A DNA stretch of 64,000 nucleotides from assembly GCA_021838635.1 (NCBI GenBank), contig JAKCDC010000001.1:62001-126000 (forward strand), read 5' to 3'. Source of the stretch: Pseudomonadota bacterium (GTDB lineage: Bacteria > Pseudomonadota > Gammaproteobacteria > Steroidobacterales > Steroidobacteraceae). Position numbers and translations under genes: made by a program. Positions 1-64,000 of the stretch are shown piece after piece (the first letter of the stretch is position 1; every line of letters begins with the position of its first letter). Under the pieces are notes generated by a model that did no database searches, was not told the origin of the DNA, and saw only the letters and a program-made list of their open reading frames with translations.

Positions 1-867
1 CCGGTACCACCGGTCGACGCCTTTCAGGACATCCGCTCGGCGATGTGTCTGGCCTGCGAGGAACTCGGCCTGAAAGTCGAAGTGCACCACCATGAGGTGG
101 CTACCGGCGGTCAGAGTGAGATCGGCATCGGCGCCGGTACGCTGGTGCAGAAGGCCGACCAGGTGCAGCTGCTGAAGTACGCGGTGCTCAACGTCGCGCA
201 ACGGTACGGCAAGACCGCGACCTTCATGCCTAAGCCGCTCGTCGGCGACAATGGCAGCGGCATGCACGTGCACCAGTCCCTGCAGAAGGACGGCAAGGCG
301 CTGTTCGCCGGGGACAAGTACGGCGGACTGTCTGAGCTCGCGCTGTACTACATCGGCGGCATCATCAAGCACGCCAAGGCGCTCAACGCCTTCACCAACG
401 CCGGCACCAACAGCTACAAGCGCCTGGTCCCCGGGTTCGAGGCGCCGGTGATGCTCGCCTACTCGGCGCGCAACCGCTCCGCTTCGATCCGCATTCCGTG
501 GGTGTCGAACCCGAAGGCGCGCCGCATCGAGGTGCGCTTCCCGGACTCCACGGCCAATCCGTATTTCGCCTTCACCGCGATGATGCTGGCGGGGCTCGAT
601 GGGATCCAGAACAAGATCCACCCGGGTGAGCCGGCGGACAAGGATCTGTACGACCTGGAGCCGGAAGAGGCGAAGCACATCCCGACCGTGTGCCACTCCC
701 TGGACATGGCGCTTGAGCACCTGGACAAGGACCGGGAGTTCCTGACTCGCGGCGGCGTCTTCAGCAACGACGTGATCGATGCGTACATGACGTTGAAGAT
801 GCAGGAAGTCACCCGGTTCCGGATGGCCACGCACCCGGTGGAGCTGGATCTCTACTACAGCTGCTGA
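1..867 (+). CDS. glnA: Glutamine synthetase, C-terminal part (5' end outside window)
   Basis: Frame 1 is open from base 1 ([24 protein letters not shown]...), with [10 protein letters not shown]-like and [13 protein letters not shown] motifs typical of GlnA. Confidence 0.96.
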
Positions 868-1018
868 GCGAGCGTGACCGAGCCGTTCTCAATCTGTGCC
901 GCGGCCGCCCCCGACCTGGGGGCGCGCCGTGGCTCAGCGGGGGACGCGGGCGTCGCGACACGGCGACATCCCCCTGCACTTTTGTGCTCGGACGGCCGAG
1001 GGGCTATGCTGCCACTCC

Positions 1019-1597
1019 ATGAGCAGCGTCTCCCGTTTGATTGTCCGGACGGCCCTGACCGCGCTGCTGTGCGCGGGCCTGCCGGCCGCCGGCTGGGCCG
1101 GCAACGGCAACAACTCCACGGTGTACAAGTGGGTCGACGCGCATGGCGTGATCCACTACAGCGATCAGCCACACCCGAACGCCACCAAGCTCAGCATCCG
1201 CGGCGCGCAGACCTATGCGCCGCCGCCGCCGATGCCCGCCGACTTCGGCGCCGCGCAGACCCCGAAGCGTACGCGCCCGACACGCGCATACAGCAGCTGC
1301 GAGGTCATACAGCCGCACAATCAGCAGATGCTGATGAACGTCTACCGCGCCACGGCCGTGGTCAGTACCCAGCCCGGGCTGCGGCCTGGCAACCGCGTGC
1401 AGCTGTTCCTCGACGGACGACGCATGCCGGGCGGGGGGCCTTCGTTTACCTTCCCGGTCGTACGCGGTCAGCATTCGGTGTCGGCCGTGGTCGTCAACTA
1501 CTATGGGCAGATTCTCTGCGAGACCCCGACGGTGACCTTCTACGTTCATCAACCGTCGATCCAGAATCCGCACAACCCCGTCGTGCACCCGTACTGA
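1019..1597 (+). CDS. DUF4124-domain-type secreted protein
   Basis: Signal peptide followed by VYKWVDAHGVIHYSDQP, the classical DUF4124 motif; located between glnA and ntrB. Confidence 0.8.
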   Translation: MSSVSRLIVRTALTALLCAGLPAAGWAGNGNNSTVYKWVDAHGVIHYSDQPHPNATKLSIRGAQTYAPPPPMPADFGAAQTPKRTRPTRAYSSCEVIQPHNQQMLMNVYRATAVVSTQPGLRPGNRVQLFLDGRRMPGGGPSFTFPVVRGQHSVSAVVVNYYGQILCETPTVTFYVHQPSIQNPHNPVVHPY

Positions 1598-1648
1598 GCC
1601 GCGCCGCGCTGCGCGCGCGGCGGGTGCCTTGCTTTCCCGAGGCGTGCC

Positions 1649-2743
1649 GTGGGCCGTGAGCACAGCGGAGCCTCGGCCCTCGAACACTTCGATCCGGCCG
1701 GCCTGTTCGATGCGCTCTCCACCGGCATCATCGTGCTCGATGCGCAGCTGTGCGCCATCTATGCCAATGTGGCTGCGCAGGACCTGCTGGCCTTCAGCCT
1801 GAACCAGGCGCGCGGCCGGCCCTTCACCGACTTTCTGCACGACAGCAACGGAGTGCGGACGCTGCTGCGGCGCGTCCTGTCCAGCGGCGAGGGCATCGCC
1901 GAGCGGGAACTCACGGTGCGGCCTGCGGCAACGCCCCGCGAGACGCGCACGCTCGACATTACGATGACGCCGCTCGAGGGCCAGATCACCGGCAATCACC
2001 TGCTGTTGGAGCTTGCCGACGCCACGCAGCGCCAACGGATCACACGCGAGAACGACCTGCTCGCACGCCTCGACGGCAGCCGCCTGATGATCCGCCAGCT
2101 GGCACACGAGATCAAAAATCCCCTCGGCGGCCTGCGCGGCGCGGCGCAGCTGCTCGAGCGCGAGCTGCCGGACGCGGCCCTGAGGGAATACACCCAGGTG
2201 ATCATCGGGGAGGCCGACCGCCTGGCCGCCCTGGTCGATTCGATCGCAGGCCCGGCGCGCGCCCCGGAGAAATCGCTGCTCAACGTGCACGAGATCTGCG
2301 AGCACGTGTTCCGGCTGCTGCGCGCCGAGGCGGCCGCCGAGGTTCTCATCGAGCGCGACTACGATCCCAGCCTGCCGAGTGCGCTGCTCGACCGCCATCA
2401 GCTCATCCAGGCATTGCTCAACGTGGCCCGCAACGCGCTGCAGGCGCTCGGCGGGCGCGGGCGCATCGTGCTGCGCACGCGTGCGCTGACCAACATGCGC
2501 ATCGGCTCGGCCCGGCACCGATGGGTCGCGAGCGTCCAGGTCCAGGATGATGGACCCGGTGTGCCGCCGCAGCTGCACACGAGTCTTTTCTATCCGCTGG
2601 TGACGGGCCGTCCCGACGGCACTGGCCTCGGACTTGCGGTGGCCCAGGAGCTGGTGAGCCGCAACGGGGGCCTGATCGAATTCGACAGCGAACCGGGGCG
2701 CACCGTCTTCACCCTGCTGCTGCCGCTCCTGGAGGACGAGTGA
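1649..2743 (+). CDS. ntrB: Nitrogen regulation sensor histidine kinase NtrB
   Basis: PAS region, LAHEIKNPLGGLRGAAQLL H-box, GDG/GLGLA ATPase motifs; overlaps ntrC. Confidence 0.93.
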   Translation: MGREHSGASALEHFDPAGLFDALSTGIIVLDAQLCAIYANVAAQDLLAFSLNQARGRPFTDFLHDSNGVRTLLRRVLSSGEGIAERELTVRPAATPRETRTLDITMTPLEGQITGNHLLLELADATQRQRITRENDLLARLDGSRLMIRQLAHEIKNPLGGLRGAAQLLERELPDAALREYTQVIIGEADRLAALVDSIAGPARAPEKSLLNVHEICEHVFRLLRAEAAAEVLIERDYDPSLPSALLDRHQLIQALLNVARNALQALGGRGRIVLRTRALTNMRIGSARHRWVASVQVQDDGPGVPPQLHTSLFYPLVTGRPDGTGLGLAVAQELVSRNGGLIEFDSEPGRTVFTLLLPLLEDE

Positions 2744-4173
2744 GCGACGCGCTGAGAGTGTGGATCATCGACGACGACACCTCGATCCGCTGGGTGCTCG
2801 AGCGCGCACTGCGCAACGACGGCATGGCCGCGCGCGCCTTCGAGTCGGCTGAAATGGCGCTCGAAGCGCTGCGGCGCGACGCACCCGACGTGCTGATGAC
2901 CGACATTCGCATGCCGGGCCAGTCGGGACTGGAGCTGCTGCGGCGTGTGCGCACCACGCGCCCGATCCTGCCGGTCATTGTCATGACGGCCCACTCCGAT
3001 CTGGGCAGTGCAGTGTCGGCCTACGAGGGTGGCGCGTTCGAGTACCTGCCCAAGCCCTTCGACATCGATCAGGCCGTTGCACTGGTGCGCCGCGCGGCGC
3101 GCATGCCCGCGACGGCCGCCGCCGAGGGCACCACCGAACCGCGCATGTCCGAACTGCTCGGCACCGCCCCGGCGATGCAGCAGGTGTTTCGCGGCATCGG
3201 TCGCCTGTCGCGCTCCAGCGTGACGGTGCTGATCACCGGGGAGTCCGGGACCGGCAAGGAACTGGTGGCGCGCGCGCTGCACGAACACAGTCCGCGCGCC
3301 GGCCGGCCGTTCATCGCGCTCAACACGGCAGCCATTCCGGGTGACCTGCTGGAGTCGGAGCTGTTCGGCCACGAGCGCGGCGCGTTCACCGGCGCCGACG
3401 CCCAACGCCGCGGTCGCTTCGAGCAGGCCGATGGCGGCACGCTGTTCCTCGATGAAATCGGCGACATGTCCACGCCGCTGCAGACCCGCCTGCTGCGAGT
3501 GCTCGCCGAGGGCGAGTTCTACCGCGTCGGGGGCCAGACCCCGATCCGGGTCGATGTGCGCGTGATCGCCGCGACCCATCAGAACCTGCAGGAACGGGTG
3601 GCGCAGGGCTCGTTCCGAGAAGATCTGTACCACCGCCTGAACGTGATCCGTCTCGCGCTGCCGGCGCTGCGCGAGCGGGCCGAGGACATCCCGCTGCTGC
3701 TGCGCCACTATCTGCGTACCGCGGCCCGCGACCTCGGCGTCGAGGCCAAGGCGCTCGCCCCGCAGGCCGAGCAGCGGCTGCTCGCCTATCGCTGGCCCGG
3801 CAACGTGCGTGAACTCGTCAACGTCTGCCGACGTCTCTCGGTGCTCGCGCCCGGCCGCGAGATCGGCACGGAGGACCTGCCGGTGGACATTGGCGTGAAC
3901 GGCCCGGATCAACCCGGTGAATGGCAGAACGCGCTCGCGGAGTGGGCGGCGCGCCAGGCGGCCAGTGGTGAGGGTGCCTTGCTCGACGTCGCGCTGCCGC
4001 AGTTCGAACGCGTCCTGATCCGCGCCGCGCTGAAGCGCACGCAGGGGCATCGGCAGGAGGCGGCACGGTTGCTCGGTTGGGGCCGCAACACCCTGACACG
4101 CAAGCTCAAGGAGCTGAACCTCGACCTCCCGCCGGCCGATGCCGGCCAGCACAGCGGCGAGGATTGCCTCTAG
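2740..4173 (+). CDS. ntrC: Nitrogen regulation response regulator NtrC (sigma54 activator)
   Basis: Receiver domain, GESGTGKE Walker A, ERGAFTGA sigma54 loop, C-terminal HTH. Confidence 0.95.
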   Translation: MSDALRVWIIDDDTSIRWVLERALRNDGMAARAFESAEMALEALRRDAPDVLMTDIRMPGQSGLELLRRVRTTRPILPVIVMTAHSDLGSAVSAYEGGAFEYLPKPFDIDQAVALVRRAARMPATAAAEGTTEPRMSELLGTAPAMQQVFRGIGRLSRSSVTVLITGESGTGKELVARALHEHSPRAGRPFIALNTAAIPGDLLESELFGHERGAFTGADAQRRGRFEQADGGTLFLDEIGDMSTPLQTRLLRVLAEGEFYRVGGQTPIRVDVRVIAATHQNLQERVAQGSFREDLYHRLNVIRLALPALRERAEDIPLLLRHYLRTAARDLGVEAKALAPQAEQRLLAYRWPGNVRELVNVCRRLSVLAPGREIGTEDLPVDIGVNGPDQPGEWQNALAEWAARQAASGEGALLDVALPQFERVLIRAALKRTQGHRQEAARLLGWGRNTLTRKLKELNLDLPPADAGQHSGEDCL

Positions 4174-4180
4174 CGCATCC

Positions 4181-5128
4181 TCAGATGCGCAGCGTGCCGG
4201 TCAATTCGGTCACGCTGGCGATACCGTGCTCGCGCAGGTACTGCGCGATGCCGGCATTGACTCGTTTGCACACCATCGGATCGTAGAACAGCGCCGTGCC
4301 GATGCCGACCGCGCTCGCCCCGGCGATGAGAAACTCGATCGCGTCCGTAGCGGTGGTGATCCCACCCTGGCCGATGATCGGAATGCCGTGCTTGCGGGCC
4401 ACCTCGTACACCTGGTGCACCTTCAGCAGCGCGATCGGCTTGATCGCCGGCCCGGACAGCCCGCCCTGGATGTTGCCGATCACCGGCCGGCGCGTGTTCG
4501 CATCGATCGCCATGCCCATCACGGTGTTGATCACGGCGAGTGCGTCCGAGCCCGCCTCGATGCAGCGCCGGGCGTTCTCGCGAATGTCAGTCTGGTTGGG
4601 CGAGAGCTTGGTGATGAGCGGCTTGCCGGTCACGCGCCGGCAGGCCTCGACCACCTGCGCAGACATGTCCGGATAGTTGCCGAAGGCCACCCCGCCCTCC
4701 TTCACGTTCGGGCAGGAGATGTTGATCTCGATCGCATCGATGGGCGACTGATCGAACAGCCGGGTCACCTCGGCGTATTCCTCGATCGTCGAGCCGGACA
4801 CGTTGGCGATGAAACGGGTCTCGCTGAAGTCCAGCTCCGGCAGGATGCGCTCGATGACCTGCGCGGTGCCGGGGTTCTGCAGCCCGATCGCGTTGAGCAT
4901 GCCGGCGGCTGTCTCGTACACCCGATGCGCTGGATTGCCGAGCCGGGCGGCGAGCGTGGTGCCCTTGAGCACCACGGCTCCGGCGTCGCGGTTGGAGAAG
5001 CCCTCGATGCGCGTGTATTCCTCGCCGAAGCCCACGCAGCCGGACAGCAGCACAAGCGGTGAGGCCAGTGGCAAGCCGCAGAATTTCAGGTGCAGCGATT
5101 CGGCCGCAGAGGTCGATGTGTCGGTCAT
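4181..5128 (-). CDS. pyrD: Dihydroorotate dehydrogenase, class 1 (1B-like)
   Basis: NISCPNVKEGG catalytic-Cys motif, GNIQGGLSGPAIKP, IIGQGGI; start MTDTSTS. Confidence 0.88.
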   Translation of the reverse strand: MTDTSTSAAESLHLKFCGLPLASPLVLLSGCVGFGEEYTRIEGFSNRDAGAVVLKGTTLAARLGNPAHRVYETAAGMLNAIGLQNPGTAQVIERILPELDFSETRFIANVSGSTIEEYAEVTRLFDQSPIDAIEINISCPNVKEGGVAFGNYPDMSAQVVEACRRVTGKPLITKLSPNQTDIRENARRCIEAGSDALAVINTVMGMAIDANTRRPVIGNIQGGLSGPAIKPIALLKVHQVYEVARKHGIPIIGQGGITTATDAIEFLIAGASAVGIGTALFYDPMVCKRVNAGIAQYLREHGIASVTELTGTLRI

Positions 5129-5206
5129 TGCGATATCAGGTCCAAGGCCCGGCGCGCGCGCCACAGTGGCCGGCCATTATCGCATCCCGCACGCCTCGTC
5201 ACGATC

Positions 5207-5584
5207 TCACTCCCGGTGGATGTGGATCTGGATGCGGCCCTTCGGCCCGATCAGCCAGGAGGCGAGCCAGCCGGCGAGCCACACAATCAACGCTGCTTCG
5301 AACGCCGTCCAGAACCCGCCTGTGAGATGAAAGCCCGGCAGCATCCACGCGACCAGCGCCAGCATGGCGGTGTTGACCACCAGCAGGAACACCCCCAGGG
5401 TGAGGAGCGTCAGCGGTAGCGTCAGCAGGATCACGACGGGACGAACGATGGCGTTGACGACGCCAAGCAGCACGCCGGCCAGAATCAGCGTACCCGCGTC
5501 ATCGATGCGAATGCCCGGCACCCACCGCGTCGCCAGCCACAGGCCGAGCGCACTGACCACCGCGCGCAGCACGAATGACGTCAC
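5207..5584 (-). CDS. Phage-holin-superfamily-IV-like small membrane protein
   Basis: Four hydrophobic helices, GVVNAIVRPVVILLTLPLTLLTLGVFLLVVN; GTG start proposed. Confidence 0.7.
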   Translation of the reverse strand: MTSFVLRAVVSALGLWLATRWVPGIRIDDAGTLILAGVLLGVVNAIVRPVVILLTLPLTLLTLGVFLLVVNTAMLALVAWMLPGFHLTGGFWTAFEAALIVWLAGWLASWLIGPKGRIQIHIHRE

Positions 5585-6021
5585 AGTGCCTCCACGTCGG
5601 AAGCATCCAGCAGCGCACGCAGTCGCACGAGCGCAGCCTGCCAGCCGGTGCGCTGGCGAAGATAGGGGATGTCCCACTCCGGCGAGCCGGGGACGCCGGA
5701 CCCGAGCAGCCGTAGGATCGTCCCCGTACGCGCCGGCTCGAGGATGAAGTCATCGACCAGCGCGCTCTCGGCGGGCGGCAATGTCGCGCAGGGCAAATAG
5801 ATCAGCCGCAGCCGCTGGCCGGGTACGAACACGTCGATGCAGGCCTCGAGCTCGGTGACGCGGTCGACGCAGGCGCGGAACAGCCCACCGGGCCGCGCGC
5901 TGATGGTCGCGCCCGGGGAGCACCATTGTCCCAGCAGGTGTGACTCGGTCAGTGCCGCCCAGACCGGGGTGAGGCCGGTGCGCAGGTCGAGCCGATGGGC
6001 GTAGCCCCGAGTCTTTTCCAT
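5581..6021 (-). CDS. SRPBCC/AHSA1-like domain protein
   Basis: TGLTPVWAALTESHLLGQWCSPG...GGLFRA pattern. Confidence 0.6.
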   Translation of the reverse strand: MEKTRGYAHRLDLRTGLTPVWAALTESHLLGQWCSPGATISARPGGLFRACVDRVTELEACIDVFVPGQRLRLIYLPCATLPPAESALVDDFILEPARTGTILRLLGSGVPGSPEWDIPYLRQRTGWQAALVRLRALLDASDVEAL

Positions 6022-6149
6022 GCCTGCCATTGTGCCATCGCAGCGACGCGCCTGCAGGGGGCGGCGGGCGCTGCGATCGCGCGGCACGCCGCCCTGGCGC
6101 CGGGCACAATACGCGTGGCCGCACGTTGCGGTCGCCCGTGGAGGTCTCG

Positions 6150-6542
6150 ATGGCGCTCGTGCAACTGGTGATCGTGCTGGCTCTGCTGCAGTTCTTTGCT
6201 TTTGCCGTCGCCGTGGGTAAGGCGCGCGAAACCTATGGCGTGGTTGCGCCCGCGACCACCGGCAACGAGACGTTCGAACGCTACTACCGGGTGCAAATGA
6301 ACACCCTGGAACTGCTGGTACTGTTGATTCCGGCGCTGTGGCTGTTCGCCCGCGACATCAGCCCTGCCGCGGCGGCCGGACTCGGGGCGCTCTATCTCAT
6401 CGGGCGAGGGGTCTACTTCGTATCCTACGTGAGGGACCCGAAGACGCGCTCACTGGGATTCGCGCTCTCCAGCGGTCCGATCGTGCTGCTGCTGCTCGGG
6501 GCGCTGTTCGGCGCGGCGCGCGCCGTGTGGCTGCACGGGTAA
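6150..6542 (+). CDS. MAPEG family membrane protein
   Basis: ERYYRVQMNTLELLVLLIPALWLFA motif and four TM helices. Confidence 0.82.
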   Translation: MALVQLVIVLALLQFFAFAVAVGKARETYGVVAPATTGNETFERYYRVQMNTLELLVLLIPALWLFARDISPAAAAGLGALYLIGRGVYFVSYVRDPKTRSLGFALSSGPIVLLLLGALFGAARAVWLHG

Positions 6543-6553
6543 GGCAGCGCCAC

Positions 6554-7573
6554 TCACTCAGTTTCGGATTTGATCGGCCGGCGCATCAGCTCGCGGACCG
6601 CTTCGCGCGGTGTGACGCGCTCGTAGAGCACGCGGTAGACGCTTTCGCTGAGCGGCATTTCCACCTCGTGGCGGGCCGCCACCTCGTGCAGCGCGCGCGC
6701 TGCGGGGTAACCCTCCACCACCTGGCCAATCGCGCTGAGCGCCTCGGCCGGTGTGCTGCCGGCGGCCAGCCGTAGCCCGAAGCGCCGGTTGCGCGATTGG
6801 TCGTCGGTGCAGGTGAGCACTAGATCGCCGAGCCCGGCAAGCCCCATGAAGGTCTCACGGTGCGCACCGAGCGCAACGCCGAGGCGCATCATCTCCGCCA
6901 GCCCGCGGGTGATGAGCGCCACGCGGGTGTTGGCACCGAACCCGAGTCCATCGGACAGGCCGGCGCCTACCGCCAGCACGTTCTTCACCGCGCCGCCGAC
7001 CTCGACGCCGACGATGTCGGTGGAGGTATAGGCGCGGAAATGATCCGCTGACAGATCCTGCGCCAGCGCAGTCGCGAAGGCTGCATCGGCCGCGGCGATG
7101 GTCATCGCGGTCGGCAGCCCGGCGCCGACTTCGCGGGCAAACGTCGGACCGGACAGCACGGCGACCGAGCGGCCCGCGCCGAGCACCTCGCGGGCCACCT
7201 GATGCGGCAGCAATCCGGAGGGCAGCTCGAATCCCTTGGTGGCCCAGGCGAGCCGCGTCGAGGGCGCGAGCAGCGGGCCGATGCGCACCAGCAGGGCGCG
7301 CAGCGCGTGACTCGGAACGGCAATCAGGACATCCGCTGCGCCATCGACTGCGGCGCCCAGATCGGCCTCGATGCGCAGGGCCGCGGGGAATGTGCCCGAG
7401 GGCAGATAGCGCTCATTGCAGCGCGTCTCGGCCATGTGCGCCAGCTGCGCGCGGTCCCGGCCCCAGAGCCGGGTCGCGCGGCCGCTGCGTGCGAATTGAA
7501 CCGCGAGCGCAGTCCCCCAGGACCCCGCGCCGAGCACGGCCACCGGCCGGTGTGCACCGGATGCGGCGTTCAT
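6554..7573 (-). CDS. gpsA: Glycerol-3-phosphate dehydrogenase [NAD(P)+]
   Basis: VLGAGSWGTALAVQFA N-terminus, GAVKNVLAVGAG, GLGDLVLTCTDDQSRNRRFG. Confidence 0.96.
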   Translation of the reverse strand: MNAASGAHRPVAVLGAGSWGTALAVQFARSGRATRLWGRDRAQLAHMAETRCNERYLPSGTFPAALRIEADLGAAVDGAADVLIAVPSHALRALLVRIGPLLAPSTRLAWATKGFELPSGLLPHQVAREVLGAGRSVAVLSGPTFAREVGAGLPTAMTIAAADAAFATALAQDLSADHFRAYTSTDIVGVEVGGAVKNVLAVGAGLSDGLGFGANTRVALITRGLAEMMRLGVALGAHRETFMGLAGLGDLVLTCTDDQSRNRRFGLRLAAGSTPAEALSAIGQVVEGYPAARALHEVAARHEVEMPLSESVYRVLYERVTPREAVRELMRRPIKSETE

Positions 7574-7594
7574 GATCGGACGCGGGCGGGAGGC

Positions 7595-8080
7595 TTAGTT
7601 GGCCTGCTGGTTGGCCGGCATTCCCTGCGGGGTCTGGTTCGCCGCGTACAGCGCGTCGAAGTTCACCGGCGGCAACAGCAGCTGCGGGAAGCCACCCTGG
7701 GTGACCAGATGCGAGACTTCGGCGCGGGCGTAGGGAAAGAGCACGCCGGGGCAGATCGCGCCAATGGCGCGCTTGGTGTCTTCCTCGGCCAGGTTGCGCA
7801 GCAGGAACACTCCGGCCTGCTTCACCTCGACCAGGAACGCCGTCGTCTCGCCCTGTTTGGCCGAGACGGTCACCGTCAGCACGACTTCCTGCACATCGGG
7901 TGCGAGCGCTGTTACCGCGGTCTGCAGATCCAGGTTGATCTGCGGATTCCAGTTACCGTCGCCGCGCGGACCATTCGGGGCCTCGTACGAGCAGTCTTTC
8001 AGGTAGACGTGCTGCAGCTGCAGCACCGGGCCATTGGTCTCTTCGGGTGCCGGCACGGTGCCGGTCGCTTCATTCACCAT
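7595..8080 (-). CDS. secB: Protein-export chaperone SecB
   Basis: LQHVYLKDCSYEAPN, CPGVLFPYARAEVSHLVTQGGFPQLLLPPVNFDALY. Confidence 0.96.
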   Translation of the reverse strand: MVNEATGTVPAPEETNGPVLQLQHVYLKDCSYEAPNGPRGDGNWNPQINLDLQTAVTALAPDVQEVVLTVTVSAKQGETTAFLVEVKQAGVFLLRNLAEEDTKRAIGAICPGVLFPYARAEVSHLVTQGGFPQLLLPPVNFDALYAANQTPQGMPANQQAN

Positions 8081-8083
8081 GAT

Positions 8084-8350
8084 TCAGACTCCGCTTTGTA
8101 AAAGTGTGTCGAGCCCGCCGCGGGCCTCGAGCGCGTAGAGATCGTCGCAGCCGCCGACATGTGTCTCGCCAATGAAAATCTGCGGCACGGTATGCCGATG
8201 GCTGCGCGCGGTCATCTCGGCACGCGCTTCCGGGAACTGTTCCACGTCGATTTCCTGCACCGTGACGCTTTTGCGCTCAAACAGCTGCCGCGCGCGTGCG
8301 CAGTACGGACACCAGCGGGTGGCGTACATCAGCACCCTCGGTGGACTCAT
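8084..8350 (-). CDS. grxC: Glutaredoxin 3
   Basis: YATRWCPYCARARQLF; TVPQIFIGETHVGGCDDLYAL. Confidence 0.93.
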   Translation of the reverse strand: MSPPRVLMYATRWCPYCARARQLFERKSVTVQEIDVEQFPEARAEMTARSHRHTVPQIFIGETHVGGCDDLYALEARGGLDTLLQSGV

Positions 8351-8790
8351 GCGTTGCTTCCCGAGCCCTTCTCGACGGGCAGATTCTCCGCGCGCCATGC
8401 CGTGATGCCGCCGCGCAGATTCACCGCCTGCGCAAAGCCCTGTTCGCGCAGCTTGCGTATCGCCGCTGCGGCCAGCGAGCCGCTGTTGCAGTACACGATG
8501 AGCGGCTTCTGCTTGTGCTTCTTCAGCAGCTCATCGGCTTTGAGGATCTGTTCCCCGTCCATGCGCCGGGCTCCCGTGACGTGGCCCGCCGCGAACTGCT
8601 CTGCCGAGCGCAGGTCAATGGTGAGCGCGCCGCGGTTCATCAGTTGGATCGCCTCCTGAGCCGAGATTGACGCGAAACTCTCGCTGCGCGCGCGTATCTC
8701 AATCAGGACTGCGAACATCGCCACGGCGGCGGTCCCTGCGACCAGCCAGGGGTGGAGGTGGAAGTATTGAGAAAGATGATCCGTGAACAC
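8347..8790 (-). CDS. Rhodanese-like domain protein (YibN type)
   Basis: N-terminal TM, IDLRSAEQFAAGHVTGA, IVYCNSGSLAAAA; secB-grxC-yibN synteny. Confidence 0.88.
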   Translation of the reverse strand: MFTDHLSQYFHLHPWLVAGTAAVAMFAVLIEIRARSESFASISAQEAIQLMNRGALTIDLRSAEQFAAGHVTGARRMDGEQILKADELLKKHKQKPLIVYCNSGSLAAAAIRKLREQGFAQAVNLRGGITAWRAENLPVEKGSGSNA

Positions 8791-8843
8791 TGGGGCCAGA
8801 AGATCGTATCGCCTGCCAAAAGGTCGCGCATTATAGCGCCCCT

Positions 8844-10037
8844 ATGCAATCCGGCATGACCCGAAGCGCACGGCGACCCCGCCGGGCCCTGTTCATGGTT
8901 GCGCTGGCGCTGGCGCTGGGTATGCCACCGCCCGGCCAGGCCTATGTGCCCCCGCAGATCGCCGCGCACCGGGCGCAGGCACGGCTGAGCGCGGTGCAGG
9001 GGCAAATTGCCCGCATTGCGCACCAGGTGGAACAGTCCCGCCTCGAGCAAAGCCGCCTGACCGAGGCGCTGCGCAGTACCGAGCAGTCCGCTGGGGCGGC
9101 CCGAGCCGCGCTTGCGGCCATCCGCCGCCAGCGCGTCGCGCTCGCGGCCCGCCGCGCTCGTCTGGCCGCACGCCGCCGCACGCGCCAGGCAGACCTCGCG
9201 CGTGCGCAGCAGGTCCTCGCCGCCGAGCTGCGCTCGGCGTACCTGATCGGACGGCAGGGGCCGCTGAAGCTGCTGCTGAACCAGGGCGATCCGGGCCGAA
9301 TGCAGCGGATGTTCGCGTATTACAGCTATTTTGGTCGCCAGCGCGCCGCGGACATCGCCGCCATAGAGGCGGACCTGAAGGGTCTGGCGCAGCTGCGTAC
9401 CGAGCTGCGTGCGGCGGACGCGCAGCTGCAGGGGCTCGAGCAGCAGCGCAACGCGCAGGTCAGGACACTGGAGCAGGCCAGCGCCGAGCGCCGTCAGGTG
9501 CTGGCCCGCATCGCGGCCCGCACCCGTACCGGTACGCAGCGCCTGGCCAGCCTGCGCCGCGAACAGCACGGCCTGCTGGTGCTGCTCGCGGCGCTGCGCC
9601 GCGCCGAGGCGCGGCTGCCCGCTGAACGGCCGCAGCGCTTCACACGGCTGCGCGGCCATCTGCCCTGGCCGGTCGCCGGGCAGCTGATCGCGCGGTTCGG
9701 CCAGCCGCGTGCCGGCGGTCTGCGCTGGGATGGGGATCTGATTGCGACGCGGCTCGACGCGCCCGTGCACGCGGTCGCGCCCGGACGGGTGGTATTCGCC
9801 GACTGGCTGGCCGGTCTCGGTCTGCTCATCATCGTGGATCACGGCGGTGGCTACATGAGCCTGTACGGGCACAATGACCACCTCTACGCCCGGGTCGGGG
9901 AGCAGGTCGCCGCCGGACAGCTGATCGCAGCCGCCGGGGACAGCGGTGGGGCGAGCCGCCCGGAGCTGTACTTCGGAATTCGCCTGGGCACCCGTCCGAT
10001 CGATCCGCGGCTGTGGCTCGAGCACCATGCCCGCTAG
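8844..10037 (+). CDS. envC: Murein hydrolase activator, EnvC-like (M23 peptidase domain)
   Basis: Coiled-coil N-terminal half, C-terminal LytM domain VDHGGGYMSLYGHN...GGASRPELYFGIR. Confidence 0.85.
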   Translation: MQSGMTRSARRPRRALFMVALALALGMPPPGQAYVPPQIAAHRAQARLSAVQGQIARIAHQVEQSRLEQSRLTEALRSTEQSAGAARAALAAIRRQRVALAARRARLAARRRTRQADLARAQQVLAAELRSAYLIGRQGPLKLLLNQGDPGRMQRMFAYYSYFGRQRAADIAAIEADLKGLAQLRTELRAADAQLQGLEQQRNAQVRTLEQASAERRQVLARIAARTRTGTQRLASLRREQHGLLVLLAALRRAEARLPAERPQRFTRLRGHLPWPVAGQLIARFGQPRAGGLRWDGDLIATRLDAPVHAVAPGRVVFADWLAGLGLLIIVDHGGGYMSLYGHNDHLYARVGEQVAAGQLIAAAGDSGGASRPELYFGIRLGTRPIDPRLWLEHHAR

Positions 10038-10040
10038 ACT

Positions 10041-10697
10041 GTGACCATGCTGCACTGGCTCATCGATTTCATTCTGCACCTGAACCGCCACCTCACGACC
10101 CTGCTCGCGCAGGTCGGCGCCTGGACCTACGCGATCCTGTTCGCGATCATCTTTGCCGAGACCGGTTTGGTGGTGACGCCATTCCTGCCCGGCGATTCGC
10201 TGCTCTTCGGGATCGGCGCCGTCGCGGCCGTCGATGCCAGCGGCACGCTGAGCGCGCCCCTGGCGACGCTGGTGCTCGCCGTCGCGGCCATCCTCGGCAA
10301 TACGGTCAATTACACCGCAGGCCGCCTGATCGGCCCGCCGGCCTTCAGCGGCCGCTACCGGTTGCTGAAGGTCCAGTACCTGCGTCGCACCGAAGCGTTC
10401 TTTCTGCGCCACGGGGGGCGGGCGATCGCGCTGTCGCGCTTCATTCCCATCATTCGCACCTGCATGCCGTTCGTGGCCGGCGTCGGTCGTATGCCGTACG
10501 GACGCTTTCAGGGCTATAACGTGCTCGGCGGCTTCGCCTGGGTCTCGTTGTTTCTCTGGGGCGGGTACTTTTTCGGCAATGTTCCGCTGGTGAAGCGCAA
10601 CTTCGGTCTGGTGACCCTGCTGATCATCGGTGTGTCGATGGTGCCGGTGGTGATGACATTCCTCAGACGCCACCGCCCGCATCCCGAGGTTTCCTGA
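10041..10697 (+). CDS. DedA family membrane protein
   Basis: FAETGLVVTPFLPGDSLLF, RFIPIIRTCMPFVAGVGRM. Confidence 0.93.
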   Translation: MTMLHWLIDFILHLNRHLTTLLAQVGAWTYAILFAIIFAETGLVVTPFLPGDSLLFGIGAVAAVDASGTLSAPLATLVLAVAAILGNTVNYTAGRLIGPPAFSGRYRLLKVQYLRRTEAFFLRHGGRAIALSRFIPIIRTCMPFVAGVGRMPYGRFQGYNVLGGFAWVSLFLWGGYFFGNVPLVKRNFGLVTLLIIGVSMVPVVMTFLRRHRPHPEVS

Positions 10698-10813
10698 GGC
10701 GCCTGCAGATCGTGGTACCGCGCCTGGGCGGCGCGGCAGTATGATGCGAAGGAGTGCCCTGCGAAGCCTCCGGGCGCTTCGCACCGCACACCTCTATGAG
10801 ACCACCGCCGAGC

Positions 10814-12412
10814 ATGGCTGCCGCTTACGACTACATCATCGTCGGTGCCGGGTCTGCCGGCTGCGTGCTCGCCAACCGGCTGAGCGCCGATCCGGCGCTC
10901 AAAGTGCTGCTGCTCGAAGCCGGTGGCCGCGATACCTCGTTTCTGATCCACATGCCGGCGGGAATCGCGCGGCTCACCACACCGGCGGTCAACTGGCTGT
11001 ATCAAACCGAACCGCAGAGTGAGCTTGCCGGCCGCCGCCTGTTCTGGCCGCGCGGCAAGACGCTCGGCGGTTCGAGTTCGATCAACGCCATGGTCTACAT
11101 CCGCGGTCAGCGCGCCGATTACGATCACTGGTGCCGTCTCGGCAACCCCGGTTGGGGAGCCGAGTCGGTGCTGCCCTACTTCCGTCGCGCCGAGCACAAC
11201 GAGTCGCTTGAGGACGAGTGGCACGGCCGCGGCGGCCCGCTGAATGTGTGCATGCGCCGCTACACCAATCCGCTCAGCCACCGGTTCGTGGCTGCCGCGT
11301 GCGCCGCCGGTCTGCCCGCCAACCCCGACTTCAACGGTCGCGAACAGTACGGCGCCGGGCTTTATCAGGTGACCCAGAAGGCCGGCCGGCGGTGCAGTGC
11401 CGCCAGCGCCTACCTGCATCCGGTCGCTCGCCGGCCCAACCTGACCGTGCTCACCGGCGCGCTCGCGTTGCGGGTCGTTTTGGCGGGGCGCCGCGCCGTT
11501 GGCGTCGAATACCTGCGCGGCGGTATCCGAACCGAGGCTCGCGCGCAGCGCGAAGTTCTGCTCGCCGGCGGAGCGATCAACTCCCCGCAGCTGCTGCTGC
11601 TCTCGGGGATCGGTCCGGCCGATGAGTTGCGGGCACACGATCTCGACGTGCATCACGATCTACCCGGGGTTGGACGCAACCTGCAGGATCATCTCGATGT
11701 GCACGTCATCCACGCGTGCACGCGGCCGGTGACCCTTGATCCTCGGGCCCGCGGTTTTGGGGCGCTGCGCACGGCGTTGCGTTACGCACTGTTTCGAAAC
11801 GGACCGGGCGTGAGCAATGTGGCCGAGGCCGGTGCCTTTCTGCGCACGTCGATAGAGACCTCACCGCCCGACCTGCAGATGCATTTCATCCCAGCCTACG
11901 TTGTCGACCATGGACGGCGCAGGATGCCGGGCTACGGCATGACGCTGCACGTATGTTACCTGCGTCCGGGGAGCCGCGGCACGATCCGACTTGCCTCAGC
12001 GAAGCCGACCGATCCGCCGCGCATCGACCCGGCGTATCTCACCGATCCGTCCGACCTGGCGCCGCTGATCGCCGGCATCCGGCGGGCGCGCGACATCTAC
12101 GCGCAAGCGCCGTTGCGCGCGGAGCTCGGCGAGGAGGTGTTTCCCGGTGCCGCGCGCCGCACCGATGCCGATCTCGAATCCTTCATCCGCTGCGCTGCCG
12201 AGACGGAATATCACCCCGTCGGCACCTGCAGGATGGGCCTCGATGCCGCGGCGGTGGTCGATCCGCAGCTGAGGGTGCGGGGCCTGGAGGGTCTGCGGGT
12301 GGTGGACGCCTCGATCATGCCGACGCTGGTGAGCGGCAATACCAACGCGCCGGTCATCATGATCGCGGAGAAGGCCGCCGATCTGATTCTCGGCGCGCAC
12401 CCCACGGCCTGA
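10814..12412 (+). CDS. GMC-family oxidoreductase (choline dehydrogenase-like)
   Basis: YIIVGAGSAGCVLANRLS, GKTLGGSSSINAMVYIRG, AGGAINSPQLLLLSGIGP, C-terminal HPVGTCRMG. Confidence 0.92.
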   Translation: MAAAYDYIIVGAGSAGCVLANRLSADPALKVLLLEAGGRDTSFLIHMPAGIARLTTPAVNWLYQTEPQSELAGRRLFWPRGKTLGGSSSINAMVYIRGQRADYDHWCRLGNPGWGAESVLPYFRRAEHNESLEDEWHGRGGPLNVCMRRYTNPLSHRFVAAACAAGLPANPDFNGREQYGAGLYQVTQKAGRRCSAASAYLHPVARRPNLTVLTGALALRVVLAGRRAVGVEYLRGGIRTEARAQREVLLAGGAINSPQLLLLSGIGPADELRAHDLDVHHDLPGVGRNLQDHLDVHVIHACTRPVTLDPRARGFGALRTALRYALFRNGPGVSNVAEAGAFLRTSIETSPPDLQMHFIPAYVVDHGRRRMPGYGMTLHVCYLRPGSRGTIRLASAKPTDPPRIDPAYLTDPSDLAPLIAGIRRARDIYAQAPLRAELGEEVFPGAARRTDADLESFIRCAAETEYHPVGTCRMGLDAAAVVDPQLRVRGLEGLRVVDASIMPTLVSGNTNAPVIMIAEKAADLILGAHPTA

Positions 12413-12432
12413 GTTCCCGCCGCGGCAGTGGC

Positions 12433-14259
12433 TCAGGGCCGCGTGCGCGCCATCTTGCCGAGCAGGCGCAGTGCCCGCTGTTTTCGCTGCGGGCCGCTCA
12501 TGGCGGGAGCTTTGCCGCCGAGCACGCGCAGGATCCGCTTCTTCTTTCCACTGAGCGCATCGCGCGCCTGCGCCGCGCTCAGCCACCCGCCCGTAAAGTC
12601 CGCGCGCTGCAATCCGACGCGGATATAGGGGTTGTGGCGCATGAGGCGCCAAATGAGCCGACTGCGCTCGTTCTCGATCATCGCGATGATTGGCCCCTGG
12701 TCGATTCCGAGGAAGGCGTTGTCGACCCACCCGCGTCCCGGCACCACGTGGCCGGTGGTCGCCAGGCGGGCATCGAGGAAGCTCGGGTTGAACGAATCGA
12801 CGAAGCCGTACCGGGTGTAAATCATGTCGCCGTAGCGGCGCAGCAGCGCCTGCGTGGCTTGCGTCACGTAGCGTGGGACGAACATGAGCGAGCCGATGAC
12901 CGCCGTCGGCGCCAGCGTGCCGTCATCGACGCTGTGTTTGCTGATGCCGCGTGCCGAGTAACCGTAGAACTGTCGGATCCGTCCGTCGAAGCGCGCGCGG
13001 ACGTAACCCGGGCCGTCACAGGCCGTCAGTCCCCAAATGTTCGGGCCGTATCCGGCCCAGCCGTGCGGGTTGATGATGGCGTAGCGCCGCTGCACCAGTG
13101 TCGCAATCACGCCGTTCAGGAAGTACGTCTCGCCCTGCGCGCGCATGAACGGGTCGGCGATGCCCCGGAGGTCCACCCACACGGCCGTGTATTGATAACC
13201 AAACTGCGGTCCGAAGGACAGCAGCGTCAGTCCGCCAACGCGCCGCAAGTCGTGATGATCGGTTGCGGTCCAGGCGCTCCAGGCATTGTGACCGAGCGGG
13301 TGAGTCGGGGAGCCGAGGCCGAGGATGTAGAGGATCGACGCCTCGTTGTAGCCATGCCAGCGTAGCTTCGAGAAACCGGTGCGTGGCATCCACGCCATGC
13401 TCACCAAGGCATTCCCGCCGGGCGCCGACCAGCTCCAGTTGACACGCAGGTACAGGCGGTTGGCGAGCGACCGCACTTGCTCTTCGGTCGGAGTATTGTG
13501 ATCGAAGTACTCACCGGCCGTCAGCACGCCGGCCATGAGCAGCGCGGTATCGATGGTCGAGAGCTCACTGTGGCCGAAGCGCAGGCCCGTGCGCATGTTG
13601 AGGAAATGGTAGAAGAATCCGTGGTAGCCGGCGTAGCCGTGCGCTCCCGGACCCTGCGGCAGATGGAGCAGGAACGCCAGGACCTTGCGTACCCGTTTGG
13701 CCGCGGCGTGCCGAGTGACGTATCCGCGGTAGGCGCCGATCACGTCCGCCGTGAGCGCGAAACCGACCGCCGCGATGCTCGCCGGGCCGTGGGGCGAGGG
13801 CCAACGGTCGGGCGTCAATCCGGTGACCGGGTTGGCCGTCAGCCAGAAATAATCGAATGTCCGTCGCTCGATGTCGCGAAACATGCGCCGCGGGTGGCGT
13901 GCGAGGCGGCGAACGCAGGCGCTCGACAGCGGCGCGGTCGGGTGGCGCGGTGCGGTCAGCGCTGCGGAGGCCGCCGGACATCCCGGGCCGCTCACCGCCG
14001 AGCTTGATGCGCTCGGCATGAGCTGCACGGCATGGGTGTCCGGGCGCGTTGCATCGACCGCTCCCTGCGTCGCCTCCACCGCTGCCCGGGTCGCGGTATC
14101 CACGAACGCGTCCGCCTCGGTGCCGAGTTGCCGGACCGCGGCGGTGAGTGCTCGGCGCTGTGCCTGGCGCACATGCGTATAGTGCAGCCAGGACACCACC
14201 GCAATCGCGATAAGCCCGTCGAGCACAATGGCCCAGAGCAGCGCGCGGCGGGCCTTCAT
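12433..14259 (-). CDS. Glucoamylase-like family protein (N-terminal TM)
   Basis: RTFDYFWLTANPVTGLTPDRWP, ASIAAVGFALTA, YHGFFYHFLNMRTGLRFGHSELSTIDTALLMAG: the pattern of the Glycoamylase-like family. Confidence 0.8.
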   Translation of the reverse strand: MKARRALLWAIVLDGLIAIAVVSWLHYTHVRQAQRRALTAAVRQLGTEADAFVDTATRAAVEATQGAVDATRPDTHAVQLMPSASSSAVSGPGCPAASAALTAPRHPTAPLSSACVRRLARHPRRMFRDIERRTFDYFWLTANPVTGLTPDRWPSPHGPASIAAVGFALTADVIGAYRGYVTRHAAAKRVRKVLAFLLHLPQGPGAHGYAGYHGFFYHFLNMRTGLRFGHSELSTIDTALLMAGVLTAGEYFDHNTPTEEQVRSLANRLYLRVNWSWSAPGGNALVSMAWMPRTGFSKLRWHGYNEASILYILGLGSPTHPLGHNAWSAWTATDHHDLRRVGGLTLLSFGPQFGYQYTAVWVDLRGIADPFMRAQGETYFLNGVIATLVQRRYAIINPHGWAGYGPNIWGLTACDGPGYVRARFDGRIRQFYGYSARGISKHSVDDGTLAPTAVIGSLMFVPRYVTQATQALLRRYGDMIYTRYGFVDSFNPSFLDARLATTGHVVPGRGWVDNAFLGIDQGPIIAMIENERSRLIWRLMRHNPYIRVGLQRADFTGGWLSAAQARDALSGKKKRILRVLGGKAPAMSGPQRKQRALRLLGKMARTRP

Positions 14260-14585
14260 CGCGTCACCGCGCTGATGTGTATGCAGTCGGCCGTCACGTC
14301 GTTGTGTCTACACGCCCGCCCCCAGCGCGGACCGCCGGCGGTGCGGTGCGCTGCGGATCTCAGCGGTCCGCGCGGACGGACCGTACAGTGTCAAACCTTT
14401 GGGCACGTGCAATTCCTTGAATTCAGGCGGGTCGGCGGCAAACGCACCCCGACGGTGCGGGCCGCGCTCTGGGCACGCACGCCACCATTCGAATGGCAAT
14501 TGCGTTCCGCGTCAAGCGGCAGCGCGATCAGAAGCATCGCTTCGGCGGTGGGCAGGCGCGCCGCGGCGCAGGTAGCATGCCACCG

Positions 14586-15407
14586 ATGAGCCCCGTATCG
14601 CTGGCCGGTCGCACCATTGCCATTCCCGAAGCGCGGGCGCTGGAGATCTTCGCCGGCCTGCTTGAGCGGCGCGGTGCGCGCGTCATCCGCTGCCCGATGC
14701 TCGCCATCCATGATGCACCGGACCCGGCTCCGGTGCTCGACTGGTGCCGCGCGCTGGCCGGCGGGCAGTTCGATGCGGTCATCCTGCTCACCGGGGAAGG
14801 CCTGCGTCGTCTGCTCGGGACTCTCGAGCGGTACGAACCCGCCCTGCGTCCGGCATTCCTCGCCGCGCTCGCGCGTGCGTACAAGATCACACGCGGCCCG
14901 AAGCCTGCCCAAGTGCTGCGCGAGTGCGGGCTCACCGCCGATCTGGCGGCGCCGGAAGCGACCACCCGCGGTGTGGTCGATGCGCTGTCAAGCCGCGCCC
15001 TCGGCGGCTGGCGCATGGGCGTGCAGCTCTATGGCACCGAGCCGAATCTGGCGCTGACCGAGTTCCTGCGCAGCGCCGGCGCGCTCGTCTGGCCTGTCGC
15101 GCCCTACGTCTATGCCGACGCAGCGGATGAACAGGCGGTACGCGCCCTGCTGGAGCAAGTACGCGCCGGGCAGATCGACGCCATCGCGTTCACCAGTACT
15201 GCGCAGCTCGAACGGCTAGTCAGCATCGCCGGTGAGGAGCAGGTGCGCGGTGCGCTGCGGCACACGCTGGTGGCGGCGGTCGGACCGGTCACGGCCAGCG
15301 CACTGCGCCGTCGAGGCATCGAGCCGCAGCTGACCCCCGCCGCGTCGTATTTCCTCAAACCCCTCACTGCCGCGCTGCTGCGCGCACTTGGAACTGCGCC
15401 GCCCTAG
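14586..15407 (+). CDS. Uroporphyrinogen-III synthase-like protein
   Basis: HemD-like fold pattern: RTIAIPEAR, FTSTAQLERLVS, VAAVGPVTASALRRRGIEPQLTP. Confidence 0.75.
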   Translation: MSPVSLAGRTIAIPEARALEIFAGLLERRGARVIRCPMLAIHDAPDPAPVLDWCRALAGGQFDAVILLTGEGLRRLLGTLERYEPALRPAFLAALARAYKITRGPKPAQVLRECGLTADLAAPEATTRGVVDALSSRALGGWRMGVQLYGTEPNLALTEFLRSAGALVWPVAPYVYADAADEQAVRALLEQVRAGQIDAIAFTSTAQLERLVSIAGEEQVRGALRHTLVAAVGPVTASALRRRGIEPQLTPAASYFLKPLTAALLRALGTAPP

Positions 15408-17902
15408 AGGGGGCCCTCGCGCAGCACCGCCAGTGGCGGATAACGCAGCACGGTGCGGGTCGCGAGCCATCCACTCGCCGCCACGAGCAGTGTGCCGCCG
15501 AAGAGCGCTGCGGCGCACACGACGGGGTCGAACACGTAGGGTAGATCGAGTACCTCGTGCGTCACGTACCACGCACCGGCGCTCGCGCCGGCCGCTCCGA
15601 TCAGACCCGCAAGCGCACCGAGCGCGGCGAACTCCGCCCAAATTCCCCCCGCCACCGTGGCACGGCTCGCCCCGAGCGCGCGCAGCATCGCGCTCTCGAA
15701 GCGACGCTGCTCGCGGCTCGAGTGCACCGCGGCGAGCAGCACGATCAGTCCGCCAGCCAACGTGAACAGGAACACGCTCTGCACCGCGAGGATGGCCTTC
15801 CTCAGCATGGAGCGCACATCCCGCAGCAGTGCGTCGATGTCGAAAATCGACACGCTCGGGAAGCGCCGTGCGAGCTGCGCCAGGGCGCGGGCCCGCTGCG
15901 GCGTCAGATAGGCGCTGGTGACGTACGTGCCGGTTTCCTTGCGCAGCAGACCCGGGGCGAACACGAGAAAGAAATTCGGCTTGAAGCTGTCCCAGCGAAC
16001 CCGCCGTACGCTGGCGATGCGCACGGTGAGCGTGTTGCCTCCCACCTCGAACGTCAGCGGTTCGCCGAGCCGCAGGCCCAGCCAGCGCATGTACTGACTC
16101 GCCACCGACACCAGCGGCTGACCGGCGTCGGTGGCATTCCACCAGCGGCCGGCGATGATGCGGTTGCCGCCGCCGAGCCGCGCGGAATCGGTGAAATTCT
16201 GCTCGCGCAGCGCGAAATGCCGCCCGCGCGGGTGGGTGAAATGGATTGACTCGACGGGCTGGCCATCGATCGCGCGCAGGCGGCCGCGCAGCAGCGGCAG
16301 CATGCGCTGCGCAGGCGCCCCAAGCCTTCGCAGCGCGGCGGCGAACTCCGTGCGGCGGGCCGCCGGAATGTTGATGAAGAAGTAATTGGGCAGATCCGCC
16401 GGCAGCGTGCGGCGCCAGCCGCCGGTGAGATCGGAGCGGATGATTCCGAGCAGCGCGAGCGCCATGATGCCCGTGCCAAATGCCACGATCTGCACGACGC
16501 TGTCCATGCGGCGGCGCCCGAGATTGGCGATCCCGTAGCGCCACGCGACGCCGACTCGGCCGCGTAAGCGGTTCGCGGTCGACACCAACAGCAACGCCGC
16601 GCCGAGCAGTGCTGCGACGAACGCAGCCAACCCCAGCGTCAGCATCACGAACGGCCGGCCGGGTCCCATCACCCAGCGGATCATCAGAACCAGGAGCGCG
16701 ACGGCCGGGCCGAAGGCGAGCAGCATTGCCGGGCGCGGCGGATCGAGGTCGCGCCGCAGGACCCGCAGCGCCGGCGTGCGCGTCAGCTGCAGCAATGGCG
16801 GCAGCGCGAATCCCGCCAGCAGTGCGAATGCCATCAGGACGCCGATGCCGACCGGCGCGAGACCGGCCGGCGGCAGCGCCCGCTGTGCCAGCAGACCGCG
16901 CAGCGCATGCACGAGCCACATCTGCGTCAGGTAACCGAGCGCATCGCCAGCGGCGCCGGCGAGCAACGCGATCGCGACCATCTGCGCCAACGTCATGGCG
17001 AGGATGAATCGCCGCGTCGCACCCAGGGTCTTCAGTAGCGCAACAGTGTCCAGGTGCCGGGCGACGTAACGACGCGCGGCCATGGCAACGGCGGCCGCGC
17101 ACAGCAGCAGCGCGGTAAGACTCGCGAGATTGAGAAACCTCCCCGAGCGTTGCACGGCGCTGTGGATTTGCTGGCTGGCCTGCGCGACCGTGCGCAGCCG
17201 CTCTCCGGCCCCGAGGTGCGAGCGCAGCCATGCCCGCAGCGCATCGACCCGCGCAGCGCTGCCGGCGAACAGTGCGCTGTAGCGCACGCGGCTGCCCGGC
17301 TCGATCAGTTGCGTGCGGGCCAGATCTGCCGCGTTCATCAGCAGGCTCGGCACCAGCCCGGAAAAGGTGCCGGCCTGGTCCGGCCGCGCAATCAACACCC
17401 GGCCGATCGTGAAGGTAGCCGCGCCGATCGTCAGGTGCGCCCCGGGACGTGCACCGAGCGAGGTGAGCAGCCGCGAGTCCACCCAGACCACACCCCGGGG
17501 CGGAATGCCGCGCGCGGCCGTTCCCCTCGTAAATGGCGCGGTGGCGGTGAGTACCCGTCCTCGCAGCGGATACCCGTCGGTGACCGCATACAGGTCGGTG
17601 AGCTGGCTGCGCTGCGCGGCGAACACCACGCTCAGCATCCCTACGGTGCGCGCGCTGCGCAGGCCGTCGCGTGCCGCCGCCGCGAACACCGCCGGGGCGA
17701 TCGGCTGGGCGGAGTCCACCCTGAGGTCCGCAGCGAGCACCGATGAGGCCTGCAGTGTGACCGCCGCACGGATCCGGCTGACCAGAAAGCCCACCCCCGT
17801 GAGCGCTCCGACCGCGACGGTCAGCGCCAGCAGCAGCACGCCGAACTCCCCGCCCCGCCACTCGCGGCGCAGCATGCGCAGTGCGAAGCGCACCGTACGC
17901 AC
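15404..17902 (-). CDS. ABC transporter permease, FtsX-domain (YbbP-like)
   Basis: 832 aa with FtsX-like TM blocks; adjacent to ATPase and tesA as in the ybbA-ybbP-tesA arrangement. Confidence 0.87.
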   Translation of the reverse strand: MRTVRFALRMLRREWRGGEFGVLLLALTVAVGALTGVGFLVSRIRAAVTLQASSVLAADLRVDSAQPIAPAVFAAAARDGLRSARTVGMLSVVFAAQRSQLTDLYAVTDGYPLRGRVLTATAPFTRGTAARGIPPRGVVWVDSRLLTSLGARPGAHLTIGAATFTIGRVLIARPDQAGTFSGLVPSLLMNAADLARTQLIEPGSRVRYSALFAGSAARVDALRAWLRSHLGAGERLRTVAQASQQIHSAVQRSGRFLNLASLTALLLCAAAVAMAARRYVARHLDTVALLKTLGATRRFILAMTLAQMVAIALLAGAAGDALGYLTQMWLVHALRGLLAQRALPPAGLAPVGIGVLMAFALLAGFALPPLLQLTRTPALRVLRRDLDPPRPAMLLAFGPAVALLVLMIRWVMGPGRPFVMLTLGLAAFVAALLGAALLLVSTANRLRGRVGVAWRYGIANLGRRRMDSVVQIVAFGTGIMALALLGIIRSDLTGGWRRTLPADLPNYFFINIPAARRTEFAAALRRLGAPAQRMLPLLRGRLRAIDGQPVESIHFTHPRGRHFALREQNFTDSARLGGGNRIIAGRWWNATDAGQPLVSVASQYMRWLGLRLGEPLTFEVGGNTLTVRIASVRRVRWDSFKPNFFLVFAPGLLRKETGTYVTSAYLTPQRARALAQLARRFPSVSIFDIDALLRDVRSMLRKAILAVQSVFLFTLAGGLIVLLAAVHSSREQRRFESAMLRALGASRATVAGGIWAEFAALGALAGLIGAAGASAGAWYVTHEVLDLPYVFDPVVCAAALFGGTLLVAASGWLATRTVLRYPPLAVLREGPL

Positions 17903-17904
17903 CG

Positions 17905-18573
17905 TCAGATCACCCGACCGGCGTCCATGCGCACCATGCGGGCGCAGCGCGCGGCGAGTTCGGCGTCATGGGTCACGAGCACGAGCGTGGTGTTGGCCTC
18001 GGTGTTCAAATTGAACAGCCGCTCGATGATGTTGGCGCCAGTCAGGCTGTCGAGATTGCCGGTCGGCTCGTCTGCAAACAGCACACCGGGCCGCGCAACG
18101 AAGGCTCTGGCCAGTGCGACGCGCTGCTGCTCGCCCCCCGAGAGCTGCCGAGGATAGTGGGCCGCGCGGCCCGCGAGTCCCACGTGTTCGAGCGCCGCGA
18201 GTGCCGCGGTGCGCGCACCGCGCTGGCGCAGCAGCTCGAGCGGCAAGGCAACATTTTCGAGTGCCGTCAGGGCCGGGACGAGATGGAACGCCTGAAAGAC
18301 GAACCCGACGTGGCGCGCCCGCACCCGGGCGCGGCCGTCCTCATCGAGCGCGCCGAGGTCCTCCCCACCGAGCAGCACCCGGCCGCTGCTCGGCAGGTCG
18401 AGGCCGGCCAGCAGCGCGAGCAGCGTCGATTTGCCCGCCCCCGAGGGGCCGGTCACCGCCAGCGTCTCCCCTGCAGCGACCTCGAGCGACACCTCATGCA
18501 CAATAGTGAGCGGTCCGGCCGGACTGTCGACCGTCTTCGTGAGGTGCTCGGCTTTGAGAACGCACTCCCGCAT
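17905..18573 (-). CDS. ABC transporter ATP-binding protein (YbbA-like)
   Basis: GPSGAGKSTLLALLAGLD, LSGGEQQRVALARAFVARPGVLFADEPTGNLD. Confidence 0.93.
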   Translation of the reverse strand: MRECVLKAEHLTKTVDSPAGPLTIVHEVSLEVAAGETLAVTGPSGAGKSTLLALLAGLDLPSSGRVLLGGEDLGALDEDGRARVRARHVGFVFQAFHLVPALTALENVALPLELLRQRGARTAALAALEHVGLAGRAAHYPRQLSGGEQQRVALARAFVARPGVLFADEPTGNLDSLTGANIIERLFNLNTEANTTLVLVTHDAELAARCARMVRMDAGRVI

Positions 18574-19204
18574 CACCCCGTCGTGGCTCCCCGCCGTGGT
18601 GGGCATTGCACTGCTCGGACTCCTCGCGACCGCTGCCCGCGCTTCGGTGGGCACCATCCTCGTGTTCGGCGACAGCCTGAGCGCTGCGCATGGATTGCGT
18701 CCGGAACAGGGATGGGTGGCGTTGCTGGGGCAGCGTCTGCGCACCGAAGGGTACCGATACCGCATCGTCAACGCCAGCGTGAGCGGCGAGACGACCACCG
18801 GCGGGCTGGCACGCCTGCCGCACGAGCTGCGTGCCTGCCACCCGGCCATCGTCATCCTCGAGCTCGGCGCCAACGATGGGCTGCGCGGCCTGCCGGTGGC
18901 GCTCGCGGCGCACAACCTTGCCGCCATGGTGCGCTTGGCGCGCGCCGCGGGCGCGCGCGTGCTGCTGCTGGGCATTCTCATTCCACCGAACTACGGCCCG
19001 CGCTATACGCAGCAATTCTCTGCGCTGTATCCGCAGCTGGCACAGCGCTTTCACGTGACGCTCGTGCCGTTCCTGCTCGCGCACGTGGCGCTCGCTCCGG
19101 GGCTGATGCAATCCGATGGATTGCATCCCAACGCTCGCGGCGAACCGCTGGTGCTCGACAACGTCTGGCCCTACCTGCGGACGCTGCTGCGCCACGGGGC
19201 GTAA
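18554..19204 (+). CDS. tesA: GDSL arylesterase / thioesterase I (TesA-like); start uncertain
   Basis: ILVFGDSLSAAHG, GANDGLRGLP, SDGLHPNA catalytic blocks; no good ATG, TTG proposed. Confidence 0.85.
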   Translation: MRTHSRITPSWLPAVVGIALLGLLATAARASVGTILVFGDSLSAAHGLRPEQGWVALLGQRLRTEGYRYRIVNASVSGETTTGGLARLPHELRACHPAIVILELGANDGLRGLPVALAAHNLAAMVRLARAAGARVLLLGILIPPNYGPRYTQQFSALYPQLAQRFHVTLVPFLLAHVALAPGLMQSDGLHPNARGEPLVLDNVWPYLRTLLRHGA

Positions 19205-19273
19205 ACGGCGGACTTGGTCGGCGTGCGCCACCGCGCTATCGTTGCGCTCTTTCCCCCCCCCGGAGGCCATTCC

Positions 19274-20161
19274 ATGCGCTCATCCGCCCCAACTGCCGCG
19301 CACCGTTTCCCGTCCGCTCCTTTGCTGCTGCTGTGGGCCGCCGTCGGCCTCACCGCGCTGACGCCGGCGGCCTACGCCACCACGCCCCCGGCCGTACAGC
19401 GCGCGCTCGAGGCCGCCATCAACGGCCCGCAGCGCACCCCGGCGTTCAAGAAGCGCGACCCGTATCGCCATCCGCTGAAGACATTGGAGTTTTTCGGCAT
19501 TCGCCCGAACATGCGCGTCATCGAGGTGCTGCCCGGTGGTGGCTGGTACACCGAGATCCTTGCACCGTTCCTGCATGCTCACGGCCACCTGATCGAGGCC
19601 ACCGCACCGGTGGCGGGCACCCGCGGCTGGACCCACCGCTCGGCACTGGCGTATGAGCATAAGCTCGCCGCCGATCCGGCGGTTTACGGCAACGTGCGGC
19701 TCGAGCCGTTCGAGCTGCCGGGCTACCTGCACCTCGGTGCACCGGACTCGGCGGACATGGTGGTCACGTTCAACAACATGCACGACCTGATGTTCGAGAA
19801 CGTGCATCACGAGGTGACACCGATCTTCTTAGAGACCTTCCTGCGCAGTGCCTATCATGTGCTGAAGCCCGGCGGAGTGCTCGGCGTGGTCGGGCACCGG
19901 TGTGCACCCGGTACGCCGCTGGTGAAGTGCTTCCCGATGGCGCGTCTGCCGCAGGCGTTCGTGATCCACGAGGCCGAGGCGGCCGGCTTCCGGCTCGCGG
20001 CGACCTCGCAGATCCTCGCCAACCCCAAGGATCCACGCAACATCCCGGTGTTCTTCCTGCCGCCGACACTGGCGGACCGCTCGGCGGCGGCCCGCCGGCA
20101 CTATGCGGCCATCGGCTACGCCGATGACTACACGCTGAGATTCGTCAAACCGGCCGACTGA
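19274..20161 (+). CDS. Secreted class-I SAM methyltransferase-like protein
   Basis: Signal peptide, VIEVLPGGGWYTEILAPFL, HVLKPGGVLGVVGHR. Confidence 0.78.
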   Translation: MRSSAPTAAHRFPSAPLLLLWAAVGLTALTPAAYATTPPAVQRALEAAINGPQRTPAFKKRDPYRHPLKTLEFFGIRPNMRVIEVLPGGGWYTEILAPFLHAHGHLIEATAPVAGTRGWTHRSALAYEHKLAADPAVYGNVRLEPFELPGYLHLGAPDSADMVVTFNNMHDLMFENVHHEVTPIFLETFLRSAYHVLKPGGVLGVVGHRCAPGTPLVKCFPMARLPQAFVIHEAEAAGFRLAATSQILANPKDPRNIPVFFLPPTLADRSAAARRHYAAIGYADDYTLRFVKPAD

Positions 20162-20197
20162 GCACCGTGCAGCGGGACGGCGCCCGGCCGTCCCGCT

Positions 20198-21436
20198 TCA
20201 GCGCTCCTCGCTCGCACCGATGAATGTGGCGCTCTTGGCCTCCCGGCCGAGCAGCGTCGCGGCGCTCAGCGCCACCGCCACGATTCCGATCGTCCAGGCG
20301 AGGACGGTGCCCAGATCGTGTCCGTGGCGCGCGGCGATGCTCGACTGTAGGGGCGCAAGCAGCGCCATGGCGAAATTGCCGAACTGATAGGCGAAGGCCG
20401 GCAGCACGGCGCGCACTCCGGGCGGGGACAATTCGTTCAGGTGCGCCGGCACGATGCCCCAGGCGCCCTGGACCATGAACTGCATCAGAAACGCCCCAAG
20501 CGCAACCAGCGGTACCGTCGGGGCGTACACCCACAGCGGGATCGCCGGCAGCGCGAGCAGCGCCGCGCAGGCGATTGCCTTGCGCCGGCCGATGCGCTCG
20601 GAGAGCGCCCCGAAGAGCATGCCGCCGAACAGCGCCCCGATATTCATCAGCATCAGCACATCATCGGCGCCTGCGCCACCGAGACCGTAGCGCTGGAGCA
20701 GGAACGGCTTGTACAGATCCTGTGACCCGTGCGAGAAGGCGTTGAACAGCGCCATCAGCCCGATCATGTACAGCAGCGCAGGTGCATTGGCCACGACGAT
20801 GCGCCCGAGTTCGCGCAGCGAGGCGCGGCGCCGGTGCCGGCCCTCGAGCCAGGCCGGGGATTCCGCGACGCCGCGGCGAATGTAGAGCACGAGCAGTGCG
20901 GGCAGCGCGCCGATGACGAACAGGCCGCGCCAGCCGACGGTGGCGAAGAACAGCCTCGAGACCAGGGCGGCGAGCAGGAACCCGAGCACGTAGCCCTCCT
21001 GCAGCAGTCCGGAGAAAAACCCGCGACCCTCGGCCGGCAGCGTCTCGAACGCGAGCGCCGCACCGACGCCCCACTCCCCGCCCATGGCCAGACCGAATGC
21101 CGCGCGCAGCACCAACAGTACGGTGAGGTTCGGTGCAAACGCCGAGGCGAGTTCGATCAGCGCGTAGGACAGCACGTTGGCGATCAGGATGGGCCGTCGG
21201 CCGTACTTCTCCGCGAGCGCCCCGAACAGCAGTGCGCCCACAGGTCGCATCGCCAGTGTCAGCGTGATGCCGAAGCTCACGGCGGTGAGACTGGCATGAA
21301 AGTCCGTGCCGATCGCGTGCAGCGCGACGATAAAGATGAAGAAGTCGAACGCGTCGAGCGTCCAGCCGCCGAGCGCGGCGAAGTAGGCGTGCCGCTGCGC
21401 TCGGGTGAGTTCGGTGAACTTGCGGATCAGTCGCAT
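20198..21436 (-). CDS. MFS transporter (carboxylate/aromatic acid:H+ symporter type)
   Basis: 12-TM pattern, GWTLDAFDFFIF, RPVGALLFGALAEKYGRRPIL, GGEWGVGAAL. Confidence 0.87.
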   Translation of the reverse strand: MRLIRKFTELTRAQRHAYFAALGGWTLDAFDFFIFIVALHAIGTDFHASLTAVSFGITLTLAMRPVGALLFGALAEKYGRRPILIANVLSYALIELASAFAPNLTVLLVLRAAFGLAMGGEWGVGAALAFETLPAEGRGFFSGLLQEGYVLGFLLAALVSRLFFATVGWRGLFVIGALPALLVLYIRRGVAESPAWLEGRHRRRASLRELGRIVVANAPALLYMIGLMALFNAFSHGSQDLYKPFLLQRYGLGGAGADDVLMLMNIGALFGGMLFGALSERIGRRKAIACAALLALPAIPLWVYAPTVPLVALGAFLMQFMVQGAWGIVPAHLNELSPPGVRAVLPAFAYQFGNFAMALLAPLQSSIAARHGHDLGTVLAWTIGIVAVALSAATLLGREAKSATFIGASEER

Positions 21437-21457
21437 CGTCGTGCCGCGCGGCGCCCG

Positions 21458-22954
21458 CTACTGAACGCCGCTCATCAGGCGTTTCACGGCGGGCGTCGCG
21501 AGCAGCATCACCACACCACCGATGACACCCCACCAGAACAGCTTCAAGAACAACGCCGGCAGCGTCGTCAGGTGCGCGGCATTGAAATCGCTGGAAAGCA
21601 GTCCGGCCAGAACGCTGCCGAGCGCGAGCGTCAGGAACCACAGGCCCATCGTTTGACCGGCGAAGCGGCGCGGCGCGAGCTTGGTGGTTGAGGACAGCCC
21701 GACTGGCGAGAGGCACAGCTCCCCACAGGCATCCAGAAAGTACGTTGCGGTCAGCCACAGGGGCGAGACCTGCGCTCCGTGCAGCACGCGCAGCGCGGCC
21801 ACGTACATCACCCAGAAGCCCGCGCCGAGCAGCAGCAACCCCCAGGCAAATTTCGCCGGCGAGGACAAGTCACGGCCGCGCCGTCCGAGCCATACCCACA
21901 GCGCGGCGAATACCGGGGCGAGCGCGATGACGAACACCGGGTCGATGATCTGCATGTCGCCGGCGGGCATCTTCCAGCCGAACATGTACCGATCGGTGTA
22001 CTGCTGGGCGAAGAGGTTGAATGAGGCGAACATCTGCATGTAGCCCATCCAGAACACGGTGGACGCGCCGAACAGCACCAGCATGGCGAATACGCGCCGA
22101 CGCTCCTGGCGCGAGAGGCCCGCAAAGAGCGCCATGTAGAGCAGGTACAGCGCCATCAGCACCGCCACCACCCACGAGATCCCTGCCGAGAGGGCCACCG
22201 GATCGAAGCGGATCCAGCCGCCGAGGGTCACGCACACCAGCACGATAATCAACGCGACGAAGGCGGCGAGTGCGAACCATGAGCGCCGCTGCGTGGCCGC
22301 GGGCGCCCGACCGCTGTCCCCGAGATAGTGGCGCGTGGCGAGGAACTGCACGACGCCAAACAGCATGCCCACCGCCGGCAGAGCGAAGCCGGCGTGCCAA
22401 CCGACATCGCGCGCCACGATCGGCACCAGCAAGGGGCCAAGGAGCGAGCCGAGATTGATGCCCATGTAGAAGATCGAGAAGCCCGCGTCGCGGCGCGAGC
22501 CGCCCTCCGGGTACAGCTCCCCGACGGTGGCACTGACATTGGGCTTGAGCAGCCCGACGCCGAGCACGTTGAAGACCAGGCCGAGAAAAAATGCGCGCCG
22601 GCTGCCGGCGGCGAGCAGCGCGTTGCCGATCATGATGAGGATGCCGCCACCGAGCACCGCGAGCTGTCCGCCGACCAATCGGTCGGCGATCCAGCCACCG
22701 AGCAGCGAGAGCAGGTAGGTGCCGCCGAAGTACAGCCCGACGATGGCGCTGGCATTGCGGTCGCTGAAGCCGAGGCCGCCGCGACCGCTCGCGGCGACCA
22801 TGAACAGGATCAGAATGGACTGGATGCCGTAGTAGGTGAACCGCTCCCACATTTCCGTGAAGAACAGTGTCGCCAGTCCGCGCGGGTGGCCGAACAGCGT
22901 CGGCTCGCCCGCCGCGCCGCCGGTGCGCGTGTCGTTATCAGCTGTGCTCATCAT
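21458..22954 (-). CDS. POT-family oligopeptide:H+ symporter
   Basis: FFTEMWERFTYYGIQSIL, GGWIADRLVG, FYMGINLGSLLGPLL. Confidence 0.92.
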   Translation of the reverse strand: MMSTADNDTRTGGAAGEPTLFGHPRGLATLFFTEMWERFTYYGIQSILILFMVAASGRGGLGFSDRNASAIVGLYFGGTYLLSLLGGWIADRLVGGQLAVLGGGILIMIGNALLAAGSRRAFFLGLVFNVLGVGLLKPNVSATVGELYPEGGSRRDAGFSIFYMGINLGSLLGPLLVPIVARDVGWHAGFALPAVGMLFGVVQFLATRHYLGDSGRAPAATQRRSWFALAAFVALIIVLVCVTLGGWIRFDPVALSAGISWVVAVLMALYLLYMALFAGLSRQERRRVFAMLVLFGASTVFWMGYMQMFASFNLFAQQYTDRYMFGWKMPAGDMQIIDPVFVIALAPVFAALWVWLGRRGRDLSSPAKFAWGLLLLGAGFWVMYVAALRVLHGAQVSPLWLTATYFLDACGELCLSPVGLSSTTKLAPRRFAGQTMGLWFLTLALGSVLAGLLSSDFNAAHLTTLPALFLKLFWWGVIGGVVMLLATPAVKRLMSGVQ

Positions 22955-23003
22955 CCCCCGCTGGGTGTTTTTATTGTGCGCCTCAATCGTGCGGTCGCGG
23001 CGC

Positions 23004-23774
23004 TCACGACATCGTGCTCGGTTCCTCTCCGTCAGTCGCTGGCGCCGGGCGCACCAGAATGTTCGCCATGATCACTCCGGCTTCGTACAGCAGGTACATC
23101 GGCACGGCCATGATGGACTGCGAGACGGCATCCGGCGGGGTGATGAATGCTGCGACGATGAACACTCCGAGCAGCACGTAGCCGCGGATTGAACGCAGCT
23201 TCTGCACCGTCACCAGGTTCATCACCACCAGCAGCACCACCGCCACCGGCACTTCGAACGCCGTCCCGAACGCGAAGAACAGCACCAGCACGAAATCCAG
23301 GTACTGCGAGATGTCGGTCATCATCGCGACGCCCTTCGGGGTGGTCGCGGCGAAGAAGTGGAAGATCGCCGGAAACACCGCGAAGTACGCGAACGTCATG
23401 CCGGCATAGAACAGCACGATCGAGGAGATGAGCAGCGGCAGCGCAAAGCGCTTCTCGTGTCGGTACAGCCCCGGGGCGATGAACGCCCACACCTGGTACA
23501 GCACATAGGGCATGGCACCGAACAGCGCAACGAAGAAAGCGAGCTTGAACGGTGTGGTGAACGGTGTGGCCACCCCCGTGGCGATCAGGCTCGCGCCCTT
23601 CGGCAGCATCTTCAGCAGCGGTTCGGCGAGCCAGCTGAACAGCTGATTGGCGTACAGCGCGCACGGCACGAACAGGATGCCGATGGCGACCAGGGCACGG
23701 ATCAAGCGCTCGCGCAGCTCGAGCAGATGCGAGATCAGCGTGCCTTCGGCCAGGCTGTCAGGCTCTGGGCTCAT
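23004..23774 (-). CDS. tatC: Sec-independent translocase TatC
   Basis: SHLLELRERLIRALVAI, FAFGTAFEVPV, DAVSQSIMAVPMYLLYE. Confidence 0.96.
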   Translation of the reverse strand: MSPEPDSLAEGTLISHLLELRERLIRALVAIGILFVPCALYANQLFSWLAEPLLKMLPKGASLIATGVATPFTTPFKLAFFVALFGAMPYVLYQVWAFIAPGLYRHEKRFALPLLISSIVLFYAGMTFAYFAVFPAIFHFFAATTPKGVAMMTDISQYLDFVLVLFFAFGTAFEVPVAVVLLVVMNLVTVQKLRSIRGYVLLGVFIVAAFITPPDAVSQSIMAVPMYLLYEAGVIMANILVRPAPATDGEEPSTMS

Positions 23775-24135
23775 GGGTCCGCGAGGCGTCGGGGGGCAGG
23801 TCGGCCGTCTCCGGTGGTGTCGGATGGGCCGGCGGCTCGGCCGATTCGGCGGGCTCCACGGCGGCCGCGGGCGATGTGAAGTCCGGGTAGGCCGTCTCGG
23901 GATGCTGTGTCTGCGTGGCCGGCTCGGCGTCCTCGGTCGCGGCCGGCGCCGTACGGCGCCGGTCCTCGAAATCCAGCTCCTCTTCCAGCTGATCCTGGAA
24001 CTGCCGCGCCATGGCGCGTGCCCGGCCGACCCAGCGTCCCACTCGGCGTACGACGCCGGGGAGTCTCTCCGGACCCAGCACGATCAGGGCCAGGACCAGA
24101 ATGACGAGGATTTCGGAAAAGCCGAAGTCGAACAT
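23758..24135 (-). CDS. tatB: Sec-independent translocase TatB
   Basis: MFDFGFSEILVILVLALIVLGPERLP. Confidence 0.95.
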   Translation of the reverse strand: MFDFGFSEILVILVLALIVLGPERLPGVVRRVGRWVGRARAMARQFQDQLEEELDFEDRRRTAPAATEDAEPATQTQHPETAYPDFTSPAAAVEPAESAEPPAHPTPPETADLPPDASRTHEPRA

Positions 24136-24219
24136 GGCCTCTCAGCGCATGCCTGGAGCGCAGAGCGGGCTGGTACCGGCCGCAGCCGGCCCGTCCGGAC
24201 CGCTAATGCGCCGCGGGCC

Positions 24220-24477
24220 TCAGGTGTTGCGGCCGCCCTTGGAGGCCTGGGCGTTGCCCTTCAGCGATTCGGGGAATTCGGCGTCGGCCGCATCGGAGCG
24301 AATCTGCCGGGCCTCGGTGCTCGAGGCAGACTCTTCCTTGTCACCCTCGTTCATCGCCTTTTTGAAACCCCGCACCGCATGGCCGAGATCGTCACCGATC
24401 GTACGCAGCTTCTTGCCGCCGAAGATCAGCAACACGACGACCAGGATGACCAGCAGGGTTTTGAAATCGAAATCCAT
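24220..24477 (-). CDS. tatA: Sec-independent translocase TatA
   Basis: [34 protein letters not shown]. Confidence 0.94.
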
Positions 24478-24609
24478 ACGTTCTGGACTCCGCTTGCGCG
24501 AGAAAACACTAAAGAAATGATCAACGTCCCATCATAGGCCAATTGGCGGGCATGGGCCGAGAAAGTTTCTGCGTATCGGCATCCGTGTAAACCGCAATGC
24601 GCGCCTCGC

Positions 24610-25047
24610 TCAGCTCTCCAGCCAGAACGTCACTGGGCCGTCGTTGACCAGCTCCACCTGCATGTCCGCCCCGAAGGCCCCGCTGGCCACGGGCCTGTGC
24701 CGGGACTCGGCCTGGCGCAGCAGATACGCGAACAGCTCGCGTGCCGGCGCCGGCGCCGCCGCCGCGCTGAAGCTCGCCCGGGTGCCGTGGCGCGTATCGG
24801 CCGCCAGCGTGAACTGCGGCACCAGGAGCAGGCCGCCCCCGTGCTCGCGCAGCGAGCGGTTCATGCGGCCGGCAGCATCCGGGAAGATTCGATAGCCCAG
24901 CAGGCGCTCGAGCAGCCGGTCCGCCGCGGCCGGCGTGTCCTCGCGCCGTACCCCAATCAGCGCCAGCATGCCCGGGCCGATCGCCCCGAGGCTTTGGCCC
25001 GCGACGCGCACCTCGGCGCCGGTGACGCGCTGGATCAGCGCGATCAC
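24610..25047 (-). CDS. dtd: D-aminoacyl-tRNA deacylase
   Basis: MIALIQRVTGAEVRV, VPQFTLAADTRHGTRASFSAAA, VELVNDGPVTFWL. Confidence 0.95.
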   Translation of the reverse strand: MIALIQRVTGAEVRVAGQSLGAIGPGMLALIGVRREDTPAAADRLLERLLGYRIFPDAAGRMNRSLREHGGGLLLVPQFTLAADTRHGTRASFSAAAAPAPARELFAYLLRQAESRHRPVASGAFGADMQVELVNDGPVTFWLES

Positions 25048-25128
25048 GCCGTTTTCGCCCGGCTGGCGTCCGAGGTGGCCGCTCCGATAAGATCCGAGAC
25101 TGCTTTGCGCACTGAGCCGGAGATCACC

Positions 25129-25794
25129 ATGTCGGAACTTTGGCTGGATTGGTACGTGCGTTTGGGTCGGCGGTTCGCCATGGCGGCGGCCTTCGGGGCG
25201 TGCGCGTTGCTCGCGGCACCTGCGCCGGCCCAGCAGCCCCCCGTGGGCAACGCGCAGCAGGGCAAGATCATCGGGTACACCTGCCTAGGCTGTCACGGTA
25301 TCGAAGGATACCGCAACGCCTACCCCGACTACGCCGTGCCGCGGCTGCGGGGCCAGTCGGTGACGTACCTGATGAGCGCCCTGCAGGAATACCGCGACGG
25401 ACAGCGCGCCTATCCCACCATGCATCTGCAGGCGCTGTCGCTCTCGGCGCAGCAGATCGCCGACGTGGCGGCCTATCTCGGCGGGAAACCCGTGACGGCC
25501 AAGCCGGTCCCGGCCGCCGCGGTGCCCGCGGCGGCCAGCGTGTGCGCCTCGTGCCACGGCAGCAACGGCATTGGAGTCGCCCCGATGTATCCGACCCTGG
25601 CCGGACAGCACGAGAGTTATCTGATCCGGGTCCTGCACGAATACCAGAGCGGCTACCGCCAGAATCCCATCATGAGCGGTATCGCGCATTCACTGACCAA
25701 TGCGCAGATCCGCATTGTGGCGGCGTACTTCAGTCATCTGAAGCCCGGGCTGCACACCGTGCCGCGGCCTTATACGCGCTGGTCCGGTCGCTAA
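25129..25794 (+). CDS. Dihaem cytochrome c (c4-like)
   Basis: Two CxxCH motifs (CLGCH, CASCH) after a signal anchor. Confidence 0.9.
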   Translation: MSELWLDWYVRLGRRFAMAAAFGACALLAAPAPAQQPPVGNAQQGKIIGYTCLGCHGIEGYRNAYPDYAVPRLRGQSVTYLMSALQEYRDGQRAYPTMHLQALSLSAQQIADVAAYLGGKPVTAKPVPAAAVPAAASVCASCHGSNGIGVAPMYPTLAGQHESYLIRVLHEYQSGYRQNPIMSGIAHSLTNAQIRIVAAYFSHLKPGLHTVPRPYTRWSGR

Positions 25795-25819
25795 GGTCGA
25801 CCGGCCTCTGCGACAACAC

Positions 25820-25850
25820 GGTCCGGGAAGGGCCTCACCCTTCCCGGACC
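25820..25850. terminator. 13-bp perfect stem hairpin downstream of cytochrome c gene
   Basis: ggtccgggaaggg-cctca-cccttcccggacc; no U-tract, so terminator role is inferred. Confidence 0.5.
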
Positions 25851-25987
25851 GCAATACACCGGCCGGGGAACCGGTGTCGGCTGGGCGCGACCCGCGCCCT
25901 TGATCAGTTCACGGCGATGAACGCGGGCCGCCCGCGTGCTGCTCCTGCCGTGGCCGTCCGTCCCTGCTCCACTCGTCGCTTGCCGCG

Positions 25988-26021
25988 GATGTCTGGGCGG
26001 CCGCTCGGCCGCCCAGACATC
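25988..26021. terminator. 15-bp perfect stem hairpin at the 3' side of the Do-like protease gene
   Basis: gatgtctgggcggcc-gctc-ggccgcccagacatc immediately beyond the stop of the minus-strand CDS. Confidence 0.55.
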
Positions 26022-26024
26022 GTT

Positions 26025-27479
26025 TCACTGCACGCCGACCGGCACGAAGATCCGCGAGTCGCCGCGCTGGATCAGCAGCGCCACGTGACCCTTGGACTTC
26101 GCCACGGCACCGGCCAGCTGGGCGGGCGTGGACACCGGCGCTCCGTTGGCCGAGAGGACGATGTCCCCCGGCTCGATGCCCGCATCCTCCGCCGGCCCGC
26201 TCACGCCCTGCACGATCACCCCGCCGTGCGTGTTGTCCTGCTGCTGCTCATCCGGCGTCAGCGCCCGCACGATCAGTCCGAGCCTTCCGCCCGGCCGCGC
26301 GGCGCTGCCGGCGGCCGCCACCAGGTTGTTGCCCATCGACCCGAGGGTCGCGATGACGTGCTTCTCGGCATGATTGCGCCAGATCGTCAGGTTCACCTTG
26401 CTGCCCGGCATCAGGCTCGCGACGCGCACCGGCAGGTCGTTCGAGTTCTCGATCTTCTGCCCGTTGAGCGCGATGATGACATCGCCGGGCCGGATGCCGG
26501 CGGCCTGCGCGGGGCTGCCCGGGTTGACGCTCGAGACCAGCGCACCTTCCGGCTCAGGCAGACCGAAGGAATCGGCGAGTCCCTGGTCGACGGGCTGGAT
26601 GTAGATGCCGAGCTCGCCGCGGCGCACATGCCCGGTGGCGATCAGCTGGTCGGCGACGTGCATGGCCACGTTGATCGGAATCGAGAACGACAGGCCCATG
26701 TAGCCGCCGGAACGGCTGTAGATCTGCGAGTTGATCCCGACCACCTGGCCCTGCATGTTGAACAGCGGGCCGCCGGAGTTGCCCGGGTTGATCGGCACGT
26801 CGGTCTGGATGAACGGCACGTAATTCGAATGTGGCAACATGCGCCCCTTGGCGCTGACGATGCCGGCGGTGGCGCTGTTCTTCAGGCCGAACGGCGCACC
26901 GATGGCGAGCACCCACTGCCCGACTTCGAGTTTGTTCGAATTCCCGACGTTCACCGTCGGCAGGTTATTGGCGGCGATCTTGATCACCGCCACGTCGGAG
27001 ACCTTGTCGATGCCGATGACTTTGCCGGGGAACTGCCGTCGATCGCGCAGCTGAACGGTGATCTTGCTCGCGCCCGCCACGACGTGCGCGTTGGTCAGGA
27101 TCAGGCCGTTCGGGCGGATGATGAAGCCGGAGCCCTCGCCCTCGATCGGCCCTTGCTGCGGCGCTTGGAACGGGAAATTGTGGAAGAACGGCGCGAACGG
27201 GCTGTTCTGGCCGAACGGCGCGCTCTGCGTGCCGGCGCTCGGGGACTTCTCGATGACGCGGATGCTCACCACGGCCGGGCCGTAGCGCTTGACCAGGGTC
27301 GAGAAGTCCGGCAGAACAACCGCGACACCGCCCTGTGTGGCGCTCGAGGTCAAGCCCGCCGGCGGCGTCGTGGCTTGTGCGGCGCGCACACCGTAGAGGG
27401 CGGCCAGCGGGGCGGCACCGATCAGCGCGCCGAGCGCGGCGGCGATCAGTGGATTTCGAATCACATTCCTCATGGTCAT
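26025..27479 (-). CDS. Do-like periplasmic serine endoprotease (DegP/MucD type)
   Basis: TNAHVVAGA, DVAVIKI, NPGNSGGPLFN catalytic Ser motif, two PDZ domains. Confidence 0.93.
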   Translation of the reverse strand: MTMRNVIRNPLIAAALGALIGAAPLAALYGVRAAQATTPPAGLTSSATQGGVAVVLPDFSTLVKRYGPAVVSIRVIEKSPSAGTQSAPFGQNSPFAPFFHNFPFQAPQQGPIEGEGSGFIIRPNGLILTNAHVVAGASKITVQLRDRRQFPGKVIGIDKVSDVAVIKIAANNLPTVNVGNSNKLEVGQWVLAIGAPFGLKNSATAGIVSAKGRMLPHSNYVPFIQTDVPINPGNSGGPLFNMQGQVVGINSQIYSRSGGYMGLSFSIPINVAMHVADQLIATGHVRRGELGIYIQPVDQGLADSFGLPEPEGALVSSVNPGSPAQAAGIRPGDVIIALNGQKIENSNDLPVRVASLMPGSKVNLTIWRNHAEKHVIATLGSMGNNLVAAAGSAARPGGRLGLIVRALTPDEQQQDNTHGGVIVQGVSGPAEDAGIEPGDIVLSANGAPVSTPAQLAGAVAKSKGHVALLIQRGDSRIFVPVGVQ

Positions 27480-27598
27480 ATCAGCCTCTGCACATCCGAT
27501 GGTCTGGACACGAACGAATCTGGGGTTTGACGATACCCGTGCAACCTTAAGCAACCCTTAAGACCCGGCCGTTGGCGGGCTGCGTCGCCGTTATCCGC

Positions 27599-28570
27599 TC
27601 ATCCGGCACGGGTGTCCAGCCAGTGCACCAGGCCCTGGGTGTTCAGTTCCAGGTCCCCGGCGAGCAGCTCCGCCAGGCGTGTCTCGCTCACCGTGCAGCC
27701 GTGGCGCTCGGCGAGCGATCGCCAGAGCGTCCAGAGTTCGGCGCGAATCGCACCGGCGCGGTCGGCCGCCGCGGCGTTGCGCCGCGCAATGCGCTCAAGC
27801 TCGCGCACCTGGCTGAGCAGCGCTGCGCCGAGCCGCGGTACGTCCGTGACGCGGCTGTAGTGCATCAGGTACATCGCCTCGGGCGCACAGGCGAGCAGCC
27901 GCTCGATCGAGGCGCACATCTGATCGGGGTCGAACTGCGTCGGCGTGGTGGTCGGTGTGATGAATGCCCCCGCCGCGCTGTCGAGTTCCCGGTACGAGAT
28001 ACCGAAGGTGTCGCCGCTGAAGATGCAGCGGTGTGCGCGGTCGACGAACACCTGGTGGTGCAGCGCGTGGCCCGGGGTATGCAGGATGTCGAATGCCCGC
28101 CCGGCGAGACTCAGCTGTTCCCCGTCCTGCGTGCGCCGGATGCGCTCCGCGGCGATCGGTTCGATCCGGCCGTACAACCGCGCGAAGCGTTCCCGGCCGT
28201 AGACGGCCTCGGCGCCCGCGCTGAGCCGTGACGGATCGATCAGGTGCGGCGCGCCGCGCGGATGCACCACGCACAGCGCGTTCGGCAGCTCGCGCATCAG
28301 CCGGCCGGCGCCCCCGGCATGATCCAGGTGCACATGCGTGAGCAGCACAAACTCAACATCCTCCGGCGCGAGCGCGAGGCGCTGCAGCGCGGCGAGCAGG
28401 TACGGCACTGAATCATTGGTGCCGACATCGACGAAGGCCGCCCGCCCGTCCTGCTCGATCAGGTGCGCCGCGGCATGTCCGGGGTGCAGGTATTCGGTGT
28501 CGACGGCGGTGATGCCGTCGGGGTGGTGCCACAGCCTGGGGGTGGGTAACGCCGGCATTTCATCTCTCAT
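27599..28570 (-). CDS. MBL-fold metallo-hydrolase
   Basis: LLTHVHLDHAGG, HTPGHALHH, FSGDTFG. Confidence 0.9.
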   Translation of the reverse strand: MRDEMPALPTPRLWHHPDGITAVDTEYLHPGHAAAHLIEQDGRAAFVDVGTNDSVPYLLAALQRLALAPEDVEFVLLTHVHLDHAGGAGRLMRELPNALCVVHPRGAPHLIDPSRLSAGAEAVYGRERFARLYGRIEPIAAERIRRTQDGEQLSLAGRAFDILHTPGHALHHQVFVDRAHRCIFSGDTFGISYRELDSAAGAFITPTTTPTQFDPDQMCASIERLLACAPEAMYLMHYSRVTDVPRLGAALLSQVRELERIARRNAAAADRAGAIRAELWTLWRSLAERHGCTVSETRLAELLAGDLELNTQGLVHWLDTRAG

Positions 28571-28605
28571 CTGGCGATGGTATCCGGTTGCGCTAGCATA
28601 GCGAT

Positions 28606-30510
28606 ATGACCTTCCCGACACTGGCCGGCCGGGCGCTCGCCGCCGCGGCACTGACGACATTTTATCTGGCGGCGGGCGCAACGCCCGCCGCCGCTACTCC
28701 CGCGGCGGTACCGCTTGCGCAGCAGTTGCGTCGCGCCGAGCACTGGCGCGGCGAGCGCTTCCTCGCCTGGCTCTCCAGCGGCCAGGTGCTCTTCGAGGCG
28801 TACACCGGACGCCAGACTCTGCTCGAGCGTGCGGCCTCGCCTGCCGCAAAGCCGACGGTTTTGACGCCACTCGGTGAAGGGATCCACGTGGCGCTCGCCC
28901 CGCGCGTCGGCACCGCGGTGCTCTACCCGCAGCGAGCGGACGGCGTGACCGACTGGCAAGTGCTGGCCGCACGGGTGCCGCACCCCCTCGCGGCCGGTCA
29001 GGCAATCATCGGCCGGCCGGTCTGGTCCGTGAGCGGGCATCGGGTCGCGCTGCTCAGCGCGGTGCCGCACGCGGATCGCGAGGCGGTCTATATCGAGAAT
29101 ATCGCGCGTGGCGGCGTGCCGCGTCTGGTGGCCGGTGCCCTTACGGGACGCTGGCGGCTGCTCGATTGGTCCGCGGACGGTCAGCGCCTGCTGCTCGTAC
29201 ACGACACGGCACCCGACGCCGAATCGTTGTACCTGCTGCATCTGCACGGCGGGACGCTGACCCGCATCCGGCTGCCGCCGGCGCGCATCCGCACCGCGCG
29301 GTTCGCGCCGGACGGCACCGCGGTCTATTTGATCTCTAACGAAAACAGCGAATACGAGCGGCTGCTGCATCTCGATCCGATGAGCGGGCAGATCCGGGCG
29401 GTGTCGGTCCCGAGCGACTGGGACGTGCGTCAGTTTGCCGCCAGTCCCGACGGACGGTATCTCGCCTACACCCTCGATCACGACGGCTACAGCCGCCTGC
29501 ACGTGCGCGACCGGCGGCTGAAACTCGATGTGGCCGTGCCGCTGTTACGGCACGGCGTGATCGACACGCTGCGCTTCGATGCCGGGCACCAGCTGGCGTT
29601 CACCTTCCAGGCAAGCCGCCGTCCGCCGCGCATTGAGGTGTATCACGCCGGCAGTGGACGGCTGCAGCGCTGGCTCGCCGGTCCGCCGGCGCCGCTTGGC
29701 GCGCGCTTGGCGCGCGCCAAGCCGGTGCATTTTCCGACCTGGGATCGCATCGGGGGCCACTGGCGGCAGCTCTCGGCGTATGTCTACCTGCCGCCGGGCG
29801 CTGGACCCGCTCCGGTGCTGATCGTGCTGCATGCGCACCGGGCCGGTCAGTTCCGGCCTGGCTGGCATCCGTTCCTGCAATTTGTGACCAACACGCTCGG
29901 CTACGCGGTGATCGCCCCGAATGTGCGCGGCTCCGGGGGCTACGGCCGCAGCTTCCGAGCCCTCACGGACGGGATGCGCCGCAACGACGCGGTGCGGGAC
30001 ATCGGCTCGCTGCTGGTGTGGATCGGCATGCAGCCGGGCTTGGACGTGCACCGCGTGGTGCTGATGGGGCGCGGCTATGGCGGATGGCTCGCGCTGAACT
30101 GTCTCGCCACGTTCGATGGCCATCTGCTCGGTGCGATCGATGTCGATGGCATCGCCAGCCTGAATGATTACATCGCCCGCGCACCGGCGGCCGAGCAGGC
30201 GTTCCGCCGCGCGGCCTTCGGCGATCCGGGCGGCGGATTCATGTCGAACTTCCTGCGCCGCATCTCCCCGCTCGGGGAGGTCGGACGCATCCGCGCGCCC
30301 TTGCTGATGGTGCAGGGACTGGCCGGTGACCCGGTCCGCGCCGCGGACGAGCAGCAGCTCGCCTACCTGCTGCGCTTCCACGGCGAGCGCGTTGACCTGG
30401 TGACGCGCGCACTTGCAGGGCGGCGGTTTGCGACACCGGCCGCCCGGCACGCTCTCTATCGGGCGGCCGCGAAGTTCCTGCAGGCGCAGAAGTCACGTCG
30501 GGCCAAGTGA
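28606..30510 (+). CDS. S9-family (prolyl oligopeptidase-like) peptidase
   Basis: Beta-propeller-like N-terminal part, alpha/beta hydrolase C-terminal part (APNVRGSGGYGRSFR, GRGYGGWLAL). Canonical GxSxGG reads GRGYGG here, so catalysis is uncertain. Confidence 0.78.
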   Translation: MTFPTLAGRALAAAALTTFYLAAGATPAAATPAAVPLAQQLRRAEHWRGERFLAWLSSGQVLFEAYTGRQTLLERAASPAAKPTVLTPLGEGIHVALAPRVGTAVLYPQRADGVTDWQVLAARVPHPLAAGQAIIGRPVWSVSGHRVALLSAVPHADREAVYIENIARGGVPRLVAGALTGRWRLLDWSADGQRLLLVHDTAPDAESLYLLHLHGGTLTRIRLPPARIRTARFAPDGTAVYLISNENSEYERLLHLDPMSGQIRAVSVPSDWDVRQFAASPDGRYLAYTLDHDGYSRLHVRDRRLKLDVAVPLLRHGVIDTLRFDAGHQLAFTFQASRRPPRIEVYHAGSGRLQRWLAGPPAPLGARLARAKPVHFPTWDRIGGHWRQLSAYVYLPPGAGPAPVLIVLHAHRAGQFRPGWHPFLQFVTNTLGYAVIAPNVRGSGGYGRSFRALTDGMRRNDAVRDIGSLLVWIGMQPGLDVHRVVLMGRGYGGWLALNCLATFDGHLLGAIDVDGIASLNDYIARAPAAEQAFRRAAFGDPGGGFMSNFLRRISPLGEVGRIRAPLLMVQGLAGDPVRAADEQQLAYLLRFHGERVDLVTRALAGRRFATPAARHALYRAAAKFLQAQKSRRAK

Positions 30511-30520
30511 GCGGTGCCGC

Positions 30521-31840
30521 TCAGACCGGCGCGGCGGTGAACGTGACGGTCACGGTCAGTCCGCGCGCGTTCTCCCCCGCGCCGAGTTCTACCTGCGCTC
30601 CGTGCGCCGCGGCGATCGTTTTGACGATGGCGAGGCCGAGACCGCTGCCCGGGGCACTCGCGCCCGGCTGGCGGTAGAAGCGGTCAAAGACCCGGGCCCG
30701 CTCCGCCGGCGCGATCCCCGGGCCGTTGTCGGCGACTTTCAACACGGCCCGGCCGGGTTCCTCGCTGCCGAGGACCGTCACGTCGACTCGTCCGCCGCGC
30801 GGCGTGTAGCGCACCGCGTTGTCGACCAGGTTGCGCACCAACGTCGCGATCGCTTCGCGCTCCCCTGGGATCACCACGGGTTGCGCATCGGCGATGCCGA
30901 GGTCGATGTGGCGGGCGTCGGCGAGTGGCACGAGCTCGGCGACCACGTCGCGCGCGAGCTCATCGAGTGCGATCGGCTCGTGCGCCGGTTCGGCGCGCGG
31001 CTCCTGCCGGGCGAGCGCGAGCAGCTGCTCCACCAAGCGGATCGAGCGCTGTACGCCGGCCGAGAGACGCTCCATGGCTTCGGCGCGCTCCCGATCGGTC
31101 CCGGCGCGGGCCAATGCGTCGAGCTGCAGATGTAGCGCGGTGAGCGGCGTGCGCAGTTCGTGCGCCGCGTCCGCCATGAAGGCCCGCTCGCGCTCCAGCG
31201 CCGAGGAGAGCCGTCCCAGCAGATCGTTCAGCGCCGCCACCAACGGCTGCACTTCCTCCGGCAACTGCTCGTGCGCGAGGGGTTCGAGCGCGGCGACCCG
31301 ACGCGCCTTGACCGAGCTGGCCAGCCGCTGCAGGGGTTCGAGCGCGTGCCCGACGGCGAACCAGACCAGGATGCCGAGGATTGGCACCGTGAGCATGAAC
31401 GGCTCGAGGGTCTTCAGCACCAGCTGGACGGCCTGCTGGCGGCGCACCCGCATCAGCTGCGCCACCTGGATCACGCGGCTCGGCGAGGCGACGCCGAAGA
31501 CCCGCCAACGCCCCTCGCTGGTCTTGACCGTGGAGAACCCGAGCGCCGTGTAATTCGGCAATACGGTGTGCGGGGGCGCCCAGATCCGCCGGCCGTTGGC
31601 GGTCCACACCTGCACCACGAAGCCGTACTCGGCCACGCGCGAGGGGATTTCGAGCGGCAGCAGATACTCCACCGGCTGGTCGCGCAGCAGCAGCGCCATC
31701 TGCTCCAGGTGGTAATCGAAGAACGTATCGGCCTGTTTCAGCGTGTTGCGGTACACGACGAATCCGCCGATCAGCCAGACCACCGCGATGCCGCCGAGCA
31801 GCCAGGCGAGCAGCCGAGCCCGCAGTGAGCGCAGCGTCAT
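30521..31840 (-). CDS. Sensor histidine kinase (QseC/TctE-like)
   Basis: MADAAHELRTPLTALHLQLDAL, NLVDNAVRYTPRGG, GSGLGLAIV. Confidence 0.92.
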   Translation of the reverse strand: MTLRSLRARLLAWLLGGIAVVWLIGGFVVYRNTLKQADTFFDYHLEQMALLLRDQPVEYLLPLEIPSRVAEYGFVVQVWTANGRRIWAPPHTVLPNYTALGFSTVKTSEGRWRVFGVASPSRVIQVAQLMRVRRQQAVQLVLKTLEPFMLTVPILGILVWFAVGHALEPLQRLASSVKARRVAALEPLAHEQLPEEVQPLVAALNDLLGRLSSALERERAFMADAAHELRTPLTALHLQLDALARAGTDRERAEAMERLSAGVQRSIRLVEQLLALARQEPRAEPAHEPIALDELARDVVAELVPLADARHIDLGIADAQPVVIPGEREAIATLVRNLVDNAVRYTPRGGRVDVTVLGSEEPGRAVLKVADNGPGIAPAERARVFDRFYRQPGASAPGSGLGLAIVKTIAAAHGAQVELGAGENARGLTVTVTFTAAPV

Positions 31841-32496
31841 GTGGGCCGCACCCGGTAGCCGACGCCGCGCACCGTCAGGATGAAGTCCGCGCCAAGCTTG
31901 CGGCGCAGACCGTGTACGTGGACCTCCACGGCATTGCTTTCGACTTCCTCGCCCCAGCCGTAGAGCCGTGCCTCGATCCGGGCGCGCGGATGGAGGGTGC
32001 CGGGGCGCTCCATCAGCAGCTGCAGCAGCGCAAATTCCTTCGGCGAGAGCGCCACGTCCTTCCCGTCGCGCTGCACGGTGTGCGTGGCCGGGTTGAGGAT
32101 CACCCCGAGGTGCTCGATCGCCGGGGCGGCCTGGCCGGACTTGCGTCGCAGCAGCGCGCGGATGCGCGCGGCCAGTTCATTGAGGTCGAAAGGCTTGACG
32201 AGGTAGTCGTCGGCACCGGCATCGAGGCCCTGAACGCGGTCCGAGACGGCATCGCGCGCCGTCAGAATGATCACCGGGAGTGCATCGCCCCGGGCGCGCA
32301 GCGCCGTGAGCACCGCCAGTCCCGAGCGACGCGGCAGGCCGAGGTCAAGCAACAGCAGGTCGAACGGTTCGTTCTTAAGCACTTGCTCGGCCGTTTCCCC
32401 GTCATGCACCCAGTCGACCGCGAACCCCTCGCGCCGCAGCCCGGCGCGGATTGCCTCGCCGATCATGGTGTCGTCTTCCACGAGCAGCAGTCTCAC
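31837..32496 (-). CDS. OmpR-family response regulator (QseB-like)
   Basis: LLLVEDDTMIGE, LLLDLGLP, C-terminal wHTH; GTG start proposed; overlaps the kinase gene. Confidence 0.92.
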   Translation of the reverse strand: MRLLLVEDDTMIGEAIRAGLRREGFAVDWVHDGETAEQVLKNEPFDLLLLDLGLPRRSGLAVLTALRARGDALPVIILTARDAVSDRVQGLDAGADDYLVKPFDLNELAARIRALLRRKSGQAAPAIEHLGVILNPATHTVQRDGKDVALSPKEFALLQLLMERPGTLHPRARIEARLYGWGEEVESNAVEVHVHGLRRKLGADFILTVRGVGYRVRPT

Positions 32497-32590
32497 TTCG
32501 ATGCCTCGGCCGGCGTCGCCGGCACAAATTTTTTTCAGCGCATGCTCCGGGCCTCTGCCACAATCGCAGCTCTCCGAGGCCGCGCGAGCC

Positions 32591-33268
32591 ATGAGTTCCT
32601 CCCAGCCGACGTTCGGGGCGTCCGACGCCCAACACACCGCCCGCCCGCTCATCCACGCCGCCGCCGCGCTGGGTGTGGCGTTGACGGAGCACGATGCACT
32701 GCGTCTGCTGCGGCTGCTGGAGGAATTGGCTCACTGGAACCGCCGCTTCAATCTGACGGCGATCACCGAGCCGGCCGACATGGTAACGCATCACCTGCTC
32801 GACAGTCTGGCCGTGCATCGGCATCTGCACGGTGCGCGTATCGCCGATGTCGGTACCGGGGCGGGGTTCCCCGGGCTGCCGCTTGCGCTGGCGAACCCCG
32901 AGCGGCGCTTTACCCTGATCGATTCGAACGGTAAGAAGGTTCGCTTCGTCTCGCACGCCGCCCATGCGCTCGGACTGGTCAACGTGGAGGCCGTTCACGC
33001 GCGTGCCGAGGCGCTTCGTCCCGAGGTTCCGTTCGACACTGTGCTGGCGCGCGCCTTCGCGGCACTCCCGGGGCTGGTGAGCGCCGTCGAGCCGCTCTGC
33101 GGCCCCGGCACGCGCATCCTCGCACTAAAGGGCAAGTGGCCGAAGGCCGAGCTGGAGGCGCTGCCCGGGGGGTGGCAGGCCGAGACCGTGCCGCTCCAGG
33201 TGCCCGGCCTGGCCGAAGAGCGCTGCCTCGTGATCCTCAGCGCGGGGTCCCCTTCGGTCCGGCACTGA
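32591..33268 (+). CDS. rsmG: 16S rRNA m7G527 methyltransferase RsmG
   Basis: NRRFNLTAIT, HHLLDSLAV, IADVGTGAGFPGLPLA; upstream of parAB. Confidence 0.95.
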   Translation: MSSSQPTFGASDAQHTARPLIHAAAALGVALTEHDALRLLRLLEELAHWNRRFNLTAITEPADMVTHHLLDSLAVHRHLHGARIADVGTGAGFPGLPLALANPERRFTLIDSNGKKVRFVSHAAHALGLVNVEAVHARAEALRPEVPFDTVLARAFAALPGLVSAVEPLCGPGTRILALKGKWPKAELEALPGGWQAETVPLQVPGLAEERCLVILSAGSPSVRH

Positions 33269-33740
33269 GCGGCAGCGTGGTGGTCTCCTTGATGACCGAC
33301 AGTGCGATGAAGGAGTGCACCGATTGCACGCCGGGGAAGCGCGAGAGGTGATCGAGGAAGAACGCCTCGTATGACTTGATGTCGCGGCAGGCGATGCGCA
33401 GCAGGAAGTCCGTCTCGCCCATGAGCGTATAGCACTCGAGGATCTCCGCGTGCTGGCGCACGGCCTGCTCGAACTTCAGCAGCGCATCGCGCCCGTGGCC
33501 GGAGAGCTTGACCTGGGAGAACACCAGTACGTTCAGCCCGACTTTCTCCCGATCAAGCAGCGCCACGCGCCGCCGGATCACCCCGGTTTCCTCCAGGCGG
33601 CTCATGCGCCGCCAGCAGGTCGAGGCGGTCATACCAAGCCGTTCGGCCAGCTCCGCCGCCGACAGGTTGCCGTGCTCCTGGACCAGATCCAGGATGCGCA
33701 CATCGCTTCGGTCGAGATCAGTCTGCATAAAATATCTCAT
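33237..33740 (-). CDS. Lrp/AsnC family transcriptional regulator
   Basis: LDRSDVRILDLVQEHGNLSAAELAERLGMTASTCWRRMSRLE. Confidence 0.93.
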   Translation of the reverse strand: MRYFMQTDLDRSDVRILDLVQEHGNLSAAELAERLGMTASTCWRRMSRLEETGVIRRRVALLDREKVGLNVLVFSQVKLSGHGRDALLKFEQAVRQHAEILECYTLMGETDFLLRIACRDIKSYEAFFLDHLSRFPGVQSVHSFIALSVIKETTTLPLSAGPKGTPR

Positions 33741-33872
33741 TGGATCGCGAAATGATGGAATGAATGATTCATCGGAGTGGCTCAAAGGGCAAGCTTTGTG
33801 ACGCGCCGTGCGTCTGTCGGGCGTTAAGGTGACGCCGCCCGGGTCGAGTCCCGGAGACCTTTGGGAGTCCTC

Positions 33873-34925
33873 ATGGATCTATTTTCGCTGCCGGATTTCG
33901 ACGGTCACGAGCAGGTCGTGTTCGGGCATGACCGCGTCACGGGTTTGCGCGCCGTCATCGCGATTCATTCCACTGTGCTCGGACCTGCCGCCGGCGGCTG
34001 CAGGATGTGGGCCTATCCGTCAAGTGACGAGGCGCTGACCGATGCGCTGCGGCTCTCCCGCGGCATGAGCTACAAGAACGCCATGGCGGAGCTCGATCTG
34101 GGCGGCGGCAAGGCTGTGATCATCGGGGATGCGCGTGCACACAAGACACCGGCGCTGTTCCAGGCGTTTGGCCGATTCGTCGATGCGCTCGGCGGGCGCT
34201 ACATCACCGCCGAGGATGTCGGCACGAGCACCGCGGACATGGAGCAGGTGGCCGGTGTCACACCCTACGTCAGTGGCCTGAAGCGTGCCTCGGGCGAGGT
34301 GGGCGGAGATCCGGGCCCCAAGACGGCGCTGGGCGTGTTCCTCGGCATCCAGGCGGCGGTGCGGTTCCAGCTCGGTCGCGGCCTCGAGGGGTTGACGGTC
34401 GCCGTGCAGGGACTCGGCGGCGTCGGCCATCCGCTGTGCCGGTTGCTGGCTGCCGAGGGCGTCCGCCTGAAGGTGGCCGATGCCCGTGCCGAACTGGCCG
34501 AGCGGATCCGCGAGGAGTTGGGCGCGGCGGTCGTACCGGTCGATACCCTCCTTGAGCAGGATGCCGACGTGTTCGCGCCGTGCGCCCTGGGCGCGGTGCT
34601 GAGCGCGCGGTCGATCCCGCGGCTGCGCGCACGCATCGTCGCCGGTGCGGCGAACAACCAACTGGCGCGCGAATCCGACGGAGAGCAGCTCATGAAGGCC
34701 GGCATCCTGTATGCGCCGGACTACGTGATCAACGCCGGCGGCATCATCAATGTGGCCCATGAGTATCGCGGCGGCTCGTCCGAGGCGGCGGTGCATGCGG
34801 CAATCAAGAAGATTCCCGAGCGGCTGACCGCGATTTTCGAGCGTGCCCGGCAGGAATCACGGCCGACCAGCGCGGTGGCCGACCAGATGGCGCGTGAGCG
34901 GCTGCAGGCCGGCCGGCGTCTCTGA
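33873..34925 (+). CDS. Leucine/valine/phenylalanine-type amino-acid dehydrogenase
   Basis: [44 protein letters not shown]. Confidence 0.92.
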
Positions 34926-34984
34926 GGTCCGCCCGAGCGCCCCGGCCCCGGAGCAGGGCGACAGTGAAGTACACTGTCGCCCTC

Positions 34985-35812
34985 ATGAAACGCGTCATCG
35001 CGATCGCCAATCAGAAGGGTGGCGTCGGAAAAACCACGACTGCGGTCAATCTGGCCGCCTCGCTCGCGGCCACCCGGCGGCGGGTGCTGCTGCTTGACCT
35101 CGATCCGCAGGGGAACGCCACCATGGGCAGTGGCATCGACAAGGCGCAGCTCGAACGCAGCGCCTGCGAAGTGCTGCTCGGGGAGGCCGAGATGGCCGGG
35201 GCGCTGTGCACGGTCGGGCAGGGGGGCTATGCGCTGCTGCCGGCCAACCAGGATCTCACCGCCGCCGAGGTCCGCCTGCTCGGCCTGACTGTCGGGCGCG
35301 AGACCCGGCTGCGCCAGGCGCTCGCACCGGTGCGCGAGGCGTATGACGTCATCCTCATCGACTGTCCGCCGGCGCTGAACATGCTCACGGTCAATGCGCT
35401 GGTGGCGGCCGACAGCGTTCTGATCCCGATGCAGTGCGAGTACTACGCGCTCGAGGGACTCTCGGCGCTGCTCGGCACCATCGAGCAGATCCGCGCGGCA
35501 GCGAATCCGCCGCTCGACCTCGAGGGCATCCTGCGAACCATGTTCGACCCGCGCAATAACCTGGCCAATGAAGTGAGCGCTCAGCTCATCATGCACTTCG
35601 GCGACAAGGTGTTCCGCACCATCATTCCGCGCAATATCCGGCTAGCCGAGGCCCCATCCTTCGGCCGGCCCGTGCTGTTCCACGACAAGGACTCGCGCGG
35701 GGCGCTCGCCTATCTCGCGCTCGCCGGGGAGATGATCCGCCGTGCCGAGGGTACGGCCGAGCCGCCGGGATCGGATGCGCTGGCGGCGGTGAACGGGGAG
35801 GCGGCACCGTGA
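34985..35812 (+). CDS. parA: Chromosome-partitioning ATPase ParA
   Basis: [40 protein letters not shown]. Confidence 0.95.
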
Positions 35813-36714
35813 CACAGAAGAAGCCGACGTTGGGCCGGGGCCTGGCCGACCTGCTCGGTCCAGGTGTCCGCGGCGCACCTGGGGTATCGGCGGCGGCCGT
35901 CACCCCCGCTCCGGCGGGCGATGAATTGAAGCGCCTGCCGCTCGATGTGCTGCAGCGCGGTAAGTACCAGCCCCGCATCGACATGCATCCGGAGTCGCTG
36001 GAGGAACTGGCCGGCTCGATCAAGGCGCAGGGTGTGGTGCAGCCCATCGTGGTGCGGCCGCTGGCCGGCGCCCCGGGGGCGCCGCTGCGCTACGAGATCA
36101 TCGCCGGGGAACGGCGCTGGCGCGCCGCGCAGCTGGCCGGACTCGAGGACATCCCGGCCATCGTGCGGCGCATCCCCGATGAGGCTGCGATCGCCGTGGC
36201 GCTCATCGAGAACATCCAGCGCGAGAACCTCAATCCGCTGGAGGAAGCGCGCGCGTTGCAGCGGCTGATCAGCGAGTTCGAACTCACCCATGCGCAGGCC
36301 GCCGAGGCCGTCGGGCGCTCCCGGGCCGGCGTCAGCAATCTGCTGCGCCTGCTGGAGCTGCCCGCCGAGGTCTGCGAATTGATCGAGCGGCACCAGATCG
36401 AAATGGGTCATGCGCGCGCCCTGCTCGGCCTGACGCAGCGCGGGGAGCAGCGCCAGGCGGCCGCCGAGGTGATTGCCAAGGGCCTCTCGGTGCGGGAAAC
36501 CGAAGCGTTGGTGCGGCGGATGCTGCGCCCGCCGGCCGCCCCGGCGGACGCTGCGCCTCGCAGCGATCCGAACGTGCGCCAGCTGGAGCAGCAATTGTCG
36601 GAAAAACTCGGCGCCCGGGTCGCCATCCGTTCGGGCGCGGGCGGCAAGGGTACGCTGACAGTGAACTATAATACTCTCGACGAACTGGACGGGATCCTCG
36701 CCCATATCCATTAG
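35809..36714 (+). CDS. parB: Chromosome-partitioning protein ParB
   Basis: [45 protein letters not shown]. Confidence 0.95.
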
Positions 36715-36924
36715 GATCTTCCGCAATGGCCGCGCGGGAGGTAATCCGGCACCCTTCGCAGCGGAAATTTCACACCATTTTCACAGGCTTAGATCAGCTG
36801 CGGATGGAGTGGACTCCCTGCAGACCGGTCAATATAATCGCGCGGCTTTGCGGCCCGGCGGAAAAATGCGCCGGCGGGCCGGGAGCGATCCGGCGCGCAG
36901 CGTACGCCCGCGAGTGAGACATCG

Positions 36925-38252
<1,328 letters not shown>

Positions 38253-38296
38253 CCGACTCCATTTTTTCGACCCATTGATCCTCTGAGGAGACTTGA

Positions 38297-38572
<276 letters not shown>

Positions 38573-38618
38573 TTCGGTCGCGGACCTCTGCTAGCGCACC
38601 CCTCGGAAGGAGGCGAAC

Positions 38619-39089
38619 GTGCATATCAATCTGACGCTCGTCGTCCAGATGGCGGTATTCGCCGTCTTGATCTGGTTCACGATGAAATTCGTCTGGCCGA
38701 TGATTCTCGGCCCGATGCAGGAGCGTGAGCGGCGGATCGCTCAGGGTCTGGCCGCCGCCGACAAGGGCGAAGAGGAGCTCGACCGGGCCCGTGCCAGTGC
38801 CGAGTCGATTCTGCGCGAGGCGCGCGAGCGCGCCGGCGTGATCGTCGATCAGGCCCAGCGCAGCGCCACGGAGATTCTCGATCACGCCCGCAGCGCCGCG
38901 ACGCAGGAAGGTCAACGCCTCGTCGCCGCTGCACAGGAACAGATCGAACTCGATGCGGCACGCGCCAAAGAGCAACTGCGCCAGCAAGTCGGGGCGATCG
39001 CCGTCGCGGCCGCCGCGAAGCTGCTCGAACGCGAAATTGATGCGCGCGCCCACGAAGCGCTGCTCAGCGAATTCGCCGCACAGCTGTAG
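38619..39089 (+). CDS. atpF: F0F1 ATP synthase subunit b
   Basis: N-terminal TM plus long helix, operon context. Confidence 0.95.
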
Positions 39090-39101
39090 GCGGAGGAACC
39101 G

Positions 39102-39632
39102 ATGCCGGACAAGAGCACCATCGCCAGACCCTACGCCAAGGCCGCCTTCGAGGCCGCCAGCGGGCGTCTCGGGGAGTGGTCTGAAGGCCTGCGGTGCGCA
39201 GCTGCCGTGGTTCTCGACCCGCGCGTCGCGTCGCTCCTCGACAACCCGAACGTCACGCCCGAGCAGCTCGCCGGTCTGATCTCCTCGATCGCCGAGCCGT
39301 ATTTGGACGAGACCGGGCGCAACTTCATCCGCGCGCTCGCCGACAACCGCCGGTTGGAGTGTCTGCCGGAGGTCGCGGTGCGCTTCGATGCGCTGAAGGC
39401 CGAGGCCGAAGGCACCATCGAGGTCGAGGTCACCTCGGCCGCGCCGCTTTCTGAGCCGCAGCAGCGCGCCCTCGCCGCGGCACTGGAGCGGCGTCTGCGC
39501 CGCCGGGTGCAGCTGCGCTGCCTGCTCGATCCGGCCCTGCTCGGCGGCGCTACCGTGCGCGCCGGCGATCTGGTCATTGACGGATCGGTGCGCAGCAAGC
39601 TCGAGCGCATCGCCCATCAGCTGACCGCCTAA
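39102..39632 (+). CDS. atpH: F0F1 ATP synthase subunit delta
   Basis: [10 protein letters not shown], operon context. Confidence 0.94.
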
Positions 39633-39657
39633 GCGAATTTTCCGGGGAAACAATGTT

Positions 39658-41199
<1,542 letters not shown>

Positions 41200-41239
41200 C
41201 GGTGATGCCCGTAGCCGGACACGCTGAGCGAGACTGCTG

Positions 41240-42103
41240 ATGCCAGGCACCAAAGAAATCCGCGCCAAGATCACGAGTGTCAAGAGCACTCAGAAGATCA
41301 CCCGCGCCATGCAAATGGTGGCCACCAGCAAGATGCGCCGTGCGCAGGAGCGCATGCGGGCGGCTCGGCCGTATGCGGACAAGATGCGCAGCGTCATCGC
41401 CAACCTGGGCGCGGCCAACCCGGATTATCACAGTCCGTTCCTGCAGAATCGCCCGACGGTCGGCGCGATCGGCATCATCGTCGTGTCGACCGACCGCGGG
41501 CTTGCCGGGGCGCTCAACGCCAACGTCTTCAAGCAGACGCTGCTGCTGATGCGCGAGTGGCAGGACAAAGGCGCGGCGGCGAAGCTGTGTCTGGTCGGCG
41601 CGAAGGGTATGACGTTCTTCCGTCGCCTGGACACGCCGATTGTGGCCAACGTGTCGCATCTGGGCGATCGGCCGCATGTGAAGGACCTGATCGGTACCGT
41701 CAAGGTAATGCTGGACGAGTACAGCGACGGCACGATCGACCGGCTGTTCCTGGTCGGTTCGGAATTCGTCAACACAATGACACAGCGTCCCGTGGTGACG
41801 CAGCTTCTGCCGGTCGCCGAGCCTCCGGCTGCGGATCTGCAGGAACATTGGGACTACATCTACGAGCCGGAAGCCGCGCAGATCCTCGATGCGCTGCTGA
41901 TGCGCTACATCGAGTCGCAGGTTTATCGCGCGGCGGTGGAAAACGTGGCGTCGGAAATGGCCGCGCGCATGGTCGCCATGAAGGCGGCCACCGATAACGC
42001 CGGCAAACTTATCAACGAAATGCAGCTGATCTACAACAAGGCCCGTCAAGCCGCGATCACCAAGGAATTGGCCGAGATCGTGGGCGGCGCGGCCGCGGTT
42101 TGA
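41240..42103 (+). CDS. atpG: F0F1 ATP synthase subunit gamma
   Basis: [32 protein letters not shown]. Confidence 0.97.
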
Positions 42104-43546
<1,443 letters not shown>

Positions 43547-43557
43547 GAGAGCCCTTC

Positions 43558-43986
43558 ATGGCCGAGCCGCATACGCTCCAGGTTGAAGTCGTCAGCGCCG
43601 AAGGTGAGATTTTCTCCGGGCTGGCGACCATGGTGTTCGCGCCGGCCTCGCAAGGCGACATCGGCGTGGCGCCGCGCCACGCGCCGCTGCTCTCGATGCT
43701 CAAGCCGGGCGAGGTGCGGGTGCAGACGCCCGCGGGCGAGGAGCTGTTCTTTTTCGTCGGTGGCGGCGCGATCGAGGTGCAGCCGCACCGGGTGACCGTG
43801 CTCGCCGATACGGCGCTGCGCGCCAAGGATCTCGACGAGGCGGCCGCGCTCGCGGCGAAACAGCGCGCCGAAGAGGCACTGAAGGATCGCAGCAGCCACG
43901 TCAGCCAAGCCGAGGCGCTGGCGGAATTGGCCCGCGCCGCCGCCCAGCTGAAACTCATCGCGAAGCTGCGCAAAGTGCGCGGCTGA
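43558..43986 (+). CDS. atpC: F0F1 ATP synthase subunit epsilon
   Basis: Operon position and GDIGVAPRHAPLLSMLKPGEVRV. Confidence 0.95.
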   Translation: MAEPHTLQVEVVSAEGEIFSGLATMVFAPASQGDIGVAPRHAPLLSMLKPGEVRVQTPAGEELFFFVGGGAIEVQPHRVTVLADTALRAKDLDEAAALAAKQRAEEALKDRSSHVSQAEALAELARAAAQLKLIAKLRKVRG

Positions 43987-44021
43987 TCGCGCACCGTGCC
44001 CGTCCGGGCGATAATCGCCGT

Positions 44022-45413
44022 ATGAACAGGCCCGCCGCCGCGTCGAGCGCGACACTCTCGATCGTCATTCTGGCCGCCGGCGAAGGCAAGCGGATGAAAT
44101 CCCGCCGGCCGAAGGTGCTGCAGAGTCTTGCGGGCCGGCCGCTGCTGGCGCACGTGCTCCAGAGCGCGCGCGCACTGTCCCCCGCGGCCATCCAGGTCGT
44201 GTACGGGCATGGCGGAGAGCAGGTGCGCGCCGCCTTCCCCGAGCCGGGGCTGACGTGGGTGCATCAGGCCGAGCAGCTCGGCACCGGGCACGCTCTGCAG
44301 CAGGCCGCCCCCGAACTCGATGATGCCGCCACGGTGCTGGTGCTCTACGGCGACGTGCCGCTGCTGCGGGCGCACTCTCTCGTCGGACTCCTCGACATCG
44401 CTGCTGCGGGCGCGCTCGCGGTCCTCACCATGCAGCCGGCCGATCCGAACGGCTACGGGCGGATCGTGCGGGATGCGGCCGGTCATGTGGCCCGGATCGT
44501 CGAGCACAAGGACGCCTCCGCGGCCGAACGGAGCATCGGTGAGTGCAACACCGGGGTGCTGGCCGCGCCAGCCCGTCTGCTCAAGCGCTGGTTGTCGGCG
44601 CTGCGCAATGACAACGCCCAGGGCGAGTATTACCTGACGGACGTCATCGGACTCGCCGCACGATCCGGTGTCACCGTGACCCCGGTGCCGCTCGCCGATC
44701 CCATCGAAGCGCTTGGCGTTAACGACAAAGTACAGCTGGCTGAGCTCGAAGCGGTGTGCCGCCGCAATGCAGCTTGCGCGCTGATGTGCGCGGGCGTGAC
44801 GATCGCTGACCCCGCACGGCTCGATGTGCGCGGTGACGTTGTTCACGGGCAGGATGTATTCCTGGACGTCAACGTCGTCCTCGAAGGACACGTGACCCTT
44901 GGCAACAACGTGCGGATTGGTCCGGGCTGTGTCGTCCGTGACTGCAGTATCGGTGATGACACCGAGCTGTTCGCGCATTGTGTCCTCGACGGCGCGACGA
45001 TCGGCCGCGGTGCGCGCATCGGTCCGTTCTCGCGCATCCGGCCCCACTCCGCGCTCGGTGATGGGGTGCACATCGGCAACTTCGTCGAGGTCAAGAACGC
45101 GACCCTCGGTAGCGAGTCGAAGGCCAACCACCTCTCCTATGTCGGTGACGCCGAAGTCGGCGCCCAGGTCAACGTGGGTGCCGGCACCATCGTCGCGAAT
45201 TACGACGGGGCCAACAAGCACCGCACGCGCATTGGAGATCGAGCACATACCGGATCGAACAGCGTGCTGGTGGCGCCCATCACGGTCGGCGAGGGCGCCA
45301 CGATTGCCGCCGGCTCGACCGTCACCCGAGACGTGCCGGCCGGTAAACTCACCATCGCGCGGGCGCGTCAGACCACGATCGATGAGTGGCAGCGGCCGAT
45401 CAAGACGAAGTAG
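44022..45413 (+). CDS. glmU: Bifunctional GlcNAc-1-P uridyltransferase / GlcN-1-P acetyltransferase
   Basis: ILAAGEGKRMKS, LYGDVPLL, C-terminal left-handed beta-helix hexapeptides. Confidence 0.96.
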   Translation: MNRPAAASSATLSIVILAAGEGKRMKSRRPKVLQSLAGRPLLAHVLQSARALSPAAIQVVYGHGGEQVRAAFPEPGLTWVHQAEQLGTGHALQQAAPELDDAATVLVLYGDVPLLRAHSLVGLLDIAAAGALAVLTMQPADPNGYGRIVRDAAGHVARIVEHKDASAAERSIGECNTGVLAAPARLLKRWLSALRNDNAQGEYYLTDVIGLAARSGVTVTPVPLADPIEALGVNDKVQLAELEAVCRRNAACALMCAGVTIADPARLDVRGDVVHGQDVFLDVNVVLEGHVTLGNNVRIGPGCVVRDCSIGDDTELFAHCVLDGATIGRGARIGPFSRIRPHSALGDGVHIGNFVEVKNATLGSESKANHLSYVGDAEVGAQVNVGAGTIVANYDGANKHRTRIGDRAHTGSNSVLVAPITVGEGATIAAGSTVTRDVPAGKLTIARARQTTIDEWQRPIKTK

Positions 45414-46293
45414 ACGCAGTCCGCCGAGTCAGACGCCGCGCCGAGCCCCGCAGCACATGGGCCGTGAACACGGCGGGCGGATCACGATAGAGCTGTGACG
45501 CCAGCGTCAGCGCCTGACCACGCCGTCGGGCGCTGCGGGCGTCGATGTGAGCCAGCAGCCAGGTCCGCGCGCCGCCGCGCAGCGGAGCCTCGAGCGCACG
45601 GCTGCGCAGCGCGGCGAGGTCGTGCTCGCCACCGAGCAGATCCGACAGATGATGCGCCGCCGTCGCAAGGTGCGGCCCCTCGAGCGGCCGTGCCACGGGG
45701 AGTGCCTGCAGTTGGTGCCAGAGGTACTTCGTCTGCTTACGCAGCTCATGCAGGTTCTCCGCCGTGGGGTGCCGGCGAGCCTGCACGAGCGCGGCGCGCG
45801 CCCGGGCGTAGACCCTGCGCAGACCACTCTGGAGGATCGGCCAGTCGAAGCGCTCCGCGGAGGCTTCCGCCAGGTCGCGCCCGACCGTGCGCAGGGTCTG
45901 ACGGGTCCGCTTCACCGAGGACGCCTCGCTCCGCAGGTGGTTGCGCGCCAGGGCATGTTCCTTGCGCAGGCGCGCCCGCAGGTCCGACGCCGATCCATGC
46001 TGGGGTAGAGTCCGCAGCGTGTCGAGCAGGACTTTGCTGTCGCGCGCCGCGCTGAGGTCCCGGGCGGCATCCCGCAGCGCGGTGTTCCCGCGATGATATT
46101 CGTGCTCCCCCAGGCCCTCGCGCATCAGCCGCAGCATGGCCCGGGCACGCTTCAAATCCTTGCGCACACCGTGCACGGCTCGATCGGACAAGGGTCGCCG
46201 CCCGAGCAGCGCGACCGCATCCGCGAGACTGTCCAGGGCGACGCGGCGTACGTCCGGGGGCGGGAGGCGCGGGCTGCAGTGCGGTGCGCTCAT
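45400..46293 (-). CDS. CHAD domain-containing protein
   Basis: VHGVRKDLKRARAMLRLMREGL and LHELRKQTKYLWHQLQAL His/Arg-rich helices typical of CHAD. Confidence 0.85.
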   Translation of the reverse strand: MSAPHCSPRLPPPDVRRVALDSLADAVALLGRRPLSDRAVHGVRKDLKRARAMLRLMREGLGEHEYHRGNTALRDAARDLSAARDSKVLLDTLRTLPQHGSASDLRARLRKEHALARNHLRSEASSVKRTRQTLRTVGRDLAEASAERFDWPILQSGLRRVYARARAALVQARRHPTAENLHELRKQTKYLWHQLQALPVARPLEGPHLATAAHHLSDLLGGEHDLAALRSRALEAPLRGGARTWLLAHIDARSARRRGQALTLASQLYRDPPAVFTAHVLRGSARRLTRRTASTSS

Positions 46294-46586
46294 CGTGCCA
46301 CGCTAGGCAGACCGGCGCCGGCGGTCTATCCGCAATGACCGTGGTTTCGCCCGGATGCTGAGGCTTGCCCGAGAATTGTCTCGAACGCGCGCCAAAATAG
46401 GCATTTTTTGATCCATTCATCGCCGAAAACAGGGTAACTCGCGCGTCCGGAGTCGGTCCACCAGCGCCCCGGAGCGGCTCCGGTGGCCGAGGACCGTTCG
46501 CCGGAGTGAACTGTGCGCGGTTCCTGCCTCGGCGGATCGACTTGAGGCAAACTGTCCGTCCCCTGTCGAGTCCGAAGGCCTCATTC

Positions 46587-48419
46587 ATGTGCGGAATCGT
46601 CGGCGCCGTTGCCGAGCGCAACATCGTTCCGGTCCTCATCGAGGGTCTGCGTCGCCTGGAATACCGAGGCTACGACTCGGCCGGTCTGGCCGTGATCGGC
46701 AACGGCAAACTGGCCCGTGTGCGCACCGTCGGCAAGGTCAAGAAACTCGAGGAGGCCCTCGCCGCGGCGCCCGCCGGCGGTGCAACCGGCATCGCGCATA
46801 CGCGCTGGGCGACACATGGCGCCCCGAGTGAACGCAATGCCCATCCGCACCTGTCGCAGGCGGGTATCGCCATCGTTCACAACGGCATCATCGAGAACCA
46901 CGAAGCCCTGCGTGCGGACCTCGAGCGCTGCGGTTACCGATTCGAGTCCGAAACCGACACCGAAGTCATCGTCCATCGCATCCACTATCACCTGCGGGGC
47001 GATCAAGATCTGTTCGCGGCCGTGCGCGCCACGGTCGCGGAGCTCCAGGGCGCCTATGCCCTGGCGGTCATCAGCGAGCGGGAACCTGACCGATTGCTCG
47101 TGGCCCGCGCCGGCTGTCCGGTCGTCATCGGGCTGGGCGTCGAGGAGAATTTCGTCGCTTCCGATGTCGCCGCGCTCCTGCCGGTGACCCGACGTTTCAT
47201 GTTCCTCGAAGAGGGCGACCTCGCGGAGCTCCGCCGAACCTCGGTGCGGATCATCGATCGCAACGGCCGTAGCGTCGAACGGGCGGTCCGCGAGAGCGAT
47301 CTCAGTGCGGACGCCGCCGAGAAAGGCCCGTACCGGCATTTCATGCTCAAGGAGATCCACGAGCAGCCGCGTGCCATCGCCGACACCCTGGCTGAACGCG
47401 TTGCCAACGGCCGGCTGCTCGAAGCCGCATTCGGACCGGCGGCGGCCGACGTCTTCAAGCGTACGGCTTGCGTGCACATCGTCGCCTGCGGCACGAGCTA
47501 TCACGCCGCCTCGGTCGTGAGGTATTTCCTCGAGCAGATCTGCCGGATTCCGTGCGCGGTCGACATCGCCAGCGAGTACCGCTATCGCCATCCGCTCGTG
47601 CCGCGCGATACGCTGTTTGTGACCATTTCACAGTCGGGCGAAACCGCCGACACGCTTGCGGCCCTACGCCTCGCCCGCCAGTCCGGTTACCTCTCGACGC
47701 TCGCAATCTGCAACGTCCCGGAGAGCTCTCTGGTGCGCGAATCCGATCTGGTGATGCTGACGCGTGCCGGACCGGAGATCGGAGTGGCATCCACCAAGGC
47801 ATTCACGACGCAGCTGACCGCGCTCGCGATGCTGACCATCGCGCTGGCGCGCCACCACGGTGCGGATGCCGAGCGCGAGCACGGACTGGTGAGCCGGCTC
47901 GTCGAACTGCCCGGCATGATCGAGAAGGTCCTCACGCTCGATCCGTTGATTCATCGGCTGGCCGAGCGCTTCGCCGACAAGCATCACACGCTGTTCCTCG
48001 GGCGCGGCGCGCTGTATCCGATTGCGATGGAAGGTGCGCTGAAACTGAAGGAAATCTCCTACATTCACGCCGAGAGCTACCCGGCCGGTGAGCTCAAGCA
48101 CGGGCCGCTGGCGCTCGTCGATGCCGACATGCCGGTCATTGCGGTGGCACCCAACAACGACCTGCTCGAGAAGCTCAAGTCGAATCTCATGGAGGTGCGG
48201 GCGCGCGGCGGAGAGCTGATCGTATTCGCCGATCCGGAGTCCGGTTTGCAGCCGAGCGATGGCGTGACGGTCATCGAGATGCCGAAGCACGTCACGTACT
48301 TCCAGGCACCGGCGGTATACACCGTTCCATTACAGCTGCTGGCCTACCACGTGGCCATCCTGAAAGGCACGGATGTTGATCAGCCACGCAACCTGGCAAA
48401 GAGTGTCACGGTCGAATAA
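46587..48419 (+). CDS. glmS: Glutamine-fructose-6-phosphate aminotransferase (isomerizing)
   Basis: [43 protein letters not shown]-terminal [11 protein letters not shown]. Confidence 0.97.
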
Positions 48420-48426
48420 CGGCTGA

Positions 48427-48520
48427 ATTAGAGAGACAATGCTCGGCCGGCGTAATTATCTCTTTGCCGGATCGGACGCTGCCGGCGAGACCACAGCGCG
48501 TCTCTACAGCCTGATCGGCA
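48427..48520 (+). pseudogene. IS66-family transposase (TnpC) remnant, fragment 1
   Basis: MLGRRNYLFAGSDAAGETTARLYSLIGTC matches the IS66 TnpC C-terminal pattern; breaks off at the palindrome/RIT end and resumes at 55480 (fragment 2). Confidence 0.75.
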
Positions 48521-48550
48521 CCTGTCCATGCCGCATGCGGCATGGACAGG
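48521..48550. repeat. 30-bp perfect palindrome adjoining the left end of the outer RIT element
   Basis: cctgtccatgccgcatgcggcatggacagg is its own reverse complement. Confidence 0.93.
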
Positions 48551-48578
48551 TTCATGCCGAGCGCCTGACTATGCCGAA
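48550..48578 (+). repeat. Outer RIT terminal inverted repeat, left copy
   Basis: gttcatgccgagcgcctgactatgccgaa; exact reverse complement at 55448-55476. Confidence 0.92.
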
Positions 48579-48665
48579 TGAAGGCTCCCCGATGCGCGAG
48601 AACGGTGACGCCCCCGTGTTCGCGATCGTGGAAGGTATCAGCGTCACTCGGCATAGTCGTGCACT

Positions 48666-49667
48666 TCACAGGCCATGGAGAAATTGCAGCAAGCGATCAG
48701 GCGGGCGATATCGGCCTTTGGATCGACCCTTCAAAATTGGAACCTTCGCCAGTGCGGCTTCCTTGAGCGCCATATGAGCATGCAGATAAACCTGCGTGGT
48801 CTCCATGGACTCGTGACCGAGCCACAACGCGATCACAGAACAGTCGACTCCAGCCTGGAGCAACTCCATCGCTGCGGTGTGGCGCAACACGTGCGGCGAG
48901 ACGCGTTTTTGCCTCAATGAGGCACACCGTGCACGAGCGACCTTGACGTACTTGCCGAGCAGATATTGTACGGCATCGCCGCTCAACCGACCACCGTGCA
49001 CGTTGGGGAAAAGCGCGACTGCGTTGTGCGGTGGCGGTTCCTTGAGCCAACGCTGCAGGGTCACCGTCAGTGGCCTCGGCAGTGGCGTACAACGCTCTTT
49101 GCGGCCCTTGCCGACACAGCTCACATGAGCGCCGGTGCCGAACGAAATTGAGTCCCGATCTAGCCCTATCAGCTCCGACAGGCGCAGGCCCGTCTGGATC
49201 GCGAGCGACAACAGGGTATGGTCGCGACGTCCGAGCCAAGTCGTCCGGTCTGGCGCGTCGAGAAGCGCCTCGATCTCCAGGCGATTGAGGAAATGAATCA
49301 GCTTCTTATCACCGCGTTTACTGGGGATCGCGAGCACACGTGCAATATGGGCGCTATAGGCGGGCTCTTCGAAGGCCACGAATCGGAAGAAGGAACGAAT
49401 GGCGGTGAGACGCAGGTTGCGGGTCCGCGTACTCGCCGCGCGCTGGGCCTCCTGGTGATCCAGAAAATCGCTGATCAGCGGAGCGTCGAGTTCGCCCAGT
49501 TCCAGCTCCGAAGGAGGCCTCTTGCGCCGCTGCGAGGCGAAGCCCAGGAACAGCCGAAAAGTGTCCCGGTACGAAGCGACGGTGTGCATGCTCACATGCT
49601 GCTGACGCATCAAGCGCTCGGTGAAGAAGCGCTCGATCAGTGCGGGCAGGGAAGATGTGCGGTTCAT
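48666..49667 (-). CDS. RIT tyrosine recombinase C (outer element)
   Basis: SPHVLRHTAAMELLQAGVDCSVIALWLGHESMETTQVYLH active-site region; ATGA overlap with the preceding B fragment. Confidence 0.93.
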   Translation of the reverse strand: MNRTSSLPALIERFFTERLMRQQHVSMHTVASYRDTFRLFLGFASQRRKRPPSELELGELDAPLISDFLDHQEAQRAASTRTRNLRLTAIRSFFRFVAFEEPAYSAHIARVLAIPSKRGDKKLIHFLNRLEIEALLDAPDRTTWLGRRDHTLLSLAIQTGLRLSELIGLDRDSISFGTGAHVSCVGKGRKERCTPLPRPLTVTLQRWLKEPPPHNAVALFPNVHGGRLSGDAVQYLLGKYVKVARARCASLRQKRVSPHVLRHTAAMELLQAGVDCSVIALWLGHESMETTQVYLHAHMALKEAALAKVPILKGRSKGRYRPPDRLLQFLHGL

Positions 49668-49858
49668 GATGCAGCCTCCCAACGATGGTCAAGCCGCTTG
49701 ACTGCCTCGCCGAGAAGCTCGGGGCATCCGGACAGGTACCAATATGTGTCTTGCACGCAGACATGACCCAGATACGTGGACAGCACCGGCAGCAGTTGTT
49801 CGATCGGCTGACCGGATCGATACCAGAGCACGAGCGTGCGTACCGCAAAACGATGGCG
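49664..49858 (-). pseudogene. RIT recombinase B (outer element), C-terminal fragment displaced by the inner RIT insertion
   Basis: Reverse strand reads RHRFAVRTLVLWYRSGQPIEQLLPVLSTYLGHVCVQDTYWYLSGCPELLGEAVKRLDHRWEAAS*, homologous to the end of inner RitB. Confidence 0.92.
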
Positions 49859-49886
49859 ATAATTCCGCCGGCGGAATTATCGCCAT
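49853..49886. repeat. 34-bp perfect palindrome at the left end of the inner RIT element
   Basis: atggcgataattccgccggcggaattatcgccat is its own reverse complement. Confidence 0.95.
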
Positions 49887-49981
49887 TGTTCCGGCAGCCG
49901 GATTATTCCGGCAACGGACGCTCGGGGGCTCTGTTTCCCGGGGGATCGCGCGATCGGGTACGCATCGGCGGCGGAATAATC
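49881..49981 (+). repeat. Inner RIT terminal inverted repeat, left copy
   Basis: cgccattgttccggcagccggattattccggcaacggacg...ggcggaataatc; 3 mismatches to the reverse complement of 53283-53383. Confidence 0.95.
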
Positions 49982-50163
49982 GGGGGCGCGTGCACGGCGC
50001 AAAGGCCGGCCGGTAGCCACCGAGACGGCGGTCACAAAACAGCTGGTTCCCGAAGGAAGCGGATTCATCGAGATCCCGCAGTGTCGATTTCGATCTCGAT
50101 ATTGTGGGTGCAGTCGGTTCTGGTCTCACGCGGGGGATCTTCCCCCTACCCAGGAGACAGACG

Positions 50164-51357
50164 ATGGCCAATCGCAGTGGGCCGATAGTCCCGCACATCG
50201 ATCAATTTGCCGAGTTCCTCACCGGCGAGGGTTACGCCTCGCAGACCGTAAAGACGAAGTGCGCGCTGGCAGTGGACCTCAGTCAATGGATCGCGCGGCA
50301 TGGACTAACGCTGACAAAGCTGGATGAGGAGAAGCTCCAGCAGTTTCACGGTCCCCGTCGCCGAGCAAGCGGACGCGGCGATCGATTCACCGGTGAGCAG
50401 TTGCTAATGTTTTTGCGCGACCGAGGTCTGACCCCCGTATTACATCCCGCCATCGATCGCTCCACTATGGGTCAGCTCGCACGCGACTACGAGAGATTCC
50501 TGAGTTGCGAGCGAGGCTTGGCGCGCGCGACTGTGGATGGTTATCTCCCCATCGTGCAGCGATTTCTGAACGCGCATTTTCAGAACAAGATCGTGCGTCT
50601 TCGCGACCTCACCCCGAGGGACCTGCATCGCTTCATTGTTCGTGAAGGGCAGCGTGTCGGTCGCAGGCATACCCAGCTGACCGTCACGGCACCGCGCTCG
50701 TTTCTGCGCTTTCTGCACCAGCGTGGCAAGACAAAGACAGACCTAGCCGGAGCATTGTTGGGGGTAGCTGATTGGCGACTGTCCGACATTCCAAAGTTTC
50801 TTCCGCCAGAGGAGGTCGAGCGAGTGCTCAAGAGCTGCGATCACAGCATGCCCTCCGGCCAGCGCGACTACGCGATCTTGCTGCTTCTGGCTCGACTGGG
50901 TTTGCGCGGTGGCGAAGTGCTCGCCATGACCTTGGACGATTTGGACTGGGAACGCGGCGAGGTGCTCGTCCGCGGCAAAGGTCAGAGATTCGAACGATTG
51001 CCGCTGCCTCAGGAGGTGGGCAAAGCGCTCGTTCACTATCTGCGTCATGTGCGTCCGACCTGTTCGACTCGCAAGGTCTTCATCCGGCTGAAAGCGCCGT
51101 GGCATGCCCTTCGCCTCAGCGCCATTTGCTGTGTGGTGCGTCGTGCCCTCAAGCGTGCCGGACTGAGTCCGGCGTTCAAAGGGGCGCACCTATTTCGCCA
51201 TTCCCTGGCAACGCAGATGCTGCGCCGAGGCGCATCGCTCGGGGAGATCGGCCAACTCCTTCGCCATCGCCAGCCGACGACGACGCAGATCTACGCCAAG
51301 GTTGATATCGACGCCCTGCGCGGCATTGCCCTTCCGTGGATGGGGGGTGGGGCATGA
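50164..51357 (+). CDS. RIT tyrosine recombinase A (inner element)
   Basis: GLRGGEVLAMTLDDLDW, HLFRHSLATQMLRRGASLGEIGQLLRHRQPTTTQIYAKVD. Confidence 0.94.
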   Translation: MANRSGPIVPHIDQFAEFLTGEGYASQTVKTKCALAVDLSQWIARHGLTLTKLDEEKLQQFHGPRRRASGRGDRFTGEQLLMFLRDRGLTPVLHPAIDRSTMGQLARDYERFLSCERGLARATVDGYLPIVQRFLNAHFQNKIVRLRDLTPRDLHRFIVREGQRVGRRHTQLTVTAPRSFLRFLHQRGKTKTDLAGALLGVADWRLSDIPKFLPPEEVERVLKSCDHSMPSGQRDYAILLLLARLGLRGGEVLAMTLDDLDWERGEVLVRGKGQRFERLPLPQEVGKALVHYLRHVRPTCSTRKVFIRLKAPWHALRLSAICCVVRRALKRAGLSPAFKGAHLFRHSLATQMLRRGASLGEIGQLLRHRQPTTTQIYAKVDIDALRGIALPWMGGGA

Positions 51358-52289
51358 GTTCGTTGCACACCGCGCTTGAGGAGTACCTCGCAGTACGTCG
51401 CGCCTTGGGATACAAGCTGCGCCTGGCCGGGCGGCTGTTGCAACGGTTCGTCGAGTTCGCCAAACGCGAGCGTGCGGACTACATTACCACCGAACTCGCC
51501 TTGAAGTGGGCGACCCAACCCGCCCATGCCACGCCAGTCCAGTGGGCCAACCGCTTGGGAATGGTGCGGCGCTTCGCAAGATACTGTCATGGCATCGATC
51601 CGCACAACGTAGTGCCGCCACCCGATCTGCTGCCCTATCAGTATCGGCGCGTCTCACCGAATCTCTACAGCGATGAGCAAGTTCTCGATCTGATCAAGGC
51701 GGCCCCGCAATTGCCCTCCGCGATCGGATTGCGACCGCACACGTTCGCCACGCTCTTTGGGTTGTACGTCGCTACCGGTCTGCGCGCGAACGAGGCATTG
51801 CATCTCCTTCGTGACGATGTGGACCTGGAAAGTGGCGTGCTCACCGTTCGCCAGAGCAAATTCGGCAAAAGCCGATACGTTCCGGTTCACGCTTCCACGC
51901 AACGCGCGTTGAAGCGTTATGCGAGGCGTCGGGATCGCCTGGTTCCCAGCCCCAGTAGTCCTTGCTTCTTTCTCTCCGACCGGGGCACTCGAGTGACCTA
52001 TGACGTGCTCCGCTGGACCTTCGTCAAACTCTCGCACCAGATTGGCCTTCGCGCTCCCGGCGACTCGCATGGACCGCGTCTGCATGGACTGCGCCACCGA
52101 CTGGCCATCCAGACACTGTTGAAGTGGTATCGCCGTGGCGTCGACGTCGAGCGCCACCTGCCGCAGCTTTCCACGTACTTGGGGCACGCCCACATCACGG
52201 ACACGCAGTGGTACCTGACGGCGACTCCGCAGTTACTGCGCTACGCACTGAAGCGGATGGAGCGATCGGAGCGGAGGGCTCGGTCATGA
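51354..52289 (+). CDS. RIT tyrosine recombinase B (inner element)
   Basis: LHGLRHRLAIQTLL...LSTYLGHAHITDTQWYLTATPQLLRYALKRM; ATGA overlaps with A and C. Confidence 0.94.
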   Translation: MSSLHTALEEYLAVRRALGYKLRLAGRLLQRFVEFAKRERADYITTELALKWATQPAHATPVQWANRLGMVRRFARYCHGIDPHNVVPPPDLLPYQYRRVSPNLYSDEQVLDLIKAAPQLPSAIGLRPHTFATLFGLYVATGLRANEALHLLRDDVDLESGVLTVRQSKFGKSRYVPVHASTQRALKRYARRRDRLVPSPSSPCFFLSDRGTRVTYDVLRWTFVKLSHQIGLRAPGDSHGPRLHGLRHRLAIQTLLKWYRRGVDVERHLPQLSTYLGHAHITDTQWYLTATPQLLRYALKRMERSERRARS

Positions 52290-53284
52290 ATGCCACCAAA
52301 TCCTTCCCCGTTCTGCTGGAGTCATTCTTCGTGGATCGACTGATGCAACAGCGACAGGTCAGTCCTCACACCATTGCCAGTTATCGCGATACTTTTCGCC
52401 TTCTGCTGCAGTACGTACAGCAACGCCTCGGTAGAGCGCCTTCGCAAGTAACCGTGCCGGACCTGGATACACCCTTCCTTGGTACGTTCCTCGATCACCT
52501 GGAGAAAAAACGCGGTAACAGCGCCCGCAGCCGCAACGTGCGCCTCGCCGCTATTCATTCCTTTTTTCGCTACGTTGCCTTGCATGCACCGGAGTACAGT
52601 GCCCTGGCGCAGCGCGTGCTGGCCATACCCAGTAAACGCTACGTGCGTCGGGCCATCTGCTTTCTCACGCCGGCGGAAACGGACGCTCTGCTTGCAGCTC
52701 CAGACCTCAAAACCTGGAGCGGGCGGCGCGATCGAGCGATATTGCTCCTCGCCGTGCAGACTGGACTGCGGGCGGCAGAAGTCATCGGACTTCGCTGCGA
52801 GAACATCATCCTGGGAACTGGCGCACACGTACAATGCTTGGGCAAAGGCAGGAAGACCCGATGCACACCGCTTCGTAGGGAAGCGGTGTCGGTGCTGCGC
52901 GCTTGGTTGCGGGAACGCGAGGGGCAACCGTCCGATCCGCTTTTCCCGACTACGCGGGGCACCGCCTTGGGACATGACGGCTTGGAATACCTGCTCGAAA
53001 AGCATCTGCTTGTCGCTCGCCGTCACTGCCCGTCATTGATCAAGAAACGGGTGACGTTCCATTCCCTGAGGCACTCATTGGCAATGACCTTACTTCGCCA
53101 TGGCGTCGATCGTTCCGTGATCGCGCTCTGGTTGGGTCACGAGAACGTTGAAACCACATCGATGTACCTGCAAGCTGACATGCAGCTCAAGGAAGATGCC
53201 TTGGCAAAAACGGCCGCTACAAAGGCGCGTACCACTCGGTATCGGCCCAGCGATCGCATCTTGGCCTTCCTCAATACCCTCTGA
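52286..53284 (+). CDS. RIT tyrosine recombinase C (inner element)
   Basis: TFHSLRHSLAMTLLRHGVDRSVIALWLGHENVETTSMYLQ; stop codon lies at the edge of the right inverted repeat. Confidence 0.94.
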   Translation: MNATKSFPVLLESFFVDRLMQQRQVSPHTIASYRDTFRLLLQYVQQRLGRAPSQVTVPDLDTPFLGTFLDHLEKKRGNSARSRNVRLAAIHSFFRYVALHAPEYSALAQRVLAIPSKRYVRRAICFLTPAETDALLAAPDLKTWSGRRDRAILLLAVQTGLRAAEVIGLRCENIILGTGAHVQCLGKGRKTRCTPLRREAVSVLRAWLREREGQPSDPLFPTTRGTALGHDGLEYLLEKHLLVARRHCPSLIKKRVTFHSLRHSLAMTLLRHGVDRSVIALWLGHENVETTSMYLQADMQLKEDALAKTAATKARTTRYRPSDRILAFLNTL

Positions 53285-53383
53285 TTATTCCGCCACCGAT
53301 GCGTACCCGCTCGCGCGATCCCCCGGGAAACAGAGCCCCCGAACGTCCGTTGCCGGAATAATCCGGCTGCCGGAACAATGGCG
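53283..53383 (-). repeat. Inner RIT terminal inverted repeat, right copy
   Basis: Reverse complement matches 49881-49981 at 98/101 positions by eye. Confidence 0.95.
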
Positions 53384-54115
53384 AAAGTCATGAATGCGAG
53401 GCCCGGTGTGATCCGAGGGGTTCCGCGGACCGATCTGTCGCGAGAGTCGCCAGAACACTGTATACACGTACTGGTGCCGCAGTCGCCCACCTTGCTCCGC
53501 AACGAAGAAATAAGGGCTTCGAGGCGGATCAAGATGCGCATCTCGTTGCCTGGCGTAACGGCGAAGGATCGTACAGGTCGTCGCATGCAGGGGCACCAGA
53601 CGCGTCTTACCGAACTTGGCCCCGTCAATCCTGAGAATCCCTTCCGTGAGATCAACATCGGTGCGCTTCAGGGCCATTGCCTCGCCGATCCGCAGGCCTG
53701 TGACAATGAGCAGCCCAAACAGGCAATGATAGGTCCAGCGACGCAGTGCTTTGGCCGGCGGCAAGGCGAACGCTGCCGCCAGAAGCTGGCTGATCTCACG
53801 ATCCGAATACAGGTGGGGCTTGGTGCGCTTAGAATAAGGCAGCACTCGCGCGGGCAGCACCGCCGTACGAGGCTCGCGACTACGCAAATACTGACTCAAC
53901 CCGCGCACGTCAGAAAACCGCAGAGCCCACGAGGCTCGCTTGTTCGGCGGTTGCGTTGCCCACTCCAAAGCGAGCGGATACGTAATGACCGTGGCCTTAC
54001 GTTGCGCCATAAAGCGGACGAAGCCCTTCAGTCGTTGCTCCGGAGCGAAGAACTTGAATCCAAGGCTGCGGCGCAGGGCGATGTACTCCGCCACGGCGGT
54101 CTCTAAGGCGCTCAT
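53378..54115 (-). pseudogene. RIT recombinase B (outer element), N-terminal fragment
   Basis: MSALETAVAEYIALRRSLGFKFF...GPRIHDFRH, then runs into the inverted repeat (CSGSRIIPATD...); continuation lies at 49858-49664. Confidence 0.92.
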
Positions 54116-55350
54116 GACACACCGCCCGGCCACCGCATCGCCAAACCCCGCAATGCCTCAATATCGACCTTGGCATAAATCCGAGTGCTGTCTTGAGAGC
54201 GATGGCGCAGAAGCTGCCCGATCTGCGTCAGCGACGCTCCGGAGCGCAGTAATGTGGTGGCCAAAGTATGTCGGAACACATGCGCGCCTTTACGAGGCGT
54301 GTCGACCTGCGCTCGATCGAGCGCCGTGCGCGCAATCATCGTCACACTTGCAGCCGATGCGAAGCCGATCTGCGGGGCCCACTCGCGCAGAAATACTCGT
54401 CGGCTTTGGGAGCGCGGCCTGCCATGTTGTAGATAATCGCCGATCGCGGCTCCCACCTCGCTCGGCAGTGGCATCTGCGCTCTTTGACGTGCTTTTCCCC
54501 GGATCGACAACACGCCATCCTGCCAATCGATATCCTGAAGGCACAACGTCGCTACTTCACTGGCTCTCAATCCCAGGCGTGCGAGCAGTAGCAGCACCGC
54601 GTAGTCTCGCCGACCAAGTGATGTGCTTCGATCGATGGCATCGAGAACCTTCTGGACTTCTCCACGCGCCAGATATCGGGGCAACGATGCGAATCGCCAG
54701 GTCCGCACCGAAGGAACAGCACTCGCCAAGTCGATCGAAATCAAATCCTTGTAGCGCAGATAGCGCAAGAACGAACGCAGCGTCCAGCACATGCGACTCG
54801 TGGAACGCGCGCTTTGATGCGGCGCGTGATGAGCCACGAAGCTCACGATGTCCGCGGCGACGAGTCTGGAGAGGCCCCTCGGCCCGCTCTTGCAGTGCTC
54901 GGCGAGAAATCGCCGCAAGGTGGGCAGATGCGTAATGATGGTCCTCGGAGCATAGCCTCCTTGCTCGCGAAGGTGATGCCGGAAGTCCGCGACAATCTGC
55001 TCATCAGCGCTCAGATGAGGCAGACGCTGCGGCGCAATCAGCGCTTCCTCGCGCAGTACGGCAAGGAACCGGTTCAATGCGGGTCGATCGCTCAGAAAGG
55101 GATGGCGATACCGCACGCGGAACGCCATATAGCGATTTACGACCGCCTCGTCGATGTCTCCAACGACTATGCCTCTGCGGGCAAGCCACCGACCGAAATC
55201 GTCGACCACCCGAATGTTGCGCCAGGCACTCTGCTTACAATGCCCTTCCGCTAAAAGCCGGGCGGAAAACAACTCCAGGTGCGCCCCCAACGGGCCCTGA
55301 CGCAAACGACGCAACCTCTGGGGCTTCTTGATGAACGTAGCCGTAGCCAT
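54112..55350 (-). CDS. RIT tyrosine recombinase A (outer element)
   Basis: GLRASEVATLCLQDIDW, HVFRHTLATTLLRSGASLTQIGQLLRHRSQDSTRIYAKVD; ATGA overlap with B. Confidence 0.94.
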   Translation of the reverse strand: MATATFIKKPQRLRRLRQGPLGAHLELFSARLLAEGHCKQSAWRNIRVVDDFGRWLARRGIVVGDIDEAVVNRYMAFRVRYRHPFLSDRPALNRFLAVLREEALIAPQRLPHLSADEQIVADFRHHLREQGGYAPRTIITHLPTLRRFLAEHCKSGPRGLSRLVAADIVSFVAHHAPHQSARSTSRMCWTLRSFLRYLRYKDLISIDLASAVPSVRTWRFASLPRYLARGEVQKVLDAIDRSTSLGRRDYAVLLLLARLGLRASEVATLCLQDIDWQDGVLSIRGKARQRAQMPLPSEVGAAIGDYLQHGRPRSQSRRVFLREWAPQIGFASAASVTMIARTALDRAQVDTPRKGAHVFRHTLATTLLRSGASLTQIGQLLRHRSQDSTRIYAKVDIEALRGLAMRWPGGVS

Positions 55351-55447
55351 GACTTCTCCTCCGCACGGAATGTGCTGGAGAAGCCATCAAACTATGCCGA
55401 ATCGGACGTTGGCAAACCCTGGCGAAATCGTCTCGCGAAACGCCTTG

Positions 55448-55476
55448 TTCGGCATAGTCAGGCGCTCGGCATGAAC
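55448..55476 (-). repeat. Outer RIT terminal inverted repeat, right copy
   Basis: ttcggcatagtcaggcgctcggcatgaac, reverse complement of 48550-48578. Confidence 0.92.
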
Positions 55477-55479
55477 GTG

Positions 55480-55620
55480 CCGACTGAACGACATCGATCC
55501 GCATGCCCATCTGCACTATGTGCTCGAGCGCGTCGCTGCGCACACCATCCACCGCATCGATGAGCTCCTGCCGTGGTGCGTGTCTCATCGACTCACCCAG
55601 CCGCTGACACAAGCCGCATG
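55480..55620 (+). pseudogene. IS66-family transposase (TnpC) remnant, fragment 2 (C-terminus)
   Basis: CRLNDIDPHAHLHYVLERVAAHTIHRIDELLPWCVSHRLTQPLTQAA*, the RIDELLPW tail typical of IS66 TnpC; continues fragment 1 at 48427-48520. Confidence 0.85.
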
Positions 55621-55917
55621 AGCAAAACCACCCATGCAGCTCTGGCGCACATCGAAGTCCTGATCGACGCCGGCGGCCAGATCATGCCCGGCGCCGTACA
55701 GCCCATCGTCGGGGCGGCCGTCGCGCATGACGGAAAGAAAACCCTCGTGATGCTCAAGCGCCGGTCCGCCGAGCCTGTCTCCATCCTGCTCGAGCGCCTG
55801 AACGCAGCTATCGAAACCGCGCTGCGCACCGGCACGCGCGTCGATGAGATCAATACACCGAGCTCCGACGTGCGCTACAGCTACAAGTGGCGCTTCGTCA
55901 ATGTGGCCTCTGCGTGA
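55618..55917 (+). CDS. Small hypothetical protein translationally coupled (ATGA) to the IS66 TnpC stop
   Basis: MSKTTHAALAHIEVLIDAGGQIMPGAVQPIVGAAVAHDGKKTLVMLKRRSAEPVSILLERLNAAIETAL...; start overlaps the tnpC stop. Confidence 0.6.
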   Translation: MSKTTHAALAHIEVLIDAGGQIMPGAVQPIVGAAVAHDGKKTLVMLKRRSAEPVSILLERLNAAIETALRTGTRVDEINTPSSDVRYSYKWRFVNVASA

Positions 55918-55949
55918 GGCTTACGGTGTCACCGCCGATGGTAATGTGA

Positions 55950-56125
55950 CCCACTGCGTCGGGGTAAAAGTGGACCATCTGAGTCAAGATGGCGGAATTC
56001 GGAAGATCCGCAAGCAGCGGCCCGCTACGGGCCGCGTGAACCGCGTTCAGCGAAGCTCGGGCCGTACACCGTGCTGCTCTGGCCCTCAGGCGTCGGCAAA
56101 ACTCACATCGCCAGCGCCCTGGCGA
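55950..56125 (+). pseudogene. IS21-like (IstB ATPase) remnant
   Basis: Walker-A-like VLLWPSGVGKTHIASALAK resembles IstB GPSGVGKTHLA; no full ORF. Confidence 0.4.
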
Positions 56126-56342
56126 AGGCGGCATCGTATCCCTCCGTCAGCACATCCAGGACGGTTCCGCTGCCGTCCGGGTCATAGAGCCGCCGCGCCA
56201 CTTCGCCCAGTCCGTGTCCTACCTGGATGCGAGACTGCGCGGACTTCGATTTCTGGCAGAGGTCAGGCCGGTGCACGTTCAGCCAGAGTCGCTTGGGACA
56301 CTGCCGAAACGCCATCAGCTTCGATTTGGATAGGAGGGGCAT
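56103..56342 (-). pseudogene. DUF2779-like (PD-(D/E)XK nuclease-related) protein, N-terminal fragment
   Basis: MPLLSKSKLMAFRQCPKRLWLNVHRPDL...GHGLGEVARRLYDPDG, the start pattern of DUF2779 proteins; cut off after about 75 aa. Confidence 0.65.
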
Positions 56343-56894
56343 CTCGGTCCTCCGGGCTCGATCACGATAGCGAGTGGCGGTTCGGGTGAGCGTCGCCTTC
56401 ATCCGATCCCGCAGCCCTTTAGGGGCCTTCACCTGCGCAGCGTCCCCAAATGCCCGCAATCACCATTCGACTTGCTGAGTATCCTGAACTGATGCGGTGA
56501 CCGGGGCCTCACCCTCGTTGAGGTTCTTTATGGTTTGGTCACTGCTGAGCGGCGTTTCGGCGAGATGCGCTGAAGCGCCTCGGTCGAGAATTACCTTGAG
56601 TTTAATAGTCTTGCCGGTGACGTCCCCATTGAGATACTGAAATGCTCCGCGGGCAATGTATTGATCGAGACCAAAGGCCCGGGGGCGCGTTGCGTCTTTC
56701 TCGAGTAGCTTTGCGTCTCGGATCCGATGAATCGGGATCTGGCGGACATCCTCATAGTCCCGGAACGTGCAGACCAGGTAGACCAGGTTGCCGCGCACCA
56801 CGAGACCGAGGGGATTGATCTCGCTCTCGCACCGTTCCGTCGCGCGGGCATTTCGATGACCCGGAGCGCTCATCACGCCGTGAGTCGACTGCAA
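56342..56894 (-). pseudogene. WYL-domain transcriptional regulator, truncated at N-terminus and carrying an in-frame TGA
   Basis: INPLGLVVRGNLVYLVCTFRDYEDVRQIPIHRI WYL core; ...QQVEW* then in-frame LRAFGDAAQVKAPKGLRDRMKATL, the normal WYL C-terminal extension. Confidence 0.75.
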
Positions 56895-56945
56895 AAAACG
56901 AATTCACGGGAACGTCTCGTCTGCCGACGGGTCCTGCCGATCAGG

Positions 56946-57437
56946 TCATAATCCGAGAAGGTACACCGGCGCCATGGCGACGACGGCCAGTGCAACCTGA
57001 ATGATGAGAACGCCGCTCGTCAACCGCGGCCTTTGCGGCAACCACTTGACCGCGAACCAGGCGATCCCGATCGCCTGGCAGACCATCAGCAACTGCCAGG
57101 TGTGAGCCACGGTGCCTTCATCGGCGTGCGGCGGCGGGAGTCCGAATCTGGCGAGAGCAACGAGGGTCACGCTGAGCGCTGCGACGGACAACGCCATCGG
57201 TACCAAGGCACTCGGGTGCTTAGAGAGCGCGAGGATGGAGTCGGGATATTCATTCATAACGAGCCCTCCATTGGGTGGTGGAGAACCGTGTTCGCGGAAG
57301 GCCGAGCGCAGGACGTCAAAGATCGCGCCCACACCGCCGGGACCTGCGCGCAGGAAGTCCGCGAACTCCTCGCCATAGCGCTCGCGCCAGGCGGGTGGAT
57401 AGGCGCGCAACAGCCAGCGGGCGCAGGTGCGGTTCAT
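56946..57437 (-). CDS. Membrane protein, partner of the PadR regulator
   Basis: RWLLRAYPPAWRERYGEEFADFL N-terminus typical of PadR-linked permease-like genes; 3 TM helices; overlaps padR. Confidence 0.7.
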   Translation of the reverse strand: MNRTCARWLLRAYPPAWRERYGEEFADFLRAGPGGVGAIFDVLRSAFREHGSPPPNGGLVMNEYPDSILALSKHPSALVPMALSVAALSVTLVALARFGLPPPHADEGTVAHTWQLLMVCQAIGIAWFAVKWLPQRPRLTSGVLIIQVALAVVAMAPVYLLGL

Positions 57438-57775
57438 ACAAACTTCAGTCTTCTTGTGCCGGCATTGACGAATTGCTGCAGCGTCGAAAGCTGCGCGCGC
57501 AACATACGCGCGCCGGCTGCGGTGATCTGATACGGGCGGCGCCGCTCCTCTGGCGGCAGAGGTTCGATCAGGCCGCGGGCTTCGAGACGGGAAATGGCCC
57601 CGTACAGCGTGCCTGGTCCCAGCCGGGCTCCACAGAGACCCGCGATGTCTTCGATCATCGCATGACCATGCTTGGGGCCCCCTGCCAGACTCGCCAATAC
57701 CAATAGCGGGGGATCGGAGTAATGGCCCAACGCGGCGTGATCCGCAGGCGGTACTACGTGTCGCGTACTACGCAT
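57434..57775 (-). CDS. PadR-family transcriptional regulator
   Basis: LLVLASLAGGPKHGHAMIEDIAGLCGARLGPGTLYGAISRLEARGLIEPL...RRPYQITAAG. Confidence 0.9.
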   Translation of the reverse strand: MRSTRHVVPPADHAALGHYSDPPLLVLASLAGGPKHGHAMIEDIAGLCGARLGPGTLYGAISRLEARGLIEPLPPEERRRPYQITAAGARMLRAQLSTLQQFVNAGTRRLKFV

Positions 57776-58179
57776 GGCGTAGTTATAGAGACATCCCTCG
57801 GGGAATGCAAGCGGCCGATCGCCGTTCTGCCGAGAGTCCTTCGCAGCGTGTAGCCACCTTGTGGCGTGCCGGACCACGGCCCATAACGCCGCCTAGTCGC
57901 AGCTTCCGCTCCATCGGCCGTGGTGCGAAAGTGCGGCACGACGTGCCGCGATCATCACGGTGACCGGCAGGCGTTGCATGGCGACTCTTTAAGATTCCGC
58001 CATTGAATCAAACAATAACGAGGCGCAGTCGACTCGCCTGTTTCCCAATAGGGTTCCATTCGCGCCTACCCACCGTCAGACCGAACTCAGCTCTCGGCCG
58101 CCGCAGTCAAGTCGATTGAGGGGCGCTCCTCGTCTGCAGCGTCTCTCGATCCCACACGACGCCCTGGCCTTTTCGAAAA

Positions 58180-58422
58180 CTACCGCCGTGCTCCAAGGCG
58201 AGACAGCATCTCTGAGAGTTCCTCAGGGCTGATGTAGAAATGCTCGCAGACCCGCCCCCAGAGCATCACAGTCGGCACGTTGCGGTCGCCGCGTTCGACT
58301 TGTGCTTCATGCAGCACGTGTAACACGACGCGTTCGCGACGGGTCAATCCATCTCGAACGTCGGGCAAGTACGCTTTGGCGGGGCGCGTCTCATCGCTGT
58401 CATCCGCGGGATGCTTGTTCAT
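58180..58422 (-). CDS. Small hypothetical protein
   Basis: 80-aa ORF with GLTRRERVVLHVLHEAQVERGDRNVPT helix-rich, HTH-like segment. Confidence 0.35.
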   Translation of the reverse strand: MNKHPADDSDETRPAKAYLPDVRDGLTRRERVVLHVLHEAQVERGDRNVPTVMLWGRVCEHFYISPEELSEMLSRLGARR

Positions 58423-58912
58423 CTGGGATTCTTAATTTTATCAGCGGCGCAATCACCGATTCTGATCAGCGAGACCCGCCATCGCATCAAATTCGACAAT
58501 TCAATTAGACCATCAGAATCTGTCAGGCAGGCGACGCGAGCATACCGGATCTGAGAGTCGCAAGCGCGAGACCGACGCTGATTCTGCTCTATGGATGGAC
58601 TTCATATGGCGCGTGCTGGATGCTGGTGGTTTGCGCACTCACGCCTGAATTCGACGTCTCGACGGCGGGTGTGCCCGGTTACGGCCGAACCAGCACGCCG
58701 CTCAGCAGATTATCGATACGATGGCGGTGCGGGTGATGTCGCGGTTCGCGCCGAACGCTCACGTCGAAGTCTCCCATTCTGATGGGGTACTCTATCGGCG
58801 GTTCACCACGGTAGCCGTGGCTCAGTGCTCCGATGAACTGCCCGAGGGGCGTTGGCCGATGTGAACCAGAGGGATCGGTACTGCGTCGGACCTGTGCGCG
58901 CTCAGCGGACCG

Positions 58913-60727
58913 TCAGCCCCGACCGGGTTCGTGTTCCCGGTGGTAGCGATGAATCGTCCAGAGGTAACTCTCCATCAGGGAGTCCTTGCCCAATCGGGCC
59001 AGGACGTGACGACGGCGCACGGCCGAGGAAGTCTGGACCAGGCGGGCGCGAGCGCGTGCGAAATGATCGAGTTGATTGCGGTATTGCCAGAGAAGTTCTC
59101 GCACCGCCATCTTGTTCTGGTGTAATTCCCATACGCCCAGCACCAGCGCCGGCAGCCCCAGCACAAACGTCAGCACGTTTCGGAGCGGAACGTCGAGTCT
59201 GAGGCCCAGTGGCGCTTGACCGCGGCCGAGCACGATCAGGCAGGCGATGGCCACGAGGATGACCCCGAACAGGCCCCGCTTCAGTAGGCGGGTCCGACGC
59301 CCACTGCGTTCCAGCCGGGAAATTTTGGCGGCGAAATAGCGGCACTGACTTTCGATCCAAGCGTTCTCGACGCTGTCGAGATGCGGCTCATGCGACACCT
59401 CCCGTGCCCCGCCGGCCGGGCGACCGAGTCCGGTGATCACGTCCGCGATCCAATTGAATCCGTGGAAGCGATTGATTCCGGACAGGGAGATCACTTCATC
59501 GGCGTCGACCAGATGGTCTGCTCCGGCGACGGACAGATAGAATTTCGCGCGCAGCGTCTCGGCCAGCGCGCGGTACATCAGGTGTTTGCTGAACCAGTGG
59601 CGCCCGTCGAGAAGGAGATATAACCCGAAGCCCGAGAGCAGCACGAGCAGGTAGGCAAAGAGCAGTATGCGGCTCTCGATGAACTTGTCGTACGCCAGGT
59701 AGGCAAATCCCATCAGGAACGTGGTGGCCGTGAAGAACACGAAAAGGCGGTCGGAGCGCACCTGGAAGTGCAACGCCAGGGCATCTGCCTTGCCGTACTG
59801 CGCATCGATACGCGCGAGCCACGGGCGGGCATCGGCTGGCAACGGAACGTCACCCGACAGTGAATTCATCAATGAGTCCGCCGCCGCCCGTGTCCGTCCG
59901 TCATTCGCGAGCCGACGGTACTCGCAATTGTAGGTGTCGAGCTCGCCGAGCTGCTCATGCAGTGAGCGCGGCATTGCGGTCCAGCGTTGCAGGACGTTGT
60001 CACCCAGACCGGACAGGTAGCAGGGCGCGGCGGGCTCGCCTACGGCGCCGGTGCCGCGGCGCGCCGTCGGGATCCAATACACCAGCCGCGAATCCGGATC
60101 CTGCTCCGCGGAGGCGTCGCTGAAGAGCATCGGGCTGTCCTCAGCGCTGCGATCGGAGCGCAGGCCAAGGTAGCGCAACACGGTATCGGCGGTACCGCCG
60201 GGCCGGGTCGAGGATTCCCCGTCCCAGAGCGCCAGGAGCAGATGACAGCTGCCGGCCAATTCGCGCGTGAGGTTCAGGTAGTGCGCGTTCCTGTGCTCGG
60301 CCTCGGTGCGACCGCTGACCGGATCATGCGTCAGTGGCAGTTCCGTGCAGTGCACCTTCGGGTGGGCGAGCAGCGTCTGGAGATCACGCAGCGCGGCAGC
60401 CTCGAAATCCGCGGCGTACTGCGCCAAGGGCAACGGCAGCATTGCCTCGACGCCCAGGCCCAGGTCGAGGGCAGTTTGCGCCGCCAACAGGTCGGCGCCG
60501 CTCGCCATGCCGGCCATGACGCGGATTTCGGTATGCGGCAGGCAAGCACGAATCTCCTCGAGGAACGCCGTGATCGCGGCACGGATGCGCGCGGTGTCGT
60601 GCGGGACGAGATCTCTGTGTCCCGACACGCCGATGATGAACGGCGCGTCGCTCGGGTCGGTGACGGCCGCGGTGGGGCGGGCAGGAGTCTGCCCGGCACG
60701 CGGCTCCTGCATCGGCGGTGTCCTCAT
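58913..60727 (-). CDS. SLOG-like N-terminal domain fused to SLATT-like multi-TM region (putative membrane effector)
   Basis: N-terminus IIGVSGHRDLVPHDTARIRAAI...VMAGMASGADLLAAQTAL (Rossmannoid SLOG/LOG-like); two TM pairs around YRALAETLRAKFYL; ATGA overlap with the upstream TIR gene. Confidence 0.72.
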   Translation of the reverse strand: MRTPPMQEPRAGQTPARPTAAVTDPSDAPFIIGVSGHRDLVPHDTARIRAAITAFLEEIRACLPHTEIRVMAGMASGADLLAAQTALDLGLGVEAMLPLPLAQYAADFEAAALRDLQTLLAHPKVHCTELPLTHDPVSGRTEAEHRNAHYLNLTRELAGSCHLLLALWDGESSTRPGGTADTVLRYLGLRSDRSAEDSPMLFSDASAEQDPDSRLVYWIPTARRGTGAVGEPAAPCYLSGLGDNVLQRWTAMPRSLHEQLGELDTYNCEYRRLANDGRTRAAADSLMNSLSGDVPLPADARPWLARIDAQYGKADALALHFQVRSDRLFVFFTATTFLMGFAYLAYDKFIESRILLFAYLLVLLSGFGLYLLLDGRHWFSKHLMYRALAETLRAKFYLSVAGADHLVDADEVISLSGINRFHGFNWIADVITGLGRPAGGAREVSHEPHLDSVENAWIESQCRYFAAKISRLERSGRRTRLLKRGLFGVILVAIACLIVLGRGQAPLGLRLDVPLRNVLTFVLGLPALVLGVWELHQNKMAVRELLWQYRNQLDHFARARARLVQTSSAVRRRHVLARLGKDSLMESYLWTIHRYHREHEPGRG

Positions 60728-61968
60728 TCCTTCTCGAGCCTCTGTACCTCGACCCGCACGTCCGCCGCGATCCGCGCCGGATCGGTGCGCTGCACGGGGT
60801 AAGATTTCGACCAGATCACCGAGCCGTGAGCCGCCTCGGCAATCCGAACCTCGAGAGTCGGTGTGGGGCTCGGGCCTCTCAGGCCGCCGTAGAGCACGTA
60901 ACCGGAGGGGTCAGCCTGCGCTCGCTGCGCGGCTGCGGCCGCCTCGAGGGTGGCGAGCGGCGACGGACTGAGCGTCACACGGGCGTGATGCAGCCGAGCG
61001 AGTTGGCCCAGCGCGGCGTCGAACGCATCCCGGGCGAGGTTCCGGGCCGCCGAATCACCCGCAGCGGCCGAGAATCGGATGGCGAGCAATGACACCTGCG
61101 TTCCCGCCGCCGTGCCTGCCCGGGCGGCCGTCTTTTGCGCGCCCAACTGGGCGAGAATCTTGGCCGCCGCAGCGGTCGGTGCGCTCTGCGGGAGGGCTTT
61201 GAGAATCTTCTCGGCCTGCGCGAGATTCTTCAGTCGCGCGGGCGTCGGTTGCAGGTCGCGTTGTGAACTCGTGCTGAACTGCAGAATCACCACGGCAATC
61301 CAGACGTAGATGATCACTCGCACCCATTTGGGGAGTCGCTGAAAGGCAGTCCAGATCGATTGAAGCGCCCATCCCCCCACTTGCGCCCAAAAGCGCGCGC
61401 GCTGACCAGGCTCCTCGCGCGGGAATGCGGGGAAGTTCCGGCGCGGGGGCGGCGTGCGCGACGGGCTCGCGGAAATTTTCGCGGCGCGCCGGGTCGGCGG
61501 CGTTGCGTGTTCTCCTGAGACAAGCCTGCGGCCGAGGGACGTGAGCGCGGCATTCGGCTCACCGCCGGGCACCCGGACCCATTGCACGGCGCGGAATTTA
61601 TCTGGTACGCGCGCATCGGCTTCGTGGGTATCGTCGATCACCACGGGGACGAGAAATACCGAGTCGTCGGCCATGTCGAGGGTGCGCTCGGTCGCCAGGC
61701 GCCATTCGCGCCGAAAGTAACCTTCGCGGCGCGCATCGGTATGCGCCGAGATGACCGGCATGAAGAAGTCGCAGTCGCGGATCTGACCGCGGATCTTCTG
61801 ATCCCAGGCGTCTCCGCCGAGCAGTTCGCTCTCGTCGTACCAGACTTCGAGGCCGAGGGCCGGCAGCGCGTCGCGAATGCGCTGGGCCGCCGCGCGGTCC
61901 TCGCTCGCATAGCTCAGGAACACCGTCGGGCGCGGGCGATCGGAGGCCTGGGATGGGGCGAGATCCAT
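60724..61968 (-). CDS. TIR domain protein with central TM helix and TolB-like C-terminal region
   Basis: PTVFLSYASEDRAAAQRIRDALPALGLEVWYDESELLGGDAW...FFMPVISAHTDARREGYFRREWRLA (TIR boxes); TM VRVIIYVWIAVVILQF; GYVLYGGLRGP...SVIWSKSYPV tail. Confidence 0.87.
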   Translation of the reverse strand: MDLAPSQASDRPRPTVFLSYASEDRAAAQRIRDALPALGLEVWYDESELLGGDAWDQKIRGQIRDCDFFMPVISAHTDARREGYFRREWRLATERTLDMADDSVFLVPVVIDDTHEADARVPDKFRAVQWVRVPGGEPNAALTSLGRRLVSGEHATPPTRRAAKISASPSRTPPPRRNFPAFPREEPGQRARFWAQVGGWALQSIWTAFQRLPKWVRVIIYVWIAVVILQFSTSSQRDLQPTPARLKNLAQAEKILKALPQSAPTAAAAKILAQLGAQKTAARAGTAAGTQVSLLAIRFSAAAGDSAARNLARDAFDAALGQLARLHHARVTLSPSPLATLEAAAAAQRAQADPSGYVLYGGLRGPSPTPTLEVRIAEAAHGSVIWSKSYPVQRTDPARIAADVRVEVQRLEKE

Positions 61969-62147
61969 TGGCGGTGCGAAGTCCGGGACCGGCTGGCGGA
62001 GACCTTATCCTATCGGTTCCGGCGCAGACTGCCCACGGAGCCGGGCGCCGCGTCGAAATTCCATCGTCGCCAATATTCTGCATCTCTGCCCGACTTCGGG
62101 CAAACTCGCCGCTCGCCGACCCCCATTGACCTCATACTGAGCTCAGC

Positions 62148-62420
62148 GTGTCAGATCTGGAAGCGCTCGAGGACTTGGTCGGCTATTTGACGCGGACCAG
62201 CCGCCTGTCGCCCCTGGAAGCACGGCACGTGGTGGACGAGGTGCTCAGCTTTCTCGCCGAGACCCCCGAAGGTTTCGTGCGCCGCCGTCACCGGGCGTTG
62301 CAGGCGGCGGGCTGGGCGAACGCCGTGATCTACACGCAATTGGCCGCGGAACTGCTCCATTGGCGATTCCGCGCCCCGCCGTACACCGAGCCGCAGATCC
62401 GCCGGCTCATCTACGGCTGA
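62148..62420 (+). CDS. Conserved-looking small hypothetical protein, divergent from the TIR gene
   Basis: 90-aa ORF, MSDLEALEDLVGYLTRTSRLSPLEARHVVDEVLSFLAETPEGFVRRRHRALQAAGWANAVIYTQLAAELLHWRFRAPPYTEPQIRRLIYG, upstream of glmS-like gene. Confidence 0.6.
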   Translation: MSDLEALEDLVGYLTRTSRLSPLEARHVVDEVLSFLAETPEGFVRRRHRALQAAGWANAVIYTQLAAELLHWRFRAPPYTEPQIRRLIYG

Positions 62421-62496
62421 GCATCACCGGAAGTCGCCTCGGGTCTGCGCCGCGCGCCCGGGCGGCCCCGTCTCGAATGTGCAGGCGAGGTGCGTC

Positions 62497-64000
62497 ATGT
62501 GTGGGATCGTCGGATATATCGGTCGACAGGATGCGGCCCCCATCCTGATGGAGGGGCTGCGTCGCCTCGAATACCGTGGCTACGACTCCGCCGGGGTGGC
62601 CGCCGTGCGCGGCGGTGCGCTGCGCATCTACAAGAGCAAGGGCAACGTGCGCGATCTCGAGCGGCTCGTGCCGCCGGGCCTGAAAGGAACCCCCGGCATT
62701 GCGCACACGCGCTGGGCGACGCATGGTGAACCAAACGACCGCAACGCGCACCCGCATGCGGATGCCGCCAACCGCTATGCGGTCGTGCACAACGGCATCA
62801 TCGAGAACGCCCAGGCACTACGCGCACAGTTGCTCGCCCAGGGGGTGCAGTTTCGTTCCGACACCGATTCCGAGGTGCTCGCGCACCTGATCGCCGCGAT
62901 GCCGGGCGAAACGCTCGAGCAGACGGTTCGCGCCGCCCTGCAGATGATCACCGGCGCCTATGGCATCGCCGTGCTCGACGCCGAGCGTCCCGACGCACTG
63001 CTCGTCGCCCGTCAAGGCAGTCCGGTCATCCTGGGGATCGGTGAGCGCGAAATGTTCATCGCGTCAGACGCCGCAGCGCTGGTGCGTCATACGCCCCGAA
63101 TCGTGCACCTAGACGACGGAGAAATCGCAGTCGTTCGCGCCGACCGCTACGAGACGTCCACTCTCGAGGGCGGACCGACCGTGAAAGTCCCTCTGGTGCT
63201 CGACTGGCAGAGCGAAGCGCTGAGCAAGGGGACCTTCGCGCACTACATGCACAAGGAAATTCTCGAGCAACCCGACGCCATCCGACGCACGTTGAGCGGG
63301 CGCCTGGACAAGCGGTTCCACACCGCCCATCTCGGCGGCATTGAGATGGCGGCCCGGGAGCTGCTCGCCGTCCGGCGCGTCAAGATTCTCGGGTGCGGGT
63401 CGGCTTACATCGCGGGCTGTGTCGGAGCGCAGCTCATCGAGCAGATTGCCCGCATTCCGGCCCATGCCGAACCGGCCTCAGAGTTCCGTTATCGCAATCC
63501 GGTCATCGAGCCCGACACGCTCTACCTTGCCGTCAGCCAGTCCGGGGAGACCTTCGATACTCTGGCGGCGGTCCAGGAGGTCACCCGCAAGGGCGGTCAC
63601 GCCCTGGGGATCGTCAATGCCGTGGGCAGCACCATCGTGCGCGCCTGCGGTCGCGGCATCTACCTGCACGCGGGGCCTGAAATTGCGGTGGTTTCCACCA
63701 AGACCTTCACCTGCACGGCGGTGGCGTTCGCGCGCCTGGCGCTGCACCTGGGGCGTCTGCGCGATCTCTCGGCCGCGCGTGGTGAACGGCTGCTGTCAGC
63801 GCTGGAGAGGCACTGCCGGGGCAGGTTGCTGCGATTGTGGCCAACGAGGGGCCCATCGACACGCTCGCCCGGGCGATCGCCCGCCACCGCGACGTGTATT
63901 TCATCGGTCGGGCCGCCGGGTACGCGATCGCCATGGAGGGCGCGCTGAAGCTGAAGGAAGTCAGCTATCAGCACGCGGAGGCGTACCCCGACTCGGAACT
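62497..64000 (+). pseudogene. Second glmS-like gene, apparently frameshifted near 63810 and truncated by the window end
   Basis: [34 protein letters not shown]...AVSQSGETFDTLAAVQ; homology jumps frame to [63 protein letters not shown]. Confidence 0.75.

Follow-up and report, generated by a model that had tools for sequence, protein, structure and literature searches.

RIT elements (recombinase in trio) are frequent on plasmids, rhizobial ones among them. They carry the overlapping tyrosine recombinase genes ritA, ritB and ritC on about 3.5 kb, have short terminal inverted repeats (TIRs) and lie in IS66 or other genes (PMC2864759, PMC3414803), insertions into IS66 and radC genes being already known (PMC2864759). 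A 2012 survey found the variability of RIT ends puzzling and mentioned in passing, with no model, a 28-29-bp inverted repeat and an 'overlapping palindromic sequence' (PMC3414803). This literature contains no explanation of the palindrome, no rule for the side of the target on which it lies, no two-site joint, no hexamer bias and no insertion into a catalytic motif (PMC2864759, PMC3414803). The literature covered likewise holds no experimental proof of RIT mobility; the principal survey of RITs (Ricker et al. 2013) lies outside this comparison, and it is possible that a fuller earlier account of the palindrome is given there. Among other systems, the strand-biased circularizing integrative elements (SEs) employ tyrosine recombinases, a 6-bp spacer and inverted repeat motifs C and C′, and after integration the target hexamer is found at C and the circle hexamer at C′ (PMC10214605). 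GInts (PMC5385486) and Tn554 resemble RITs in their several tyrosine recombinases, 6-bp staggered cuts and coupling bases taken from targets, but no palindromic joint segment has been reported for them, and their gene sets include ginD/tnpC, which are absent from RITs.

In the window, the whole 64-kb stretch of DNA analysed here, an inner RIT (49853-53384) interrupts the ritB gene of an outer RIT. The inner element contains three overlapping genes on the forward strand in the order ritA (50164..51357, 397 aa), ritB (51354..52289, 311 aa) and ritC (52286..53284, 332 aa), all matching the tyrosine recombinase family PF00589 above cut-off (2e-26, 3e-20 and 2e-30, respectively). Solely these three genes lie between its repeats, and the SE gene set intA-tfp-intB-srap is not present. 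An inverted-repeat search placed the ritA-side TIR at 49886..49986 (forward strand) and the ritC-side TIR, with no palindrome beyond it, at 53278..53378 (reverse strand), about 3.5 kb apart; with the adjoining bases, the inverted repeat extends over 107 nt (49880-49986 / 53278-53384) at 95% identity. Relatives of the element occupy different target genes whose frames are restored when the flanks are joined, as is characteristic of precise insertion. In its own genome, the inner RIT is a single copy.

The preliminary description had reported a perfect 34-bp palindrome at one end of this element, and a direct re-reading of positions 49853-49886 confirmed it (ATGGCGATAATTCCGCC/GGCGGAATTATCGCCAT, 17+17). 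The palindrome is restricted to the ritA-side end; the right end, as had also been described, passes directly into atggcg and flanking DNA (CCGGAACA-ATGGCG-aaagtcatg). In a palindrome scan of the 64-kb window, only this sequence and the one at 48520-48551 were perfect palindromes with arms of at least 14, and the composition-corrected chance expectation for one with arms of at least 17 was about 2e-5. The 34 bp are made up of an element-carried core (20-22 bp) and two 6-bp crossover hexamers. The distal hexamer TGGCGA (49854..49859; TCGCCA when read along the target gene) is the outer crossover site, between the 3′ half of the target and the palindrome; among relatives it varies and partly follows the target. 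It is followed by the core TAATTCCGCCGGCGGAATTA (49860..49879) and by the proximal hexamer TCGCCA (49880..49885), a carried sequence that adjoins the ritA-side TIR and constitutes the second crossover site. At the opposite end, the target hexamer TGGCGA (53379..53384) adjoins the ritC-side TIR and is the same as in the rebuilt empty site. The palindrome is perfect over 34 bp because the carried and target hexamers are equal in this copy; the carried hexamer is unlike the target hexamer in L016, L041, L060, L073 and other insertions.

Joining of the flanks at the hexamer yielded a single frame (...GPRIHDFR/HRFAVRTLVLWYRSG...) sharing 49% identity with inner RitB across the joint. The 5′ half of the outer ritB (53385..54115, reverse strand), delimited in the joined frame against inner RitB, ends in ...IHDF(R/H), and its 3′ half (HRFAVRTLVLWYRSG..., 49689..49853, reverse strand) follows in the joined frame, so that the insertion point falls between the codon for Arg and the codon for His in the catalytic motif H-x-x-R-H. 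The frame was restored without any palindrome sequence, and the inner 22 bp of the palindrome were absent from both the right flank and the rebuilt target ORF, which bears out the earlier claim that they are not target DNA. Restoration of the frame with insertion at the same Arg/His point was observed in 12 of 14 insertions into various recombinase genes, the window included; for L049 the junction was judged by eye and agrees with this point. In L013 the flanks are chimaeric, with a transposase-like gene on the left and a ritB half on the right, reflecting either a chimaeric insertion or the assembly. The lineage inserted between the Arg and His codons comprises the window element, L014, L016, L041, L044-L046 and L067-L069, and its targets are often the ritB gene of another RIT. 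These RITs separate two codons of the catalytic motif of other tyrosine recombinases and therefore disable other elements.

The outer RIT retains ritA (54112..55350, reverse strand; PF00589, 8e-26) and ritC (48666..49682, reverse strand; PF00589, 6e-30), and the second palindrome of the scan, a perfect one of 32 bp (48520..48551), lies at its ritC end only. This palindrome is followed by the left terminal repeat (48552..48578), whose inverted partner is at 55448-55474, and a putative target hexamer, ACGTGC (55475..55480), adjoins the right terminal repeat. The target of the outer RIT is the remnant of an IS66 transposase gene, of which the joined flanks encode a C-terminal part (PF13817 IS66_C, 1e-16); its empty IS66 site was not found among 20 relatives.

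To compare the ends of independent copies, as the preliminary description had proposed, 43 distinct RIT insertions were scored with a cut-off for a strong palindrome of 9 of 10 pairs, which has a null rate of 1.4% per end. A strong palindrome was present at exactly one end in 25 insertions (ritA end in 18, ritC end in 7) and at both ends in none, against 1.2 palindromic ends expected by chance over the 43. The remaining 18 were below the cut-off at both ends; many of these are imperfect, recombined or disrupted, or have misplaced ends. The core is imperfect in some families (those with TIR CACTATC..., L058, L062, L069, L087), and no recognisable palindrome was seen on the expected side in L057 and L063. 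The ends of L010, L012, L015 (contig ends) and L042 were unplaced, and those of L039, misplaced by the automatic scoring, were taken from a separate reading of the locus. In L040 a unit composed of genes for a tyrosine recombinase and an IS91-family transposase (969-3619) separates the palindrome from the TIR; similar ends adjoin the TIRs of L063 and L085 and are also seen near L076, as if this unit targeted RIT attachment sites.

The core travels with the element. The relatives L013, L014 and L016 have the same 20-bp core as the inner RIT (TAATTCCGCC/GGCGGAATTA), at one end each, and in L016 (GTGACG-ATAATTCCGCC/GGCGGAATTAG-CGCCAT) the core is constant while the neighbouring bases differ; a search through 369 genomes of the class gave no further genome with exactly this 20-bp sequence. 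Genome G247 has one CTTATGCCGCGCGCGGCATAAG in each of its five near-identical RIT copies (5/5) and no solo core, and the same relation of one core per RIT copy without solo cores was observed in S. meliloti (2/2), R. leguminosarum (3/3) and Mesorhizobium AR02 (3/3). In two of the five G247 copies, L048 and L049, the ritB frame is broken near residue 200, the elements being otherwise near-identical. The recurrence of the core, once per near-identical copy and at different sites, upholds the suggestion that the palindrome is carried by the element on one side only.

For L060, L066, L073, L061, L065 and L041/L068, a joined-flank search identified the target in uninterrupted form on other plasmids, and the palindrome was present in none of these sequenced empty sites, nor in the rebuilt target of the window; for L043 and L067 the search found no uninterrupted site. 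Many RITs do have adjoining palindromes, as would be expected if they inserted preferentially beside palindromes already present in the host. This explanation is refuted for the tested sites by the intact target genes on other plasmids, which lack the palindrome, and sites unrelated to each other carry one and the same core; we consider its probability negligible.

The empty sites also revealed where the two hexamers go. In all five informative insertions of related RITs (L041, L061, L065, L066 and L073), the hexamer of the empty site was found beside the TIR and a different, element-derived hexamer beside the palindrome. In G247 the hexamer on the palindrome side is constant and that on the TIR side varies with the target (three inferred cases). 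The five insertions alone give a two-sided p of 0.06, and 0.008 is reached with the three G247 cases; the window copy, in which all hexamers are equal, is uninformative on this bias. A crossover point inside the hexamer, derived from the CGN/CAY pattern of recombinase-gene targets, was considered and dropped, since the empty sites of the IS66 family show exchange of the hexamer as a whole block. In this strand-biased placement of a 6-bp spacer, the sequence comparisons suggest that RITs work like SEs.

The side on which the palindrome lies is fixed relative to the target, whatever the orientation of the element, and both its ritA and its ritC end can bear it. In recombinase-gene targets the palindrome adjoins the 3′ half of the gene, at the ritA end in the window, L014, L016, L041, L044-L046, L049 and L067 and at the ritC end in L039, L043 and L068. 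In IS66 targets it adjoins the 5′ half, at the ritA end in L060, L064, L065 and L066 and at the ritC end in L061, L073 and the outer RIT of the window. L011 has 5′ halves on both flanks and no palindrome, and L038 has 3′ halves on both flanks and palindrome sequence on each side; both appear to have arisen by recombination between RIT copies. The palindrome might instead be a passenger, such as a transcription terminator or a regulatory operator, located at the end by chance, and the poor symmetry in some families would fit this view, the binding of Rit proteins to the palindrome being putative. Nevertheless, the target side is constant while the element end changes, crossover hexamers always adjoin the palindrome, and its arms track the TIR motif of each family: over 13 RIT families, the palindrome matched the TIR of its own family better than those of other families (permutation p < 1e-4), extending to the families a resemblance first noted in the window. 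A passenger is thus a very unlikely explanation.

Pairs of copies in opposite orientations were especially informative. On a plasmid of Mesorhizobium AR02, L041 and L068 are near-identical RITs inserted in opposite orientations into copies of one target, and their slightly asymmetric core (CCGGG/TTCGG) is reversed against the target and unchanged against the element. Because the asymmetry turns with the element, the core belongs to the joint of the element, and both of its sides have been used for integration. An origin of this pair by inversion in place between the TIRs was ruled out, as the core had turned along with the element. In S. meliloti, L060 and L073 led, from opposite sides, to the same joint, TIR_C-ACCTGC-core-ACCGCC-TIR_A. 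These pairs also bear on the possibility that the palindrome is created at each insertion by the opening of a hairpin end, as in a telomere-like linear form. The window copy, symmetric throughout including its hexamers, is what such opening would produce, but a freshly opened hairpin would always be perfect, whereas imperfect cores exist and asymmetric cores and unequal hexamers are passed on unchanged between copies. This contradicts new formation of the palindrome by hairpin opening, to which we assign even less probability than to the passenger, and removes the need for the hairpin intermediate that the preliminary description had contemplated.

We propose that the palindrome is, with good probability, the joint segment of the presumed circular form of the RIT, with two crossover sites back to back. 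From the ritC-side TIR to the ritA-side TIR, the joint of the circle would run through a hexamer, the palindromic core and a second hexamer. Each core half, together with the TIR tip next to it, would make up a full tyrosine-recombinase site with a 6-bp overlap in its middle; the TIR tips would represent one type of arm and the core halves the other. Upon integration through one of the sites, one half of the target would be joined to a TIR and the other to the outer edge of the palindrome, the palindrome entering the target together with the element. Since the two half-sites would lie back to back in the joint, only one end of the integrated element would have the palindrome, and since both ends of the joint would be alike, either site could be used, in either orientation, while the palindrome would keep to one side of the target. 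A strand bias would leave the target hexamer at the TIR and the element hexamer at the palindrome. From the arrangement of the integrated copies we infer that a circle forms, that Rit proteins bind the core and that mainly one strand is exchanged. The earlier suggestion of a crossover or coupling segment therefore holds for the 6-bp blocks beside the core and not for the core itself, which would be a fixed pair of half-sites.

In Tn916-type conjugative transposons, as in RITs, the hexamer beside the element end moves from target to target, but these transposons are not known to carry more than the coupling hexamers, and a fixed palindromic segment between them distinguishes RITs. In SEs, the hexamer bias between C and C′ corresponds to that between TIR and palindrome in RITs, although in SEs the motifs C and C′ are at opposite ends and the four genes are different ones (PMC10214605). 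Both RIT ends, on the other hand, are C-like, and the joint deduced here would hold two C′-like arms back to back.

The integron attC site is a palindromic tyrosine recombinase site at which a folded single strand is the substrate and one strand is exchanged. RITs share the palindromic site, but the observations on RITs require no folding. A similar route, in which one strand of the joint folds (as in integron attC or CTXphi) and is exchanged singly and then replicated, would find some support in the full hairpin that the 34-mer can form (-23 kcal/mol, computed as RNA), in the joint predicted for the window, an inverted repeat that is nearly perfect over about 120 bp, and in the hexamer bias, which suggests one-strand exchange. 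However, the double-stranded two-site joint accounts for all observations, the same strand bias occurs in SEs, whose circles are double-stranded (PMC10214605), and cores with mismatched arms persist (L016, L069). We regard a folded substrate as unlikely, if less so than the passenger. A broader scheme is somewhat less doubtful and is advanced tentatively: RITs may transpose by one-strand copy-out and copy-in via a palindromic double attachment site, maybe as a folded single strand, the differences among the arms of target, TIR and palindrome calling for three recombinases. If this were true, RITs would have a solution of their own, the third after those of integron attC and SE attS.

For the RIT family, the two-site palindromic joint would explain why the palindrome is single-sided, why the ends of these elements vary and why their orientation is free. 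It would also provide exact element boundaries for annotation and sharp predictions on the sequence of the circle joint and the fate of the hexamers.
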